A stretch of DNA of 64,000 nucleotides, taken from contig NC_019676.1 in NCBI RefSeq assembly GCF_000316625.1, positions 2,202,501-2,266,500 on the forward strand. The letters are read 5' to 3'. Origin of the DNA: Nostoc sp. PCC 7107. GTDB lineage: Bacteria > Cyanobacteriota > Cyanobacteriia > Cyanobacteriales > Nostocaceae. The notes under the pieces are model-generated. The model did not search any database. It had not been told where the DNA came from and saw only the letters and a program-made list of their open reading frames with translations. This document shows, in pieces, positions 1-64,000 of this stretch. The translations under genes and the position numbers were made by a program. Each line of letters opens with the position of its first letter. Within the stretch, counting starts at the first letter, position 1.

Positions 1-644
1 TTGTATTCCGTCAAAAAAAGGATACTACTTTTCGGAAGAAAAGACAGAAATTTCAGCCTTTGAGTAGCATTGAGATTTACCCAGGTATCCGCTCCTTTTA
101 TACCGACGTTAAAGTTACTCAAAAAAAAGGTTTTGGTTGCTTCAATTTAGCTGTTTATTGGAAAAGGAAGTATCGAGGAAAGCAAGATAAGGAAGCTTGG
201 TATTTATTAACTAATTTACCTGATTTAAACACTGCCCTCAAAATATATGCTCAACGTTTTGGGATTGAGGCGATGTTCAAAGATTGTAAAACAGGTGGGT
301 ACAATTTAGAGAGTTCTCAAGCTAATCCTGATAGACTTGTACGTCTAATTTTCTTAATTGCTTTGGCTATGACCAGTGCTTGGTTACATGGGCAAAGAAC
401 TAAATTTCAAAAACTTGATTCTTATATTTGTCGCCAAGAAGAAAAAAATAGAACCCAGAAACGTCATAGTAATTTCTGGATAGGTTTATATGGTTTCAAT
501 TGGATAGTTGCTTGGTATGGGTGTCAAGCATGGGTCGAGGAACTGGTCGGTTTCAGTCGCAATAAGCAAGCATATTATCAGCGCGGGTTAAGGGCTATGA
601 AGCTTATACAGCAAGCACTTTAGCTTGCTTGTCGCCCCTTGAAG
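1..644 (+). mobile_element. IS4-type insertion sequence, right half (cut by window edge)
   Basis: The partial transposase is followed at about 627-644 by a terminus that, read inward, is CTTCAAGGGGCGACAAG. This resembles the 16-bp inverted repeat CTGAAGGGGTGACAAA of the intact IS4 element at 39592-40863. The two elements therefore belong to one subgroup but are not copies of the same element. The left end lies outside the window, so I cannot tell whether the element is complete. Confidence 0.8.
3..623 (+). CDS. IS4-family transposase, C-terminal part (5' end outside window)
   Basis: The reading frame is open from the first bases of the window, so this is the C-terminal part of a DDE transposase and the TTG at 60 is not a true start. 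It aligns along its length with the C-terminal half of the 383-aa transposase at 39692-40843, roughly half of the positions being the same by eye. The IS4 signature Y-(2)-R-(3)-E-(6)-K is complete in YAQRFGIEAMFKDCK, which carries the third catalytic acidic residue. The motif KTGGYNLES and the ending RGLRAMKLIQ are also shared. No internal stop is visible. Whether the upstream part with the first two catalytic Asp residues is intact cannot be seen here. Confidence 0.88.
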   Translation, partial: VFRQKKDTTFRKKRQKFQPLSSIEIYPGIRSFYTDVKVTQKKGFGCFNLAVYWKRKYRGKQDKEAWYLLTNLPDLNTALKIYAQRFGIEAMFKDCKTGGYNLESSQANPDRLVRLIFLIALAMTSAWLHGQRTKFQKLDSYICRQEEKNRTQKRHSNFWIGLYGFNWIVAWYGCQAWVEELVGFSRNKQAYYQRGLRAMKLIQQAL

Positions 645-671
645 TTTTAGAGAGTCTTTATGTAAGTCCTG

Positions 672-1703
672 CTAATTCATTTCTTGAATTTGTAAGCGGA
701 CAGTGTGTTCTGTTGTTCCGCTGAGTTGCAGTTCCATAACTTCCGTACCAAGAGGTTCAATGCAACTGAGGAGCGATCGCAAGTTTGGTGTACTGGCACC
801 AGTATCTACATATAATCTATCTGCTAGGCTACTGATGCGTTTCCAAGTCATGTATAACTTGCCAATTAGTTGTTCCATTTGCGAAGCTTGATTGACTAAA
901 TCAGCAGCTACACTTAGACAGCCAACTCTGTGGGCTTCTTCTAAGGCGGTCTCTATGTCGACTTCTTCTTTAGCCAGTGCTTGGACTTGTGCCGCAGATT
1001 TGAGATATTTGGCTAACTGTCGCGCTTCTGTAGTTGCCTGCTTAATAGTATCTATATCAGGGTTGGCAATGATTTCTTTTTGAATAAATTTTTGGTGTTG
1101 TTCTGGCAATTTTTCCATTTCTTTTACCAGTGGGGCAATATATCGCGGTGGTAAGGAATTATCCGCGGCTTTGACCTTTACTGGTTCAGGGATTAAATCT
1201 GAAGACATCGCCATCCATTCATCAGTGAGTTGGCGGACTTCTCGGCGTGTAATGCGATCGCCTTTTTGGGCGGCTTCACTTACCATTTGTTGTACTTCTG
1301 GGGAAGATTTCGCTGTTTCGACAAAGGCGCGTTTGCTAAAGTTATTAACTGCGGCAGGTTCCAGTCTACCTTCTTCTAAAAGAGTATCGGCACTGTTGGC
1401 TAGTTGAATCCAAGAATAAGCTTGACTTTTGCTAATTTCTCTTTCTTTTAGCCATTTAAGAAAGCCCGTACCGCGTCCATCGCCACCTTTTTTCTCTCTA
1501 TCGCGTACTGCGCGTAAAATTCGCCCCCGCCAAATTTCTGTTTGCAGGTCAAAGCGATCGCATACTTGCCAAGCTATATCCAACTGCTGTAAAAAATCAG
1601 ACTCAGGAATTTGCTCATCTTCTGGATCTGGCAGTTCAAAACTGAGATCAGTTGGCTGTTGTAGGGCAGCAGCAAGGTCATTAATAGCGTCGGTATCTTG
1701 CAC
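672..1703 (-). CDS. Conserved cyanobacterial protein with helix-turn-helix-like segment, function unknown
   Basis: 343 aa from a GTG start. No catalytic motif is recognised. An acidic N-terminus is followed around residues 80-105 by a segment (FLKWLKEREISKSQAYSWI) that reads like the helix-turn-helix of small replication or partition-type proteins: 'SKSQAYSWIQLA' resembles the recognition helix seen in DUF3102-type proteins. The middle (about 195-265) is charged and likely helical. The C-terminal 70 residues look like a separate small domain. There is no signal peptide or membrane segment. It lies directly downstream of an IS4 end and convergent with it, and has its own upstream spacer. A DNA-binding role is my inference from the helix pattern only. 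Confidence 0.75.
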   Translation of the reverse strand: MQDTDAINDLAAALQQPTDLSFELPDPEDEQIPESDFLQQLDIAWQVCDRFDLQTEIWRGRILRAVRDREKKGGDGRGTGFLKWLKEREISKSQAYSWIQLANSADTLLEEGRLEPAAVNNFSKRAFVETAKSSPEVQQMVSEAAQKGDRITRREVRQLTDEWMAMSSDLIPEPVKVKAADNSLPPRYIAPLVKEMEKLPEQHQKFIQKEIIANPDIDTIKQATTEARQLAKYLKSAAQVQALAKEEVDIETALEEAHRVGCLSVAADLVNQASQMEQLIGKLYMTWKRISSLADRLYVDTGASTPNLRSLLSCIEPLGTEVMELQLSGTTEHTVRLQIQEMN

Positions 1704-1825
1704 GGTGGAAAACTGACTAGGGTATGCGTCGGCTTATTATGACATAATCTGCGTGTGATAAAGCAAGATTCCGTTTTTGGTTCCTATGTGTACATGCTGG
1801 GTGGAAGTAATTAAAGCAAAGTTTT

Positions 1826-1882
1826 GCGGGTGTAAGAGTGAAGGTTTTTTACACCCTTACACCCATTTACCTCTACACCCTA
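1826..1882. repeat. GGTGTAAG/CTTACACC inverted and tandem repeat
   Basis: GGGTGTAAG is followed at short distance by CTTACACCC and two further degenerate TTACACCC/CTACACCC units. The stretch can form a hairpin and lies between ychF (ending at 1898) and the upstream side of the 343-aa gene. CCTTACACCCCTACGCCC inside the small element at 26318-26438 is of the same type. Confidence 0.55.
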
Positions 1883-1897
1883 ATATCCATAGTTAAT

Positions 1898-2989
1898 CTA
1901 CACGTTAAATAGGAATAACAGGACATCCCCTTCTTGGACGATGTACTCTTTTCCTTCACTTCTGACTAAGCCTTTTTCTTTAGCACCTTTCATCGAACCA
2001 TTGGCTACTAAATCATTGTAAGCAACGGTTTCGGCACGAATAAATCCCCGTTCAAAATCAGAGTGAATGACACCTGCGGCTTGGGGTGCAGACATACCTG
2101 CATGAATTGTCCAAGCACGGGTTTCTTTAGGGCCACTGGTGAAATATGTCCGTAAACCCAATAGTGTGTAAGTTGCGCGAATCAAAGATTTCAATCCGCC
2201 TTCTTTCGCACCTAAAGATTCTAAGAAATCAGCTTTTTCTTCTTCAGCTAATTCAACTAGTTCTGCTTCTACTTGAGCAGAAACGATGACAACTTGAGCA
2301 TTTTCTTGCGCTGCGATTGGCCGGACTCTTTCGACAAATTCATTACCTGTGGCTAAGTCATCTTCGGAAACATTAGCCGCGTAGATAATCGGTTTACTAG
2401 TTAGCAGTCCTAGCCCTTGAATAATTGCGGATTCTTCTTCATTTAAACTGACTTGACGTACAGATTTACCTTCATTTAAAGCTGCAATTAGTTTTTCGAG
2501 AACTGTGATTTCAAATTGAGCATCTTTGCTGGTGCGGGCTTGTTTGCGGGTGCGTTCAATACGGCGCTCAATTTGCCCTAAGTCGGCTAAACCGAGTTCC
2601 AAATTAATAATTTCAATATCTCGTGCTGGATCAACAGAACCCGCAACGTGGATAATGTCATCATTCTCGAAACAACGCACCACATGAACGATCGCATCAA
2701 CTTCTCTAATGTGCGATAAAAACTGATTCCCCAGTCCTTCACCTTGACTTGCACCTTTTACCAAACCGGCAATATCCACAAACTCAACACGGGCTGGGAC
2801 AATTTGTACAGAACCGGAAATTTGTGACAGCACATTTAACCGTTCATCCGGTACTGCGACAACGCCGACATTCGGTTCAATCGTGCAGAAGGGAAAGTTA
2901 GCAGCCTCCGCTTTCGCATTGGCTACTACGGCATTAAATAAAGTAGATTTTCCGACGTTGGGAAGTCCGACAATTCCGGCTCTTAGCAT
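1898..2989 (-). CDS. ychF: Redox-regulated GTPase/ATPase YchF (Obg-like)
   Basis: P-loop NTPase of the TRAFAC class (Obg/OLA1 family), a ribosome-associated, ATP-preferring enzyme implicated in stress responses. The sequence begins MLRAGIVGLPNVGKST with the Walker A at residues 8-16, has DIAGLVKGAS as G3, the non-canonical G4 NVSE expected for YchF instead of NKxD, and a C-terminal TGS domain ending in GDVLLFLFNV. The length, 363 aa, is that of the family. An in-frame ATG 48 bases upstream would add 16 residues, but these are encoded by a TTTTGGA-type repeat and match no family member I know, so I place the start at 2989. The proline-rich ORF lies immediately upstream on the same strand. Confidence 0.96.
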   Translation of the reverse strand: MLRAGIVGLPNVGKSTLFNAVVANAKAEAANFPFCTIEPNVGVVAVPDERLNVLSQISGSVQIVPARVEFVDIAGLVKGASQGEGLGNQFLSHIREVDAIVHVVRCFENDDIIHVAGSVDPARDIEIINLELGLADLGQIERRIERTRKQARTSKDAQFEITVLEKLIAALNEGKSVRQVSLNEEESAIIQGLGLLTSKPIIYAANVSEDDLATGNEFVERVRPIAAQENAQVVIVSAQVEAELVELAEEEKADFLESLGAKEGGLKSLIRATYTLLGLRTYFTSGPKETRAWTIHAGMSAPQAAGVIHSDFERGFIRAETVAYNDLVANGSMKGAKEKGLVRSEGKEYIVQEGDVLLFLFNV

Positions 2990-3033
2990 TTTGGAGTTAG
3001 ATTTTGGATTTTGAATTAAACTACTAAGATAAT

Positions 3034-3219
3034 TCAAACAGGTTCAGGTATGGTTTGGGGGATTGTACCGGGGACAGTTTGGGGAATTGGCGCGGGTACA
3101 GTTTCCGGTACAGGTTCGGGAATCACTGGTTGTGGTGTCGGTTCCGGTCTGGGTAGGGGGTTCGGCTGCGGAGTCGGAATTTGTGGTTCGGGAATGGAAA
3201 TAGCTTGAATATCAATCAT
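3034..3219 (-). CDS. Proline-rich small protein (PEP/PxP repeats)
   Basis: 61 aa. After a short lead (MIDIQAISIPEP) the protein consists almost wholly of alternating Pro with Glu, Gln, Ile, Val or Thr, such as IPEPVPETVPAPIPQTVP. There is no signal peptide, membrane segment or cysteine. Such PxP strings are extended polyproline-II-like rods and are usually spacer or surface-exposed stretches. The ORF ends 45 bases before the chosen ychF start on the same strand, so it could be co-transcribed. Evidence that it is a gene is the uninterrupted frame with strongly biased composition. Against it are the short length, simple repeats and lack of a clear ribosome binding site. Confidence 0.5.
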   Translation of the reverse strand: MIDIQAISIPEPQIPTPQPNPLPRPEPTPQPVIPEPVPETVPAPIPQTVPGTIPQTIPEPV

Positions 3220-3254
3220 GGGTAGTCTGGTTAAATTATCTGACTATCCCCAAG

Positions 3255-3382
3255 CTAGATGATAACTTCAGATGCTGACATCTGCCTAATTGGTTAGAGG
3301 TTGTTTGAAAAGTGGTTGGCTGTGATTTTAGGCACTAATCGATCCCCCCTAACCCCCTTTTTATTTACAGGACTGTTTCATT
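3255..3382. repeat. Dispersed Nostocales repeat containing a C-rich GATCCCCCCTAACCCCC motif
   Basis: The stretch includes GATCCCCCCTAACCCCC at about 3341-3357, a C-rich motif common in intergenic DNA of filamentous cyanobacteria. The IS5-type element begins at 3384 directly next to it. I see no gene in it. Confidence 0.5.
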
Positions 3383-3398
3383 AGACCTCTTGCACGAA

Positions 3399-4253
3399 TC
3401 AAGAAAACAGGGCAAGTTCATAGTTGAGAAGCCCAGCAATCAAATTGCAACGTAGACCAAAACGTTTTCTGCGATTACGGTATTGTTCTTTGAGGATGCG
3501 AAAAATCTTCAATCGGCGGTTGATATGTTCACCAACAACAAGTAGTTGAGCTAGATTTCGATGATGCTGACGTTCAGGAGTGGATAAATTAACACCACGA
3601 GGCTTTTTAGTGGGAATGCAGCTATGAGTATGGAGTTTAGCTATACCTTGGTAGCCTTTATCTGCTAAACATAACTGTGAAGCATGAAATCTCACTTCCG
3701 TGTTTTTTAGTAAGCGGAAGTCATGAATGCGACCAATACCATAAGCCGTACAGATAATTTTGCCACTACTTTGGTCAACTACTAATTGTGCTTTCAAGGT
3801 ATGACGTTTTTTCTTGCCACTATAGTAGCGACGCTGTTTTTTTTGGGCTTTCCACAGGTGTCTCAGTCACATCTACTACCATTACTTTCCATTCAGATGC
3901 TTGCTGATAAAGCTCTTTTTTTCCAGGTAATCGGAATGCTCCCGACTTAATTAAAATATTTTCCACCTTCCCCACTATCCGACATACTGTGGATTCATGT
4001 ATACCCCAACTTTTAGAGATATGGAAGTAAGTTCGATATTCTCCGGAGGCGGAGCGTCTCCGGCTCCGCGCCAATATTCCAGTGCCACTAGTAAGTGGTC
4101 TTCTACTCTTAACTTTGGCTGCCCTCCCTTTTTCCCAGTTCTCACCAGTTCTGGCTTCAGGACTTCTACCATCTTCCCAAATGTAGCTATATGCACCCCA
4201 CATCAGCGTTTAAATTCTGATGCTGGTAGGTCTTTTATCTGTTCGTAGCTCAT
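3399..4253 (-). pseudogene. IS5-family transposase, disabled by a nonsense codon, a 26-nt insertion and an A-tract frameshift
   Basis: A DDE transposase readable in three pieces. It starts MSYEQIKDLPASEFKR at 4253 and meets an in-frame TGA at 4203-4205 (codon 17). The frame then continues CGVHIATFGKMVEVL to LEYWR, where 26 extra bases (4042-4067) shift the frame. The second piece (EYRTYFHISKSWGIHESTVCRI to VVDVTETPVESPKK) carries a helix-turn-helix and the first catalytic Asp. At the eight-A run 3837-3844 the frame shifts again. The third piece (QRRYYSGKKKRHTLKAQ to the end LNYELALFS) carries the remaining DDE region. An A8 run could in principle allow transcriptional slippage in active relatives, but the other two lesions make this copy dead. 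Confidence 0.9.
4042..4067. repeat. 26-nt palindromic short dispersed repeat inserted in the IS5 transposase
   Basis: Removing these 26 bases restores the codons for LEYWR-EYRTYF, the sequence expected for this transposase family. The insert is GC-rich and contains a stem CGGAG-CGT-CTCCG, the look of the short dispersed palindromes of Nostoc genomes. Its length is not a multiple of three, so it breaks the frame. Confidence 0.75.
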
Positions 4254-4582
4254 TGCTCTTTCATTTTTGACCAGTATTTTTTCATGCTTACATTATTCGT
4301 GCAAGAGGTCTATTTAAAATTGTGCCTTGTTCATCAACTTGACATAAAAGCAATTTCTACTTTCTGCTCCTCACCTTCGGTGACAAACATCGGATAAATC
4401 AAAGTTTATGAATCGAAACACCAGTGAGATTTTTGATTAAAAGCCAAGTTTGGCTAACTAAATCAGCCTCATTCCAATTATTAGTTGATTTTTGGTAAAC
4501 ATCTGCCCCCAAATTCTCTATGTAATGTCTATCCTGGAATAGTAGGGGAATCACCTTAGCGTAAACTGCCAACAGGTGTTAG

Positions 4583-5752
4583 ATGCTGCAAATAGAACAG
4601 ATATTACACCACCGTTATCAAATCCAACGGCAACTAGGTAATAATGGCATTCGCCAAACTTGGCTGGCCAAAGATTTACAAGCTGCTGATGGGGAAGAAT
4701 CATTAGTGGTGGTGAAACTTTTGGCTTTCGGCGGAACTGTCCAGTGGGATGACTTGAAGTTGTTTGAGAGAGAAGCACAAGTTCTCAAACAGCTAAAACA
4801 TCCGCGCATTCCGCAATACATTGATTACTTTTGTATTGATGACCGCACATTGTGGTTTGGCTTAGTCCAACAATATATTCCTGGGGAATCACTCAAAGAA
4901 AAACTCATAGTTGGTAAACGCTGTACAGAAAAGCACGCCAGGAAAATTGCGACTGAGGTTTTAAAAATTCTGATATATCTGCATGAATTGAATCCTGGTG
5001 TGTTGCATCGGGATATCAAGCCAAGCAATTTAATTTGGGGTGAAGATAATCAGATTTATTTGGTAGATTTCGGTGCAGTTCAAGATAGAGCTGCTAAAGA
5101 AGGTGTGACCTTTACTGTGGTTGGAACTTATGGTTATGCGCCGATGGAACAATTTGGTGGTCGGGCTGTTCCTGCATCTGATTTGTATGCGTTGGGAGCA
5201 TCGTTAATTCATTTATTAACTGGTGTTCCCCCTGGCGATTTACCGCAACAAGATTTGCGATTACAATTCGCTGATCGAGTGAACGCAAGTTCTAGTTTTG
5301 TGCGCTGGTTGCAAAAGATGACTGAACCCGCACCAGAACAACGCTTTAGTAATGCCCGCCAAGCACTGGAGACTTTAAAATCGAATTTGGCTGTCAAACC
5401 TGTCAGCCATAAGATAATTAATAATTCTGGTTGTGGGATTAATTCTACGGAACCAGTACCAGAAGAGATTTTGGGATGGAATTGGGGGGCTTTTTTATTA
5501 CCTTGGTTTTGGTTATGGACTAATCAGGTATGGTGTGGATTGTTTTGTTTTGTACCACAAATTGGTTGGTTTATGGCGATCGCTATGGGGGCAAAAGGTA
5601 ATGAATGGGCTTGGAGAAGTAGACAATGGCGCAGTATAGAACATTTTAAAGAACATCAACGCGGTTGGGCGATCGCAGGCATTCTCATCGGCGCACCCAT
5701 GAGTTTGATTTTATGGGTTAGCGCATTTCTAGTTATGAAGTCAATCTTTTAA
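4583..5752 (+). CDS. Serine/threonine protein kinase with C-terminal membrane segments
   Basis: 389 aa. The N-terminal 270 residues are a Hanks-type kinase: Lys45 in VVVKLL, Glu63, the catalytic loop HRDIKPSN with Asp144, DFG at 162-164 and the APE-equivalent APMEQFGG. The glycine loop is weak (LGNNGIRQTW). A linker of about 40 residues leads to a hydrophobic C-terminus (about 295-389) with two or three membrane segments rich in Trp, including LLPWFWLWTNQVWCGLF and GILIGAPMSLILWVSAF. It therefore probably sits on the membrane with the kinase in the cytoplasm. It is a single-gene unit with a hairpin behind it. The substrate is unknown. Confidence 0.93.
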   Translation: MLQIEQILHHRYQIQRQLGNNGIRQTWLAKDLQAADGEESLVVVKLLAFGGTVQWDDLKLFEREAQVLKQLKHPRIPQYIDYFCIDDRTLWFGLVQQYIPGESLKEKLIVGKRCTEKHARKIATEVLKILIYLHELNPGVLHRDIKPSNLIWGEDNQIYLVDFGAVQDRAAKEGVTFTVVGTYGYAPMEQFGGRAVPASDLYALGASLIHLLTGVPPGDLPQQDLRLQFADRVNASSSFVRWLQKMTEPAPEQRFSNARQALETLKSNLAVKPVSHKIINNSGCGINSTEPVPEEILGWNWGAFLLPWFWLWTNQVWCGLFCFVPQIGWFMAIAMGAKGNEWAWRSRQWRSIEHFKEHQRGWAIAGILIGAPMSLILWVSAFLVMKSIF

Positions 5753-5778
5753 GGGTGTCTGAGTTGTTTTAGAGAGAT

Positions 5779-5810
5779 ATATCCCCGACTTTTTCAAAAA
5801 ATCGGGGATC
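5779..5810. terminator. Hairpin between the convergent kinase and msrA genes
   Basis: ATCCCCGA (5781-5788) pairs with TCGGGGAT (5802-5809), and the arms extend inward through CTTTTT/AAAAAA. It lies 29 bases after the kinase stop and 35 bases from the end of msrA, a position that could serve both strands. Confidence 0.65.
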
Positions 5811-5844
5811 TGAACACCAGGATAGATCACTTTTTCGGCAAACT

Positions 5845-6522
5845 TTATTTAGTATAAATTTCCGGAAACGTGGTTTCAAGTTTAGCTAATTTTGGCAAGT
5901 CATGGGCTACGACATAGCGACTATCAGGATTACGGGCAATATAGTTTTGATGGTATTCTTCAGCTTGATAAAAACCTTGTAATGGACTTACTTCGGTGAC
6001 AATTTGCTTGTTAAAGATTTTCTGCTGATTGAGTTGATCAATATATTTCTGTACTTCTTGTTTTTGTTGGTCGTTAGCAGCAAATATCACTGAACGATAT
6101 TGTCTACCAGAGTCTGGCCCTTGGCGATTTAATTGCGTCGGGTCATGGGCTACCAAAAAGTAAACTTTTAATAGTTGATTGTAGGAAATCTTTGAGGGAT
6201 CATAAGTGATTTTGACTGATTCCGCGTGATTAGTAAATCCAGAACTGACAAGTGAGTAGTCTGCGGTTATCGCATCGCCACCAGAAAAGCCAGAAACAAC
6301 ATCAGAGACACCGTTGAGATGCTCAAAAACTGCTTCCATTCCCCAAAAGCAGCCACCACCAAAAACGGCTACCTGTTTATTTTGAGGTGTAATGGTTGAG
6401 ATATCACTGGCGGGCGTGGGAAACATAACACGGGATACACCATACAGAAGTAGAAAACTCAAGGATATGATCGATAAGTTGCGTACTAAGTGGCGAGAGA
6501 GTGTAAAGTTGTTACTTGACAT
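5845..6522 (-). CDS. msrA: Peptide-methionine (S)-S-oxide reductase MsrA with N-terminal membrane anchor
   Basis: Reduces methionine-S-sulfoxide in proteins using a catalytic cysteine recycled by thioredoxin. The MsrA signature GGGCFWGMEAVFEHLNGV has the catalytic Cys58. Other family motifs are YDPSKISYNQLL, FFLVAHDPTQLNRQGPDSGRQYRS and EEYHQNYIARNP. The first 36 residues hold a hydrophobic stretch (LSIISLSFLLLYGVSRVMF), so the enzyme is probably exported or anchored with the catalytic domain in the periplasm or thylakoid lumen. Apart from Cys58 no cysteine is present, so there is no resolving Cys in this protein and regeneration would be direct. It is a single gene, not fused to MsrB. Confidence 0.95.
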   Translation of the reverse strand: MSSNNFTLSRHLVRNLSIISLSFLLLYGVSRVMFPTPASDISTITPQNKQVAVFGGGCFWGMEAVFEHLNGVSDVVSGFSGGDAITADYSLVSSGFTNHAESVKITYDPSKISYNQLLKVYFLVAHDPTQLNRQGPDSGRQYRSVIFAANDQQKQEVQKYIDQLNQQKIFNKQIVTEVSPLQGFYQAEEYHQNYIARNPDSRYVVAHDLPKLAKLETTFPEIYTK

Positions 6523-6653
6523 GAGTGTGTAAACTCCTTTGATGATTGATTTAGTTTTTTGGTTATGAGATAGCGATCGCTATCTTGAAATTCAACTCGG
6601 TAATAAAAATTTATAAAACTAAGACAGCACAAGACTTTTAACTCTGTTACCTA

Positions 6654-7793
6654 TTACCTGTTCCCTCCTAATAATGTAGGTAATTTCAAAATAAAAATAC
6701 TGCCATTCCCCAGTTCTGAACGAAGTTCGATTGTACCGCCAATGCACTCTACAAGGCGTTTGACGATACATAAACCCATCCCAGTGCCGCCTGTAGAACG
6801 CGTGCGAGACGCATCTACGCGATAAAATGGTTCAAAAATGCGGGACTGTTCTAATAAGGGGATACCACATCCTTTGTCGCTGACTTGAATCATTGCCCAA
6901 CCATTAGCTTTACTTAACTGCAATGTAATTGGCTCATCAGGATCTGAGTATTTGACTGCATTAGCAATTAAATGACTTAATATCTGCATTAGCTGGTGGC
7001 TTTCTGCTTTGACTTCAATCGGAAAAGGTGGGATTTCTAGCTGAATTAACCGATGATGAAATTTTTCTGTCATCCCAGCCATAGCTGCCAGCAAATCATT
7101 AAGTAATAAAGGTTCAGTTTCCCAGGGACAAGGAATTGTGCTGTTATCTGCCCGTGCTAAATATAGTAAGTCTTGCAAAATATGATTCATTCTTTCCGCA
7201 TCAGAAACAGCCATTTCCAGAGTTTCTTTCTGGGAAGCAGCTAAATTATGACTGCGTTGTAAGCTTCTTTGCAGATATCCATAAACCATGCTCAAAGGTG
7301 TGCGTAATTCATGGGCTAAATCGCTGAACAACTGGCGCTGCTGTTCTTTGGCTTCTGAAAGTCTGGTTAAAAATTCCATCCATGTCTGGGCTAACTCCTG
7401 AATTTCGCTTGGTGTTTGATTCAAACCTAACTGGTGGGGAGTTAGTTCAGTTGTGCAGGTTTCTGCCCATTGATTCATCTGTTGTAATGGTAAAAGCGAT
7501 CGCTTAATGAACAACGCCGTGAAAACAATTGTAGTAGTAAGCGAGAAAACGCCCATTATTCCCAAACTTTGAATCATCGTCAACAGTTGAGCATCATCAG
7601 CAATACCATAATTTTGATGAGCAATCATCAGAAACTGTCTGATTTCCCAACCCGCCCAAATTGTAAAGCTACTTAGTCCGAACGTCACAATTATAATGAT
7701 GCCAACAGTCAACCGGAAATGAAGTGAAGCAGTGTCAATTCTAGCTACAAAAAACTCAACTAATTTTCTTGGGAAATTTCCGGCAAAATTCAT
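6654..7793 (-). CDS. Orphan membrane sensor histidine kinase
   Basis: 379 aa. Two membrane segments (about 27-47 and 75-97) enclose a very short extracytoplasmic loop of about 27 residues, too small for a ligand-binding domain, so sensing is likely intramembrane or cytoplasmic. A linker of HAMP-like size follows, then HisKA with the phosphoacceptor His161 in SDLAHELRTPLSMVYGY, and HATPase_c with the N box ANAVKYSDPDEP, G1 DKGCGIP, F box FEPFYR and G2 GGTGMGLCIVKRL. All catalytic motifs are intact. No response regulator is adjacent in this window, so its partner must be encoded elsewhere. Confidence 0.94.
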   Translation of the reverse strand: MNFAGNFPRKLVEFFVARIDTASLHFRLTVGIIIIVTFGLSSFTIWAGWEIRQFLMIAHQNYGIADDAQLLTMIQSLGIMGVFSLTTTIVFTALFIKRSLLPLQQMNQWAETCTTELTPHQLGLNQTPSEIQELAQTWMEFLTRLSEAKEQQRQLFSDLAHELRTPLSMVYGYLQRSLQRSHNLAASQKETLEMAVSDAERMNHILQDLLYLARADNSTIPCPWETEPLLLNDLLAAMAGMTEKFHHRLIQLEIPPFPIEVKAESHQLMQILSHLIANAVKYSDPDEPITLQLSKANGWAMIQVSDKGCGIPLLEQSRIFEPFYRVDASRTRSTGGTGMGLCIVKRLVECIGGTIELRSELGNGSIFILKLPTLLGGNR

Positions 7794-7857
7794 GGGAATA
7801 TCTCATATATATAGGATTAATATTTGCTTTTTTATTTGCCTTTTTTGCTGTTCCCTC

Positions 7858-7899
7858 CCTACATAAGTATGTTCAGTAATTAAATCAGAATTCTTATAG
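7858..7899. repeat. Dispersed repeat copy 1 (GTTCAGTAAT-containing)
   Basis: About 42 bases (CTACATAAGTATGTTCAG onward, running into TAAATCAGAATTCTTATAG) match a second copy at 21600-21640 at about four of five positions. The copy is upstream of the histidine kinase gene, oriented away from it. Confidence 0.6.
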
Positions 7900-8354
7900 C
7901 AATTAATTGCCATAAATTGCCCTACCTGAGTTGACCATTCAAAGAAAATCCAAGTACCGCTTTACATAATTTAAATTTAGTCGCATAACACTTGAGAAAA
8001 ATGAGTTTTTCCTGAATATAGTTAAAGCTTTTGCTGAAAAAAGAGTGGCAGTTATTACTAATAAAATACTTTGTCAGTATCAAACTGGATTTTATCACCC
8101 ATTGACAATGAGAGATTTGCTTCTGAAATACCCTTATTATGAGGGTGATTTTCTGTGTACTAAAAACCATAATTTACCATGCTGTATAAAGATTTTTTGC
8201 CTTATAAGATTATTATTTTAATAGAGTATTTTATAGGCATTTTTACAAAAGTTTAATGTCATAATGAGCTTTCTTTTAAATCAATAAATTAATGTATTAA
8301 GTTAGACAGATTTAGCAATATAGCGATTTCCGATCAAGTGAGGTACAGAACTAA

Positions 8355-8495
8355 TGTTTTTGAACGCAGAGGGGCGCAGAGTTAAGCGCAAAGTTGAGGC
8401 AGCGCGATCTTGGGGGTTTCCCCCATGAGCGACTGCCGACCCAGAGAGAAGTTGCCAGGAGGTTTCCCTCCAAGCAAACTTTGGTGGAGTTGCCT
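8355..8495. repeat. Mosaic of dispersed repeats (ACGCAGAGGGGCGCAGAG type)
   Basis: GAACGCAGAGGGGCGCAGAG is followed by CTTGGGGGTTTCCCCCATGA and a GGAGGTTTCCCTCC palindrome. The first part has a relative at 30376-30410 (AACGCAAAGTGGCGCAGAGG). The palindromes GGGGGTTTCCCCC and GGAGGTTTCCCTCC can form small hairpins. Sequences of this kind are common between genes in Nostoc-type genomes. Confidence 0.6.
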
Positions 8496-8518
8496 AATTT
8501 GATTAGCAATGTATTTAG

Positions 8519-8683
8519 TACTTCAGCCGATTAGGAAATGCTATATCAGGTTTCATTTGTGGTAGTTTATCTGCGTTAATACTCACTACAGCCTCAGATT
8601 CATCGTTGTCATCTCAAGTCGCATATACAGTTAATGTTCCCAGTATCACCAACTCTGGTGTCCGAAATGATACGCATCTCTAA
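8519..8683 (+). pseudogene. Possible fragment of a secreted protein gene
   Basis: A frame without ATG, GTG or TTG start reads through a hydrophobic stretch and small polar residues (FICGSLSALILTTASDS, then SLSSQVAYTVNVPS) and stops at 8681-8683. The pattern is that of a signal peptide followed by a mature N-terminus. It may be a decayed gene start, or chance. I recognise no family with certainty. Confidence 0.25.
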
Positions 8684-8743
8684 AATTAATGATCAAGGAT
8701 GACCTTTACGGGTGATTCTGTAATTTAGACATGTTGTAGCTGA

Positions 8744-10726
8744 TCAACTCTCTGTCGCTAACCAAGCGCGTAAAACTTCTGCTACTGTCCAAGCTTGGGC
8801 AGTACATCCACGCGGAGTCATCGGTGCATCCCCATCAAAAATCTCGCTGAGACTACCAACACCGTGTACTGTGAGATGATTAGCCATTGGTTCGAGAAAT
8901 TGCCGCGCCTGTTGTGGATTTTTGTAGACGCGCAGATGAGCGAGGACAAATGACCCCAACAGCCAACCCCAGACTGTTCCTTGGTGGTATGCTCCATCGC
9001 GTTGATACTGATCACCACCGTATATTCCCTGATATTGAGGATGGTCGGGAGAAAGCGATCGCAATCCATGAGAAGTCAGCAGCATTCGTCCACAAACTTC
9101 TACGACGCTTTTTTGTTGGGCTGGGGTGAGGGGGCTTTCTGGTAAAGACACAGCAAAAATTTGATTGGGACGCAACGCCCCATCATCACCACCAGGACTA
9201 TCGATTACGTCATAGCAATAACCTTGCTCCTCATTCCAAAAGCGCGAAAATCTAGCTAAAGCACGGTCTGCCATTGCCTCATACTCTTGATGCGGTTTAC
9301 CCAGTTGACGGGCAAACTTGGCCATTGTGCGTAAGGCATTATACCAAAGGGCATTAACTTCAATTGGTTTGCCAATTCGCGGTGTTACTACCCAATCTCC
9401 AACTTTGGCATCCATCCAAGTCAGTTGTGTACCTGTCACACCTGCATAAAGTAAGCCATCTGTAGGATCAAGGTGGATATCATAGCGTGTGCCGCGACAG
9501 TGCCAATAAATGATATCTACCAGGACAGGAAACAACTCACTTAGTAAATTATCGTCGTTTGTGGCGTTGTCATAAGCGCGAATTGCTTCAAAGAACCAAA
9601 GTGTAGCATCGACTGTATTGTATTCTGGTTGCTCACCCGCATCGGGAAAGCGATTGGGTAGCATTCCCTGGTTTACATACTTAGCAAAAGTCCGGATAAT
9701 TGCCCGTGCGACCTCTGGACGACCAGTAGCAATTGTCAACCCAGATAGACTAATCATTGTGTCTCGTCCCCAATCACTAAACCAGGGATAACCCGCAATG
9801 ATAGTTTTGCCGTGAGCTTCTTCTGGGACTGGGCGGTCAACAATAAACTGGTCAGCAGCTAGTACCAGATGGTTAATCCAGGCGGGAGACTCCTGAGCAT
9901 CCAGGGGGCGATTACTTTGCCAAAGTTCTGTTAGTTTCTGCTCTTGAGTGCGGCGTAATTTGAGTGCGGTTTCACTGTGCAAATCTGCTAGTTTTACTGT
10001 ACTGGCGACAAAGGTGACTGCTTCTCCAGGATTGAGTTTCACGGCAAAAGTGCCAGCGTGGAGATGATCTTCTCTGTCGTTCAAGCCCCGATAACGCTCA
10101 ACTGCCAAGTCAAAGTTATAGTACCAATTGTGAACGAGTGAAGCGCTGCCCTGATCACTCAACAAATAAAATGGTGTCGCACTGGAATCAGCAGTTATGC
10201 AAATCCCTTGTTCTACCTGCTCAATAGACATTTGCCAGCCGTTGCTGTGGGTGTCACTGTGATAATCACGGTAGTTGACCATTGCTTTGAGTGTCAGGTG
10301 CAAAGGTTGGGTAGCACGCCGCAGAACATATTGGATATATGTTGTGTTTGCGCCTTGCTGCATCCAGATGCGCTTTTCTAACAAAGCATCCGCCACAGCA
10401 AAACACCAGAGGGGAATTGCACCTTCTAAAGCAAAAGATTCAATGTGTCGATAACCGTGGGGGCTAACAATTTGATCTGCCCAACGATTTGTATGTAGGG
10501 GATAATAGCGATCGCCATACAAAACGGTTTCATCTAATTTTGCCAGCAGTAAAGTACGACCTAATGGTGGCTGTAATGCTGCTACAAGTAAACCGTGATA
10601 GCGACGGGTTAGCAACCCAGTCACAGTCCCAGAAGCGTAACCACCTATGCCATTGGTGACTAACCATTCCCGTGTCTCTGCGGTGTCGAGATTGCCACAG
10701 ATTTCCCGCCCAAATTCCATATACAT
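8744..10726 (-). CDS. Amylo-alpha-1,6-glucosidase / glycogen debranching enzyme-type protein
   Basis: 660 aa. The N-terminal domain opens with the family signature EWLVTNGIGGYASGTVTG, LTRRYHGLLVAAL. The C-terminal (alpha/alpha)6 barrel carries SDWGRDTMISLSGL near residue 320, MLPNRFPD, YNTVDATLWFFEA, VEVNALWYNAL-type sequence and YHQGTVWGWLLG. These are the marks of the prokaryotic GDE/GH133 family, which removes alpha-1,6 branches from glycogen. The third codon ATG (MEFGREICG) is an equally good start. It fits a storage-glucan function together with glgA at 28949, though the two are 18 kb apart. Not linked to other glg genes here. Confidence 0.92.
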   Translation of the reverse strand: MYMEFGREICGNLDTAETREWLVTNGIGGYASGTVTGLLTRRYHGLLVAALQPPLGRTLLLAKLDETVLYGDRYYPLHTNRWADQIVSPHGYRHIESFALEGAIPLWCFAVADALLEKRIWMQQGANTTYIQYVLRRATQPLHLTLKAMVNYRDYHSDTHSNGWQMSIEQVEQGICITADSSATPFYLLSDQGSASLVHNWYYNFDLAVERYRGLNDREDHLHAGTFAVKLNPGEAVTFVASTVKLADLHSETALKLRRTQEQKLTELWQSNRPLDAQESPAWINHLVLAADQFIVDRPVPEEAHGKTIIAGYPWFSDWGRDTMISLSGLTIATGRPEVARAIIRTFAKYVNQGMLPNRFPDAGEQPEYNTVDATLWFFEAIRAYDNATNDDNLLSELFPVLVDIIYWHCRGTRYDIHLDPTDGLLYAGVTGTQLTWMDAKVGDWVVTPRIGKPIEVNALWYNALRTMAKFARQLGKPHQEYEAMADRALARFSRFWNEEQGYCYDVIDSPGGDDGALRPNQIFAVSLPESPLTPAQQKSVVEVCGRMLLTSHGLRSLSPDHPQYQGIYGGDQYQRDGAYHQGTVWGWLLGSFVLAHLRVYKNPQQARQFLEPMANHLTVHGVGSLSEIFDGDAPMTPRGCTAQAWTVAEVLRAWLATES

Positions 10727-11390
10727 AAGAAAAATTGAGTGATTTTTTAGGTTATCACCAAAATCTACTCACTACAAAGCGCTATATATGCTTTGCTGTA
10801 CTAGTATCCTACCGTTATTTTGTCATATTAAATTTACTTAGACACGTACATAATAAATTTCAATGTGGCAAGTTGACCTTTTTCGGAGATACACAAACTA
10901 TGCCTAGTATTTTTTTGGACTCAAAGTAACAGTATTTAAACTTTTAGATTGGCAATTGCTGTCTTTATCTAACTACTGTCATCCATCTATTGATATGATT
11001 TCGGTAATTGATATTTATCTGTTCTCTATTTGGCGAATCCGTTCTTACCCAGGCTAGGCAGTTTCCACGTAAAGATAATCTGGACAAGACAGTAAATTTG
11101 CTGTTGTAAAAATGACTGTGTTATTCCAACTGTTTGCTGCAAAATATAAATTTCACAAAACTATAAGTATTTATTCACGGTATTTAAAGTTACCTTTCTA
11201 GAAAAAATGTTGTTTTCAATATTTAAATTTAGATTTAACTTATTTTTATGTTTAGATATTTAGCTTACCAAATCAGTATATTCAGTTAAGATTAAGCATG
11301 TTTTACTATTTAGTTGCTGGTTCTGGACTGCTAGACTCCCTGGATTAATTTCATTTTGTTATTCAATAGCTGTTAGCCCATATCGCTCCC
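10727..11390. other. AT-rich spacer, no gene seen
   Basis: About 660 bases between the divergent debranching enzyme gene and the 170-aa gene. Composition is AT-rich with runs of A and T. The 64-codon frame at 10735-10929 has no domain-like features. Promoters for both flanking genes must lie here, but I cannot assign them. Confidence 0.6.
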
Positions 11391-11903
11391 ATGCTGACCT
11401 ATCATCGCAAGCCTGTGTGCTTATCACTAATTTCCACCGACCTGCCATTCTGGTCAGTGGTAGAAACTGCCGGAACACTGTATCAAAAAGATACTGAACG
11501 ATTTCATTTACTGTTAACTGCACCGCCTCTAATTACCTGTGAAGTCGAAACTTCTCCAAGTACAGAGGCAACTTTGCCCCACAGAACAAATACTGCCTAC
11601 GTTCCCAGCAGCCCTAGAATTTTGTGGCTGGAAATTTCTCCATATCGGGTGATTATGACTATGCAAGGTAATTGTCAAGTAAGTTACCGCCACTTCTGGG
11701 AACAAGGCGTATATGGTGTTAGCCGTTATTGGTTGCCAACGGAATCATTACAACCACATAATCCGATTCGCTTACGCAATTTTACGAAAACATTAACACT
11801 CGCTGGCAAGCAATTTCCCGAACACTTGCGGCTAGAATATGAATTGTGGGCAGAAAAAGTCCAACTGGGATGTTACATCCTCAATTTAGAAATTAAACAC
11901 TGA
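11391..11903 (+). CDS. Conserved cyanobacterial hypothetical protein
   Basis: 170 aa, no recognised motif. There is no signal peptide or membrane segment. The N-terminal third contains a low-complexity Thr/Ser/Pro linker (SPSTEATLPHRTNTAYVPSS). The C-terminal part (LWLEISPYRVIMTMQGNCQVSYRHF onward) alternates hydrophobic and polar residues, suggesting a beta-rich fold. The start ATG directly follows CTCCC, so it lacks a good ribosome binding site. Codon use matches the neighbours. It stands alone, with a strong terminator more than 300 bases downstream. I do not recognise the family. Confidence 0.72.
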   Translation: MLTYHRKPVCLSLISTDLPFWSVVETAGTLYQKDTERFHLLLTAPPLITCEVETSPSTEATLPHRTNTAYVPSSPRILWLEISPYRVIMTMQGNCQVSYRHFWEQGVYGVSRYWLPTESLQPHNPIRLRNFTKTLTLAGKQFPEHLRLEYELWAEKVQLGCYILNLEIKH

Positions 11904-12211
11904 TAATTCCAACTTTTTGATCATGCCTTTCCCAAACTAGAATTGGGGAAGGCTAAAATTACCAATCTTTACTTTGTTGCTCTCCAAAAACTTATAGCCA
12001 GCTTGTTTAAAGGTGATAACGTGAGTCTCCAACAAAGTCGCACTGGCGAAAACAGGCCGCATCTCTAGGTTTTGAGTTGGTTGACCAGTCCTTATCTCAT
12101 CCGTTGGTTGAGGATGTTTCTTAGGAGGTTTGTCAAATTCACGTTAATTAAGAGCAATACTAAAGAAGTGAAACACAAAAATATTAACCATTTTTTTATT
12201 CCTAACAAAAA

Positions 12212-12248
12212 AAGAAAAGAGGGATTGAACAACCCCTCTTTTCTTTTT
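12212..12248. terminator. Strong bidirectional terminator between the 170-aa gene and the cupin gene
   Basis: AAAAGAGGG (12215-12223) pairs with CCCTCTTTT, loop of about ten bases, with T-rich tracts on the 3' side on both strands. It lies between convergent genes. The rest of the 11904-12270 spacer shows no gene. The 69-codon plus-strand frame there runs through this terminator and is rejected. Confidence 0.85.
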
Positions 12249-12270
12249 ATGGAAATCACATTATCTAGAT

Positions 12271-12633
12271 TTACGCTTTGATGACGACAGGCTCATATCC
12301 AGCATCATAAGGTGTCACCACAGAGATAAATATCAAGGGTTCATCGCTATGATTGAAAACACCGTGAACAAACTGAATTGGTGCTACAACCACATCACCT
12401 GCTGTAATTATTTTGCGAGTACCTTCTTGATCTAAATAATATTGACCACTACCGGATAAGATTGTCCAGGTATCTTGACCATTCGGATGAATGTGCGCTC
12501 CAATTTCTTGGCCGGGTTTAACATACCAAGCAACAACAACCGCATCTGGTGATTCCGTCACAACTGAACGGATTGGCTCACTGTCTGTGGGTTGAAAAAA
12601 ATCTGCGCTCTTGAAAATCCTATCTATATTCAT
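12271..12633 (-). CDS. Single-domain cupin protein
   Basis: 120 aa from the ATG at 12633 (MNIDRIFKSADFF). A frame-extending upstream start would add 20 residues without cupin character. Cupin motif 1 is visible as PGQEIGAHIHPNGQDTWTIL (metal ligands His, His and a downstream Gln/Glu position) and motif 2 as the region around DVVVAPIQFVHGVFN with a third His. Such small cupins bind a divalent metal and act as sugar or small-molecule isomerases, dioxygenases or sensors. Nothing in the context points to one substrate. The protein is cytoplasmic. It is followed by a strong hairpin terminator on its 3' side. Confidence 0.88.
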   Translation of the reverse strand: MNIDRIFKSADFFQPTDSEPIRSVVTESPDAVVVAWYVKPGQEIGAHIHPNGQDTWTILSGSGQYYLDQEGTRKIITAGDVVVAPIQFVHGVFNHSDEPLIFISVVTPYDAGYEPVVIKA

Positions 12634-12689
12634 TTTTCTACTAATCCATACTTGAACAAAATGTAAATGGAGAATTTTCGGTACAAGCC

Positions 12690-12808
12690 CCACCCCTTCA
12701 GGGCTGAATTAATCCAAAATACTCGCTGCGCTGCGTACGCTTCTCTAACGCTGCACTATCAAGAGTGTGGAGTCAATCCAAAATCCAAAATCGTCAATCC
12801 AAAATTGA
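12690..12808. repeat. Short dispersed palindromes and TCCAAAA heptamer (STRR) repeats
   Basis: The stretch contains CCCCACCCCTTCAGGGCT, a GC-rich palindromic piece CTCGCTGCGCTGCGTACGC, and from 12773 several TCCAAAA heptamers separated by short spacers. These are known repeat types of heterocystous cyanobacteria. This is not a CRISPR array: the units are too short and there are no spacers of even length. Confidence 0.75.
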
Positions 12809-12821
12809 TTGACATTTTCAA

Positions 12822-13625
12822 TCAAGAAGATGGCAATGCAACTTTCAATCGTTTCAACATAGTTTCTCGTGCTTGCATTGCGAGGTCATCATCTAACGGT
12901 TTCAAGCTGATGGGTTGTTGATATTTCAGCCGCAACGCTGTTTGAATTAACCAATCAGCCACAAAGGGGTTTTTGGGTAATAAGGGGCCGTGAGAATAAG
13001 TTGCGATCGCATTCTGATAAAATGCGCCTTCTGTACCATCTTCACCATTATTGCCTAAACCATACACCACGCGCCCCAAGGCTTCTACTTTGCCTAATTT
13101 GGTGCGTCCACCGTGATTTTCAAACCCAACGAGATAGGGTTTGCGACCTGTCATTTCTGCTAAATCTTGTGCTAGGCGTGAGGCTGTGACTTCAATTACC
13201 AAGTTACCAATGCAACGTTTGGTATTTTCCCCAGGATGAATTGAAACTAAATCGAGGATTCCTAACCCATCAATCCGCTGTCCCAGTCCTGGTTCGTAAT
13301 AATGTCCTAAAAGTTGGGGTGAACCGCAGGTAAAAACTCCTGGTGTCCCATTTTCGATTTTTTCGCGCATTGCATCGGCTTTCGCCCCTTGCAAGTCACG
13401 CATGACAATTTCTTGCTGACGGTCTTGTGCGCCACCACCCACAATTACATCGACAGCTTTGATATCTTCGGCGGTGGAGTTTTGGTCTAGAGGTAATATT
13501 TTAACCGTGTATCCCCGCCACTGGGCGCGACGTTCTATTGTAATTACATTACCGCGATCGCCATAAGTACTCATCAAGGTCGGATACAACCAACCAATTG
13601 TTAATTCTAATTGTTCAGAACTCAT
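12822..13625 (-). CDS. gatD: Lipid II isoglutaminyl synthase, glutaminase subunit GatD
   Basis: 267 aa, class I glutamine amidotransferase of the CobB/CobQ type. GatD releases ammonia from glutamine for MurT, which amidates the D-Glu of the peptidoglycan stem peptide. The nucleophile is Cys100 in GVFTCGSPQLLGHYY, and the catalytic His212 lies in YSHGPLLPKNP, a stretch nearly invariant in GatD. The start LTIGWLYPTLMSTYGDRGN is typical. Its expected partner murT is at 14814-16151 on the same strand but separated by an oppositely oriented unknown gene. The enzyme is cytoplasmic. The last residues (LKRLKVALPSS) run into a TCCAAAA repeat. Confidence 0.88.
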   Translation of the reverse strand: MSSEQLELTIGWLYPTLMSTYGDRGNVITIERRAQWRGYTVKILPLDQNSTAEDIKAVDVIVGGGAQDRQQEIVMRDLQGAKADAMREKIENGTPGVFTCGSPQLLGHYYEPGLGQRIDGLGILDLVSIHPGENTKRCIGNLVIEVTASRLAQDLAEMTGRKPYLVGFENHGGRTKLGKVEALGRVVYGLGNNGEDGTEGAFYQNAIATYSHGPLLPKNPFVADWLIQTALRLKYQQPISLKPLDDDLAMQARETMLKRLKVALPSS

Positions 13626-13965
13626 AACTCTTTACTGATAACTGATAATTTATAACTTTTTTCTCTCTATGGTTGCAGAATCCGGCGCATATCCACAACC
13701 GGAGACGCTGGGGTCAGCATATCGTAAATCCGTCCTCGGTAATGGGTTTGGTAGTTAAAATTTTTGGCTGGATGTATAGCAATTGTTGCCAGGTTTCAGT
13801 ATTTTAGGTCACAGTTTTGTAATTGTCAGACAGCCATAATCTCCACAGGTAACTGTAAATTTACTAAATGCTGGGTAAACAGTTACACATTTTTGTGCAA
13901 ATTTCCGAAAAAGTTAACCTTGTTTAACTAAGCAACAAATTGTGAATATCTAAAATGGAGATTAT
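13626..13965. other. Spacer between gatD and the divergent unknown gene
   Basis: About 340 bases. It serves as upstream region for both gatD (minus) and the 259-aa gene (plus), and it includes a small frame at 13667-13795 listed separately. ATGGAG is suitably placed before the 259-aa gene. Confidence 0.6.
13667..13795 (-). pseudogene. Possible small-gene remnant (about 42 codons)
   Basis: The frame has no ATG near its beginning but reads IHPAKNFNYQTHYRGRIYDM, then LTPASPVVDMRRILQP before a TAG. The composition is protein-like rather than random, with a YRG motif as in small cyanobacterial proteins. The sequence upstream carries a stop, so this is either a remnant or a gene with an unusual start. 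I do not recognise the family with confidence. Confidence 0.3.
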
Positions 13966-14745
13966 ATGCAAGCAATTGAAGCTCCTAATTTGACGGTAAT
14001 TGCCTTTGAAAATGCAGTTCCTCTGTCTCAACTACCTTCTGTGTGGCAGGATATTGCTAAAGGATTGGCAAATGTGGGCATCTCAGATATACAAAGCTAT
14101 GTTGAGATGGCACAGTTATTTCAATATAAGTTAGAACAGGGTGATGTTGACTTATTTAACGAACATCCAGAACTAGAATATCTCAAATCTTCATTCTCAG
14201 AGCTATTGGGAAAGTTAGCTTGGGAAACCCTAGAATTTTATGGTTATGACTTTATCAAAACTAGCTATCCAGATTTTACTACGCTGCTTGAATATGTAGA
14301 ATCAAAGGGGGAAGAGTTTGCCAATGAAGTAAAAGTAGCTCGAATAGGCATAGAACTTTTCCAAGAGTTTGGCTATGAACTACCAGCTAGTTTTTATCAT
14401 GTGCATCTAGCACCAATTTACCGCGATCATGTATTTGAAGAACGCGCTTTAAGGTTTGATAAGCGGGATATCAAACATAAGCGTTCTTGGGATGCGATAT
14501 TACACGCAGGTAAGGTTTTTGCGATGCAAATGAAGGTGCAAAGTATCGCCTCCAAATATGGCTTTACTTATCAGCATGGTTGTGGTTGCAATTCTCATTT
14601 ATCTTCTATTGATACATCTCACGGGGTATTTGAGTATGAATTCAATCCCGAAAAGCGTCAACGGTGGTTGAGAAGTTTTATCTGGACTGCTTGGTATGAA
14701 TACGCTTTCTTTCCTATTGTCCCGAATACCAGTTATTTAGTGTAG
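13966..14745 (+). CDS. Uncharacterised protein with C-terminal HGCGC motif
   Basis: 259 aa, start supported by ATGGAG about 7 bases upstream. There is no signal peptide. The first 150 residues are mostly helical and acidic. Near residue 205 lies QHGCGCNSHLSS, with Cys, Cys and His close together, which could bind a metal. The C-terminus is rich in Trp, Tyr and Phe (RSFIWTAWYEYAFFPIVP). It is inserted between gatD and murT in the opposite orientation. I recognise no family and infer no function. The metal-binding idea rests only on this motif. Confidence 0.75.
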   Translation: MQAIEAPNLTVIAFENAVPLSQLPSVWQDIAKGLANVGISDIQSYVEMAQLFQYKLEQGDVDLFNEHPELEYLKSSFSELLGKLAWETLEFYGYDFIKTSYPDFTTLLEYVESKGEEFANEVKVARIGIELFQEFGYELPASFYHVHLAPIYRDHVFEERALRFDKRDIKHKRSWDAILHAGKVFAMQMKVQSIASKYGFTYQHGCGCNSHLSSIDTSHGVFEYEFNPEKRQRWLRSFIWTAWYEYAFFPIVPNTSYLV

Positions 14746-14813
14746 GGAGTGAGAAAGATGAGGGAAATGAGAAAGATGATCAAAAATTTTCTCAATTCCC
14801 AATTCCCCATTTC

Positions 14814-16151
14814 CTAAAGAATTTTTCTGCCAGTTAGGATTTCGCGCACTTCTAACATGGCAGAATAAGTAGGAAGAATATGTAAGGTTTCGTTGTCTGC
14901 TGTATTTGCTAGTGCAGTTGCGATCGCATGGCGTAAATCTGCTTCTACAATTAAGTTTAAATTACTCTCCAGAGACTTTTCGCTGTAACGGAGACGTAAA
15001 GCCATATCATAAACGCGATCGCCGCTGACTACAATAGTTCCGCCACGTTCGACTAATTTTTCTGTATCCACATCCCAAATCCAGGATACATCAGTCCCAT
15101 CGGGAGTGCGATCGTTCAAAACCATTAGTGTAGTTTTATCTGTACTTTGATTCACTACTCTAATAGTTTCATTAGTCCCTACAGGATTTTTTGATAATAA
15201 AATTCTGACCTTTTTACCATCAATAACTAAATCTTCTGCGCGACCAAAAGCCGCTTGGAAGTTGTTAATAGTATCTCTAATTGTGGCTTCATCAACGCCT
15301 AATTCAATCGCAGCAGTAGCCGCCGCTAAAGTATTATATTTGTTATACAAACCAACCAGAATTTGACCCCAATCACTACTTTCTAGGGTTGGTTTACTCT
15401 TACTAAAACCGCAACTGGGACAAGTAAAATCTCCCAAGTGAGACAAGTAAACGCCTTTGTAATCTAAAGAATGCCCACAATTGGGACAGTAAATAGAATC
15501 AACAGCGTGTTGAATCGATTCCAGATATTGTTCTGGTTCATTCAAACCAAAGAATAACACCCGTTGCGGTAACTGCTGACCGAGGTGAGATAAAGTCGGG
15601 TCATCAGCATTGGGAATTACTACCGTTTCCTTGGGAAGAGTCGAAATCACCTTTGTCCAGCGTTTGCTGATGGTGTCTACTTCCCCGTACCTGTCGAGTT
15701 GGTCGCGGAACAAGTTTAAACATAGGATAATTCGTGGCTGGAGTGGTGCTAAAACCTTCGGTACAATATTTTCGTCTACTTCCAGAATGGCGTAGTCAGC
15801 CGCCAGTGTCCCCACCAAGTTAGTATTTTCTAGTAAGGCTGTCATCAAACCATTTTCGAGGTTTGCACCGGTGGAGTTGTGCGCGACGCGATAGCCTTTG
15901 CGTTCGAGAATTGTTTTTAACAGCAGCGACGTAGTTGTTTTACCATTTGTCCCAGCAATGATAATTACGCCATTTTTCACCTGCTGACTCAATAATTGCA
16001 ACAGTCGAGGTTCAATTCTACGGGCAATTGACCCTGGTAATACACTAGCAGCACCTAGACGCAGCGATCGCACTGCAAATGTTACAGTTTTTGCCGCTGA
16101 TACTGCAAAACCTAGTCGCACTCTATCTATCAGTTTGATTTTCTTTCCCAC
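14814..16151 (-). CDS. murT: Lipid II isoglutaminyl synthase, Mur ligase-like subunit MurT
   Basis: 445 aa. The Mur-ligase central domain has the ATP loop AGTNGKTTT at 66-74 and DENIVPKVL/NLFRDQLDRYGEVD in the expected order. A zinc-ribbon insert follows with Cys222, Cys225, Cys244 and Cys247 (CPNC and CPSC), characteristic of MurT and absent from MurC-F. The C-terminal DUF1727-type domain contains LNDRTPDGTDVSWIWDVDTE. MurT binds the D-Glu carboxylate of lipid II and uses ammonia from GatD. The distance of about 1.2 kb to gatD, with a gene in between on the opposite strand, is unusual because the pair is normally adjacent. Confidence 0.9.
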   Translation of the reverse strand: MGKKIKLIDRVRLGFAVSAAKTVTFAVRSLRLGAASVLPGSIARRIEPRLLQLLSQQVKNGVIIIAGTNGKTTTSLLLKTILERKGYRVAHNSTGANLENGLMTALLENTNLVGTLAADYAILEVDENIVPKVLAPLQPRIILCLNLFRDQLDRYGEVDTISKRWTKVISTLPKETVVIPNADDPTLSHLGQQLPQRVLFFGLNEPEQYLESIQHAVDSIYCPNCGHSLDYKGVYLSHLGDFTCPSCGFSKSKPTLESSDWGQILVGLYNKYNTLAAATAAIELGVDEATIRDTINNFQAAFGRAEDLVIDGKKVRILLSKNPVGTNETIRVVNQSTDKTTLMVLNDRTPDGTDVSWIWDVDTEKLVERGGTIVVSGDRVYDMALRLRYSEKSLESNLNLIVEADLRHAIATALANTADNETLHILPTYSAMLEVREILTGRKIL

Positions 16152-16396
16152 TTTTTTTACCTTAATCTTCTGATGGTTAGTAATTAATGTAGTTGTAAAT
16201 TTAATCTTGTGAGTTTAGCGAATCTTGACTCAAAAAGCCAGCACCGAGAAAGTATGAAGTGTGAAAAAGAAATTTCAGACTTCATCCTTAAGACGTTATC
16301 TTAAAAAATAGTGCGCGGGTGTAATTACATATCCAGCCCAGGTTGCCGAATTCAGCACCAACTTACAACAAGTCGTAGCTTGCAAGGTTTCTTTTG

Positions 16397-16984
16397 ATGA
16401 ATAGTACAAAGTTGATTTTTTTACAAAAACAAATGGCTGACTGGCGACGGTTGGTATCAAAATGCCTGTTGTTGCTTGTGTGTTTACTGATGTTCACTAT
16501 CAAGCCGGCTTTTGCTGGGATTAATGATGATCTTTACGATGGCAATATGTTTGTCGTTTATGCTGGCAATGGTTCCTTAGTACCGCCAAGACAGACACTA
16601 GCACAGACTTTAACAGAACATAAACCTGCATTTTTAGCATTTTATGTTGATGACAGCAGCGATTGCAAAAAATATGCCATTGTCATTTCTCGCGTCCAGG
16701 AGTTTTACGGACGAGTAGCAGAGATAATCCCAATTGATGTTGATACAATTCCCGTTAAAGAAAAATATGATCCGACAGAACCAGGATATTACTATTCTGG
16801 GGGTGTGCCGCAGGTTGTGGTGTTTAATCAGTCAGGCGAAGTGTTGTTAAACAAAAAAGGTCAAGTACCCTTTGAGGAAATAGACGATAAATTCCGAGAG
16901 GTGTTTGATTTATTACCGCGTTCTGAATCGGTGGAATTAAAACGGCGTTCTTTCAACGAATTTAGTAGTGAGTTAGCTAAATAA
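16397..16984 (+). CDS. Thioredoxin-fold lumenal protein, probably related to photosystem I accumulation
   Basis: 195 aa. I use the ATG at 16397 rather than the TTG just before. A signal or membrane segment is clear (CLLLLVCLLMFTIKPAFA, cleavage after Ala40). The mature part is thioredoxin-like (LAFYVDDSSDCKKYAIVISRVQEFYG, then a GGVPQVVVFNQSGEVL cis-Pro segment), but the usual CXXC is reduced to a single Cys90, so it is not a disulfide reductase of the normal kind. Cyanobacterial proteins of this make-up are annotated as thylakoid-membrane PSI accumulation factors. That assignment is from memory of the family, so I give it moderate weight. A hairpin terminator follows. Confidence 0.8.
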   Translation: MNSTKLIFLQKQMADWRRLVSKCLLLLVCLLMFTIKPAFAGINDDLYDGNMFVVYAGNGSLVPPRQTLAQTLTEHKPAFLAFYVDDSSDCKKYAIVISRVQEFYGRVAEIIPIDVDTIPVKEKYDPTEPGYYYSGGVPQVVVFNQSGEVLLNKKGQVPFEEIDDKFREVFDLLPRSESVELKRRSFNEFSSELAK

Positions 16985-16988
16985 CTGC

Positions 16989-17020
16989 CAGGGTAGACGG
17001 AAATGGTCTACCCTGATTTT
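16989..17020 (+). terminator. Rho-independent terminator after the thioredoxin-fold gene
   Basis: CAGGGTAGAC (16989-16998) pairs with GTCTACCCTG (17006-17015), loop of seven bases, followed by ATTTTTAG. It starts five bases after the stop codon. Confidence 0.85.
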
Positions 17021-17104
17021 TAGTACTGTCGGCTACTGCATTCCCATTCATCCAAAGGATAATGTTTAAATAACCTGTTGTCACAACTGCGGGAATTAAT
17101 TAAT

Positions 17105-17155
17105 AGTCTCAAGTTAAAAACTATTGACTATTGACCCTTGACCCTTGACTAATAA
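17105..17155. repeat. TTGACTA/TTGACCC tandem heptamers before the 202-aa gene
   Basis: Units ACTATTGACTATTGACCC then TTGACCCTTGACTAA recur with a seven-base step just upstream of the start codon at 17159. A similar TCATTAGTCATTGGTCAA set lies upstream of wecB at 34083-34135. Confidence 0.65.
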
Positions 17156-17158
17156 CTG

Positions 17159-17767
17159 ATGCCAAAAGTTTACACTACCGAAGAGCTAATCCAAATTTTG
17201 GCAGCCGAACGCCAAGCTTGTCTTAAAGGAGAGCGTCTGAAGTTAGAAGTAACGGTCTCTGGCAATCCTGTAATAGACCAGTTTATCAGAACCGATGGTT
17301 TCCAAAAGTTCACTGCCTATCAAGATTTTAAGACGGCTATTCACGATTATCAAAGAGAACATCATGTTTCTGGCATTGTCTGGCGCGAAATGACAGTCAA
17401 AGGCAAAAGTTTGCGCTATCCAGAAGTAGATACCGAATTAGTAGGGTTGACTAGTGACATCGCAATATTACAATCTGCCAAAAATTCTATATTAAATTTT
17501 TGGTATGAAGTAACTACAGATATGGATTTATATTTAAGTTTTAATAACAGTAAGCAATATCAACAAATTACCACAGATGATGTCGAAAGAATTGCTCAAA
17601 GAACTGAATGGGCAAGTTTATGGAAGTGGGAAAATCCTAATTTTTTAGAAATGATTTTACAGCTAGGATGGGGTAATCCCGAAGAAGCCAGATATAAACG
17701 CGGTAGACCACATTCTGGTAGTGAATATATTCACTCAGTCAACCCAGGTAATTTACCTATCGGTTAA
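17159..17767 (+). CDS. Conserved cyanobacterial hypothetical protein
   Basis: 202 aa. No signal peptide or membrane segment. The N-terminal half starts MPKVYTTEELIQILAAERQACLKGERLKL and reads as a small alpha/beta domain. The C-terminal part is rich in aromatic and charged residues (WASLWKWENPNFLEMILQLGWG). No catalytic motif is seen. The upstream region contains TTGAC heptamers rather than a clear ribosome binding site. Expression as a single gene is likely. I do not recognise a function. Confidence 0.78.
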   Translation: MPKVYTTEELIQILAAERQACLKGERLKLEVTVSGNPVIDQFIRTDGFQKFTAYQDFKTAIHDYQREHHVSGIVWREMTVKGKSLRYPEVDTELVGLTSDIAILQSAKNSILNFWYEVTTDMDLYLSFNNSKQYQQITTDDVERIAQRTEWASLWKWENPNFLEMILQLGWGNPEEARYKRGRPHSGSEYIHSVNPGNLPIG

Positions 17768-17833
17768 GGTTTTTGGTTTTCATTACATATTTGAGTATTC
17801 TCTGGGTATAAACATCCTAGAGGAGATTCTAAA

Positions 17834-17890
17834 ATGAAAGTCCGAGAAGTGATTAAAATTCTAGAAGCAGATGGCTGGTATCTGGCATAA
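17834..17890 (+). pseudogene. HicA toxin gene remnant (first 18 codons only)
   Basis: The sequence after a good ribosome binding site (GAGGAGATT) reads MKVREVIKILEADGWYLA and then TAA. This is the start of HicA-type mRNA interferases (MKxREVIKxLEADGWxL), which normally continue with the RNA-binding His in a SHRQYKHP-type motif. Here the gene ends before the catalytic His. No hicB is visible alongside. It is a leftover of a toxin-antitoxin pair. Confidence 0.7.
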
Positions 17891-18013
17891 ATAAATTCTA
17901 AATTTACGCAAGTTAAAAGGTAGGCTGTTTATCCTACCCCAAACAACTAACTAAACTATTTTAAGATGTAGGCGATCGCCAGAACTGGATACGTGCAAAT
18001 TTTAAATTAACAC

Positions 18014-18205
18014 CTACCCCTTCAATGCTTTTCTAAAGTTGCGGCGATAAGATTGATTAGCGATAAATAAAGCCGGCCATAACAAAGATAAAGCAATGCG
18101 ATTGAGTAAGGATGGTGTAAAGTTAGTCCTTGTAAATCCAGTCCAAAACTTCCAACCTAAACCGACATAACCTACTATCAAAATAAATACGATTAAGTTG
18201 CTCAT
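18014..18205 (-). CDS. Small membrane protein, cyanobacterial
   Basis: 63 aa from the ATG at 18205, preceded by GGAG at suitable spacing. A further in-frame ATG adds five residues. One N-terminal membrane segment (LIVFILIVGYVGLGWKFW), a second short hydrophobic stretch (LLNRIALSLLWPALFIA) and a basic tail (NQSYRRNFRKALKG) are seen. The basic tail suggests a cytoplasmic C-terminus. No motif assigns a role. Such two-helix small proteins in cyanobacteria often belong to thylakoid complexes, but nothing here shows that. Confidence 0.7.
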   Translation of the reverse strand: MSNLIVFILIVGYVGLGWKFWTGFTRTNFTPSLLNRIALSLLWPALFIANQSYRRNFRKALKG

Positions 18206-18718
18206 TTTCAGGAACTCCATTCACTATTGACTAAATTTAAGTTAAGAATTGTCAAAATATCTCACCAATTCTTAATTTATACTGACAAGGTAGATTTTCG
18301 CCCTAATGTTAAAACCACTGAAGGATGTATGAGTACATGCTCTGATTCCAGTGTAAAGCAGCATCTCCCATTGTAGCTAGTTAGCCTAGTATCCTAGCGC
18401 CCCAACTTAATTAAGCTCAATTATAAAGTTAAAAAGAAATATATTATTCTAGATTTCTCTGTTATTTTTTCGACTTGCTTGCTACCTTGAAAGCGGTTGA
18501 AACTGGCATAATAAATAAACTTGATTTCGAGAAACATTTCTTAATTTTTTTTAGACAAATAGGCGGCTGTGTTGAGTAAATATGCTTAACATTTATTTTA
18601 GATGTCTCTTGTGGAAGTTCCAGAAATCAGAACATCTATAGGACACTAATGAAAGACACAACCAACTATTTTCATGGGTATGCAAGCAGCGAAGGCTGCA
18701 AATAGTTTAGGAGGATTT
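18206..18718. other. Spacer upstream of the nucleotidyltransferase fusion, no gene seen
   Basis: About 510 bases, AT-rich. It contains the ribosome binding site AGGAGG immediately before 18719. I see no hairpin of note and no coding frame that looks real. Confidence 0.6.
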
Positions 18719-21247
18719 ATGCGTGCAGTACTGATGGCAGGCGGTTCAGGGACACGGCTTCGTCCGTTAACTTGCGATTTACCTAAACCTATGGTGCCGA
18801 TTCTCAATCGGCCTATTGCCGAACACATTATTAATCTTCTCAAAAGACATCAAATCACAGAAGTAATTGCAACATTACATTACTTACCTGATGTTTTGCG
18901 AGATTATTTTCAAGACGGTAGCGATTTTGGCGTACAAATGACCTACGCCGTGGAAGAAGATCAGCCCCTAGGGACAGCAGGCTGTGTCAAAAATATTGCC
19001 GAACTTCTGGACGAAACTTTTTTAGTAATTAGCGGCGATAGTATCACAGACTTTGACTTAACAGCAGCACTTGAATTTCATCAACAAAAACAATCAAAAG
19101 CCACTTTGATTTTAACTAGGGTTCCCAATCCCATTGAGTTTGGGGTAGTAATTACCGATGAAGCCGGAAAAATTAAGCGATTTTTAGAAAAACCCTCTAC
19201 AAGCGAAATTTTTTCAGATACAGTCAACACGGGTATTTATATTCTGGAACCCGAAGTTTTAGATTATTTACCAGCTAACACTGAATCTGACTTTTCTAAA
19301 GATTTATTCCCCTTTCTTTTGGCAAAAAATGAACCCATGTATGGTTATGTTGCCCAAGGTTACTGGTGTGATGTCGGTCATTTAGATGCTTATCGGGAAG
19401 CGCAATATGATGCTTTAGATCGGAAGGTAAAACTCGATTTTGCTTATGAAGAAATTTCTCCTGGTATCTGGATAGGTCAAAATACTTTTGTGGACACGAC
19501 GGCTCATATTGAAACTCCCACAATTATCGGTGACAATTGCCGAATTGGGGCTAGAGTGCAGATTGAAGCGGGAACTGTGATTGGTGATAATGTTACAGTT
19601 GGGGCTGATGCTAATCTCAAGCGTCCGATTGTCTGGAATGGGGCATTTATTGGCGAAGAAGCACATTTAAGTGCCTGTGTGATTTCCCGTGGTAGCCGTG
19701 TTGACCGTCGCGCTCATGTATTAGAAGCGGCTGTGGTCGGTTCACTATCTACGGTAGGGGAGGAAGCGCAAATTAATACGGGCGTGCGTGTTTGGCCGAG
19801 TAAAAAAATTGAGTCTGGTGCAATTTTAAACATCAACCTAATTTGGGGGAATACTGCCCAACGGAATTTGTTTGGGCAACGTGGTGTGCAAGGATTAGCT
19901 AATATCGACATTACGCCAGAATTTGCTGTGCGGTTGGGTTCGGCTTACGGTTCGACGTTAAAACCTGGTTCTAAAGTTACAGTATCGAGAGACCAAAGAA
20001 ACATTTCTCGGATGGTGACGCGATCGCTCATAGCCGGTTTAATGTCTGTAGGGGTGGATATTCAAAACCTCGATGCTACCGCTATCCCCATCGCCCGGAC
20101 AGTTATTCCTACTATGTCTGTGGCTGGTGGTATCCATGTCAGGGTACATCCCGATCGCCCAGACTACACCTTAATTGAATTCATGGATGCGAAGGGGATT
20201 AACATTTCCAAAGCCCAAGAAAAGAAAATTGAAGGGGCTTATTTTAAAGAAGATATGCGGCGGGCGTTGATTCATGAAGTTGGTGATGTTGCTTATCCCA
20301 GCCAAGTCATTGACCGTTACTGCACCGCTTTTGAGAAATTACTACACGTTTCTACCCTCACCAACAGTCGCGCCAAAATCGTCATTGATTATGTTTATGC
20401 TGTGTCGGGGGCTGTTTTACCCCAAATGCTAGATAAATTTGGTGCAGATGCAGTGGTGCTAAATGCCAGCTTGAATAAACACGCTGTCACCACGGCTGAT
20501 CGGGAAGGACTGTTGACTCAGCTAGGCCATGTAGTGGAAGCACTCAAGGCTAATTTTGGTGTGCAAGTCTCAGCTAATGGCGAACAGCTAATTTTAGTAG
20601 ATGAATCTGGCTTTCCCATTCGTGGTGAAATGTTAACCGCCCTGATGGTTGACATGATATTAACCTCGAACCCCAGAGGTACGGTAGTTGTGCCAGTTCA
20701 CGCCTCCAGTGCAGTGGAACAAGTCGCCCGTCGCCATGATGGTAGAGTTATTCGTACCAAGGCTAACCCGACAGCTTTAATGGAAGCTTGTCAAAGAAAT
20801 TCTAATGTCGTGTTGGGAGGTAGTGGTGATACTGGTTTCATTTTCCCGCAGCTACATCCAGGGTTTGATTCCATGTTTTGCATTGCCAAAATTATTGAAA
20901 TGCTGACAATTCAAGAGCGCTCGCTCGCTACGGCGCGTTCAGAATTACCTCGTGTGATTCACAGAACGCAGACAATTCGCTGTCCTTGGACTGCTAAGGG
21001 CGCATTAATGCGTTACTTGGTAGAAACTCACCCAGCCCAAAACCTCGAACTCATCGATGGCGTAAAAATTGGTCAACCTTTCGATGACAATTGGCTGTTA
21101 GTTTTACCTGATGCCAGTGAGCCATTAGTACATTTATATGCAAACAGTGGCGATCGCGATTGGGTAGACGACACCATCAGAAACTACCGCCACCGTGTCC
21201 AAACCTTCGTCGAAAGACAACAAGAATATCACCCAGCAGAAGTTTGA
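18719..21247 (+). CDS. Mannose-1-phosphate guanylyltransferase-like / phosphomutase-like fusion protein
   Basis: 842 aa. The start at 18719 is set by AGGAGG and the canonical opening [18 protein letters not shown]; an upstream ATG adds 15 residues with no support. Domains in order: nucleotidyltransferase (1 to about 235: [35 protein letters not shown]), left-handed beta-helix hexapeptide repeats (about 250-380), then a phosphohexomutase-like region. In that region the phosphoserine loop TASHNP and the metal motif DGDGDR are absent; their places read GGIHVRVHP and LVDESGFPI. The mutase half is therefore probably not catalytic. Family members are annotated as mannose-1-phosphate guanylyltransferase, making a GDP- or UDP-sugar for cell-surface polysaccharide; the nucleotide used cannot be told from the sequence. 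Confidence 0.9.
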
Positions 21248-21346
21248 ATGAAGTGCATTTCATTGACGTTAGATGTTAGTTAGTGTATGCCTCATGCAAA
21301 TAGGAATAGCTAGATTTCTTCCTAAAAATTAGTGTGATCTACACCT

Positions 21347-21370
21347 AGCCCTGTACTCAAGTACAGGGCT
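21347..21370 (+). terminator. Perfect 10-bp stem hairpin after the fusion gene
   Basis: AGCCCTGTAC (21347-21356) pairs exactly with GTACAGGGCT (21361-21370) with loop TCAA, followed by AAAAATTAGCTGATTTTTTC. It lies about 100 bases after the stop codon, which makes termination plausible. The rest of the spacer 21248-21653 (406 bases) shows no gene. Confidence 0.75.
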
Positions 21371-21599
21371 AAAAATTAGCTGATTTTTTCGCTATGACAA
21401 CACCAATACTAATAAGTATCGTCAATATTTAATAGCTATTGACTGCCAGAAATTCATGTGCCAAGATAGCCCTGAATACTTATTATTTTTTATAAAAATT
21501 ACTGTTAATTAATGCCTGGATAAATATAGGAATCATATTTAATTTCTGAGAAAAGCCAGTACACCTCCAATTTCCTTCTTTTCTGTCACCTATAGCCTA

Positions 21600-21640
21600 T
21601 CTACACAAGTCTGTTCAGTAATCAAATCGGATTTCTATAC
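21600..21640. repeat. Dispersed repeat copy 2 (GTTCAGTAAT-containing)
   Basis: Reads CTACACAAGTCTGTTCAG then TAATCAAATCGGATTTCTAT, similar to copy 1 at 7858-7899. It lies just upstream of the acetyltransferase gene, in the opposite relation to its gene than copy 1, which argues for a mobile or dispersed repeat rather than a shared operator. Confidence 0.6.
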
Positions 21641-21653
21641 ATAGTTTCAATAT

Positions 21654-22226
21654 ATGAAAAATCATGATAATAACAATTCAAAAAAAGCAGCAGCTAATCA
21701 ACTTATAGTAAAAATTAGACCAATGAAAAATAATGAAATAAATGATTTATTTCAATTACAAGAATTTTCTATACGAACATTAACGTCCCAAGATTATAAT
21801 CATGAACAAATAGAAGCTATCCTGAATAAAAATAGTCGGTCAAGTTTATTTGTGCAAGGAACAATTACTTTTGTCGCTGAGTGTAATAATCAAACTGTTG
21901 GTTTTACTACTTTAAACAAGATTTATCATAGGATTGATGCAGTTTTTGTTCATCCTCATTATGCTTACCAAGGTATTGGCAAAAAATTGATGTTAACGTT
22001 AGAGCAGGAAGCTTTAAGCAGTAAAATTAAACAATTAACTGTTTTAGCCTCACTAACATCTGTCGGTTTTTACAAATCACTAGGATATCAATATCAAAAT
22101 AAAGTAGAACTTTCCGCAGTCAAGATAAAAGTTCCCTGCGCTTTCATGACAAAACAGTTATTGCCTTTTAATACTTTTGAACAGCTTTGCGCCACTGTAA
22201 TCTCACTTTTCGTTTTTGGTAATTAA
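21654..22226 (+). CDS. GNAT-family N-acetyltransferase
   Basis: 190 aa. The GNAT core is clear: IRPMKNNEINDLFQLQEF (motif C), VGFTTLNKIYHRIDAVFVHPHYAYQGIGKKLM with the acetyl-CoA loop Q-G-I-G-K (motif A), and LASLTSVGFYKSLGYQYQNK (motif B). An Asn/Lys-rich N-terminal tail of about 18 residues precedes the domain. The C-terminal 20 residues are hydrophobic. The acetyl acceptor is unknown. The gene is AT-richer than its neighbours and ends next to a decayed IS630 element, so recent transfer is possible but not shown. Confidence 0.87.
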   Translation: MKNHDNNNSKKAAANQLIVKIRPMKNNEINDLFQLQEFSIRTLTSQDYNHEQIEAILNKNSRSSLFVQGTITFVAECNNQTVGFTTLNKIYHRIDAVFVHPHYAYQGIGKKLMLTLEQEALSSKIKQLTVLASLTSVGFYKSLGYQYQNKVELSAVKIKVPCAFMTKQLLPFNTFEQLCATVISLFVFGN

Positions 22227-22697
22227 GTGATGACGAAACTGAATTATTGTTTCGCATAGCATCAAATATGCGATCGCACTTCTCATAGGCAGATAAAATT
22301 TTTGAACTACCTGACTTTTTTGGTTGATACGCTTGTAAATTAAGCCCTTTTATGGAATGAAACAGCCCTGCTTCTTTCTTGATACTAGACTGGCGATTCC
22401 CAATTCTGTATAAGCCTTTAACCACCTTTGTACTGTGGCACTTCCTCTTCCCAACACTACCGCTAAATCTTGTATTGTCCTTACCTGACCTATTTTCAGT
22501 AAATACAATGCTTGAATACGTTCTTTTCCTAATGCTGTTTTCTGTTTTTTCAGCAGTTCACGTAATTCCTCTGCTGACTCTTCTATTTTTACTTTGGTGA
22601 CTCCAGCCATGAACTTCTGCTCATATTTCTGACTTAACTATTTCTATCATTTTTTTAGTGAAATGGTATTACGTTATTTTTGCGTAAGTCCTGTCTT
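22227..22697 (-). mobile_element. IS630-type element, transposase end only
   Basis: The minus-strand helix-turn-helix frame at 22350-22610 is the N-terminus of an IS630-type transposase. The element end is the inverted-repeat piece TTTTTGCGTAAGTCCTG at 22677-22693, 67 bases beyond the start codon, as expected for an IS630 terminus. Everything beyond the HTH (the DDE domain and the other end) is missing, and a GNAT gene now abuts it. The inner boundary is uncertain; I place it near 22345. Confidence 0.6.
22350..22610 (-). pseudogene. IS630-family transposase, N-terminal helix-turn-helix fragment
   Basis: 86 codons: MAGVTKVKIEESAEELRELL, a helical segment with KERIQALYLLKIGQVRTIQD, and the recognition region GRGSATVQRWLKAYTELG. 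This is the HTH_29/winged-helix start typical of IS630 transposases. After about codon 75 the sequence leaves the family pattern and stops. No DDE catalytic domain is present downstream, so the gene is broken. The segment after the break (22168-22345) reads as unrelated frames overlapping the acetyltransferase 3' end. Confidence 0.8.
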
Positions 22698-22722
22698 TGA
22701 TAGTTCCGTGTTGTGTGTGGGG

Positions 22723-22853
22723 ATATGATTCTCCTGAATAAAACTGATCTAGCAACTACTGAAAAAATTCGAGAGGTAGAAGGATTTATTCATGATGTCA
22801 GAGATGGCGCAAGAATTATACACAGTAAATATGGGGAAGTACCACTACCGTAG
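22723..22853 (+). pseudogene. CobW/G3E-family GTP-binding protein fragment (about 43 codons)
   Basis: The frame reads DMILLNKTDLATTEKIREVE and ends in RIIHSKYGEVPLP before two consecutive stop codons. It contains the G4-like NKTD motif of CobW-type metallochaperone GTPases, followed by the IRDIxxGARIIHxxYGEVPLP-type sequence. Both the Walker A part and the C-terminal CobW domain are missing. It sits right against the IS630 end, so it probably lost its 5' part through that insertion or deletion. Confidence 0.7.
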
Positions 22854-22870
22854 TAGATGTTGATGTGTGA

Positions 22871-22899
22871 TGTAGAGACAGAAAATTTTTGTCTCTACA
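22871..22899. repeat. TGTAGAGACA/TGTCTCTACA hairpin
   Basis: TGTAGAGACA (22871-22880) pairs with TGTCTCTACA at 22890-22899. The same GTAGAGAC/GTCTCTAC stem is present in a larger version at 45215-45256, showing that it is a dispersed palindrome. It could also terminate transcription of the methyltransferase gene. Confidence 0.65.
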
Positions 22900-22925
22900 T
22901 TCTTTATCGAATCAGCACTCAACAC

Positions 22926-23876
22926 TTATGCAGGCTTTTTGCCGATAATAGTTCGGTGACGGGGGTCACTGGCGACTTCAATTGTGGGTGAAAAACCTAC
23001 TTCTTCCAAGGCTGCTTGAATATCGAAACCGTAATAATCATCACTCCAAGGTTCCGTACTTTTCATTAAAGTAAAGAGGGCAGGTGGGAGATTTTGAATT
23101 ACAGGCGATCGCGGGTTATTATCTACCAAGGCAATATAACCACCGGGTCTGAGTAGTCGTTTAGCTTCCGCGAAAATTTCTTTACTGGCGTAGCTTGGCA
23201 ATTCATGACACACAAACTGGAGTGTCACCAAGTCAAAGGAATTATCTGGTAAGCCTGTCTTTTCGGCTCTACCATGAACCCACTGAGAAATTTCATTATT
23301 TACATCTCTCGCCTTAGCCACAGCCAACATATAGGGCGATAAATCTAAACCAACAGTGCGAATTGGCTGTTCTTGTTTCTCTTGATAGTAACGATGCAAC
23401 GCCATCGTCGATAAACCTATCGAGCAGCCCATATCCAGAATTTCCTTCACCTGCAAAGGGCCATAAGCTGCCAAAACATCATGAAAAGTCCCTCTAAGTC
23501 TGCCATGAGCCGCTTCCCACGTCAGATTTTCTTGCGGCCAAACACGCAAAGACATAGCGTAGGTAGCTGATTCTGCTTCAAAAGCCGCTTCCCAACAAAG
23601 ATTACCTTCAGCGTAAGCATGAAATGGTACTTTGTAATATTCTGGATACACAACTTCCGGGTTAGTAACTGCACCTAGGAGTTGTTTGGTCATCAATCCT
23701 TGCAGTGCTTCAGCGTTTTTGCGCCAGGGAATTCCATTTTTTTCTGCTGTTGTGATTAATACTTGTCTAGCTTGGTATTTCATCACATTGTAAACAGGTT
23801 TGGTATGGATCAGCAGATTAACGAACTTGGAGAGTATGCTTTCACCAGCCCAATCAGGTTTGATTTTATTTTTCAT
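22926..23876 (-). CDS. Class I SAM-dependent methyltransferase
   Basis: 316 aa. The Rossmann methyltransferase core occupies the middle and C-terminal part: motif I ILDMGCSIGLSTMAL (about residue 158 onward), TVGLDLSPYMLAVAKAR, LPDNSFDLVTLQFVCHELP, and LLRPGGYIALVDNNP. The N-terminal 140 residues form a separate helical extension (YQARQVLITTAEKNGIPWRK onward) that probably makes the substrate pocket. No signal peptide. The substrate is not evident. It resembles lipid- or quinone-type methyltransferases in architecture only. Single gene with a hairpin on its 3' side. Confidence 0.88.
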   Translation of the reverse strand: MKNKIKPDWAGESILSKFVNLLIHTKPVYNVMKYQARQVLITTAEKNGIPWRKNAEALQGLMTKQLLGAVTNPEVVYPEYYKVPFHAYAEGNLCWEAAFEAESATYAMSLRVWPQENLTWEAAHGRLRGTFHDVLAAYGPLQVKEILDMGCSIGLSTMALHRYYQEKQEQPIRTVGLDLSPYMLAVAKARDVNNEISQWVHGRAEKTGLPDNSFDLVTLQFVCHELPSYASKEIFAEAKRLLRPGGYIALVDNNPRSPVIQNLPPALFTLMKSTEPWSDDYYGFDIQAALEEVGFSPTIEVASDPRHRTIIGKKPA

Positions 23877-24015
23877 CAGTTTGAGGAAATGAAGCGATAA
23901 TTGCCTATACCTATTTTAAGTTTGATTGCTGCTTTCAAAAGCATCGTTTTTTCTATTCTTGCTTTTAACTTCCCCAATTTTAGGCTTTTGTGTTTTTTGA
24001 CCTCAGAGAAAGACC

Positions 24016-24045
24016 GTAGGATGTGTTACCGCTAACACATCCTAC
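24016..24045. repeat. 13-bp stem palindrome GTAGGATGTGTTA
   Basis: GTAGGATGTGTTA pairs exactly with TAACACATCCTAC across the loop CCGC. It lies between the methyltransferase start side and the end of the 117-aa gene. GTAGGATG-type palindromes are among the most frequent dispersed repeats of Nostoc-type genomes. It may end transcription of the 117-aa gene. Confidence 0.7.
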
Positions 24046-24081
24046 TTAATATTTAGGGTCGTCTATTTACCTGGAGATCAG

Positions 24082-24435
24082 CTAATAACCATTTTTATCT
24101 AAGAGCGTTTCAAATTCAGCTTGTAAAGCCGTAATATCTGCAAGTCTAGCTACAACTAAATTATTCTGTCCAGCGTCACTTAAACGTGCTTTCCAATATT
24201 GAATACTGTCTGAATGATTTACCCAAAACTGAATTACTGTGTCTACTACTTGATCTAAATCCCATCCCCATTTTGCTGTTACAGGTTCCACTGTTTCTAT
24301 AAACGCATCTAGTGTACATATATGTGTTCCAAGATATTCCACAGCTAGATACAGTGGTTTTTGCACATTCTGTTGTTGATGATTAAAAAACTGCAAAACC
24401 GGAGATATGCCGACAATATCAAAAGTATACTTCAT
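24082..24435 (-). CDS. 117-aa protein of unknown function behind a CIRCE operator
   Basis: The start is set by GGGAGG eight bases before the ATG. The protein begins MKYTFDIVGISPVLQFFNHQ and has no signal peptide, membrane segment or known motif; it is acidic and probably mixed alpha/beta, with Trp-rich WGWDLDQVVDTVIQFWVNH in the middle. The important feature is upstream: a perfect CIRCE site (24570-24596), which in cyanobacteria normally controls groESL and groEL2 through HrcA. This gene is the only one that reads away from it. It is therefore probably heat- or light-inducible under HrcA, a role known from chaperonin genes but not, as far as I know, for this protein. Confidence 0.78.
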   Translation of the reverse strand: MKYTFDIVGISPVLQFFNHQQQNVQKPLYLAVEYLGTHICTLDAFIETVEPVTAKWGWDLDQVVDTVIQFWVNHSDSIQYWKARLSDAGQNNLVVARLADITALQAEFETLLDKNGY

Positions 24436-24569
24436 TGAGTTCCTCCCAACATTTCACTACTTACAAGGAGATTTAGCTTGTGATAATTATGGCTTGTGAA
24501 GGTCTCATATCATCTCTAAAAAATAGCATATTTTTGCTTCATATCTGAGGAAATAAACTTATTTGTTTA

Positions 24570-24596
24570 TTAGCACTCCTCAGCTTAGAGTGCTAA
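24570..24596 (-). promoter_or_regulatory. CIRCE element (HrcA operator)
   Basis: TTAGCACTC (24570-24578), nine spacer bases, GAGTGCTAA (24588-24596): an exact match to the CIRCE consensus TTAGCACTC-N9-GAGTGCTAA. Reading on the minus strand, a possible promoter (TTGATA, then TATGAT after a short 14-base spacing) ends just before it, and the 117-aa gene starts 135 bases after it. No groES or groEL is within the window. Confidence 0.93.
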
Positions 24597-24764
24597 TTTA
24601 AATCATATTTAATGGCTGCTCTATCAAAGAGATTCCGGCATTTTTTTAAGAAATAATCTGTTTTTAATAATTTTTCAATTTTTACCTTTTAAGGCTCGGA
24701 TATTGGCAATTGCTGGCTGGCAAAATGATGTAGTTGGAGTATTAGAGGTAAATAAATGCAAAAA

Positions 24765-24791
24765 CCGCGGCTGATCAATTATCAGCCGCGG
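24765..24791 (-). terminator. Rho-independent terminator of the acyltransferase gene
   Basis: On the minus strand CCGCGGCTGAT pairs with ATCAGCCGCGG, an 11-bp perfect stem with a loop of five bases, followed by TTTTTGC. It lies 40 bases after the stop codon of the acyltransferase gene. Confidence 0.9.
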
Positions 24792-24831
24792 GATGCTAAT
24801 TATGCTGTAGATATTATTTCTTAGGTTGTGC

Positions 24832-26010
24832 TTAAATCACAGCATCTTTGACTTTACGTTTTTTTAAGAAATTGGACATAAATGGCCGCTCAAAGAATAA
24901 GTAAAACCAATAAGCAATGATGAGTGACATTGCTGTGCCGAGTAAATAGGATGCAGCAGCAAACATATCTGGTGAAATTGGTAGATAGAACAAAAAGTAA
25001 CGTACAAAAACTAGAACTGGCCCATGAGTTAGATATAAGCTATAAGAAAATGTACCAAGTGCGATCGCCAAAGGATGTTCTAATATCCGTAGTACTAAAG
25101 ATGGCGGTTTCCCTTCAACTATCGACTTGGTTAAGGCAATAAATAGACAAGCAAATGCAAGACCAGCAAAACTCTGATTAATCCATATATGCAGTCCTAG
25201 TCTTCGCCACTCTGTGATAAAGGCTACACAAGTAAAGATGATAGCCAGCCCACCCCAAGGTAGAGAATTTCTCATAGCTACTAGCCGAGGCTTCTGGGAA
25301 AATCCAATATCTGCGGCTGCCATTCCTAAACAGAATATGCCTAATAGCCAAGGATTGGCTTGTTCCATAAATCCATTGAACAAGTATACAGGTATTAACC
25401 CAATAGCAAAGGCGATGATGACAAGCATCAACAGTCCAAAACACCGCCATATAGGCAACAATAATAATGGAAACAAAAAGTACATTTGCCATTCTGTGGC
25501 AATACTCCACATGGGTGGGTTGATAGTAATGTATGTATGTTCACTAAAGTTGTGAACTAATAACAAGTGAGTGATGATATCAACCCAATTAAATTTAGGG
25601 TCAAACGAGCCTAACCCTGCCACTTTATCCCATTTAAAACTTGTAAACTGCTCGCAGATAAAAACAATTCCTCCTATTAGTAGGCAGATAAATAAAGCGA
25701 TGTAGTAAGGGGGTAAAATTCGCCGCGATCGCCTCTTGAGATAATTAATCAAACTTCCTTGTAGCTTACCATCTTGAGAACGCACTACTGGCAGCATTAA
25801 AACATAGCCAGACAGCACAATAAAACTAATAACACTAAACGCACCATATTTCATAACTCTCACAAATATAAACCAATGAAAAGGCAATTGTTCTGTGATT
25901 GCAGGTTCAACATGAACAAGTACTACGTATAGCGATGCTAATCCACGTAAGCCATCTAAATAAGGAAGATGAAGCCGCTTCTGGGTAGAGTTTTCTGTAA
26001 TTTTAGTCAT
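24832..26010 (-). CDS. Acyltransferase 3 family membrane protein
   Basis: 392 aa, about ten membrane segments. The N-terminus carries the family signature PYLDGLRGLASLYVVLVHVEP, with the conserved His in the first membrane segment (LVHVEP), followed by IRRRILPPYY-type sequence (RRSRRILPPYYIALF) after the second. The C-terminus ends in FERPFMSNFLKKRK. Family members O-acetylate (or acylate with other groups) cell-surface sugars, for example the OafA type. The substrate is unknown. It has a good terminator. It stands alone, but wecB and the nucleotidyltransferase fusion show that surface polysaccharide genes are present in the region. Confidence 0.93.
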   Translation of the reverse strand: MTKITENSTQKRLHLPYLDGLRGLASLYVVLVHVEPAITEQLPFHWFIFVRVMKYGAFSVISFIVLSGYVLMLPVVRSQDGKLQGSLINYLKRRSRRILPPYYIALFICLLIGGIVFICEQFTSFKWDKVAGLGSFDPKFNWVDIITHLLLVHNFSEHTYITINPPMWSIATEWQMYFLFPLLLLPIWRCFGLLMLVIIAFAIGLIPVYLFNGFMEQANPWLLGIFCLGMAAADIGFSQKPRLVAMRNSLPWGGLAIIFTCVAFITEWRRLGLHIWINQSFAGLAFACLFIALTKSIVEGKPPSLVLRILEHPLAIALGTFSYSLYLTHGPVLVFVRYFLFYLPISPDMFAAASYLLGTAMSLIIAYWFYLFFERPFMSNFLKKRKVKDAVI

Positions 26011-26317
26011 GTAGTTAATTTCCTACTATTTTTTCAACGGTAGATACCCAGATTTATTAGTCGTAAAATCCTGGATTGAACTACATCTTGCATTAATTAC
26101 TTGATTTCCTAAAAAATATTGCGGGAAAAACAAAATAGTTAATCTTGGGTTTTCAAATATTTAAAAAACCAATGCAGTCTTTATGATTAAAAGCTATTCA
26201 ATTCTGCTTTTAATTGATGTGCATCTACAAAAAATAATGAAATATGATTGTTGCCAGCAAGATGTAATTATTGGAATGCTTATGTTATTTGCCAGCAAAT
26301 ACAAGCATATTAATAAA

Positions 26318-26438
26318 ACTTACGCAGTAATACGCAAAATTAAGGGTTTGATTGAAGATAAAAAGGTATAGAAGTTTAGGTGAGCAAAACCCTTACACCC
26401 CTACGCCCAGCCTTAACATATAGCCTTGGTGCGTAAGT
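26318..26438. mobile_element. 121-bp MITE-like element with ACTTACGCA ends
   Basis: ACTTACGCA (26318-26326) is inverted at TGCGTAAGT (26430-26438). The right end, extended to TGCGTAAGTCCTG, equals the end of the IS630 remnant at 22681-22693 (13 of 13 bases). The inside contains TTACACCCCTACGCCC but no coding frame. The element is probably a non-autonomous derivative of an IS630-type transposon. No clear target duplication could be read. Confidence 0.6.
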
Positions 26439-26448
26439 CCTGATTAAA

Positions 26449-26580
26449 TTAAGGGGGAGTTTCTCCAACTTCAGCCATTACATTGAAGTTAATCATCGGA
26501 GCAAATAAATAAATACTTCCCCGATTACTATAACGGCTTACTTGCAGCCAGTTTTTTGTGTCTGCTGCTGTTTTTATCAT
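26449..26580 (-). pseudogene. Possible truncated small gene (43 codons)
   Basis: ATG at 26580; the protein reads MIKTAADTKNWLQVSRYSNR, then GSIYLFAPMINFNVMAEVGE, and stops at 26449-26451, only 10 bases from the MITE end. The composition is protein-like (alternating hydrophobic residues as in a beta-rich domain). It may be a gene cut by the element, or chance. No family is recognised. Confidence 0.3.
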
Positions 26581-27110
26581 TACGTACACAGAGAATTTAA
26601 TATCTACTCACGCGCCTTTATAGTGACACAATTGATGTGCTTTCACCATCCTAAAAGAGACTTCACAAATTATCATCAAGAAACGATAAAGTTTAAATAT
26701 TAAATATGAAGATTTAAACTTTGGTAAGATTTTAAAATCCGTATTTTCTGAAATCAAGGAAAGAATTATACAAATTTTAATTTTCACACATCAAATAAAC
26801 GAACACAAAACATCAGAAATAATACAGATATTAAAAATTATCTACTGTTGTATTATTTGTATTTTATTAATTGATCAACTTCCCCGTATTCAGCAAGTTT
26901 TTTACTTGCATTCTAGCAAAAAATAATCAACCAATTAATACATAGATAAAGCTAACTTGAAATATTTCCACAAGCATTTAAATATAATTTTATTCTTGTA
27001 ATTGTGTTGGATTTTACAAAAAATGTTTTTATTGAATTACCAAAATACCAATAATTATGAGCTATAGTAAACTTCTCACAGTTTTTAATACTTAATGGAA
27101 GATCATAACT

Positions 27111-27536
27111 ATGCGTTATTTATCACTTTTTTTGTTCAGTATCTTAACACTTGTCGGGTTGAGTACTAATACTATGGCGCTGGCAAATACACAACCCCAA
27201 CTTGCCAAAACATATTTAGCCCAAAAACCCAATTGTGATGACCCGCAAACTCAATTAGAAATTAATATCTGCTCTCAGTTGTCATATCAAAATGCAGATA
27301 AAAAATTAAACCAAGCTTATAAACAACTGTTACCAAAATTGTCAAAGACTAGACAACAAAAATTAATTGCTGCACAGTTAGCCTGGATTAAGTTTCGTGA
27401 CGTTAGTTGTGAGTTTGAAAGAAGTGCATACGAAGGGGGAAGTATTGCACCTGCGATTTATGCTGGCTGCTTAGAAGATGCTACAAAACAGCGTACTCAA
27501 CAATTGCGCGAATATCTTCAACGTGACGATTATTAA
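27111..27536 (+). CDS. Secreted LprI/DUF1311-family protein
   Basis: 141 aa. A signal peptide (LSLFLFSILTLVGLSTNTMALA, cleavage about residue 26) is followed by the DUF1311 (lysozyme inhibitor LprI-like) domain: CDDPQTQLEINICSQLSYQNADKKLNQAYKQL, then LIAAQLAWIKFRDVSCEFE and YAGCLEDATKQRTQQL. Four cysteines in this pattern (Cys39, Cys50, plus one in VSCEFE and one in AGCLED) form the two disulfides of the family. In other bacteria members inhibit lysozyme in the periplasm; for cyanobacteria the role is unknown. Monocistronic. Confidence 0.9.
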   Translation: MRYLSLFLFSILTLVGLSTNTMALANTQPQLAKTYLAQKPNCDDPQTQLEINICSQLSYQNADKKLNQAYKQLLPKLSKTRQQKLIAAQLAWIKFRDVSCEFERSAYEGGSIAPAIYAGCLEDATKQRTQQLREYLQRDDY

Positions 27537-27747
27537 CAAGAAGATAGGAGACAAAAGGGAAAAGTATTCGATGAAGCAGTTTGTTGGTTTGGTATTTTAC
27601 CTAACTGATTACTTGTTTTTTGTAAAAAAATGTAAAGTCAATTCAAAATAAAATTGCTTTTAATTAAGCGATCGCAATCCGTTAAGTCACGCACTGCGGT
27701 AGTCTAGATGAAAGTGAATGTATCGCCTGGTTTGACATAACGTTATT

Positions 27748-28719
27748 ATGACTTCAGTTGTTTCCAGTGCAACCCGCACTATTCGTATTGGTTCTCGTAA
27801 AAGTCAACTTGCTCTAGTTCAAACATACTGGGTAAGAGAGCAATTACAAAGCAGCTTCCCAGATATCACTTTTGAAGTCCACACCATGTCTACCCAAGGC
27901 GACAAAATCCTGGATGTAGCGTTGGCGAAGATTGGCGATAAAGGACTTTTTACTAAAGAACTCGAACTGGGAATGATCAACAAAGAAATTGACTTTGCGG
28001 TTCATTCCCTCAAGGATCTGCCAACGAATTTACCAGAAGGTTTAACACTAGCGGCAATTACGGAACGGGAAAACCCCGCCGATGCACTAGTTGTTCATGA
28101 AAAATATAAAGACAAGCAAATTGAAACTTTGCCAGCAGGTGCAGTAATTGGGACATCTTCATTGAGGCGGTTAGCACAGTTACGCCATCAATTTCCCCAC
28201 TTTACCTTTAAAGATGTGCGCGGTAACTTGAATACCCGCCTGGCAAAACTTGATGCTGGCGAATATGATGCCCTGATTTTAGCAGCTGCCGGCTTACAAC
28301 GTTTGGGTATGGGCGATCGCGTACATCAAATTCTCCCCAAAGAAATTTCTCTCCACGCTGTGGGACAAGGTGCATTGGGGATAGAATGTCGTACTGATGA
28401 TGCAGATTTAATATCCTTACTCAAAGCCATTGAACACCCCGAAACCCGCGATCGCTGTTTAGCAGAAAGATCATTTTTACGGATTCTGGAAGGTGGTTGT
28501 CAAGTACCCATCGGTGTAAATACAGAAATTCATGATGGCAATTTAACCCTCACAGGTGTAGTCGCCAGTGTCGATGGCCAGAAAATCGTCAAAGATACCG
28601 TCACAGGAACAGCCTCTAACGCTGAAGCGTTAGGTGCAGAATTAGCCAAACTCCTGCGGGAACAAGGCGCACAAGAAATTCTTGAAGAAATCTTCGCCGA
28701 AATCCAACGGGGTTCTTAA
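27748..28719 (+). CDS. hemC: Porphobilinogen deaminase (hydroxymethylbilane synthase)
   Basis: 323 aa. Polymerises four porphobilinogen units to hydroxymethylbilane, common step to chlorophyll, haem, bilins and B12. Key motifs are present: [15 protein letters not shown] at the N-terminus, catalytic Asp90 in [19 protein letters not shown] and [14 protein letters not shown], and Cys251 in [11 protein letters not shown], which holds the dipyrromethane cofactor. Full length for the family. It is a single gene and precedes glgA with about 230 bases between; co-transcription is not suggested. HIP1 sites occur in the coding region (GGGCGATCGC near 28312). Confidence 0.97.
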
Positions 28720-28948
28720 AATACCGGCAAACAGATGTGGTTAGATAAGAATTGAGCTAAAAGGATGAAGTGTAAAGGATACAGGATCAAAAATCGGTAC
28801 ATGACTCACCCGTAATTAGTGCGGTCAAGATGCGTTGTTTCCGAGATTCCTGCCCCATTCTTACATAGGAGAAGTACCTTTATACTTCAGACTTCCAACT
28901 TCAGAATTTTCATAAATATTAGGCAGAACCGGGGAAACAACAAAGACC

Positions 28949-30370
28949 ATGCGGATTCTATTCGTTGCAGCAGAAGCAGCTCCCGTTGCGAAAGTAGGAG
29001 GAATGGGTGATGTTGTGGGAGCATTACCTAAAGTCTTGAGAGAAATGGGGCATGATGTCCGCATATTCCTGCCTTATTACGGCTTTTTACCAGACAAAAT
29101 GGAAGTCCCTAAAGACCCTATTTGGTGGGGATATGCCATGTTTCAGGACTTTGCAGTTTACGAAAGTGTACTGCCCGGTACTGATGTTCCTTTGTATTTA
29201 TTTGGACATCCTGCTTTTAATCCTCGCCGGGTCTATGGAGGAGAAGATGAAGATTGGCGGTTCACCTTTTTTGCGAATGGTGCAGCTGAATTCTGCTGGA
29301 ATTACTGGAAACCAGACGTTATCCACTGTCATGATTGGCACACAGGGATGATTCCTGTATGGATGCACCAAGACCCAGATATCACCACAGTGTTTACCAT
29401 TCATAACCTGGCTTATCAAGGGCCGTGGCGTTGGTATTTGGATAAAATTACTTGGTGTCCTTGGTATATGCAGGGACACAATACAATGGCAGCTGCGGTG
29501 CAATTTGCTGATAGGGTAAATACTGTTTCCCCAACTTATGCCGAACAAATTCAAACACCTGCTTACGGTGAAACTATTGAAGGTTTACTGTCATTTATTA
29601 GCGGTAAACTATCAGGGATTGTTAATGGGATAGATACTGAGATTTATAACCCAGCAGATGATAAATATATTACTCAGACTTTCACTACCGATACTTTAGA
29701 TCAACGTAAGAAAAACAAAATTGCTTTACAAGAAGAAATGGGTTTAGAGGTCAACTCTCAAGCCTTTTTAATCGGGATGGTGAGCCGATTAGTCGAGCAA
29801 AAAGGCTTAGATTTGGTCATTCAAATTTTAGATCGCTTCATGGCCTATACAGATGCCCAATTTGTGTTGTTAGGGACAGGCGATCGCTATTATGAAACTC
29901 AAATGTGGCAATTAGCATCCCGCTATCCCGGACGTATGGCTACTTATTTGCTGTATAACGATGCCCTATCCCGGCGGATATATGCGGGTACTGATGCCTT
30001 TTTAATGCCTAGTCGTTTTGAACCCTGCGGTATTAGCCAAATGATGGCGATGCGTTACGGTTCCGTCCCCATCGTCCGCCGTACTGGGGGATTAGTTGAC
30101 ACTGTAACCCACCACGACCCAGTTAATGAAGCTGGTACAGGTTATTGCTTTGACCGCTACGAACCCTTGGATTTGTTTACCTGCATGATTCGCGCTTGGG
30201 AAGGTTTTCGTTTCAAACCTCAGTGGGGCGAACTGCAAAAACGCGGGATGAATCAAGACTTTAGTTGGTATCGTTCAGCCAAGCAATACGATAAATTGTA
30301 TCGTTCAATGTTTGGTTTACCAGACCCAGAGGAAGCAGCACCACAGCCAGAGTTAGTTTTAAATCAGTAG
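28949..30370 (+). CDS. glgA: Glycogen synthase (ADP-glucose type, GT5)
   Basis: 473 aa. Transfers glucose from ADP-glucose to the glycogen non-reducing end. The ADP-glucose loop KVGGMGDV starts at Lys15, and further GT5 motifs are [55 protein letters not shown], and [33 protein letters not shown]. The length and the ending agree with bacterial GlgA. Cyanobacteria of this group carry two GlgA paralogues; which one this is cannot be told from the sequence alone. It fits with the debranching enzyme at 8744. A dispersed repeat follows. Confidence 0.97.
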
Positions 30371-30375
30371 GTTTT

Positions 30376-30470
30376 TTAACGCAAAGTGGCGCAGAGGTTA
30401 ACGCAGAGGAACACGGAGTTTTTGTTTTGCTTCTGCGTTCATCTGCGTCTATCCGCGGTTAATTACTGTC
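30376..30470. repeat. ACGCAGAGG / TCTGCGT dispersed repeat behind glgA
   Basis: AACGCAAAGTGGCGCAGAGG is followed by AACGCAGAGGAACACGGAG and then by CTTCTGCGTTCATCTGCGT, a complementary composition that can fold back on the first half. The first part recurs at 8363-8382. The repeat lies between the glgA stop and the Imm11-like gene. Confidence 0.7.
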
Positions 30471-30528
30471 TAAATATTTTGCACAATCTAAAAAATTCGA
30501 TTTTAGGTATGACCAACTCCAAAGCATT

Positions 30529-31059
30529 ATGAATTGGTATAGACCAATAATTGAAGCTGATAACTATGATGGTCTAGTTTGTATTAATAGAGAAGATGCT
30601 GTCTTCGTTTCTAACTTTAATAGAGACTGGTATCGCTACCGAAAAAACGTTGAGTGGAAAAAGATTCTTGTTGAAACTTATTCAGAAGAGCAAGTAGGCG
30701 ACTTTCCTAGTTTTATTGCTCAAGAACTTGTGTTTAATGAAAGAGCATGGCAAGTAATACAACCACTAATTGCAACTTCTGTTGAGCCACTTCCTCTTAT
30801 TTGTAAAGATGGGAAGCAGTATATAACTCTAAAAATTCTTGATTTAGTTGATTGCTTAGATTATTCTCGATCAGTATATCGACAATCTGCTGGTGGTTTT
30901 ATACAGATTGATTTATACTTTTTTCATGAGCAGATGATAGCAGGTAAAGATATTTTTTGGCTATCAAAAGCTTATCATACTGTTGTTTCACAAAAGTTTA
31001 AAAACATTATAGAAGAAAATAAACTGAAAGGTTTATCATTTAGAAAACTCTGCGGATAA
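30529..31059 (+). CDS. Imm11-like (DUF1629-type) protein
   Basis: 176 aa. No signal peptide. The N-terminal part is DGLVCINREDAVFVSNFNRD. The C-terminal third (FFHEQMIAGKDIFWLSKAYH, then VVSQKFKNIIEENKLKGLSF) reads like the end of Imm11/DUF1629 proteins, in which IF-LK..., ...VS..F...IE...L.G..F is the usual pattern. That family is predicted to contain immunity proteins against polymorphic toxins. The gene overlaps the next one by one base (TAATG), so the two are translationally coupled. There is no toxin in the window, so the pairing is only with an Rpn-type nuclease. The family call is by pattern, not by search. Confidence 0.6.
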   Translation: MNWYRPIIEADNYDGLVCINREDAVFVSNFNRDWYRYRKNVEWKKILVETYSEEQVGDFPSFIAQELVFNERAWQVIQPLIATSVEPLPLICKDGKQYITLKILDLVDCLDYSRSVYRQSAGGFIQIDLYFFHEQMIAGKDIFWLSKAYHTVVSQKFKNIIEENKLKGLSFRKLCG

Positions 31060-32003
31060 TGACTGAGGAACGAGAAAGAGCCGATAATGATTCGCCGTGG
31101 AAAGAAATTTTAGAAGCATACTTTCCTCAAGCGATGCAGTTTTTCTTCCCCCAAACAGCAGCACTTATAAACTGGCAACGTCCCCACGAGTTTCTCGATA
31201 AGGAATTTCAACAAATATCTCGTGAAGCCGAACTGGGGAGAAGATACGCCGATAAATTAGTCAAAGTTTGGCAAATTGACGGGGAAGAAGTTTGGCTGTT
31301 AATTCATATCGAAATTCAGGCGAAACCAGAAGATAATTTCGCCGAAAGGATGTTTTCTTACAACCTGCGAATTTTTGATAAATTTGCTAAACCAGCCATC
31401 AGCCTAGCAATTTTGTGTGATGCTGACTCCACTTGGAGACCAACTGAATATAGTTACAATTATCCTGATTGCAGTCTGGTTTTTAAATTTGGTACCGTCA
31501 AACTGCTGGATTATCAAAACCGCTGGACAGAATTAGCAGCCAGCGACAACCCTTTTGCGACAGTTGTCATGGCGCATTTAAAAACGCAGCAAACTAGCAA
31601 ACAGCCAGGAGAACGGAAAAATTGGAAATTCAGCTTAATTCGCCGACTCTACGAACAAGGGCTAGAAGAAAGAGACATTCGTAACCTCTATCGTTTTATC
31701 GATTGGGTTATGATTTTACCAAAAGCATTAGAAGCAGAATTTTGGCAAGACTTTAAGTTATTCGAGCAGGAGCTTACTATGCCTTACATAACTACAGGCG
31801 AGCGCATTGGCTACGAGCGAGGCAAAGAGGAACAAACACAAGCACTTGTTTTAAAACTACTGCAAAGACGGGTAGGAAATTTACCCGACGAAGTTCGTCA
31901 ACAAGTTCAAAGTCTTTCTCTAGAACAATTGGAAGCACTGGGTGAGGCTTTATTAGATTTTAGTAACATTAACGACTTACTTAATTGGTTAGCAGTGAAT
32001 TAA
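31059..32003 (+). CDS. Rpn-family PD-(D/E)XK nuclease/transposase-like protein with DUF4351 tail
   Basis: 314 aa, start overlapping the previous stop (TAATG). The N-terminal 210 residues match the Rpn/YhgA-type domain: FFFPQTAALINWQRPHEFLDKEFQ, RRYADKLVKVW, then the nuclease signature ADK...HIEIQAKP with acidic and Lys residues spaced as in PD-(D/E)XK enzymes. The C-terminal 70 residues are DUF4351: LLQRRVGNLPDEVRQQVQSL, LSLEQLEALGEALLDF, LNWL. Rpn proteins promote recombination by cutting DNA. A 77-aa ORF directly downstream is a copy of the tail. Full length, and the nuclease residues look intact. Confidence 0.88.
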   Translation: MTEERERADNDSPWKEILEAYFPQAMQFFFPQTAALINWQRPHEFLDKEFQQISREAELGRRYADKLVKVWQIDGEEVWLLIHIEIQAKPEDNFAERMFSYNLRIFDKFAKPAISLAILCDADSTWRPTEYSYNYPDCSLVFKFGTVKLLDYQNRWTELAASDNPFATVVMAHLKTQQTSKQPGERKNWKFSLIRRLYEQGLEERDIRNLYRFIDWVMILPKALEAEFWQDFKLFEQELTMPYITTGERIGYERGKEEQTQALVLKLLQRRVGNLPDEVRQQVQSLSLEQLEALGEALLDFSNINDLLNWLAVN

Positions 32004-32053
32004 AAACATTTTGGACTGATGAAAGTAATTAATAATTATTAGAAAAGCATGGC

Positions 32054-32287
32054 ATGAGTTATATAACTACAGGCGAGCGTATTGGCTACGAGCGAGGAAA
32101 AGAGGAACAAACACAAGCACTTGTTTTAAGACAACTACAAAGACGGGTAGGAAATTTAGCTGACGAAGTTCGTCAACAAGTTCAAAGTCTTTCTCTAGAA
32201 CAATTGGAAGCACTGAGTGAGGCTTTATTAGATTTTAGTGCGATCGCTGATTTACTCAACTGGTTACAAACCAATCAAACAGTATAG
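32054..32287 (+). CDS. Duplicated DUF4351 tail of the Rpn protein as a separate ORF
   Basis: 77 aa, MSYITTGERIGYERGKEEQT onward. It repeats residues about 237-312 of the preceding protein with few changes (LRQLQRRVGNLADEVRQQVQ). At the DNA level the block 31784-31985 is copied at 32059-32260 with about nine of ten bases identical. It has its own ATG, but only a weak ribosome binding site. It may be translated as a free DUF4351 domain, or it may be a remnant of a second rpn gene that lost its 5' end. Confidence 0.65.
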   Translation: MSYITTGERIGYERGKEEQTQALVLRQLQRRVGNLADEVRQQVQSLSLEQLEALSEALLDFSAIADLLNWLQTNQTV

Positions 32288-32301
32288 TTTAAGTTTTGTA
32301 A

Positions 32302-32904
32302 CTAATAAAAGTAAAAAATAATCCTCACTTCTTTTGGCGAACCTAAAAGTAATAATTCTCCAAAAAAATAATCAAGAAATTCAGAACCAACAAATTCTCT
32401 ATAACTTTCTATCCAACTGATTTGTAAAATATCCGATTTAGGCGGATAATTCGGATTAAGAGAATATAATTTTGCTTCCTCCGGCCATTGTTCGTAAGGG
32501 AATGGCTGATTACTAGAAAACAAGTTTGCGTACTGTGGTTCAACCAAGCCGTAAAATGTAATGGGTTTTTCCCAATCAAAATTGAGCAATTCTTGAACCA
32601 TAAGCCAAGAAGCATCCCAACAATCATCATCTTGAATATGCGATTTCAAAAAAGGTGAAAGGTCTTGTGGCAGACCTCGTGGTCGAGATATAGGTCTGAT
32701 ATCTGCACCATACCACCGTAAAAATCTTTCTTGACGGACACCAGCTAGAACAGCAAAAAACTCATAGTGTGTGCCGATATCTATTCTTTTTAGAGGTGAA
32801 AATTCTGCGGTTGATTTTTTTAGACCCCGACCTTTTGGTTTTAGCACTGCTGTCCATTGTCCATTTTGTAGAGACTCTACAAATATTTGGATTTGAGTAC
32901 TCAT
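32302..32904 (-). CDS. Conserved hypothetical protein
   Basis: 200 aa from the ATG at 32904 (MSTQIQIFVESLQNGQWTAV); a TTG 60 bases upstream overlaps the end of wecB. No signal peptide or membrane segment. The protein is Trp/Tyr/Phe-rich and ends FLDYFFGELLLLGSPKEVRI. No catalytic motif is recognised. It lies immediately downstream of wecB on the same strand and is likely co-transcribed; the stop of wecB and the possible TTG start overlap. A distant relation to phage- or toxin-associated hypothetical proteins is possible, but I cannot support one. Confidence 0.75.
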   Translation of the reverse strand: MSTQIQIFVESLQNGQWTAVLKPKGRGLKKSTAEFSPLKRIDIGTHYEFFAVLAGVRQERFLRWYGADIRPISRPRGLPQDLSPFLKSHIQDDDCWDASWLMVQELLNFDWEKPITFYGLVEPQYANLFSSNQPFPYEQWPEEAKLYSLNPNYPPKSDILQISWIESYREFVGSEFLDYFFGELLLLGSPKEVRIIFYFY

Positions 32905-32960
32905 AATTGGTGCAAATAAATTATTTTTTTTGGGAAAGGCGTTTTGCCTCTCCCTATTTA

Positions 32961-34076
32961 TCAACCCACTCCCAAATAATTCTTTACAATCTGCAAAATT
33001 CGCTCGGCTGCATGGCCGTCACCAAAAGGATTTATAGCATTAGCCATTGCATCATACGCCGCCGGGTTACTCAACAACTCCGCTGCCGCAGTTAAAATAC
33101 TCTCGCTTTCAGTTCCCACTAATTTAGCTGTACCCGCCGTTACCGCTTCAGGACGTTCTGTGGTTTCTCGCAAAACTAATACTGGTTTACCTAAACTGGG
33201 TGCTTCTTCTTGCAAACCACCAGAATCAGTTAATAAAAAATGCGATCGCCCAATTGCACCCACTAATTCGGCATAATCTAAAGGTTCGGTTAAAAATACT
33301 CGCTGATGTTGCCCTAATAATGCTTGCAATGGTTCCCTAACTGTCGGGTTGCGATGCAGTGGTAACACCAAAGCAGTATCAGCAAACTTATCTAATATTT
33401 GCAGAAAACCTTGAGCGATCGCTTGTAATGGTTCTCCCCAATTTTCCCGACGGTGAACTGTAGACAACAACACGCGATATTCATTCCAGTTCAAACCAGG
33501 GACATTACAAGCTGGTTGACTCGCCGCCACATTCAACAGTGCATCAATAACTGTATTCCCCGTCAGGTGAATTTCGCCCAACACCCCAGAACGTTGTAAA
33601 TTCTCTACCGCCAAAGTCGTTGGCGCAAAATGCAGTTGCGTAATTTGGGAAATTAAGCGTCGATTCGCTTCTTCTGGATAAGGATTGTAAATATTATCAG
33701 TTCTTAACCCTGCTTCTACATGACCGACAGGAATTTTTTGATAAAAAGCTGCCAAAGCCGCAGCAAAAGCTGTTGTCGTATCTCCTTGGACGATAACTAA
33801 ATCTGGTTTATTTTTTTGAAATAACTCTTCTAGTCCGCGTAAGCTGCGACAGGTAATATCACTTAAAGATTGTTGAGGCTGCATAATCTCTAGATCTTCA
33901 TCTGCTTTCAGGTTAAACAGTTGCATTACTTGTTCAACCATCTCCCGATGCTGTCCAGTTAAAATTACTCGCAACTTAAAGCTAGGAGATTTTTGAAAAA
34001 CCTGAATCACAGGCGCTAATTTAATCGCCTCTGGACGTGTACCTAAGATAATGCCAACTCGCTTTTGATTAGTCAT
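32961..34076 (-). CDS. wecB: UDP-N-acetylglucosamine 2-epimerase (non-hydrolysing)
   Basis: 371 aa from MTNQKRVGIILGTRPEAIKL. It converts UDP-GlcNAc to UDP-ManNAc for surface polysaccharide. Motifs: GTRPEAIKLAPV, TGQHREMVEQVM, VQGDTTTAFAAALAAF, GHVEAGLRTDNIYNPYPEE, TGNTVIDAL, STVHRRENWGEPL, LTDSGGLQEEAPSLGKPVLVLRETTERPEAV. All match the WecB family, including the catalytic acidic residues and the allosteric region. A second ATG seven codons upstream is also in frame, but lies in a TAGTCATT repeat. No other polysaccharide genes are adjacent. Confidence 0.96.
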   Translation of the reverse strand: MTNQKRVGIILGTRPEAIKLAPVIQVFQKSPSFKLRVILTGQHREMVEQVMQLFNLKADEDLEIMQPQQSLSDITCRSLRGLEELFQKNKPDLVIVQGDTTTAFAAALAAFYQKIPVGHVEAGLRTDNIYNPYPEEANRRLISQITQLHFAPTTLAVENLQRSGVLGEIHLTGNTVIDALLNVAASQPACNVPGLNWNEYRVLLSTVHRRENWGEPLQAIAQGFLQILDKFADTALVLPLHRNPTVREPLQALLGQHQRVFLTEPLDYAELVGAIGRSHFLLTDSGGLQEEAPSLGKPVLVLRETTERPEAVTAGTAKLVGTESESILTAAAELLSNPAAYDAMANAINPFGDGHAAERILQIVKNYLGVG

Positions 34077-34082
34077 GGCTAT

Positions 34083-34135
34083 ATAGTCATTAGTCATTGG
34101 TCAATAATAAATGGTCAATCACTACAAATGACAAA
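34083..34135. repeat. TTGACTA/ATGACTA-type heptamer repeats upstream of wecB
   Basis: GTCATTAGTCATTGGTCAA and AATGGTCAATCACTA are imperfect copies with a seven-base spacing, the same class as at 17105-17155. Confidence 0.6.
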
Positions 34136-34167
34136 TGACTAAGAACAAAGCACAAATAATAAACATG

Positions 34168-34188
34168 AAAAAACCCGGCTGAACCGGG
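34168..34188 (-). terminator. Rho-independent terminator of the small membrane-protein gene
   Basis: On the minus strand CCCGG-TTCAG-CCGGG is followed by TTTTTTC, a compact GC stem with a T run. It starts about 40 bases after the stop codon of the membrane-protein gene. Confidence 0.88.
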
Positions 34189-34230
34189 CAGATGTACTGT
34201 TTGTCATGTTTAACGCAATAGTTATTTGAG

Positions 34231-34611
34231 TTATTTGATTTCACAAGTTAAAGGACAAGCTGCATATACAGAGGTCTGTTGTAATTCTTCAGATTCTCCA
34301 TGCAACCAGCTTAACCATTTGATTTGACTGGGGTGTACACCTTTGAGTGTCAGAACAGCAGCTGCGATCACAACTGCCAAAATATTGAATAAAATTAACC
34401 CACCGCCTACTAGTAAAACTGCACTAACAGGCATCACTGATTGTAAAACAATCGACAACAGACATCCAACCGTAGCCATCAAAACAACTAATGGAAAACC
34501 GACAACTAACAAACATACTGCCAACGTGAAAGTCCATATCAAAAAGCTTTTAATCATCATTAAGGAGTAGGTCTTTCCGAGATTAGAGCTTTGAGTTTGA
34601 GCCAAAACCAT
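34231..34611 (-). CDS. Small three-helix membrane protein, cyanobacterial, unknown function
   Basis: 126 aa from the ATG at 34611, which has AGGAGG eight bases upstream; an upstream start adds 23 residues with no support. Three hydrophobic segments are evident: FLIWTFTLAVCLLVVGFPLVV, GCLLSIVLQSVMPVSAVLLV and LILFNILAVVIAAAVLTL. The C-terminus (HPSQIKWLSWLHGESEELQQ) is polar and ends with two Cys (YAACPLTCEIK). It has no known motif. Single gene with a terminator behind it. Confidence 0.85.
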   Translation of the reverse strand: MVLAQTQSSNLGKTYSLMMIKSFLIWTFTLAVCLLVVGFPLVVLMATVGCLLSIVLQSVMPVSAVLLVGGGLILFNILAVVIAAAVLTLKGVHPSQIKWLSWLHGESEELQQTSVYAACPLTCEIK

Positions 34612-35330
34612 GACTTTTCCTCCTACAGGTACACAGCAATAAACGTAAATTTCAGTTAGATACCGCTGTTGGCGAATCAACTGATTCCTTCAGTGAATTC
34701 CAGTATATAAACAGGACTAGGAAAAATGAGCATTTAGTAACTTAACTTTACAGTTAATTTTTTGTAATTATGAATGTAAAGTTCAGTTGCTTTCTTGCTA
34801 GATCACTAGTTCCTGCTATCTACCTCAAGGAGTAGAAGCCCCATCACATCAGCTTGTAAAGGATAGTTTCAATGCCTCAAATTGATCCCCTTAATATTTC
34901 TTATAAAAAAGAGTACTGTCTCTCATAATTCGTCTATCTATCTGAAAAAAATACCTGCTGCTGATTTGGCTTTTAATTGCTAGTAAATTACCGTGATTTT
35001 GGGGAAAATTTTCTCATCTAAAAGCAAGAGATTTTCAAGATTCAATAAAAGTATTAATTATTGCTCTAATTTACCAGGGTTATTACTGAAGGATATCTCA
35101 GGATATAATGTGCTAAACAGGTGTATATGGACTTAATGTATTTCTAACATAATGGCAAAACTTGTATGTCATATAAAAAAGTATACTAGCAGCCATGCCA
35201 AATGTAACGAAATATTGCTTTAAAGTGTTCAGCTAAGGAACAGCAACAAACCTGCTGTCCGCCGTCCTTAGAATCACCGAGACAGCTTTTTTGCAGATTC
35301 AACTTGATAACTGCTTAATTTTGAAGATAT
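34612..35330. other. Spacer and leader upstream of the PilT gene, with possible attenuator
   Basis: About 700 bases without a convincing gene. The 3' part has two competing stem possibilities listed separately at 35233-35292. Confidence 0.55.
35233..35292 (+). promoter_or_regulatory. Possible attenuator-like leader before the PilT gene
   Basis: CTAAGGA (35233-35239) can pair with TCCTTAG (35265-35271). Its loop contains GCTGTC (35254-35259), which can pair with GACAGC (35281-35286) followed by six T (35287-35292), a short terminator-like hairpin. The two stems interlock, so they could be alternatives or a pseudoknot. It ends 38 bases before the ATG. The terminator stem is only six base pairs, so the idea is tentative. 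Confidence 0.35.
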
Positions 35331-36605
35331 ATGACAGAAACATCGCCACCAGCCAATTCCAATCCTGTTGCTTCTCGGAATGTGCCACCCATGCCACCGC
35401 CACCACCATCATTAATGACACAGCGGCAGCATACACAAACTTTGGATATGTCAACCCATCGAAATACAACTCAACCTGCTCCACCGCCACCAGCAGCAGG
35501 TCATCGTCCAGGAACTCCCCCACCAGCAGCTAAAAGCAATCCTACTGGATTAAGTTTGGCGCAAATCATCAAAGAAGCTTTTGATAAAGGTTATTCCGAT
35601 GTTCACTTGGGTGTAGGTGAAGTACCTCGCTTCCGCAACCGTGGCGAAATTCAACCAACCGAGTATCCAGAAACAGATCATGAAACTTTCATGGGTTGGT
35701 TGCGAGAGGTAATGACGGAAGCAGAAATTCAGCGATTTGAAGAACACCTAGAATTTGATGGTGCAACTCAGTATGAATTCGCCCGTGTACGGATTAACGT
35801 TTTTGGCTCAATGAAAGGCCATGCACTGGTGCTACGGTTAATTCCCCTAACAATCTTATCGATGGAACAATTGAGATTACCGCCAATTTTCCGAGATATC
35901 TGTCATCACCATAAAGGCTTAATCTTAGTCACTGGGCCGACTGGTTCTGGTAAATCAACAACTATGGCGGCGATGATTGACTATATTAATCGAGAAATGG
36001 CCAAGCACATCATCACCATTGAAGATCCTGTGGAATTTGTTCACAAAAGCCGCAAGTCCTTGGTCAAGCAAAGGGAAGTGGGGATGCACACCCGCAAATT
36101 TGATAATGCTTTAAAAGCAGCTTTGCGGGAAGATCCAGACTTGATTCTGGTGGGGGAAATGCGGGATAAAGAAACAGTCAATACCGCCTTGAAAGCTGCC
36201 CAAACTGGTCACTTAGTCATGGGAACCTTGCACACCAACAGTGCGGTGAAAACGATTGAACGGATTCTCAATTTATACTCTGGTGAAGAACAGGATGCCA
36301 TGCGGGTAGCCCTGGCAGAATCTTTAGTAGCCATCATCGCCCAAGGATTATGTCGTACGACCGATGGTAAACGAGCTGCATTCCACGATATCTTAATTAA
36401 CACTGAGGCGGTTAAAGAATGGGTCAAAGACGGTAAGTACGATGAAATTGGTGAACTGATGAAACAAGCCGGTTTTGACGGTATGATTACGATGAATCAG
36501 TCGCTACTCAATCTTTACCAAGAAGGTCGCATTACTGAAGAAACAGCTTTAGAAATGTCACCAACTCCTAACGAAATGGCTCAGTTTCTCCGAGGACGAG
36601 TTTAA
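35331..36605 (+). CDS. pilT: Type IV pilus retraction ATPase, PilT family
   Basis: 424 aa. The first 75 residues are Pro/Ser/Thr-rich and disordered (ANSNPVASRNVPPMPPPPPS). Then comes the secretion ATPase: LSLAQIIKEAFDKGYSDVHLGVGEVPRFRNRGEI, Walker A GPTGSGKSTT near residue 203, ITIEDPVEF (Asp box), LREDPDLILVGEMRD (Walker B), and GHLVMGTLHTNSAVKTIERIL (His box). It powers pilus retraction or twitching and phototaxis. The C-terminal AIRNLIRE motif of classical PilT is not visible; the corresponding stretch reads EAVKEWVKDGKYDEI. This suggests a PilT paralogue (PilT2-like). The next gene starts 67 bases on. Confidence 0.92.
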   Translation: MTETSPPANSNPVASRNVPPMPPPPPSLMTQRQHTQTLDMSTHRNTTQPAPPPPAAGHRPGTPPPAAKSNPTGLSLAQIIKEAFDKGYSDVHLGVGEVPRFRNRGEIQPTEYPETDHETFMGWLREVMTEAEIQRFEEHLEFDGATQYEFARVRINVFGSMKGHALVLRLIPLTILSMEQLRLPPIFRDICHHHKGLILVTGPTGSGKSTTMAAMIDYINREMAKHIITIEDPVEFVHKSRKSLVKQREVGMHTRKFDNALKAALREDPDLILVGEMRDKETVNTALKAAQTGHLVMGTLHTNSAVKTIERILNLYSGEEQDAMRVALAESLVAIIAQGLCRTTDGKRAAFHDILINTEAVKEWVKDGKYDEIGELMKQAGFDGMITMNQSLLNLYQEGRITEETALEMSPTPNEMAQFLRGRV

Positions 36606-36614
36606 TTACAGTAA

Positions 36615-36645
36615 AGGTAAAAAGTAACGCCTCTACTTTTTACCT
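36615..36645 (+). terminator. Hairpin between pilT and the KaiB-fold gene
   Basis: AGGTAAAAAGTA (36615-36626) pairs with TACTTTTTACCT (36634-36645), a 12-bp perfect stem with a seven-base loop. It lies 10 bases after the pilT stop and 28 bases before the next start. It could stop or attenuate transcription into the KaiB-fold gene. Confidence 0.7.
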
Positions 36646-36672
36646 CCAATTTCCCCAACCCCTGTAACTAAC

Positions 36673-37434
36673 TTGAGTACAAATAAACTCTTTTTACCTA
36701 AAGTTTTTAAAGGCATTGCCTTATTTACACCCGGAGGCGATTTGATTTATTGCATCGACCCGAATAAACAGGGTCGATGGCATTTGCATTTGTGTGCTGC
36801 GTTACAAGAAATTCTCGATTTACCAGAACCGCCTCATTTTTTAGTTCCTTGTTATACAGCTACAGTTGACCACTGGTTAGATCCCCATACTCATCAAATT
36901 CGGACTTTTGCAGAAGCCTATCCAGCAGTTCTGCAACATCAATCTTTATTAAATGCCATTTTTGATACGGGTGATTTAGTATGGCAAGCAACACCTTGGC
37001 AAGATGGATTATGCGATCGCATGGTGTTGGCAACTTATCGTTCTACATTTCCCCAACTTTGGGAAGACCACGACTTAATTATTAACTTAGACTTATCGGA
37101 AAAGGCTCCCAAATATTATCCACCAGTGAGAGCCACACAAAACGTACAGCAAAAAAATCAATGTTACGTTTTGCGTTTATTTATTGCCGGTCATAGTGCT
37201 AATACAGAAAGGATTCTGCATAATTTACACGAAATGTTAGAGCGATCGCTCAGATGTCCCTACACTATGAAAGTGATTGATGTTCTAACTCATCCAGAAC
37301 AAGCAGAAATCGATCAGGTGTCTGCAACTCCTACTCTCGTAAAAGTTTGGCCTCAACCGATTCGCCGAATCGTTGGCGATTTAGATAACGCTGAGAAAAT
37401 CTTCCAAATGTTAGGTACGAAAGAAAAGTTATAA
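36673..37434 (+). CDS. Protein with C-terminal KaiB-like domain
   Basis: 253 aa, TTG start at 36673. The C-terminal 90 residues (about 160-250) are a KaiB/thioredoxin-like fold very close to clock KaiB: YVLRLFIAGHSANTERILHN, VIDVLTHPEQAEIDQVSATP, TLVKVWPQPIRRIVGDLDN. The N-terminal 150 residues are unlike any known domain to me (FKGIALFTPGGDLIYCIDPN). Clock KaiB is about 102 aa and is encoded with kaiA/kaiC, so this is not canonical KaiB. SasA carries a KaiB-like domain too, but at its N-terminus and followed by a kinase; here it is at the C-terminus with no kinase. It is on the same strand as pilT, downstream of a hairpin. Confidence 0.88.
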   Translation: MSTNKLFLPKVFKGIALFTPGGDLIYCIDPNKQGRWHLHLCAALQEILDLPEPPHFLVPCYTATVDHWLDPHTHQIRTFAEAYPAVLQHQSLLNAIFDTGDLVWQATPWQDGLCDRMVLATYRSTFPQLWEDHDLIINLDLSEKAPKYYPPVRATQNVQQKNQCYVLRLFIAGHSANTERILHNLHEMLERSLRCPYTMKVIDVLTHPEQAEIDQVSATPTLVKVWPQPIRRIVGDLDNAEKIFQMLGTKEKL

Positions 37435-37466
37435 AAAATTTATCAGATTTTGTGTTGAGCAAGTAA

Positions 37467-37524
37467 ATATAGCAATCCTAGTTTGAGTTAAGAACACCAA
37501 CAGAGCATTTTAGGACTGCTATAT
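37467..37524. repeat. 58-bp palindromic element ATATAGCAATCCTA ... TAGGACTGCTATAT
   Basis: ATATAGCAATCCTA (37467-37480) is inverted at TAGGACTGCTATAT (37511-37524), 13 of 14 bases matching. It sits between the convergent KaiB-fold and HDAC genes and may act as terminator for both, but its size and ends look like a miniature repeat. Confidence 0.6.
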
Positions 37525-37537
37525 CAACAATTCAATC

Positions 37538-38464
37538 TCATAAACAGCGTTCAATTGTGGCTAACACAGACTGAGAAAGACTAGAAAAATCATAGCCGCC
37601 TTCCAAACCAAAGAGAATTTTCCGAGTTATACCCAAACAATATTCAGTAAATAAACCATAATCATCTGGTAGTAAATTCATATTTGCCAAAGGATCTGCG
37701 GTGTTAGCATCATAACCGGCGCTGACAATTAATAAATCAGGGTGAAAGTTTTCTAAGAATGGGATTAGTTTGTTTTCTAACAATGGGCGATAGGCAGAGA
37801 TATTGCTACCAGGCGGCAGCGGCGCATTTAAAACGTTATTATGATAACCATGTTCCGATGCTTTTCCAGTACCGGGATAGCAAGGATACTGATGAAGAGA
37901 ACAGTAGGCAATCTGTGGATGAGTTTCTACGATCGCCTGAGTTCCATTACCATGATGTACATCCCAATCGAGAATAGCCACACGCTTAATTTCTGGTTGT
38001 TCTAAAGCATAAAATGCGGCGATCGCCGCATTAGAAAGTAAACAAAAACCCATCCCTGCATCACTTTCCGCATGATGTCCCGGTGGACGCGCCAACACAA
38101 AAGCAGGATTTTCTTCAGCTAAGACAATATCAATACCATCTAGCCAAGCACTCACCGCCAATAAGGCTACATCATAGCTATTGGGAGAAACTGGGGTATC
38201 ACCATCAAGATAGCCACCACCACTAGCAGAAATTTCCCCAAGTTTTTTCACGTAAGCTGGGCTGTGAGCTTGTAATAACAAAGACATCAGTGATGGTTTG
38301 TCGGCGACTGGAGTAGGCTCGCGCCAAGCAATCTTTTCGGCAAACGCAGCTTCTTTTAAAGCGTTGACAATCGCTGTCAAACGTTCTGGTTTTTCTGGAT
38401 GATAATTTCCAGTCTTGTGATTCAAAAACTCATCAGAATAGATGACTGGGAGCATAGAAGGCAA
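37538..38464 (-). CDS. Histone deacetylase superfamily protein (acetoin utilisation / acetylpolyamine amidohydrolase type)
   Basis: 308 aa. Zinc-dependent amidohydrolase. Catalytic residues: His130-His131 in RPPGHHAESDAG, the zinc ligands Asp168 and His170 in ILDWDVHHGNGTQ, and the late Asp in SAGYDANTADPL. The C-terminal GLEGGYDFSSL and the N-terminal PVIYSDEFLNHKTGNYHPEKPERL are family marks. Members deacetylate polyamines or proteins; bacterial substrates are seldom known. The protein is cytoplasmic. Single gene, convergent with the KaiB-fold gene. Confidence 0.93.
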   Translation of the reverse strand: MPSMLPVIYSDEFLNHKTGNYHPEKPERLTAIVNALKEAAFAEKIAWREPTPVADKPSLMSLLLQAHSPAYVKKLGEISASGGGYLDGDTPVSPNSYDVALLAVSAWLDGIDIVLAEENPAFVLARPPGHHAESDAGMGFCLLSNAAIAAFYALEQPEIKRVAILDWDVHHGNGTQAIVETHPQIAYCSLHQYPCYPGTGKASEHGYHNNVLNAPLPPGSNISAYRPLLENKLIPFLENFHPDLLIVSAGYDANTADPLANMNLLPDDYGLFTEYCLGITRKILFGLEGGYDFSSLSQSVLATIERCL

Positions 38465-38564
38465 TCATCAAAGTTACTGAATGCCATTGTAGCTTCAGTA
38501 GTCTTTTGTCAATCTTATCAATTCATCAGTAGGTTCATCCTACATTTCGGAAACTAAAGCCGGG

Positions 38565-39461
38565 TTAATCTTTACCAAGTTCAGCAAGTAACCGCCTAAT
38601 TACCACTGCATCTTCCGCATCAGGAACTTTGGATAAATAATTTTGTAAGTCTTCAGCTGCTTGTAGATGATGTCCTAGTTGATAGTAAAGCAGACCGCGA
38701 TCGCGAATTTCTAACATCGCCATCGGAAATAGCAATAAAATTCGTTCTACCGCAGCCAGCGTTTTGGCCAAGTCTTGCTGCTTGAGATATATGTACTTTA
38801 AATTTGTCAGCATTCTGGCTAAAAATTGCCGATTGCTGACAGTGGCTAAAAATTCGGGTTTGAGGCTGACAGGTTGCTGAAACATCTGAGTCAGTCTTTC
38901 CTGACAGTCTTCTGCAAACATCACCTCACCACGATTGAACGCATCAACAAAAATCTCCATATCTGGAATATCTGGACGTATGAGAAAATGTCCCGGTAAT
39001 CCTATACCCACCATCGGGAAATCAATTCTTTGGGCAATTTCTAGGTAAACCAGCGCTAAAGTAATCGGAATTCCTGTGCGACGGTCGATCACATCATTTA
39101 AAAAGCTGTTGCAGGGGTCATAATAGTTGCTATGATTGCCCGTAAATCCTAAATCATCATATAAATACTGATTCAAGCTTTGAATCAACCGTAGTGGATA
39201 ACGTGAAGTTGGTAAACGTTCTTGAACCTCTTGTGCCATTGTATTGAGGGCATCGAGATATTCTTCCAGGTCAAGGTTAGGATATTCTTCTTGGGCAATG
39301 TACAGTGCTGCCTTAGCCAAGTTGATATACTCGTCAGGTTGCTGAATCTCTTGGTAAAAATATTGTCTTGCTGACGAGAAATTCATAAGCAAATTCGGCT
39401 GTAAATGTATAGATGAAGCCAGAGCAAATAGGGACTGAGCGATTTTTGCGCTTATCTTCAT
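38565..39461 (-). CDS. SirB1-family transglutaminase-like protein with TPR-like tail
   Basis: 298 aa. The core is the SirB1/Transglut_core2 domain: LYDDLGFTGNHSNYYDPCNSFLND, RRTGIPITLALVYLEIAQRI and VGIGLPGHFLIRP. The C-terminal 80 residues (ARMLTNLKYIYLKQQDLAKTL, LGHHLQAAEDLQNYLSKVPD) look like one or two TPR repeats, as usual for this family. The Cys in PCNSF and the His in PGHF are at the places of the transglutaminase-like dyad. Function is not established. It is transcribed away from the IS4 element at 39592. Confidence 0.9.
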   Translation of the reverse strand: MKISAKIAQSLFALASSIHLQPNLLMNFSSARQYFYQEIQQPDEYINLAKAALYIAQEEYPNLDLEEYLDALNTMAQEVQERLPTSRYPLRLIQSLNQYLYDDLGFTGNHSNYYDPCNSFLNDVIDRRTGIPITLALVYLEIAQRIDFPMVGIGLPGHFLIRPDIPDMEIFVDAFNRGEVMFAEDCQERLTQMFQQPVSLKPEFLATVSNRQFLARMLTNLKYIYLKQQDLAKTLAAVERILLLFPMAMLEIRDRGLLYYQLGHHLQAAEDLQNYLSKVPDAEDAVVIRRLLAELGKD

Positions 39462-39582
39462 CTTAAGTTAAGAGGATGAAAGTAAAAACGCAGAATTGAG
39501 AATCAAGCAATTTCATCTAGATGTAAACGCCCGCGTCATTAATATTTAGTTTTGTGTTTGGACTGTAATGTAATATTCTTTA

Positions 39583-39591
39583 CTTAAAATC
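39583..39591. repeat. Target site duplication, left copy (9 bp)
   Basis: CTTAAAATC directly abuts the left inverted repeat of the IS4 element and is repeated exactly at 40864-40872 at its right end. A nine-base duplication is normal for IS4-family insertions. Confidence 0.9.
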
Positions 39592-40863
39592 CTGAAGGGG
39601 TGACAAAGCGGCTGAAGCCAAGAAAATAGAGGAGCGTGACCGTTTTGGGGTAAAAAAAGATAGGTCAGGTATTCTCAACAAGACCTATCAAATGATAATG
39701 TTACCTAAATTCTACCAAAACTGCTTTCAAAATGTACTGACACCCGCACAGTACAAGATGCTAGAAATCTTACTAATGCTATTGCAATTTCATAAAACTG
39801 TGACAATTGAGAAACTAGCAACAGTATTTCCACAACCGATAAAATTTGAAAGTCGGAGGCGGAGTATACAAAGATTTTTACTACTACCTCAGTTGTCGAT
39901 TCCATATCTGTGGTTTCCCCTGCTCAAACGATGGGTGAAAAATAGTCTGAAAAGAGGAGAGAAACGGCTAATATTTGCGATTGATAGAACACAATGGCGT
40001 TCACAAAATGTATTTGTAATTAGTTTAATAGAACAAAAAAGAGCAATACCTGTGTACTGGCTATTGTTACCTAAAAAAGGATGTAGCAATTTGGGAGAGC
40101 AGAAAAAATTAATTCGTCCACTATTGCAGTTATTTAAGGGATATCAAATGCTGGTACTGGGAGATAGAGAATTCCACAGTATAAAACTAGCAAATTGGTT
40201 ACATAGCAAGGGCATTGACTTTGTATTGCGTCAGAAACAAGGTACTTATATTCGGCAAGAAAACCAATCACACCAACGCTTACAATCTTTGGGATTAACT
40301 CCTGGCATCTCGTTTTTTTTGACAGGGATTCAAGCAACTAAACAGAAAGGGTTTGCCAATTTTAATCTCGCCGGATATTACAAGCGCAAATATCGTGGAG
40401 TTGTTGAGCCTGCTGGCTGGTTTTTATTAACTAACCTTGATAGTCTCAAAGATGCCATTAAAGCATTTAAGTTGCGGAGTGGTATCGAAGCCATGTTTAA
40501 AGATTGTAAAACTGGGGGGTATAATCTCGAATCTACTTATGCTGATGGTCAACGTTTGATAGCACTGATTTTATTAATTGCTATTGCCTATACTTGTGCT
40601 ATTTTAGTTGGTCGTAATTCTCGCTCCTCTGGACTACAAAAATATGTTGGTCGTCTGAAGGAGTTACAACGATTGCACCGCCGACATAGTGCTTTTTGGA
40701 TTGGTTTGTATGGTCAGTTATGGGTAGGGGCAATGGAATTTTGGGCTGATTTAGCTCATGAATTGATGCGCCTCAAGCCCAGTAAACTGCCATATTTTCA
40801 ACAAGGTCTACGGGCTATGACTCTTATCCAGTCTGCTTTATAACTTTTTTGTCACCCCTTCAG
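39592..40863 (+). mobile_element. Intact IS4-family insertion sequence
   Basis: 1272 bp with perfect 16-bp inverted repeats: CTGAAGGGGTGACAAA (39592-39607) and its complement at 40848-40863. Nine-base target duplications flank it. One uninterrupted transposase gene fills it. The perfect ends and duplications indicate a recent insertion. It entered the spacer between the SirB1-family gene and the PEP-CTERM gene without disrupting a gene. It is related to, but not the same as, the element at 1-644. Confidence 0.95.
39692..40843 (+). CDS. IS4-family transposase
   Basis: 383 aa, full length. Catalytic triad: Asp98 in FAIDRTQW, Asp158 in VLGDREFHS, Glu266 in GIEAMFKDCKTGGYN. The IS4 signature is FKLRSGIEAMFKDCK, where Arg262, Glu266 and Lys273 are spaced R-(3)-E-(6)-K, but Phe replaces the expected Tyr. 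There is no frameshift. It cuts and pastes its own element. The gene has no visible strong ribosome binding site; two ATGs (MIM) are close together at the start. Confidence 0.95.
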   Translation: MIMLPKFYQNCFQNVLTPAQYKMLEILLMLLQFHKTVTIEKLATVFPQPIKFESRRRSIQRFLLLPQLSIPYLWFPLLKRWVKNSLKRGEKRLIFAIDRTQWRSQNVFVISLIEQKRAIPVYWLLLPKKGCSNLGEQKKLIRPLLQLFKGYQMLVLGDREFHSIKLANWLHSKGIDFVLRQKQGTYIRQENQSHQRLQSLGLTPGISFFLTGIQATKQKGFANFNLAGYYKRKYRGVVEPAGWFLLTNLDSLKDAIKAFKLRSGIEAMFKDCKTGGYNLESTYADGQRLIALILLIAIAYTCAILVGRNSRSSGLQKYVGRLKELQRLHRRHSAFWIGLYGQLWVGAMEFWADLAHELMRLKPSKLPYFQQGLRAMTLIQSAL

Positions 40864-40872
40864 CTTAAAATC
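40864..40872. repeat. Target site duplication, right copy (9 bp)
   Basis: CTTAAAATC, identical with 39583-39591, directly follows the right inverted repeat. Confidence 0.9.
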
Positions 40873-41456
40873 TTTACCAAAATTAGACAAAATAATAATA
40901 AAACTTATCAACTAAATTGTGATTAATTATGATTGGAATTAGTTTTTATAAAATCTTTATTTCCGGGAAAGATATATAAAATTGTGTTTATTTTAATTTC
41001 AAATAAGCATCATATTGGATTTATATTATTTTTATATATAAATGTAAAAATCTTTTGAAGATATTGATTTTGTTTACAAAGTTTTATTGTAAAACTGAGC
41101 TTGTTTTTCGCTCATAAGCATTATTGAATCAATCTTTTAGAGTAAATATACATAATTTGAAATTTAATTATTGTGTAAACTACCGTATTTATACTATCCA
41201 AAAGAGTAGTTAACTATTAATGTAATTACATAGACAAGTGAGAGAAAAATAAAGTTCACCTCACTCATATCCTGAATGCAGAAATGTATTTTCAAGGTGT
41301 AGTTATAGTACCCATCTCAATTATCAGCGATCGCGGCTAGAGAATAAGTAATTTTGTGACCATAGCACTTGGGGCTTCATGGCATAAAATTTGCTGGAAT
41401 TTTTCAAATTTCATCAAAAAATATTGGCACTATTCACGTTTAATTGGTAGAAATAC
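40873..41456. other. AT-rich spacer upstream of the PEP-CTERM gene
   Basis: About 580 bases, strongly AT-rich, with no coding frame that looks real and no clear hairpin. The promoter of the PEP-CTERM gene should be near 41380-41440, but I cannot identify it. Confidence 0.55.
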
Positions 41457-42407
41457 ATGAAATCTCTGAAGAGTTTTCTAAAAACTGGTGCATTTTCTTT
41501 ATTAGGTTTAGGATTAGTCACTGCACCTGCTCAAGCTGTCAATATCACTACTAGCAGCGAAATCGACCCAAATGTGTTAGTTAACAACATTTTAGGTTCA
41601 GGGATTACAATATCTAATGCTACATACCAAGGTGCATCAATAGCATCTGGAACTTTTACAGGTGGTTTAGCTTCAGGTATTGGCATAGAAAGTGGTATTA
41701 TTTTCACTACTGGTAATGCTAACTTGGCAATTGGGCCAAATACTAGTGAGAGTGCATCCAGGAAGAATAATCTTGCGGGAGATTCAGATTTAAGTGCTTT
41801 GATTTCTGGAGTCACAACTTTTGATGCTAGTGTCCTAGAATTTGAGTTTACATCAACAACTGGCAATCTCTTTTTTAATTATGTTTTTGCATCAGAAGAA
41901 TATAATGAATATGTGAATTCTAAGTATAACGATGTATTTGGATTTTTCTTGGATGGAAAAAATATTGCCTTAATAGATGGAACTAACACCCCAGTTTCTA
42001 TTAATACTGTTAACGGTGGTAATCCTTTCGGTAATAAGGCAACAAATCCACAATTATTTAATAATAATTCTATAGCTGATGGTGGAGCAATTTATAATCT
42101 TCAATATGATGGTTTCACAAATGTATTTTCTGCTCAATTCAAAGGATTAAGTGAAGGTACACATCGCCTGAAAATCGCAATTGCAGATGTGGGAGATTAT
42201 CGTTATGATTCTGCTGTGTTTATTCAAGCAGGTACTTTTTCTGCTCAACCTCTAAAAGAAGAAGTACCCGAACCTACACCTGTTCTTCAACCAGAAATTC
42301 CCGAACCTACACCTGTTACTGAACAAAAAGTACCTGAGCCTACGACTGTTTTAGGTTTGTTGGCTAGTGCAGCCTTTGGTGCTACATCCCTACGCAAGTG
42401 GAAGTAA
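41457..42407 (+). CDS. PEP-CTERM protein with choice-of-anchor L domain
   Basis: 316 aa. A signal peptide (FSLLGLGLVTAPAQA, cleavage after residue 27) is followed by a choice-of-anchor L domain: SGTFTGGLASGIGIESGIIFTTGNA, LEFEFTSTTGNLFFNYVFASEEYNEYVNSKYNDVFGFFLDG. The ending VPEPTTVLGLLASAAFGATSLRKWK is a PEP-CTERM sorting signal (PEP, membrane segment, basic tail), which in cyanobacteria with an exosortase anchors the protein to the outer surface. Just before it two similar VPEP/IPEP units repeat with an 11-residue period. Its function is surface or biofilm related at most. Terminator follows at 42421. Confidence 0.92.
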   Translation: MKSLKSFLKTGAFSLLGLGLVTAPAQAVNITTSSEIDPNVLVNNILGSGITISNATYQGASIASGTFTGGLASGIGIESGIIFTTGNANLAIGPNTSESASRKNNLAGDSDLSALISGVTTFDASVLEFEFTSTTGNLFFNYVFASEEYNEYVNSKYNDVFGFFLDGKNIALIDGTNTPVSINTVNGGNPFGNKATNPQLFNNNSIADGGAIYNLQYDGFTNVFSAQFKGLSEGTHRLKIAIADVGDYRYDSAVFIQAGTFSAQPLKEEVPEPTPVLQPEIPEPTPVTEQKVPEPTTVLGLLASAAFGATSLRKWK

Positions 42408-42420
42408 CAAAAAACACTTA

Positions 42421-42446
42421 ATTAATCCCTCTAAAGAGGGATTAAT
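42421..42446 (+). terminator. Perfect hairpin after the PEP-CTERM gene
   Basis: ATTAATCCCTCT (42421-42432) pairs exactly with AGAGGGATTAAT (42435-42446), followed by CTTCTGCG. The stem is 12 bp, with two bases left in the loop (so the real loop opens further). It starts 14 bases after the stop. Confidence 0.75.
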
Positions 42447-42623
42447 CTTCTGCGTAAGAATGCGATAGTAATAATTTAGATTGCAAAATTTTCAATCAAT
42501 TATAAATTGCCTTAATTTGTAATTTTGACATCTCCAAACTTTTTCTAAAGTTATATCTCCAGCTAGATACTCAAAACTGAAAAGAAGCGAAACCATTCAT
42601 AATTATTTGAGGAAATAAACATT

Positions 42624-43343
42624 ATGAATAGTAATAATCTCTTGGTTAGGAAAAGTAAAAGATTGATTCAAAAGATAGCAGATATTCCCTTTGCAATTTT
42701 CTATCCCGAAAAATATAAAGACTACAGAGAACTGTCTTATTGGCAGGCTACTTTAGAAAAAGAAGGGCAACTTGGAAATGAACATTACTCATATTTTTAC
42801 ACTGCCTACTTTGATTTAGAACCCAGCTTTTATTCGAGTAAACGAGTTCTTGATATTGGTTGTGGGCCGCGTGGCAGCCTAGAATGGGCTGATTCAGCAT
42901 CTGAACGGATTGGTTTAGATCCTTTAGCTGATGAGTATTTAAAGCTGGGAGCAGACAAACATAAGATGAGCTATGTGGCTGCACCCTCAGAAAAAATTCC
43001 CTTTGCCGAGCAATACTTTGATATAGTTTGCAGCTTTAATTCTTTAGATCATGTAGCAGACTATCAAGCAACGGCATCAGAGATTAAGCGAGTTGTCAAA
43101 CCTGGTGGTTTATTTTTGATGATAGTAGAAGTCAATCATCCACCCCGCCCCCATGAACCTATTTCTCTGAGTTGGCAAACAACAGACGACTTCTTAGATG
43201 TATTTGATGTAATGAGTGTACGTCGTTACGAAATTGGCAATCACGATATATATGGTCAATTACTTAAAGACGATCGCTTTGATGAGACCAAGAAAAAGAA
43301 GCGCCCAGGAATCTTGACAGCTAAATTTGTCAAACGAGTATAA
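42624..43343 (+). CDS. Class I SAM-dependent methyltransferase
   Basis: 239 aa. Motif I is VLDIGCGPRGSLEW (about residues 73-86), followed by ERIGLDPLADEYLKL, VAAPSEKIPFAEQYFDIVCSFNSLDHV and IKRVVKPGGLFLMIVEVNHPPR. The N-terminal 60 residues are basic and aromatic (KRLIQKIADIPFAIFYPEKYK). It resembles methyltransferases found in glycan or surface-polysaccharide clusters; the presence of an acyltransferase and wecB elsewhere in the window is only suggestive. The target is unknown. Confidence 0.9.
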   Translation: MNSNNLLVRKSKRLIQKIADIPFAIFYPEKYKDYRELSYWQATLEKEGQLGNEHYSYFYTAYFDLEPSFYSSKRVLDIGCGPRGSLEWADSASERIGLDPLADEYLKLGADKHKMSYVAAPSEKIPFAEQYFDIVCSFNSLDHVADYQATASEIKRVVKPGGLFLMIVEVNHPPRPHEPISLSWQTTDDFLDVFDVMSVRRYEIGNHDIYGQLLKDDRFDETKKKKRPGILTAKFVKRV

Positions 43344-43389
43344 AAACTTTTTGTCTAAAATTACCTGTCCCTCAGCTGCAATTAGCACA

Positions 43390-43419
43390 TTGCGAGATGT
43401 CACTGCCAGCATCTCGCAA
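43390..43419. terminator. Hairpin between the methyltransferase and cbiG-cobJ genes
   Basis: TTGCGAGATG (43390-43399) pairs with CATCTCGCAA (43410-43419) around a ten-base loop. There is no T run. It lies between convergent genes. Confidence 0.55.
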
Positions 43420-43473
43420 TTAAATCATTTCTGATTTTTCTCTGTCTACAAACATCAAAAATTAATCTCTTGA

Positions 43474-45171
43474 TTACTTCGCATATCGACGCGGAGTATA
43501 AACTGAGATGCTACCATCACTACGTTGAATAGTTTTAGTTTGGCTAGAACCAACAATAATCACCGTTCGCATATCGGCGACATCTGGTGTTAACTGGTCA
43601 AGATTAATCACCTTAACCGTTTGTCCTGGTCTGCCCAGATTTTTACCTAATACTACGGGAGTTTCTGGTGGGCGATACCGCAGTAATATATCTCTGGTGG
43701 CTGCAAGTTGCCAAGTACGCTCTTTGGAAACAGGGTTGTAAAATGCGATCGCAAAATCTGCTTCAGCCGCCGCCGCAATTCGTTGTTCAATAATTGACCA
43801 AGGCTTCAAAATATCTGACAGTGAAATCGCGCAGAAGTCATGCCCCAAGGGTGCGCCAACCGACGCGGCTGCTGCTTGCATGGCAGAGATTCCTGGCGCA
43901 ACGTAAATTTCGATACTGTCCCATTCTGGTTGAGGATGACGGTCAAGGACTTCAAACACAGCCGCTGCCATTGCATATATCCCCGGATCACCAGAAGAAA
44001 CCACCGCGACATATTTACCTGTGGCGGCTAAATCCAGCGCCATTGTCGCCCGTGCAATTTCTTCACGGTTATCAGATTCATGGCGTTGTTTGCCATCAGC
44101 CAAAGCACCAACTAAATCGAGGTATGTTTTGTAACCTACAAGGTCAGTTGCAGCTTTGAGAATTTCCTTGACTTCTGGAGACATCCAAGATGCAGAACCG
44201 GGGCCAGTGCCAATTATGGCTAATTTACCACGCGGTTGACCAATGGTGTTGGGGTCAATTGGTTGGGGTGCGATCGCTAGTGCTATTTCAGTAGATGCAG
44301 TAGCAATTAGTTTACCAGATGAACCAGTTGCTTCCAGAGCGATCGCTTGTGCAGAGATATTACCTTGGGTAAAAAAGCGAGTAACGACACCAAAAGCATC
44401 AGCCATAGCATGAATTGACGGATTAGCTGCAATACTAATAGGGGCAAATATTCCAGCTACAGAGGCAGGTGCAAGTTTAGCATCTACGAGTATTTGCTCA
44501 ACTCTAGTTAAATTAATAGAAGGATGAGTAATGGCGATCGCTATAGTTTTGGGATGGTAAACCAGACAATTAGCGGTAGAGTGTACTAAACTTTCTGTAA
44601 CTCGAATTGTCAATTTTCCGTGAGTATCAATGGGTAATTGACTATTACTCAACCAAGGTGCAGTTCCTTCCAATTTTACCTGCGCCCCCGCTAACAAATC
44701 TGAAATAAAAGTTTTAGCATCATCTGAGTTGGCTAAATGATAGCCAGCAGGAGGCGATAACAACGCTGTCCGAAAACGAATATCCCCCGTAGTTGTAATC
44801 GCTGCTTTCACTTCCAACACCTCAGCAATGCGGCGTGCTAAATCATTGACTCCACTCAACCCACCCAATAAAGGCACTACCGCACTACCATCTTCCGCCA
44901 CAGCCAACACGGGCGGTTCTTGACGCTTATCAGAAATCAAAGAAGCTAAGGTTCTAATCAGAATACCAGCAGCACAAATGCCAATTACGGGTGTTCCCGC
45001 AGCAAACAACTCCCGCAACGTCTCGCCAAAATTGCTAAAACTAACATCAACTCCAGAAGTGCGTCCTGCCAAACCATATAATCTTGCTCCTGGCAAGATA
45101 CTCATAATTTTACGGGCTATGACCACACTATTTTGACCCAACACTACAACCGCAGGTACAACCTTGATCAT
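43474..45171 (-). CDS. cobJ: CbiG-CobJ fusion: cobalt-precorrin 5A hydrolase / precorrin-3B C17-methyltransferase
   Basis: 565 aa, two enzymes of cobalamin (B12) ring synthesis in one chain. The first about 300 residues are CbiG-like: IMSILPGARLYGLAGRTSGVD at the start, GICAAGILIRTLASLISDKR, and PPVLAVAEDGSAVVPLLGG. The C-terminal 250 residues are a SAM-dependent tetrapyrrole methylase: GKLAIIGTGPGSASWMSPEV (from about 313), ALVGYKTYLDL-like DLVGYKTYLDLVG, VSSGDPGIYAMAA, GISAMQAAAASVGAPLGHDF, ISLSDILKPW, AIAFYNPVSKERTWQL. The fusion is usual in cyanobacteria. No B12 riboswitch is visible upstream; a long dispersed palindrome is. It stands alone, away from other cob genes. Confidence 0.95.
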   Translation of the reverse strand: MIKVVPAVVVLGQNSVVIARKIMSILPGARLYGLAGRTSGVDVSFSNFGETLRELFAAGTPVIGICAAGILIRTLASLISDKRQEPPVLAVAEDGSAVVPLLGGLSGVNDLARRIAEVLEVKAAITTTGDIRFRTALLSPPAGYHLANSDDAKTFISDLLAGAQVKLEGTAPWLSNSQLPIDTHGKLTIRVTESLVHSTANCLVYHPKTIAIAITHPSINLTRVEQILVDAKLAPASVAGIFAPISIAANPSIHAMADAFGVVTRFFTQGNISAQAIALEATGSSGKLIATASTEIALAIAPQPIDPNTIGQPRGKLAIIGTGPGSASWMSPEVKEILKAATDLVGYKTYLDLVGALADGKQRHESDNREEIARATMALDLAATGKYVAVVSSGDPGIYAMAAAVFEVLDRHPQPEWDSIEIYVAPGISAMQAAAASVGAPLGHDFCAISLSDILKPWSIIEQRIAAAAEADFAIAFYNPVSKERTWQLAATRDILLRYRPPETPVVLGKNLGRPGQTVKVINLDQLTPDVADMRTVIIVGSSQTKTIQRSDGSISVYTPRRYAK

Positions 45172-45214
45172 GAGACTTCTGGAATTTGAGTAGATATCGT
45201 GCAGAGTTTATAGT

Positions 45215-45256
45215 ATAAGTCTTGTAGAGACTTTGTAACGTCTCTACAAGACTTAT
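45215..45256. repeat. 17-bp perfect palindrome (GTCTTGTAGAGAC stem)
   Basis: ATAAGTCTTGTAGAGAC (45215-45231) pairs exactly with its complement at 45240-45256 with an eight-base loop. The GTAGAGAC/GTCTCTAC core also forms the hairpin at 22871-22899. It lies between the end of the metalloprotease gene (45320) and the start of cobJ. It may terminate the protease transcript, but no T run follows. Confidence 0.75.
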
Positions 45257-45319
45257 AATTGGAATTCCCTCAGTCTGAGTAATTTTCAATTCACAATAGT
45301 CTGGCGAGATTCTCTCAAT

Positions 45320-48300
45320 CTAGACAATCAAACTAAAATCACTACCAGTGAGAGTAATACTACTATTTCCTAAGCGAGCAAACTCAAACACTGTTCCTGT
45401 ACCCAAAACATTACCATCTTGGTTATAGAATAAGCTACCAGTACTTTGGCTATAAACAATCCGCTTACTACTAGCGTTGACAAACTGATCATCAGTAACA
45501 ACCGCAAAGTCAGTTAAAGTTTGTCCTGCACTATTAGTAATAGCTTTGAAGGTACTTTTACTTAGCACAATCTGATCTTGTCCGCCTTCAAAGTCGGTGA
45601 TATGGTCAATGCCTAAGTTGGTACTAAAGACACCATCCGCTTGGAACAAATATTTATCCTTACCAACTCCTCCAGTGAGGATATCATCATCTAGACCTCC
45701 CCAAAGAGTGTCATCCCCAGCTAACCCTTGTAATTGGTCATTGCCGTTACCGCCAGTCAAAATGTTATTCAGTGCATTACCTGTGATAGCATCATTTCCT
45801 ATGCCACCTGTAGCGTTTTCGATGACGTTGTTAGCCGAGAAAATCAGGTTGAGATTGTTATTAACTGTTTGTGTTGTAGTGATACCTAGATTTAGATTGC
45901 TGGAAATAGTAGTGCCGCGAAAGTCAATTGTATCAATTCCGCCTGTAGTCGTTTCTACAATCCTATCAGTGCCTAAAGGAGTAATGGCTGACAATAAGTA
46001 GGTATCATTTCCATCTTCACCAGTCAGCGTATTATTGCCACTATTACCTGTGAGAATATTATTGCCTGCATTTCCTGTACCGTTGATTGCGGCTGTTCCT
46101 GTGAGGGTGAGGTTTTCGACGTTAGTAGGTAGGTTTGTAGTAACGGAGGTAACGAGAGTATCGGTAATAGTTGTAGTAACGCTTGTGGTCGTACTTAGCG
46201 TGGCATTAGTAGGAGATTTCAAACTTAAAATGAAGCTCTCATCTGCTTCATTCAGGGAATCATTGAGAATCGGAATATTGATTACTTGACTAGTCACACC
46301 TGGGTTGAACGTCAAAGTCCCTGCGGTGGCTGTATAGTCTGAGCCTGCTGTAGCTGAAGCATTAACAGTTGAATAATAAACGGTAATAGTTTGGCTACTT
46401 GCATTCGAGAGTGTGACAAGATAAGTCACATTTTGAGGATTAGTGTTGCCTTCGATAATAGTCTGACTAGAACTGAGATTAATCGTCGGTCGTAAATCAT
46501 CATTAACTATGCTTCTTGTTATACCAGTTGTTGTGCCAATTTTGTAACCACTACCAGCAGCTAGAGTTAACGTCACGTTTTCATTAGTTTCAAAAGTGGT
46601 GTCTGCTGTTGGGTCAATGTTGAGTGTGGCTGTACTTGCACCAGCAGCAAAGGTAATTGTCCCATTTGTAGCTGTGAAACTCGCAGCACCTAATTGGCTA
46701 TAGTCACTGTTAAATGTAGCTGTGCCACTAACACCATAGTTAACTGTTAAGGCGTTAATATTGCTACCACTTCTGGTAAAGGTGTAAATTAAATTGCTGC
46801 TACCATCTTCGTTGACGCTACTTGATGATACAGAAAGGGTGATTGTTGGTAAATCATCATTGACGATGGTTGCTGTTACTGCGGTTGTTGTGCCAATTGT
46901 ATAACCACTGCCATTAGCCAGAGTTAAAACCACAGTTTCATTAGTTTCAAAAGTGGTGTCTGCTGTTGGGTCAATGGTGAGTGTGGCTGTACTTGCACCA
47001 GCCGCGAAGGTAATTGTGCCGGTTGTAGCCGTGAAACTAGTAGCACCCAGTTGGCGGTAGTCGCTGTTAAAGGTAGCTGTGCCACCAACACTATAGTTAA
47101 CCTTTAATGTATTGGTGGTGCTACCGCTTCTAGTGAAGGTGTAAATTAAATTGCTGCTGCCATCTTCGTCGACACTAGTAGATGATAAGGCAAGACTGAC
47201 GGTTGGATTACTGGGAATAGTACTACTACTGACAATACTGCCACTGATAAAATACTGTCCCAAACTGCCGTAATCAGTGTAGCCAGTAGAAAGTATATCT
47301 CCTTTGCCAACACCATCAATCGCTAAATAATAAGTGCCTGCCGTGACAGTTGTGGCGATCGCCGCAGATAATAAATCAGTAGGATTAGATGATGCAATTA
47401 AAGTCCCCGCAGAATTATATAGCTTTGCCAATATATCTAGGTTGGGGCCACGACTAAAGGGATCGACTGTCAAGTTAATCGCTCCCGCACCTGTGACAAA
47501 ACTATAAAAATCAACATCTGTGTTGCGCTCAATAATGCCACTACCAGTTACAGATGTACCAGAAATTGCCAGTGACTTTGCTGTAGTAATTGTATTCCCA
47601 GCATCATCGGTACGGTAGCTAAAACCATTGTAAGTTGTAATAATTTGCAAATCATCTTCTGTATTGTTAGCAGAGGCATACTCACCTTTACTCCACTGGG
47701 TTAAGTTCTGGTAGTAGCCAGCCCCCATAATTCCTGCCCAGCCAGTAACCCCGCTACCGTGTCCATTGTAGTATCCTTCTGCTGGGTTAATTCGTCCATC
47801 ATGGCTGAGTCCCAAAGTATGACCGACTTCATGAGATATAGCTTCAGCTGTATATTTTTCGCTATTTTGCAGGTTTTTACTAAATACATAGGCAGGAGTA
47901 TCATTATTCCAGTTAAATGAATCAAGGTAAGCAACTCCTCCGGCTCCATCGCCGAGCAAATCGTAACTGCTACCACCAACCACAACACGCACACCCCAGC
48001 GAGTATCGGTAGAACCACTCCTAATCAAGTCGTTGATATCTGTGGGAGCTTGGGTTGTGATGTTCACATTAAACGGGCTGAAATCCTCGGCAACACGTTG
48101 CCAAATATACTGGATTCTTTCCAGTTCAGCCGAACTAAAGGATGCTGTATTGCCATCAAAATCGAAAGCTGGAGTGACAATGTTAGCCCCACTTTTAAAA
48201 TCTGTATTCCAGTAAGTCCCAGAGGTCGTATGTCCGTTGAAATCTAAATAAATTGTCTGGTTAGCGCCTGCTAAACTATTGAGGGAAAAAGTCTTAGATA

Positions 48301-48886
48301 AATCCAAAGTAGCTGATGCAGTTTGAGGTAACTGTGACGTTTGAGCGCTGACTAGATTGAAATTGACTGGAGCCAGCATACAGGAAGAACAACTACACCT
48401 TTGAGCATGTGCTTTACTACTTTGAAGAGCCTGAATCAGAGTAGGTTGCAGTATAGATGTGGGTGCTGGTGCTGGGTTGGTTGAGCTATTACTAAGGACT
48501 AAATCAGCAAAAATTGCTCCTTTGTCCCCAGAGATGTTTGTTGGTTGAATTACACCATGAATAAAATTGCCGATTTCTTTTAATAGAACAGCTTTGATTG
48601 CTGTTGGTGTGGCTGTAGCAATCAAACTATCTAACAGATAAATTTTATTACTACTACTGACATAACCTGTATGAGTATCTTCAAAAATGCTATTACTAAT
48701 AATTTCGATTTTTGGAAATTGACTAAAATCTCCAGATTGCCATTGAGAATGTAACTTAGCTGCAACGGTGTGGTCATATTCTGTCCCAAAGACAGTGTCA
48801 AATAAATTCCAAAAGTTTTTTAAACCAGAAAAATTGCTGAGTTGGTTGTATATTAGCGAACCAGTTAGATTGAGAGTATTACTCAT
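45320..48886 (-). CDS. Secreted zinc metalloprotease with PPC, Calx-beta and RTX repeats
   Basis: 1188 aa. Order: N-terminal segment with a degenerate zinc-helix-like sequence (LLKEIGNFIHG, about 101-111) and a Cys cluster RCSCSSCM (Cys164, 166, 169); a metzincin-like protease domain with HEVGHTLGLSHD (zinc ligands His352, His356, His362, catalytic Glu353), followed by GIMGAGYYQNLTQWSKGEY with the Met turn; a pre-peptidase PPC-type beta domain; three Calx-beta domains (the first two nearly identical); and RTX nonapeptides (GNNTLTGEDGNDTYLL, GDDTLWGGLDDDILTGG) ending in a type I secretion tail. There is no N-terminal signal peptide, as expected for a type I substrate. The target protein is not known. 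No secretion genes are adjacent. Confidence 0.92.
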   Translation of the reverse strand: MSNTLNLTGSLIYNQLSNFSGLKNFWNLFDTVFGTEYDHTVAAKLHSQWQSGDFSQFPKIEIISNSIFEDTHTGYVSSSNKIYLLDSLIATATPTAIKAVLLKEIGNFIHGVIQPTNISGDKGAIFADLVLSNSSTNPAPAPTSILQPTLIQALQSSKAHAQRCSCSSCMLAPVNFNLVSAQTSQLPQTASATLDLSKTFSLNSLAGANQTIYLDFNGHTTSGTYWNTDFKSGANIVTPAFDFDGNTASFSSAELERIQYIWQRVAEDFSPFNVNITTQAPTDINDLIRSGSTDTRWGVRVVVGGSSYDLLGDGAGGVAYLDSFNWNNDTPAYVFSKNLQNSEKYTAEAISHEVGHTLGLSHDGRINPAEGYYNGHGSGVTGWAGIMGAGYYQNLTQWSKGEYASANNTEDDLQIITTYNGFSYRTDDAGNTITTAKSLAISGTSVTGSGIIERNTDVDFYSFVTGAGAINLTVDPFSRGPNLDILAKLYNSAGTLIASSNPTDLLSAAIATTVTAGTYYLAIDGVGKGDILSTGYTDYGSLGQYFISGSIVSSSTIPSNPTVSLALSSTSVDEDGSSNLIYTFTRSGSTTNTLKVNYSVGGTATFNSDYRQLGATSFTATTGTITFAAGASTATLTIDPTADTTFETNETVVLTLANGSGYTIGTTTAVTATIVNDDLPTITLSVSSSSVNEDGSSNLIYTFTRSGSNINALTVNYGVSGTATFNSDYSQLGAASFTATNGTITFAAGASTATLNIDPTADTTFETNENVTLTLAAGSGYKIGTTTGITRSIVNDDLRPTINLSSSQTIIEGNTNPQNVTYLVTLSNASSQTITVYYSTVNASATAGSDYTATAGTLTFNPGVTSQVINIPILNDSLNEADESFILSLKSPTNATLSTTTSVTTTITDTLVTSVTTNLPTNVENLTLTGTAAINGTGNAGNNILTGNSGNNTLTGEDGNDTYLLSAITPLGTDRIVETTTGGIDTIDFRGTTISSNLNLGITTTQTVNNNLNLIFSANNVIENATGGIGNDAITGNALNNILTGGNGNDQLQGLAGDDTLWGGLDDDILTGGVGKDKYLFQADGVFSTNLGIDHITDFEGGQDQIVLSKSTFKAITNSAGQTLTDFAVVTDDQFVNASSKRIVYSQSTGSLFYNQDGNVLGTGTVFEFARLGNSSITLTGSDFSLIV
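46490..47200. repeat. Near-identical tandem copies coding Calx-beta domains 1 and 2
   Basis: Two consecutive blocks of about 350 bases (around 46506-46855 and 46856-47205) share long identical stretches such as the codons for FAAGASTATL and PTADTTFETNE. The blocks are separated by the codons for IVNDDLP. This is either a recent duplication or gene conversion. The third Calx-beta domain upstream in the coding order is diverged. Confidence 0.75.
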
Positions 48887-49505
48887 AAAATTAAGATCTA
48901 CGCAACTATCACAAGCGATAGTAAAGTTAGGTTTGACTATTGCTTGTCAAAGTTGCGTGAGTCTGTCCCAAGTGATTGAGCGATCGCATCTATCACTAAA
49001 CTATTCTTGGTTATACAATTACAAAAATAATACGAACAAAGAAGAAAATGTATTCAAAAACATGGATGTTATTCGCTACATTTTAATACTGTTTAAGCCT
49101 GTTTACCTGAGTTTATCTACTATTATTTTTAATCTCAATAGGAGATAGTAATGTAGTTTATTTACTGAAGAATTTAAATAATTTTACGTAACTCAAAAAA
49201 ACTAATCTTAAAAATTTAACTAAAAGCAATTTACTTAATTACTTTCAACTACTCATTGCATGAAATCAGAACACAATTTTGCAACAAGTGAGTCAGTAGA
49301 AAAAACTAGAATATGCGAAAACACGGGTACATTTAGGCAGTTTATCGCCAAGTGGCTTTAGGTGTTGTGAAATTTATCAGTGATTCAGCGGATATGACAT
49401 AAATTTTTCATTTAGCTGACTGCATAATTACTTCACCCAGGCACTTAGTCTAGACAAATACGTCACTGATTAATCATCCTTGCTGGTTAATATTAAAAGG
49501 AAAGT
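48887..49505. other. Spacer between divergent metalloprotease and small secreted protein genes
   Basis: About 620 bases, AT-rich. The 126-codon plus-strand frame at 48768-49148 overlaps the start of the metalloprotease gene and has no protein-like features. No strong repeat was recognised. It serves as promoter region for both genes. Confidence 0.55.
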
Positions 49506-49895
49506 ATGAAAAAAGCAATTATTACTAAAACACTGATTACATTCGTTAGTTTGTTCGCTTTATTTGCTCCTAGCCAAGCATCTGCTCAACTAGTACCACA
49601 GCCTTGGGTTTCTGTTGGTGGCAAAGATGGTGATACAACTTATGCAGTGGGCGCTAGAGCTTTAAATTTGGGTGTGGAAGTGGGAAATGGCCCTGACGGA
49701 GCTACGGGTGTAGATGTGTTAAAGTTTATCAATTTACCAGTTATTTCTCCCTATGTAGGAGTGGGATTATATTCCCAAGATAAAGGTGTGGCTGTTTCTG
49801 GTGGTGTTCAGGTAGGTGCTACAAAACACATCTTTGTAGGTGCGGGGTATAATTCTGTCAGAGGCTTTAATGGACAATTAGGAATTAGATTTTAA
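49506..49895 (+). CDS. Small secreted, probably outer-membrane beta-barrel-like protein
   Basis: 129 aa with a clean signal peptide (TLITFVSLFALFAPSQASA, cleavage about residue 27), AAAGG-type ribosome binding site before the ATG. The mature 100 residues are Gly/Val-rich with alternating hydrophobic residues (VSVGGKDGDTTYAVGARALN, then VGVGLYSQDKGVAVSGGVQV), and the last residue is Phe, as in outer-membrane beta-barrels. The small size would allow about six to eight strands. No family is recognised. A hairpin follows it. Confidence 0.82.
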   Translation: MKKAIITKTLITFVSLFALFAPSQASAQLVPQPWVSVGGKDGDTTYAVGARALNLGVEVGNGPDGATGVDVLKFINLPVISPYVGVGLYSQDKGVAVSGGVQVGATKHIFVGAGYNSVRGFNGQLGIRF

Positions 49896-49914
49896 TTGTG
49901 TTATGTAAGATTGG

Positions 49915-49951
49915 GCATTTTCTCGTAAAATCCTAATATAGTAGAAAATGC
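49915..49951 (+). terminator. Possible hairpin after the small secreted protein gene
   Basis: GCATTTTCT (49915-49923) pairs with AGAAAATGC (49943-49951) around a loop of 19 bases. It starts about 20 bases after the stop. There is no strong T run. The rest of the spacer to 50352 holds no gene. Confidence 0.5.
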
Positions 49952-50352
49952 TTAGTAGATTAGCCGTAGACTTTAATTCTATGCTTTAATCAGCTGTTTT
50001 TTATTATTTAATCTATTTAATAGACATATAGCTTATAATTTCAAAATAATACTTTAATTATTTAAGCTTTTTGCGGTTAAGCCAGCAATTAGTTTACTTA
50101 GTTTTATGACTATTTTAAAATTTGATTAGGGCTGCGATCGCTAGACAAAATTTCCCTTCAATTCTACTATGATGCTCGGTAATTGGTTATAGTGCAATTT
50201 AATTTATGGTCAAATCTGACCCTGGTCAGTAGTAGTATGATTTATGGTTATTACTTTCAGTGATAGATACCCGCAGTACTTAATGACAAATTGCTGTACT
50301 TACACTATTTCCTCTCCACAATTCATTTTATTAATCTAACAGGTATCCCCTT

Positions 50353-52707
50353 ATGGAACAAGGGTTAAGATTACTCATCCAATTTGTATTAGAGTTTGCA
50401 CCTGTAGTTGTTAATCTAGTACAAAAGAGAACAGCAGACGGTATAACTACAACAAGTTATAAATTACCGCAAGCTATCGAAGAAATTATTGAATTTGTCA
50501 AAATTACCACTAATAGCAAAAGTTCCGAAGATGAATTTCAGCAAGAAAAACTTTGGCAACAGCAATTAGCAGTTTATCAACGAGAAACACAATTACAAAT
50601 CGCCCAGCAACAAAGAGATGTATCTCTCCAGTTACCAGAAGTTAATAAAGTTTTGGATAGCTGGCCTTTAAGATTGTATCCTTCGCAAATTTTAGAGACT
50701 CGGAATGCTCACAAAAATATCCCTCTGAAAATTTTTATCGCACCTCCTCAAATTAAGTTTGACCAATTTGATGGTAATCCTGAAGAAATTTCGGAAGTAG
50801 AAGGAATTTTAGCGGAAGGTTTGCGTGAATTTATTAATACTAATTATTCTCTGCATCATCCTATCAGACCAACAGAATTTTTAGCAGGTGCTTGGAATAG
50901 TAAAAGTTTTCATAGTGAATCGAGTATTAAAGCTTTGTTTATGCTGTTAAAAACAGAGCCGATTTTAATTTTAGAGTCAGACCATGATGGAGATTATTTA
51001 AATTTTCGGATTGCTTACTGGGGTTTAGGGCAAGAAAATTATTTTTATAAAACTATCTCTCGGCTACCATACAAAGAGATTTTACGAGGGTTTGCAAAAA
51101 GTCGGGCCTTAGAGTGGAAAAAAGTTAGAGATGAATTAGTCAATTTAGGAGAAGACTTAGAAGAAATTAATCAGTTAGGTGGCGATAATGTCCATAATTT
51201 AGCAATTTTAGAAAAGACAGAAAAATGGCAAGCGAAAGGAATTGATATCAGCAAACTATCGTTGAAATATCAAATAAATCAGCAAGATATTGCTAAGTTT
51301 TGCCAAGTATTAATTACCTGTCATTGTTTAGTTGCGGCTTGGGTAGCAGATGCTTATCACCTAGTGCATCATGATGTACCACCGTTATTACCAGAGTTAT
51401 TACCTAGTTTTCTCAAAGATAGGCTAGATTTGCCCGCAGTACAAGCAATGTCAGAAAATAATCTACTCCAGATATATGCCACAGGGTATCAACAAGTTTA
51501 TCAAGCTCTGGAAAAAGAGCGTAGATATTGGGTTCCAGAGTTGGCTTTACAATTAGCGCAGAGTTTATCACATTTACCCGATCGCTCTTGTGCGCAAGAA
51601 CAAGTAGATTATTCCATCAACACCTGGTTAGAATTACGTCAAGTTAAAACTCAGGAATTTCCTCATCCTCTAGAAGCAATGCTATCTGCCATCAAAATAG
51701 AAGATGAGGAATATTTTGATCAACTCAAAGAATATTTTATGGTAGTAGGTGATCGCCAAAGTATTGCATCCATAGAAAAAATCTTACAGGCGATCGCCAC
51801 CCTCAAAGACAAACGCACTCTCGAATCTCCCGAACTCATCCACACCTTAACAGGTCATTCTGGTAAAGTTGCATCTGTAGCCATTAGTCCTGATGGTGAG
51901 ACTGTCGTGAGTGGCTGTGCAGATCAAACAATTAATATCTGGAATTTGCAAACCGGCAAACAGATTAGAACTATCACCGGGAATTTAGGTGAAGTTTCAT
52001 CAGTGGCTATTAGTTCCGATGGGAATTTTCTGGCGGTGGGAAGTTGTCAACATCCCAAAAGCAATGTCACAGTTTGGCATTTAACCACTGGTCAGTTAAT
52101 CCACACCCTCTTAGGACATCAAAAACCAGTCAACGTTGTCGATATTAGTCCTGATGGGCAGATTCTCGCTAGTGGCAGTAATAAAATTAAAATTTGGAAT
52201 TTACATAAAGGCGATCGCATTTGTACACTTTGGCATTCTTCAGCTGTTCATGCCGTCGCCATCAGCCCTGATGGTAGCATTTTAGCTAGTGGTAGTTCCG
52301 ATAGCAAAATTAGGCTGTGGAACCCACGCACAGGTGATCTTCTACGTACACTTACAGGTCATACAGGCGAGATAAAATCAATCGCCATTAGTTCTGATGG
52401 ACAACTGCTATTTAGCGGTAGTGCGGATACAACTATTAAAATTTGGCATTTGCTTACAGGTAAACTTTTGCAGACTCTCAACGGTCACTCAGATGCAGTC
52501 AAATCAATCACTTTGAGTCCTGATGGACAACTGCTATTTAGTGGTAGTAGCGATCGCACAATTAATATTTGGCAGATTGCGACAAATGAAATCCTCTACA
52601 CACTCACCGGACATTCAGGAAGCGTAAATTCTCTCGCTCTCAATCCTGATGGTAAATTTTTAGTTAGTGGTAGTTCTGATCAAACAATCAAAATTTGGCA
52701 AGTTTAG
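50353..52707 (+). CDS. WD40 repeat protein with an uncharacterised N-terminal module
   Basis: 784 aa. Residues about 1-490 are a cyanobacterial module: an amphipathic start (LLIQFVLEFAPVVVNLVQKR), a coiled segment (EKLWQQQLAVYQRETQLQIA), then LPEVNKVLDSWPLRLYPSQI, LKIFIAPPQIKFDQFD, RPTEFLAGAWNSKSFHSESS, FRIAYWGLGQENYFYKTISR and VAAWVADAYHLVHHDVPPLL. I know this pattern from other cyanobacterial proteins but it has no named domain that I can cite. Residues 495-784 are seven WD40 repeats (ISPDG...SGSSD.TI.IW), enough for one closed propeller. No catalytic residue is recognised. No signal peptide. The propeller suggests a scaffold or sensor. Confidence 0.88.
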   Translation: MEQGLRLLIQFVLEFAPVVVNLVQKRTADGITTTSYKLPQAIEEIIEFVKITTNSKSSEDEFQQEKLWQQQLAVYQRETQLQIAQQQRDVSLQLPEVNKVLDSWPLRLYPSQILETRNAHKNIPLKIFIAPPQIKFDQFDGNPEEISEVEGILAEGLREFINTNYSLHHPIRPTEFLAGAWNSKSFHSESSIKALFMLLKTEPILILESDHDGDYLNFRIAYWGLGQENYFYKTISRLPYKEILRGFAKSRALEWKKVRDELVNLGEDLEEINQLGGDNVHNLAILEKTEKWQAKGIDISKLSLKYQINQQDIAKFCQVLITCHCLVAAWVADAYHLVHHDVPPLLPELLPSFLKDRLDLPAVQAMSENNLLQIYATGYQQVYQALEKERRYWVPELALQLAQSLSHLPDRSCAQEQVDYSINTWLELRQVKTQEFPHPLEAMLSAIKIEDEEYFDQLKEYFMVVGDRQSIASIEKILQAIATLKDKRTLESPELIHTLTGHSGKVASVAISPDGETVVSGCADQTINIWNLQTGKQIRTITGNLGEVSSVAISSDGNFLAVGSCQHPKSNVTVWHLTTGQLIHTLLGHQKPVNVVDISPDGQILASGSNKIKIWNLHKGDRICTLWHSSAVHAVAISPDGSILASGSSDSKIRLWNPRTGDLLRTLTGHTGEIKSIAISSDGQLLFSGSADTTIKIWHLLTGKLLQTLNGHSDAVKSITLSPDGQLLFSGSSDRTINIWQIATNEILYTLTGHSGSVNSLALNPDGKFLVSGSSDQTIKIWQV

Positions 52708-53456
52708 CAAATTGCTGAATATAAACTTGAATACCTGATTTGTGTAAGAAGCTAACTTTTATGATACTTACGTAGAATTACTGTGAATTTTAAAATTACA
52801 ATATTTGTTTTCTAATAAATTATTTAGACAAAATGAATTGCTGATTAAATATTGATTAAAACCCTTATTCAGTAAGGAATAAATATAAAACTACTTGTCT
52901 ATCATATACTTAAATATCTTTGCATAGGTATTGATTATAGCGATTTTATGAAGTTAAAGATTTGAATTAACATCTAGACCATTAAAATAAGCTGTGTCAA
53001 GATAAACTTCTAGCTGCGTATTCTTATCTTCGGAATTTTAGATGATAATTTTACAAGCTAGATTAAAAACTACTTGCGTTAAATTGCTGAAACAAAATCG
53101 AAATCTAGAGTTAATAATTTGTAGAAACTACACATTACTGATACCTTGTAGAACTTTTCCCCTTTGAATATACTCTGCCTACCGCTCAAGAGCTTATTGA
53201 AATAGAAATAGCTTTTTGCCTCTGCAAGATAGCCTATAGCTTCTAATTTGAAGCATACAGTTAGCTAATCAAACATTTTATCTGTAATTCACTTAGGATT
53301 GAAATATCACCAAATTATTAATTTAAAAATAGGAAAATGCTAATCTTCTAATTCTCGATTTCACAAGTTTCAACTTTGAAATTCCAGTTTTATCATTGAC
53401 ATCTTCTCCATCATATAATTTCGCATCTTTCGAGCAAATACGTATCTGTAATTATA
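52708..53456. other. 750-bp AT-rich spacer upstream of the A-T-R gene
   Basis: No coding frame looks real. Composition is AT-rich. Such a long upstream region suggests regulated expression of the adenylation-reductase gene, but I see no recognisable operator. Confidence 0.55.
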
Positions 53457-56400
53457 ATGAATAATCAGAATTCTCTACTTCATAAAACCGTAGTTTCTCT
53501 CATCGATTTCGTTTTTCAGAAATATCATGATGAACTAGCTGTGATTATCGAAGATCAGCAGTTTACCTATAGTGAATTGCAGCGGCGAATAGAACAGTTA
53601 TCTCAATACTTAACAGCACAAGGTTCGCTAAAACCAAACAGTTTAGTGGGATTGTGTATAGAACCTTCTTTTGAAATGGTGATTGCAATCTGCGCCATTT
53701 TAAAAGCAGGTGCAGCGTTTGTTCCTCTTGATCCTGATTTACCCCGTCAGCGACTTAGTTACATGATTTCTGACGCTAAATTAACCACAATTTTGACACA
53801 GCAAAAGTTTGCCTTTGATATTGAACCAGCAATGCGGCAAAGTGGTTTGGATGGACAAATGTGTTTTTTAGACACTCCTACAGTCTGGCAACCTTTAACT
53901 GCATCCTCTTCATTACCTTCCGTAGAGCCTGAGCAATTAGCATACATAATTTATACATCTGGTTCTACAGGCGTTCCTAAAGGCGTAATGCTTACCCATC
54001 AAGGGTTGCTAAATCTTGCAGAAGCTAGTTGTCACACTTTTAATATCGAGCCAGGCTTGCGTTTACTTCAGTTTGCTTCTATCAGTTTTGATGCTGCCAT
54101 CTGGGAAATCTTCACAGCCTTATGTGGTGGTGCAACTTTAGTACTAGGTGCAAGAGAGCAAATGCTTCCTGGGCAACTCTTAGCAAACTTCATCACAAAA
54201 CACAGGGTAAATTGGGTGATGCTACCTCCCTCTGTACTCGCAACACTCACACCTTTCTGCAATTATTTACCTGATTTACAAATGGTGGTAGTCGGTGGTG
54301 AAGCTTGTCCTGTATCACTTGCCAAAGGCTGGGTTTCTTCGCACACGCGCTTTTTCAATGCTTATGGGCCAACAGAAATCACAGTTTGTTGCACAATGTA
54401 CGAATTCCAGCAACAAGATATGAGTCTGCCTATTGGCTCTGCACTACCAAATGTAGAACTATACATTCTCAATGAAGAACTCCAACTTTGTCATAGTGGT
54501 GAAAAGGGCGAGCTATATGTAGGTGGTATGGGAGTAGCTCAAGGCTATCTAGACAAACCAGAAATTACAAGTTCTCGTTTTGTAGACAACCCTTTTGGTG
54601 CAGGCAAAATCTATAAAACAGGTGATATCGTTTACGAAGATCCACATCAGCCTGGGCTGTTACACTATGCTGGTAGGTCTGATCATCAGGTGAAAATTCG
54701 GGGCAAGCGGATAGAAATAGAAGCAATTGAAATGATCCTTGCCCAACATCCTGGAGTACAAACAAATGCTGTTAAAGCAATTAGAAGTGTACGTATAGAA
54801 AGTAGCGATATGCCAGAAAATTATGGTGTATCGATGCTTGTTGCATACATCGTTCCGAAAACTGGGCAGTTTTTAACAGAAAAGCACTTACAACGTTTTG
54901 CGGCTGAACAATTACCAGATTATATGGTGCCTACGCGTTTTGTGTTCATGGACGAATTACCCTTGCTACCTAATCGCAGTAAAGTAGACCGAAATGCTTT
55001 ACCAGAACTTCCTCAAACACCATCTTTTGTTACTGAGACGATGGATAACTCCATCAAAATAGCGGTAGTTTTTGATGAAGCTTTAGAATTACCTACTGGT
55101 ACTTGCAAGCCTCACTCTAATTTTTTTGAGATGGGTGGAAGTTCCTTGTGTATAGCGCATATTTTATATGGACTCGAACGCGATTTTGGTATCGCTATTC
55201 CTTCTCGCTTAATTTATGAGTATCCAACACCATCAGATGTAGCAAGATTATTAGAGCGGTTTAAACTCAAAAGTGAAAGCGCTATTAATGATAGATACAT
55301 TGACTTACAAGCAGAAGCAGTACTTCCTCCAGATTTGAATACATCTATTTGGCAAAAACCACCACAAGCTAAATATGACTGTGCATTAATTACAGGTACA
55401 ACAGGTTTTCTCGGCGCACACTTGCTTGATGAACTATTGACAAGAGGTAGTTATAAGAAAATTTATTGTCTGATTCGGGCAGAAAACCAGTCCATTGCAA
55501 TTGAGAGGCTGCGAGCAACCTTCATTCAATATCAACTACCAACGGCAAAACTGGCGCAGGTAAGTGTCATCAATGGCGATATTGAGCAACCACAGTTGCA
55601 ATTATCAACACAATTATTTGACCAGCTGGGTGAAGAAGTTGACCAAATTTATCATGTAGCTGCTGATACTAACTACATCAAACCTTACTCACTGATCAAA
55701 AAATCCAATGTTGATGGAACTGCAAATATCCTGACTTTAGCTGCACATCTTCGTCATAAAACTTTGCATTACCTATCTACCCTAGCTGTTTATGGCTCAA
55801 TTACATCTTTGCTGGGTATAAATGAAGTTGCAGAGGAGTTTGATATTGATCTGTGTGAAGGAATCATCTCTGTAGAGTATGGATATGTACGGTCAAAATG
55901 GGTGGCGGAAAGGATGTTGCACTCAGCCCAAGCAAAAGGATTAGCCGTTTCTATTTACCGTCCCGGTTTTATTTCTGGACACAGACAAACCCAAGTTGCG
56001 AACCTCAATGATATGTTCTATCGTTTTGTCAGTGGCTGCATCCAGATGGGTATGTATCCCGATTTTCCTGAAAAACGTTGGGTACCAACACCTGTAGACT
56101 ATGTTGCTGAGGCGATCGCTCACCTTTCTTTGGATGCAAAATATACAGGTGGTCAGTACAATATTCTGGTACCGCCGGAAAAAGAATTAAGCCATCTAGA
56201 AATATTTGAATACTTTAAAGAATTGGGCTATCCTCTACAAAAGATTTCTCCAAAAAACTGGTTGAATGCTTTGTCTACTTTGTCAACAACTAATCCCTTG
56301 CATCCATTGATTTCTTTCTTCCAAGAGAAAGTATATCAAGACCGCAGCACTATCTTAGAGGTTCATCATCGCACTCCTGATTTCCAAACCAAAAATGTCC

Positions 56401-56531
56401 TTCAGGCTATCGAGGATACTAATATTGAGTGTCCAACAATAGATAAGAATCTGATTAGACAATACCTACCCAACTTTGATAAACATTTCTCGACCAGACA
56501 ACTCCAAGATGCAGCAGCGCTAAACTATTAG
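53457..56531 (+). CDS. Adenylation-carrier-thioester reductase (A-T-R) protein, NRPS-like
   Basis: 1024 aa. Residues about 15-520 are an adenylation domain: A3 YIIYTSGSTGVPKGVMLTH, A5 FFNAYGPTEITVC, A7 YKTGD, A8 GRSDHQVKIRGKRIE, A10 NRSKVDRNAL. A carrier domain follows with the phosphopantetheine Ser563 in EMGGSSL. Then an NAD(P)-binding reductase: GTTGFLG at 647-653 and Tyr810/Lys814 in YVRSK. The expected reaction is activation of an amino or other carboxylic acid, loading on the carrier, and reductive release as aldehyde. Reading the A-domain pocket by hand gives D-A-W-M-V-G-A-V-C-K, suggesting a hydrophobic amino acid. No other biosynthetic gene is adjacent, so it may act alone. Confidence 0.92.
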   Translation: MNNQNSLLHKTVVSLIDFVFQKYHDELAVIIEDQQFTYSELQRRIEQLSQYLTAQGSLKPNSLVGLCIEPSFEMVIAICAILKAGAAFVPLDPDLPRQRLSYMISDAKLTTILTQQKFAFDIEPAMRQSGLDGQMCFLDTPTVWQPLTASSSLPSVEPEQLAYIIYTSGSTGVPKGVMLTHQGLLNLAEASCHTFNIEPGLRLLQFASISFDAAIWEIFTALCGGATLVLGAREQMLPGQLLANFITKHRVNWVMLPPSVLATLTPFCNYLPDLQMVVVGGEACPVSLAKGWVSSHTRFFNAYGPTEITVCCTMYEFQQQDMSLPIGSALPNVELYILNEELQLCHSGEKGELYVGGMGVAQGYLDKPEITSSRFVDNPFGAGKIYKTGDIVYEDPHQPGLLHYAGRSDHQVKIRGKRIEIEAIEMILAQHPGVQTNAVKAIRSVRIESSDMPENYGVSMLVAYIVPKTGQFLTEKHLQRFAAEQLPDYMVPTRFVFMDELPLLPNRSKVDRNALPELPQTPSFVTETMDNSIKIAVVFDEALELPTGTCKPHSNFFEMGGSSLCIAHILYGLERDFGIAIPSRLIYEYPTPSDVARLLERFKLKSESAINDRYIDLQAEAVLPPDLNTSIWQKPPQAKYDCALITGTTGFLGAHLLDELLTRGSYKKIYCLIRAENQSIAIERLRATFIQYQLPTAKLAQVSVINGDIEQPQLQLSTQLFDQLGEEVDQIYHVAADTNYIKPYSLIKKSNVDGTANILTLAAHLRHKTLHYLSTLAVYGSITSLLGINEVAEEFDIDLCEGIISVEYGYVRSKWVAERMLHSAQAKGLAVSIYRPGFISGHRQTQVANLNDMFYRFVSGCIQMGMYPDFPEKRWVPTPVDYVAEAIAHLSLDAKYTGGQYNILVPPEKELSHLEIFEYFKELGYPLQKISPKNWLNALSTLSTTNPLHPLISFFQEKVYQDRSTILEVHHRTPDFQTKNVLQAIEDTNIECPTIDKNLIRQYLPNFDKHFSTRQLQDAAALNY

Positions 56532-56538
56532 CCTAAAA

Positions 56539-56575
56539 CTAGATTCCCGATTTTTATCAGCAGTCGGGAATCTAG
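56539..56575 (+). terminator. Hairpin after the A-T-R gene
   Basis: CTAGATTCCCGA (56539-56550) pairs with TCGGGAATCTAG (56564-56575), a 12-bp stem whose loop starts with TTTTT. It lies eight bases after the stop and would separate the gene from the large kinase downstream. Confidence 0.7.
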
Positions 56576-56688
56576 ATATTTCAACTTCATAAATAAATAA
56601 GTTTACTAAAGTATCAAAATCTTTAATTTGTAACTCAATAAAAAAATAGTTAATTTTTTTAACTATTTTTTGTTTATTCACAAAGGGA

Positions 56689-59600
56689 ATGAAAATGCTA
56701 ACAGTTGATTTAATATCAGGGTATGAATTAACCGAAATACTCCATGAAGGAGATGACACAATTATTTATCGCGCCATATCAGAGTATGACAAACAACCGA
56801 GCATTTTGAAAGTCTTGAAAGCAGATTATCCTTCCATAGATGCGATCGCGCGTCTGAGACATGAATACAAAATTACAGAAAACCTGAATTTAGCAGGTGT
56901 CGTTAAAGTTTTAAGACTTGAAACCCACAAAAATCGCTTAGCGATCGTCTTTGAAGATATTCATGGCTACTCTTTGAAACAACTGCTAAGTCAAAGCAGA
57001 CAAGATTTAAAGAGTTTTATGAGCATTGCCATTCAACTAGCAAAAGCTCTAGTATCAGTACATAATTGCCATATTATTCATAAAGATATTAAACCTGCTA
57101 ACATCATCATTAACCCAAAAACTGGGCTTGTCAAACTGACTGATTTTAGTATTGCTTCACGTTTAGATAAAGAAATAACCCAACTCGCTAACCCCAACCA
57201 ACTAGAAGGCACTCTTGTATATATGTCCCCGGAACAAACCGGGAGAATGAACCGCAACCTTGACTATCGAAGTGATTTTTATTCTCTTGGGGTGACTTTC
57301 TATGAAATGCTTACCGATCAGTTACCTTTTCAAAGTAATGATCCTCTAGAGTTAGTTTACTCTCATATTGCTAAAGAACCTACAGACATTGGATTATTAA
57401 ACTCCGAAATTCCTAGTGCTATCTCGTCTCTGGTAAAGAAACTGATGGCAAAAAATGCTGAAGACCGCTATCAAACAGCTAAAGGATTGTTGGCAGATTT
57501 AGAAATATGTCAAGAACAGTTAGAAACAACAGGTGAAATCTCAAATTTCACTCCTGGTCGTTTAGATATTTTAAGCCAATTGCTAATTCCTCAAAAGCTT
57601 TATGGCAGAGAAAGTCAAGTTAATTCACTTTTAGAAGCTTTTGAGCGAGTTAGTCAAGGCAAGCGTGAACTTATTTTAGTTTCTGGCTATTCAGGAATTG
57701 GTAAATCTTCTGTAGTGAATGAAGTAAATAAACCAATCACTCGTGCCAAAGGCTTCTTTATTAGTGGTAAATTTGACCAATTTCAACGAAATGTTCCCTA
57801 TGCCTCATTGATTCAGGCTTTTAGTTCATTAATGAGGCAATTGCTTACAGAAGATGATACTCAGTTTGAAATATGGCGGCGTAAAATATTAGCAGCTGTT
57901 AAGTCCTATGGAAAAGTCATTATTGATGTAATTCCAGAAGTGGAATTAGTCATTGGTAAACAACCAGAAGTAGCTCAACTAAGTGCAGCAGAATCACAAA
58001 ATCGCTTTAATCGTGTTTTTACAGACTTTATCCGCGTGTTTGCCACAAAAGATCACCCTTTGGTAATATTTTTAGATGACTTGCAATGGAGTGATTCAGC
58101 TACCCTCAAGTTAATACAATTACTCATTACTGACCAGAAAACTAAATATTTACTTTTAATAGGTGCTTATCGAAATAATGAAGTTACAATTACACATCCT
58201 TTAATCCAGAAAATAGACGAAATTAATAAAAGCCATAATCTTGTTCAGGATATTGTTTTACAAGCTCTATCTATTGATAACTATCATCAATTAATTGCTG
58301 ATACACTGAATGAAAATTCCGATAAAATCAACCCATTAGTAGATTTACTTTACAATAAAACAGCAGGCAATCCATTTTTTTTAACACAGTTATTACTCGT
58401 ATTACATCAAGAAAATTTATTTAATTTTGACTTTAATACTGGTTTGTGGCAGTGGGACATAGACAAAATCCAAACAATTGGGATTATTGATAAACGCATT
58501 GTAGAATTAATTGCCAGCAGAATTAAAAACCTGCCGATCGCTACACAAGAAATATTGAAACTAGCTGCGTGTATTGGTAATAGATTTTCTCTAGATATTC
58601 TGTCTATTGTCAGCGGTAAATCACCAGCAACTACGGCAAGTGATCTGTACGCAGCATTGCAATGTGGACTAATTCTACCTTTGAGTGATGCTTATCGCAT
58701 ACCCTTAGTTTTTGAACAGGAGGAATCTGTTAAATTAACTTTTGATTCCAAACAGATTAGTTATAAGTTTTTACATGATCGCATTCAGCAAGCTGCTTAT
58801 TCGTTAATTCCTGAAAATCAAAAACAAGGAACTCATTTACGAATAGGTCGTTTATTACTAGAACAGACACCTGCTGAATTATTGTCAGAAAATATTTTAG
58901 ATATTGTTAATCAACTGAATGTTGGTTGGGATTTATTAACTCAACAATCACAAAAGTATGAACTAGCCAAACTTAATCTACTTGCTGGTAAAAAAGCAAA
59001 AGCGGCTACTGCTTATGAGGCGGCTGCGAAATATTTGAATATAGGGTTAAAGCTGTTAATAGCAGATAGTTGGCAAAAATACTATGAATTAACCTTGGAC
59101 TTATATACTGAAACCACAGAGATAGAGTATTTAAATGGTGATTTTGAACAGTCTAATCATTTAGGAAATATTGCTGTCAATCGAGCCAATAATATTCTAG
59201 ACAAGGTGAAGCTATATGAAGTAAAAATGCTAACTTACATGGCACAAAATCAGATGCCAGAAGTTTTAGAAATTGGCGTAAAAGCCCTGAGAGAATTAGG
59301 TGTAATATTACCAAATAACCCTACACAATTACATGTTCTATTAGCCTTAATAGAGACAAAAATAGCATTAATAGGTAAACCAATTGAAAAGTTAGCTTTG
59401 TTACCTGATATGTCTGATCCTGATAAACTAGCAGCGATGCAAATTTTATTGCAAATTGTGCCAGCAGCTAGTCAGGCAGGCTCTTTTCTATTTGTGTTAT
59501 CTGTATTAGCGATGGTGAGATTATCTATTAAATATGGTAAATCACCTGTTTCAGCTTACGGTTATGCAGCTTATGGAACTATTTTAACTGATAAATTTAA

Positions 59601-62085
59601 CCAAGTTGAAACAGGATATAAATTGGGTAAGCTGGCAGTAGATTTACTGGCAAATATGAATGATAACTCGATCAAAGCGACTGTTTACTTTGTCAATAAT
59701 GGAACGATTAGCTTTTATAAAGAACATCTGAAAGATACAATTCCACCACTTTTAGAAGGGATGCAGAGTGGATTAGAATTAGGCAATATCGAAAATGCTG
59801 GTTATTGTGCTGTAATTGCAGGTTATCATGCTTTACTTTCTGGAGAAAATTTGGAATCTGTAGATAAGAAAATATCTGGCTATGTTGATTTAATGCAGAA
59901 ATTAAAGTTGCAATCTCTAGGGGTAGCTACAAGTATGTTCAGACAAGTAGCTTTAAATTTGCAAGGAAAGTCATCGCAAAAAGCTGTTTTAATTGGTGAG
60001 GCTTTTGATGAAATTACAATGGCAGCAGAATTATTAAAAAATTACTCTTTTAAAGGATTTTATTATGGATGCAAAACCATAGTATGTTATTTATTTGACG
60101 AATATGCACTAGCAATTGAGAATGCCATATTAGCTGAAAAAACTCATGCTGACAACGTAGGATTACTAATTTATACTGCTAATAATTTTTATCATTCTTT
60201 AGCTCTGACAGCACTGTGTAATCAGGCTTTACCTTTACAAAAGAAGCAATATTTAAAACAGGTAACAGCTAATCAACAGAAAATGAAAAAATGGTCTATA
60301 CAAGCATCATGTAACTTCCAACATAAATATGAGCTAGTAGAAGCAGAAAAAGCTAGAGTATTAGGTAAATTTCAAGTAGCCATAGACTTATATGATTGTG
60401 CTATTGCGGGTGCAAAGAAGCATGGTTATGTCGCTGAAGAAGCTTTAGCTAATGAACTAGCAGCTAAATGTTATATAGATTTTGGTAAAGAAAAAATTGC
60501 CAAAATGTACATAACTGAAGCTTATTATGGTTATATTCATTGGGGAGCTATGGCGAAAATTCAATACTTGGATGAACACTATAATAATTTAATTATTCGT
60601 AGTGTAAATTGGAAGCAATCAGAAATAGATGTTACCCGAACAATCGCCACAACAAAAATCAACTATTCAGGAACAACAAGTAACAACGATGGGATTTTAG
60701 ATTTAGCAACAATCCTAAAAGCTTCACAAGCAATTAGTAGCGAAATAGTGCTAGATAAACTCCTAGAAAAACTTTTGCAAATAATTCTCGAAAATGCTGC
60801 TGCTCAAAAGGGTTGTCTGATTTTATTTAAAGATAATGAATTATTCCTAGAAGCAGTTAATAGTATAGATAGCAATTCGATTATTTTGCAATCAACTCCG
60901 GTAAAAGCAAGTAAAGATATTCCAGTACCTATAATTGAATACGTTGCTAGAACGCAAGAAGTTTTAGTGATCAATGATGTTCTTTCAGAGCCTAATTATC
61001 AATCAAATCTTTATATTCAGCAGCACAAACCAATTTCAATATTATGTAATCCTATCTTCTATCAAGGTAAATTTATTGGAATTTTGTACTTAGAAAACAA
61101 ACTCATTGCTAGTGCATTCACGAAAGAAAATATCAAAGTTTTGAATTTAATTACATCTCAAGCAGCCATTTCTTTAGAGAACTCTCGGCTATATCAGCAA
61201 GCTCAAAATTACGCCAAACAATTAGAATCTTCCCTGTCTGACCTCACAGAAATGCAACTGCAATTAGTACAGAGTGAAAAAATGTCTACTTTGGGCAATT
61301 TAGTTTCAGGTATAGCGCATGAAATTAATAATCCCATCGGCTTTATTATTGGCAATTTAAAACCTGCAAGTGAATATATCCAAGATTTATTAAAAGTAAT
61401 TGACTTGTATGAAAACTATTATCCTCAACCTGCCCCAGAAATAACAAAAACTTTGCGTGATGTAGATGTAGAATATGTGCGGGAAGATTTGCCTAAACTA
61501 ATTGCTTCGATGCAAGAAGGAATCAATCGTATTTATGATGTCAGCCTCAGTTTGCGTACATTCTCCAGAGGCGATACTCAAAAACCAAGTATTTGTAATC
61601 TTCATGAAATTTTTGATAGTACAATTTTAATTCTCAAGCACCGCCTGAAAGCTTCACAAGCTCGTCCCGCAATTGAAGTTGTCAAAAATTATGACGACAT
61701 TCCACTAGTGCGGTGTTTTCCTGGTCAACTTAGCCAAGTATTTATGAATTTAATAGCCAATGCTATTGATGCTTTGGAAGAGTCCAATATAGGACGCAAT
61801 ATAGATGAGATAAAAGCTCATCCCAATCGCATTATGCTCACTACCAAACTTAATGAAGAGCATAAAAGTGTATTAATCTACATTAAAGATAATGGTGTTG
61901 GGATGACTCCTGAAGTTAAGCAGAAAATTTTTGATCACCTATTTACAACCAAACCAGTAGGTAAAGGAACTGGCTTGGGATTAGCGATCGCTCGTCAAAT
62001 TATCATTGAAAAACATGGTGGAAGTATTGAGGTGAATTCTGTATCTGGGCAAGGAACAGAGTTTATTATCCAGTTACCACTATAA
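56689..62085 (+). CDS. Very large Ser/Thr kinase-ATPase-GAF-histidine kinase (HstK-like)
   Basis: 1798 aa. In order: Hanks-type kinase (1 to about 275) with Lys41/44, the catalytic Asp133 in HKDIKPAN and DFS (not DFG) at 152-154; an AAA/STAND-type ATPase with Walker A GYSGIGKS at 333-340 and Walker B IFLDDLQWSD at about 460; a long helical TPR-like region (about 700-1300); a GAF domain (about 1340-1500); then HisKA with His1544 in GIAHEINNPIGFI and HATPase_c (NLIANAIDAL, KDNGVGM, GKGTGLGLAIARQI). The architecture equals that of HstK-type kinases of Nostocales, in which some members affect heterocyst glycolipid synthesis. DFS and the missing glycine loop may weaken kinase activity. It follows the A-T-R gene after a hairpin. 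Confidence 0.93.
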   Translation: MKMLTVDLISGYELTEILHEGDDTIIYRAISEYDKQPSILKVLKADYPSIDAIARLRHEYKITENLNLAGVVKVLRLETHKNRLAIVFEDIHGYSLKQLLSQSRQDLKSFMSIAIQLAKALVSVHNCHIIHKDIKPANIIINPKTGLVKLTDFSIASRLDKEITQLANPNQLEGTLVYMSPEQTGRMNRNLDYRSDFYSLGVTFYEMLTDQLPFQSNDPLELVYSHIAKEPTDIGLLNSEIPSAISSLVKKLMAKNAEDRYQTAKGLLADLEICQEQLETTGEISNFTPGRLDILSQLLIPQKLYGRESQVNSLLEAFERVSQGKRELILVSGYSGIGKSSVVNEVNKPITRAKGFFISGKFDQFQRNVPYASLIQAFSSLMRQLLTEDDTQFEIWRRKILAAVKSYGKVIIDVIPEVELVIGKQPEVAQLSAAESQNRFNRVFTDFIRVFATKDHPLVIFLDDLQWSDSATLKLIQLLITDQKTKYLLLIGAYRNNEVTITHPLIQKIDEINKSHNLVQDIVLQALSIDNYHQLIADTLNENSDKINPLVDLLYNKTAGNPFFLTQLLLVLHQENLFNFDFNTGLWQWDIDKIQTIGIIDKRIVELIASRIKNLPIATQEILKLAACIGNRFSLDILSIVSGKSPATTASDLYAALQCGLILPLSDAYRIPLVFEQEESVKLTFDSKQISYKFLHDRIQQAAYSLIPENQKQGTHLRIGRLLLEQTPAELLSENILDIVNQLNVGWDLLTQQSQKYELAKLNLLAGKKAKAATAYEAAAKYLNIGLKLLIADSWQKYYELTLDLYTETTEIEYLNGDFEQSNHLGNIAVNRANNILDKVKLYEVKMLTYMAQNQMPEVLEIGVKALRELGVILPNNPTQLHVLLALIETKIALIGKPIEKLALLPDMSDPDKLAAMQILLQIVPAASQAGSFLFVLSVLAMVRLSIKYGKSPVSAYGYAAYGTILTDKFNQVETGYKLGKLAVDLLANMNDNSIKATVYFVNNGTISFYKEHLKDTIPPLLEGMQSGLELGNIENAGYCAVIAGYHALLSGENLESVDKKISGYVDLMQKLKLQSLGVATSMFRQVALNLQGKSSQKAVLIGEAFDEITMAAELLKNYSFKGFYYGCKTIVCYLFDEYALAIENAILAEKTHADNVGLLIYTANNFYHSLALTALCNQALPLQKKQYLKQVTANQQKMKKWSIQASCNFQHKYELVEAEKARVLGKFQVAIDLYDCAIAGAKKHGYVAEEALANELAAKCYIDFGKEKIAKMYITEAYYGYIHWGAMAKIQYLDEHYNNLIIRSVNWKQSEIDVTRTIATTKINYSGTTSNNDGILDLATILKASQAISSEIVLDKLLEKLLQIILENAAAQKGCLILFKDNELFLEAVNSIDSNSIILQSTPVKASKDIPVPIIEYVARTQEVLVINDVLSEPNYQSNLYIQQHKPISILCNPIFYQGKFIGILYLENKLIASAFTKENIKVLNLITSQAAISLENSRLYQQAQNYAKQLESSLSDLTEMQLQLVQSEKMSTLGNLVSGIAHEINNPIGFIIGNLKPASEYIQDLLKVIDLYENYYPQPAPEITKTLRDVDVEYVREDLPKLIASMQEGINRIYDVSLSLRTFSRGDTQKPSICNLHEIFDSTILILKHRLKASQARPAIEVVKNYDDIPLVRCFPGQLSQVFMNLIANAIDALEESNIGRNIDEIKAHPNRIMLTTKLNEEHKSVLIYIKDNGVGMTPEVKQKIFDHLFTTKPVGKGTGLGLAIARQIIIEKHGGSIEVNSVSGQGTEFIIQLPL

Positions 62086-62295
62086 ATAAAATTAGCCACA
62101 GAGTGGGCAGAAAACTTGCTTTATTTCTGTAGTCAGTGATTTCCTATAGCCCTATTTAATGTAAAGAATTAATACTTTGTTTTAATCTAGAGGATATTAT
62201 TTTGTTACTATAGATACATATCTACTAAGATGATATCCGAAAATTGCCAATTTTAAAACCCTTTATTATTGCTCTGATACTCAGTGATTAACTTT

Positions 62296-62326
62296 AAAGA
62301 TACTTTGAGTTAGAAGTATCTTTTTT
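62296..62326 (+). terminator. Rho-independent terminator after the large kinase gene
   Basis: AAAGATACTT (62296-62305) pairs with AAGTATCTTT (62314-62323), loop of eight bases, with a run of T through 62326. It lies about 210 bases after the kinase stop. Confidence 0.75.
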
Positions 62327-62594
62327 ATTGTAAATTTTTTGATCGCTCATTCATCTACCCGTCGCACTCAGGTAAATTCTGAATTCTCATAAATTACTTT
62401 TGTATTACTATAGCCATCAAGTAGCTGTGTAATATAGGGTTCTTGGTGTAAAAATGCGGAACCAAAATTAAAGCGATCACACTGACAACCCATCAATGCG
62501 ATCGCTTTTTAGTTTATATAAGATTTTAGTTTCAGTCTAGATTTTTACTCAGCGATTCAATATAAGATCTAAAATTTACTATTGCAAAATCACA
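62327..62594. other. Spacer before the malic enzyme gene with a HIP1-containing hairpin
   Basis: AAAGCGATC near 62470 pairs with GATCGCTTT near 62499-62508. No gene is visible in 62086-62594. The start codon of the malic enzyme gene has no strong ribosome binding site. Confidence 0.5.
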
Positions 62595-63986
62595 ATGGCA
62601 GACCTGACTCCTAACTCTAGTTTTAGTTTGACCCTACGGTTGCAGATTCCCAACCGCGTGGGGATGTTGGCATCAGTGACACAGGCGATCGCTACCAGTG
62701 GTGGTAATCTGGGTCAAATAGATTTAATTGAGCAAACCCGTCAAGAATCTACCCGCGACATTACTGTTGATGCTGCTAGTACAGAACACGCTGAAACTAT
62801 TGTCCAAGCGATCAAAGAACTACCAAACATCAAATTGCTAGATGTTTACGATCGCACTTTTAACTTACACCGTGGTGGCAAAATTAGCATTACCAGTCGT
62901 ATCGCTCTTAAAAGTGTTTCTGATTTAGCAATGGCGTATACTCCCGGCGTGGGGAGGATTTGTAAAGCGATTGCCGAAAATCCAGAGGAAGTTTATAATC
63001 TGACAATTAAACAAAACACTGTTGCCATTGTTACTGATGGTAGTGCTGTTTTAGGATTGGGCAATCTCGGCCCGGCGGCGGCTTTACCTGTGATGGAAGG
63101 TAAAGCTATGCTATTCAAGGAATTTGCTGGCATCGATGCCTTTCCAATCTGCCTAGCTACGCAAAATACCGATGAGATTGTTCAGGCTGTCAAGCAGATT
63201 GCACCTGTGTTTGGGGGTGTGAATTTAGAAGATATTGCTGCACCGCGCTGCTTTGAAATAGAACAAAGATTGCGTCAGGAATTAGATATTCCGGTCTTCC
63301 ATGATGACCAACATGGGACAGCAATTGTGACTTTAGCTGCATTATACAATTCTCTCAAATTAGTCCACAAATCAATGGCAGACATCCGCATTGTAATTAA
63401 TGGTGCGGGTGCGGCGGGTGTGGCGATCGCGCGGTTGTTGCGAAAAGCTGGGGCGCAAACCATTTTGATGTGTGACTCCAAAGGTATTCTGTCTACTAGC
63501 CGCACAGATTTGACCGAAGAAAAACAAGAATTCGCAGTCAAAGCCCAAGGTACCTTAGCTGGCGCAATGCAAGGTGCAGATGTCTTCATCGGTGTCAGCG
63601 CACCAGGAGTTTTAACACCAGAAATGGTACAAGCAATGGCTAAAGACCCCATTGTGTTTGCAATGGCCAATCCGATTCCCGAAATTCAGCCAGAATTGGT
63701 TAGCAAAACTGTGGCGATTATGGCGACTGGACGCAGCGATTACCCAAATCAAATTAATAATGTGTTGGCTTTTCCGGGAGTGTTTCGCGGGGCTTTAGAT
63801 TGTCGCGCTAAAGAAATCACTACCAAAATGTATTTAGAAGCTGCTAGTGCGATCGCTTCTTTAGTCAACCCAGCCGATTTGAATCCCGAACATATTATTC
63901 CTTCTGTGTTTGATGCGCGTGTCGCCCCAGCTGTAGCGGCATCTGTACAAAGGGCAGCCCGTGAAGAAGGTATTGCCAAGAGTTGA
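62595..63986 (+). CDS. Malic enzyme with N-terminal ACT domain (NAD(P)-dependent)
   Basis: 463 aa. Decarboxylates malate to pyruvate, supplying CO2, NAD(P)H and pyruvate. The first about 90 residues form an ACT-like regulatory domain ([20 protein letters not shown]), unusual outside cyanobacteria and some other bacteria. The catalytic part has [66 protein letters not shown] (metal-binding DDQHGT) and the Rossmann [13 protein letters not shown]. The C-terminus, ending at 63986, is complete. The cofactor preference cannot be read from the sequence. The ACT domain suggests amino-acid control. It stands alone after a hairpin. Confidence 0.94.
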
Positions 63987-64000
63987 GTATAATTTTTGTG

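Follow-up and report, generated by a model that had tools for sequence, protein, structure and literature searches.

A CIRCE operator ahead of a small gene points to a probable third HrcA target in cyanobacteria

The HrcA operator CIRCE is tied in cyanobacteria to the groE genes, according to the consulted portions of published work (PMC2662882, PMC4755962, PMC7760821, PMC5381637, PMC8400943, PMC2758279 and PMC4227741). The stretch of 64,000 nucleotides from the genome of Nostoc sp. PCC 7107 analysed here (hereafter referred to as the window) carries an exact copy of this operator ahead of an open reading frame (ORF) for a protein of 117 amino acids. The locus raises the question of whether this small gene is an unrecognised member of the HrcA heat-shock regulon or whether the operator was left behind by a lost groEL, the two possibilities named in an earlier, sequence-only reading of the same DNA. 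A microarray analysis of an hrcA mutant, as related in the available part of a review (PMC7760821), hinted at further HrcA effects that do not involve CIRCE. In the portions of the literature covered by our search, which included PMC7734504, no CIRCE gene of such a kind was recognised; the hrcA papers of Nakamoto (2003), Singh (2006), and Rajaram and Apte were outside the scope of the search. Here we report a comparative analysis of the operator and the gene. The comparison of genome sequences makes it very likely that the 117-aa gene joins groESL and groEL2 as a third conserved HrcA target in cyanobacteria. The same operator–gene pair recurs in many near and very distant relatives, and the gene is thus probably an overlooked heat-shock partner.

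The operator, the gene and its product

The operator has no mismatches and the 9-9-9 layout, as the sequence-only reading had described it, and a search with up to three mismatches found it to be the only such place in the window, where shuffled sequences lead us to expect 0.02 (Table 1). The 135 bp measured from its edge (24570) to the ATG (24435) is the distance that had been given, and the ribosome binding site that had been called strong is present; an alignment of 34 relatives has the consensus gGAg at its position. The 117-aa gene was also said to be the only one that reads from the operator, and we found no ORF of at least 60 aa starting rightwards between CIRCE and the upstream neighbour, an ORF at 24832–26010 on the same (minus) strand that looks acyltransferase-like by eye. 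The inverted repeat lies 37 bp past the stop codon, between the 117-aa gene and a methyltransferase-like ORF. The fold predicted for the region between the operator and the start codon is not significant (z = −0.80).

Table 1 Features of the operator locus in window coordinates
Feature	Position	Strand	Basis
13-bp perfect inverted repeat with a 4-base loop, possible transcript end	24016..24045		by eye
117-aa ORF with ATG start, no Pfam or NCBIfam match; predicted order strand, helix, strand, three helices, strand, helix	24082..24435	-	ORF list, searches, model
Operator-to-start-codon region, probable leader; its A/T-rich blocks are weakly conserved	24436..24569	-	alignment, profile
Shine–Dalgarno sequence GGAGG, six bases ahead of the ATG	24442..24446	-	sequence
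CIRCE operator TTAGCACTC-N9-GAGTGCTAA, exact	24570..24596		sequence; also upstream of orthologues
A/T-rich promoter-like stretch on the operator's far side, conserved in blocks	24597..24675	-	alignment and profile of relatives

Two minor features accompany the locus. A small palindrome-like block lies about 20–30 bp downstream of the operator (24536–24553); it is degenerate in the window and reads CCTAT-N3-ATAGG in a number of Nostocaceae. Further along, at 22350–22610, a short ORF resembles by eye the N-terminal helix-turn-helix (HTH) part of an IS630-type transposase, and is perhaps a remnant.

Searches of Pfam and NCBIfam with the 117-aa protein returned no match up to an E value of 10, in line with the earlier statement that it has no known motif. 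A single-sequence search detected relatives in 162 of 199 genomes, counting the Nostoc genome itself, and a profile search detected them in 81 of 292 genomes sampled over the phylum. One match, in genome G016 (24% over 54 residues), is probably spurious, as the profile search is blank there. A confident AlphaFold2 model computed from 78 relatives (pLDDT 90.2, pTM 0.80) yields the order of strands and helices listed in Table 1, and a comparison with solved folds revealed no convincing relative.

Perfect CIRCEs number three in the complete genome (6,329,823 bp), one each at groESL, groEL2 and the 117-aa gene. The next best places have three mismatches. The sequence-only reading had named groESL and groEL2 as the genes known to have such operators in cyanobacteria, and the other two perfect copies do adjoin these genes, at 19 bp from the groES match and 33 bp from the groEL2 match. 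Matches to Cpn60 occur at these two places alone, with no third match in the genome at an E value of 0.001, a threshold that very short remnants could escape; together with the lack of a Pfam match for the 117-aa protein, this bears out the claim that no chaperonin accompanies the third operator. The genome encodes HrcA (PF01628, E = 2.7e-60), as do 198 of the 199 genomes searched, this one included.

Occurrence of the operator before orthologues and elsewhere

To describe close relatives (61–91% identity), we used the best 80 of 85 loci found (L037–L116), each with up to 4 kb of flanking sequence per side, and counted as CIRCE-like any site with at most 3 mismatches in 18 positions. Such a site lies within 600 bp upstream of the gene in 79 of these 80 loci, the exception being a metagenome-assembled Symploca genome (L115). 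Each of the 79 loci has one to three sites; all 110 sites fall in the upstream 600 bp, and the rest of the 636,955 bases contains none. The best site has no mismatch in 6 loci, one in 52, two in 20 and three in 1. In family f1, the operator is present in 30 of 30 loci (L005 and L008–L036, which include the window itself; the weak matches L006 and L007 were left out). These two sets partly overlap and are therefore counted apart. Among the best 80 of 85 loci, 48 have a divergent and 31 a co-directional ORF of at least 100 aa as the nearest upstream neighbour, and 1 has none; the downstream ORF is on the opposite strand in 46, on the same strand in 31 and absent in 3, and one ORF, a transporter by eye, recurs on the opposite strand in 39. 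Since the orientation of the neighbours varies and the operator stays, the operator follows the 117-aa gene family.

The genes that carry the operator were mapped in 25 Nostocaceae genomes, picked for having the gene and at least three sites, with the pattern TTAGCACT-N11-AGTGCTAA and all 16 bases exact. These genomes contain 77 such sites, and the 75 that were listed and placed comprise 28 at groES, 25 at groEL2, 22 at the 117-aa family (in 21 genomes) and none elsewhere. Placement relied on tblastn for 59 sites and on coordinates adjoining a family gene for 16, and is loose for two of the groES sites (L241 and L283, with groES 865 and 1231 bp off). Of the 24 genomes listed in full, 21 combine sites at groES, groEL2 and the gene; G015, G027 and G039 have their third site at groES and no exact 16-base site at the gene. 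As a control, the pattern read backwards gave no match in all 25 genomes, nor in all 120 of a wider set. A tally of genomes with at least three sites (43 of 96 with the gene versus 0 of 24 without; Fisher P = 6.6e-6) was compiled by hand, with G016 and genomes outside the match list taken as gene-less; we set it aside because the third site of G015, G027 and G039 is at groES.

The sites at the gene differ from the groE sites at one position. Of 79 gene sites from the best 80 of 85 loci, 18 retain G19, versus 54 of 55 Nostocaceae groE sites, the two of the Nostoc genome included, and the other arm positions of the gene sites are kept in at least 68 of 79. At groES, the inner C9/G19 pair is missing from one site (L246). 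As the gene sites are mostly without G19 and the groE sites have it, the affinity of HrcA at the gene may be lower, and the systematic loss of one operator base here, not at groE, provides a natural test of HrcA affinity tuning. Furthermore, two or three sites stand in a row in 24 of the 79 loci, spaced by 44–46 bp in 29 of 31 cases. Tandem CIRCE-like repeats were seen 140–390 bp upstream of the gene in L086, L087, L101, L104, L107 and others, and the upstream copies often end in ACTGCTAA, not in AGTGCTAA.

In other lineages the occurrence is patchy. In other families of the order, 12 of 48 loci, some of them from genus mates, have a site with at most 2 mismatches within 700 bp, a count made without L171, which is not a true homologue, and without the family-f1 loci L157–L159, all of which have sites. 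Among further loci, a site is present in 3 of 17, all in family f36 and 259–352 bp upstream, one of the three being a gene fragment at a contig end; this count omits the family-f41 loci L212–L214, each with a symmetric variant, which in one case departs from the consensus by 4 mismatches. On a tree of 106 proteins (with L170, L171 and L215 left out, and seven f41 rows added whose detection had relied on their sites), the presence and absence of the site needs 13 changes, and well-supported branches force 3. Orthologues lacking CIRCE sites had been named in the sequence-only reading as what would speak against a regulon member. Such orthologues exist outside the close relatives and f41, where 36 of the 48 and 14 of the 17 loci lack a site, and they speak in part against a regulon member.

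Family f41, which we take to be Cyanobiaceae, has small genomes (1.3–3.9 Mb among those listed). Its proteins are homologous to the window family over nearly their full length (hhalign probability 98.6, E = 6.5e-16). The phylum profile search found the gene in ten f41 genomes, all ten with a symmetric CIRCE variant upstream, and a profile built from these ten then found the gene in 29 of 101 f41 genomes, five of the 29 being among the ten. With at most one mismatch, the 12-base core of CIRCE is present in 24 of the 29 homologues, 112–134 bp ahead of the start, and absent from the other five; elsewhere in 95,549 f41 bases it does not occur. The outer three arm bases vary, often with both arms changed together (for example, TCAGCACTC/GAGTGCTGA, CTGGCACTC/GAGTGCCAG and TTGGCACTC/GAGTGCCAA), and all nine arm pairs are symmetric in 15 of the 24. 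This two-fold symmetry, kept despite differing outer bases, is as expected if a symmetric dimer reads the f41 sites. All seven f41 groES sites examined have the TTGGCACTC arm, which suggests that groE sites drift similarly, and in each of G332, G399 and G414 the groES site differs from that of the gene. The search for CIRCE before orthologues, proposed earlier as a check, thus returned the operator in 79 of the best 80 of 85 loci among close relatives and in 24 of 29 loci in this distant family.

Predicted control and alternative explanations

The locus resembles the CIRCE/HrcA control of cyanobacterial groESL and groEL2 in that the operator is the same, hrcA is present and the operator lies upstream of the start codon. 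It differs in that the target is not a chaperonin, in the distance of the operator from the ATG (135 bp, versus Nostocaceae medians, taken to the matched start, of 19 bp for groES and 33 bp for groEL), and in the gene sites themselves, which in most Nostocaceae are without G19 and sometimes stand in tandem.

An operator that is a relic of a lost groEL or groESL copy, idle for the 117-aa gene, appears extremely improbable. An additional site linked to groES occurs in some Nostocaceae (L246 and, with a looser link, L241 and L283), from which it follows that CIRCE-bearing groE copies have been gained and lost; however, the site precedes the same gene in nearly all close relatives (79 of the best 80 of 85 loci) and in 24 of 29 distant homologues, no Cpn60 match lies near the window, and 21 of the 24 genomes listed in full contain all three kinds of site, at groES, groEL2 and the gene. 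The relic reading is contradicted because the operator is conserved with the 117-aa gene family while the neighbours change and because there is no third Cpn60 match, and this half of the earlier alternative is abandoned. By contrast, its other half, an unrecognised member of the predicted HrcA regulon, is strengthened by the counts in close relatives, in f1 (30 of 30) and in f41. A role of the site at a divergent neighbour, in place of the 117-aa gene, is likewise scarcely credible: the nearest upstream ORF (at least 100 aa) is divergent in 48 of the 80 loci and the transporter-like ORF lies opposite in 39, but the upstream ORF is co-directional in 31 of the 80 and in the window, and the operator is constant as neighbours differ.

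The nature of the site and of the protein bears on two further readings. The Nostocaceae gene site TTAGCACT-N11-AGTGCTAA could be a weaker HrcA site or a site of another regulator, so that control would be unlike that of groE, as the rarity of G19 (18 of 79, versus 54 of 55 at groE) and the regularly spaced tandem sites (24 of 79 loci; 44–46 bp in 29 of 31 cases) might suggest; we judge this unlikely, given that full CIRCEs or dyad-symmetric variants are present in the window, its genus, some distant families and f41, and that the other arm positions are kept in at least 68 of 79 sites. The protein, for its part, shows a weak, short profile match to Escherichia coli YbaQ (E = 1.8e-4, profile positions 32–93, three helices), and 22 of 78 members match PHROG 1381, 'plasmid antitoxin with HTH domain', weakly and partially (best E = 3.4e-4). 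In this respect it is like the HigA/YbaQ-type HTH antitoxins, and might be a relative of HigA-type antitoxins that acts on DNA and is heat-regulated by chance. This reading as a whole is very unlikely, because the shared part is short, the matched helices sit between strands in the predicted mixed alpha/beta order, and no HigA/HTH_3-type family is among the 19 weak Pfam matches (up to E = 1) of the 78 members; the antitoxin matches nevertheless serve as a lead.

With the 117-aa gene as a probable HrcA target, control can be pictured by analogy with HrcA/CIRCE elsewhere and with cyanobacterial groE. HrcA bound to the operator at the promoter would block transcription of the gene; upon heat, unfolded proteins would occupy GroEL, HrcA would lose activity and the small protein would rise with the chaperonins. 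The derepressed transcript would carry a leader no longer than about 150 nt. The regulatory company of the gene points to protein-quality control, and weakly suggests, by association only, that the protein serves its chaperonin branch. Whether this family forms a dedicated component of the chaperonin circuit from Nostoc to f41, either as a heat-induced GroEL partner (a client adaptor or cycle regulator) or in HrcA feedback, is a more doubtful matter, and we put it forward tentatively. A third CIRCE gene, conserved together with its operator in very distant cyanobacteria, would open a way to a new protein of this circuit. The gene is small and apparently forms a single-gene unit, which opens heat induction, dependence on HrcA and thermotolerance to direct tests.

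Two genomes deserve separate mention. G023 (L159), of 3.8 Mb, has the gene and no hrcA match, and the other 198 genomes have hrcA; it would be a natural test case if this absence is real. Its gene site has 2 mismatches and is shared by its genus mate G071, which has hrcA, so the G023 case says nothing on HrcA dependence. In G127 (L170), the gene seems truncated, with a match to residues 1–48 in a 65-aa frame, yet its CIRCE is perfect.
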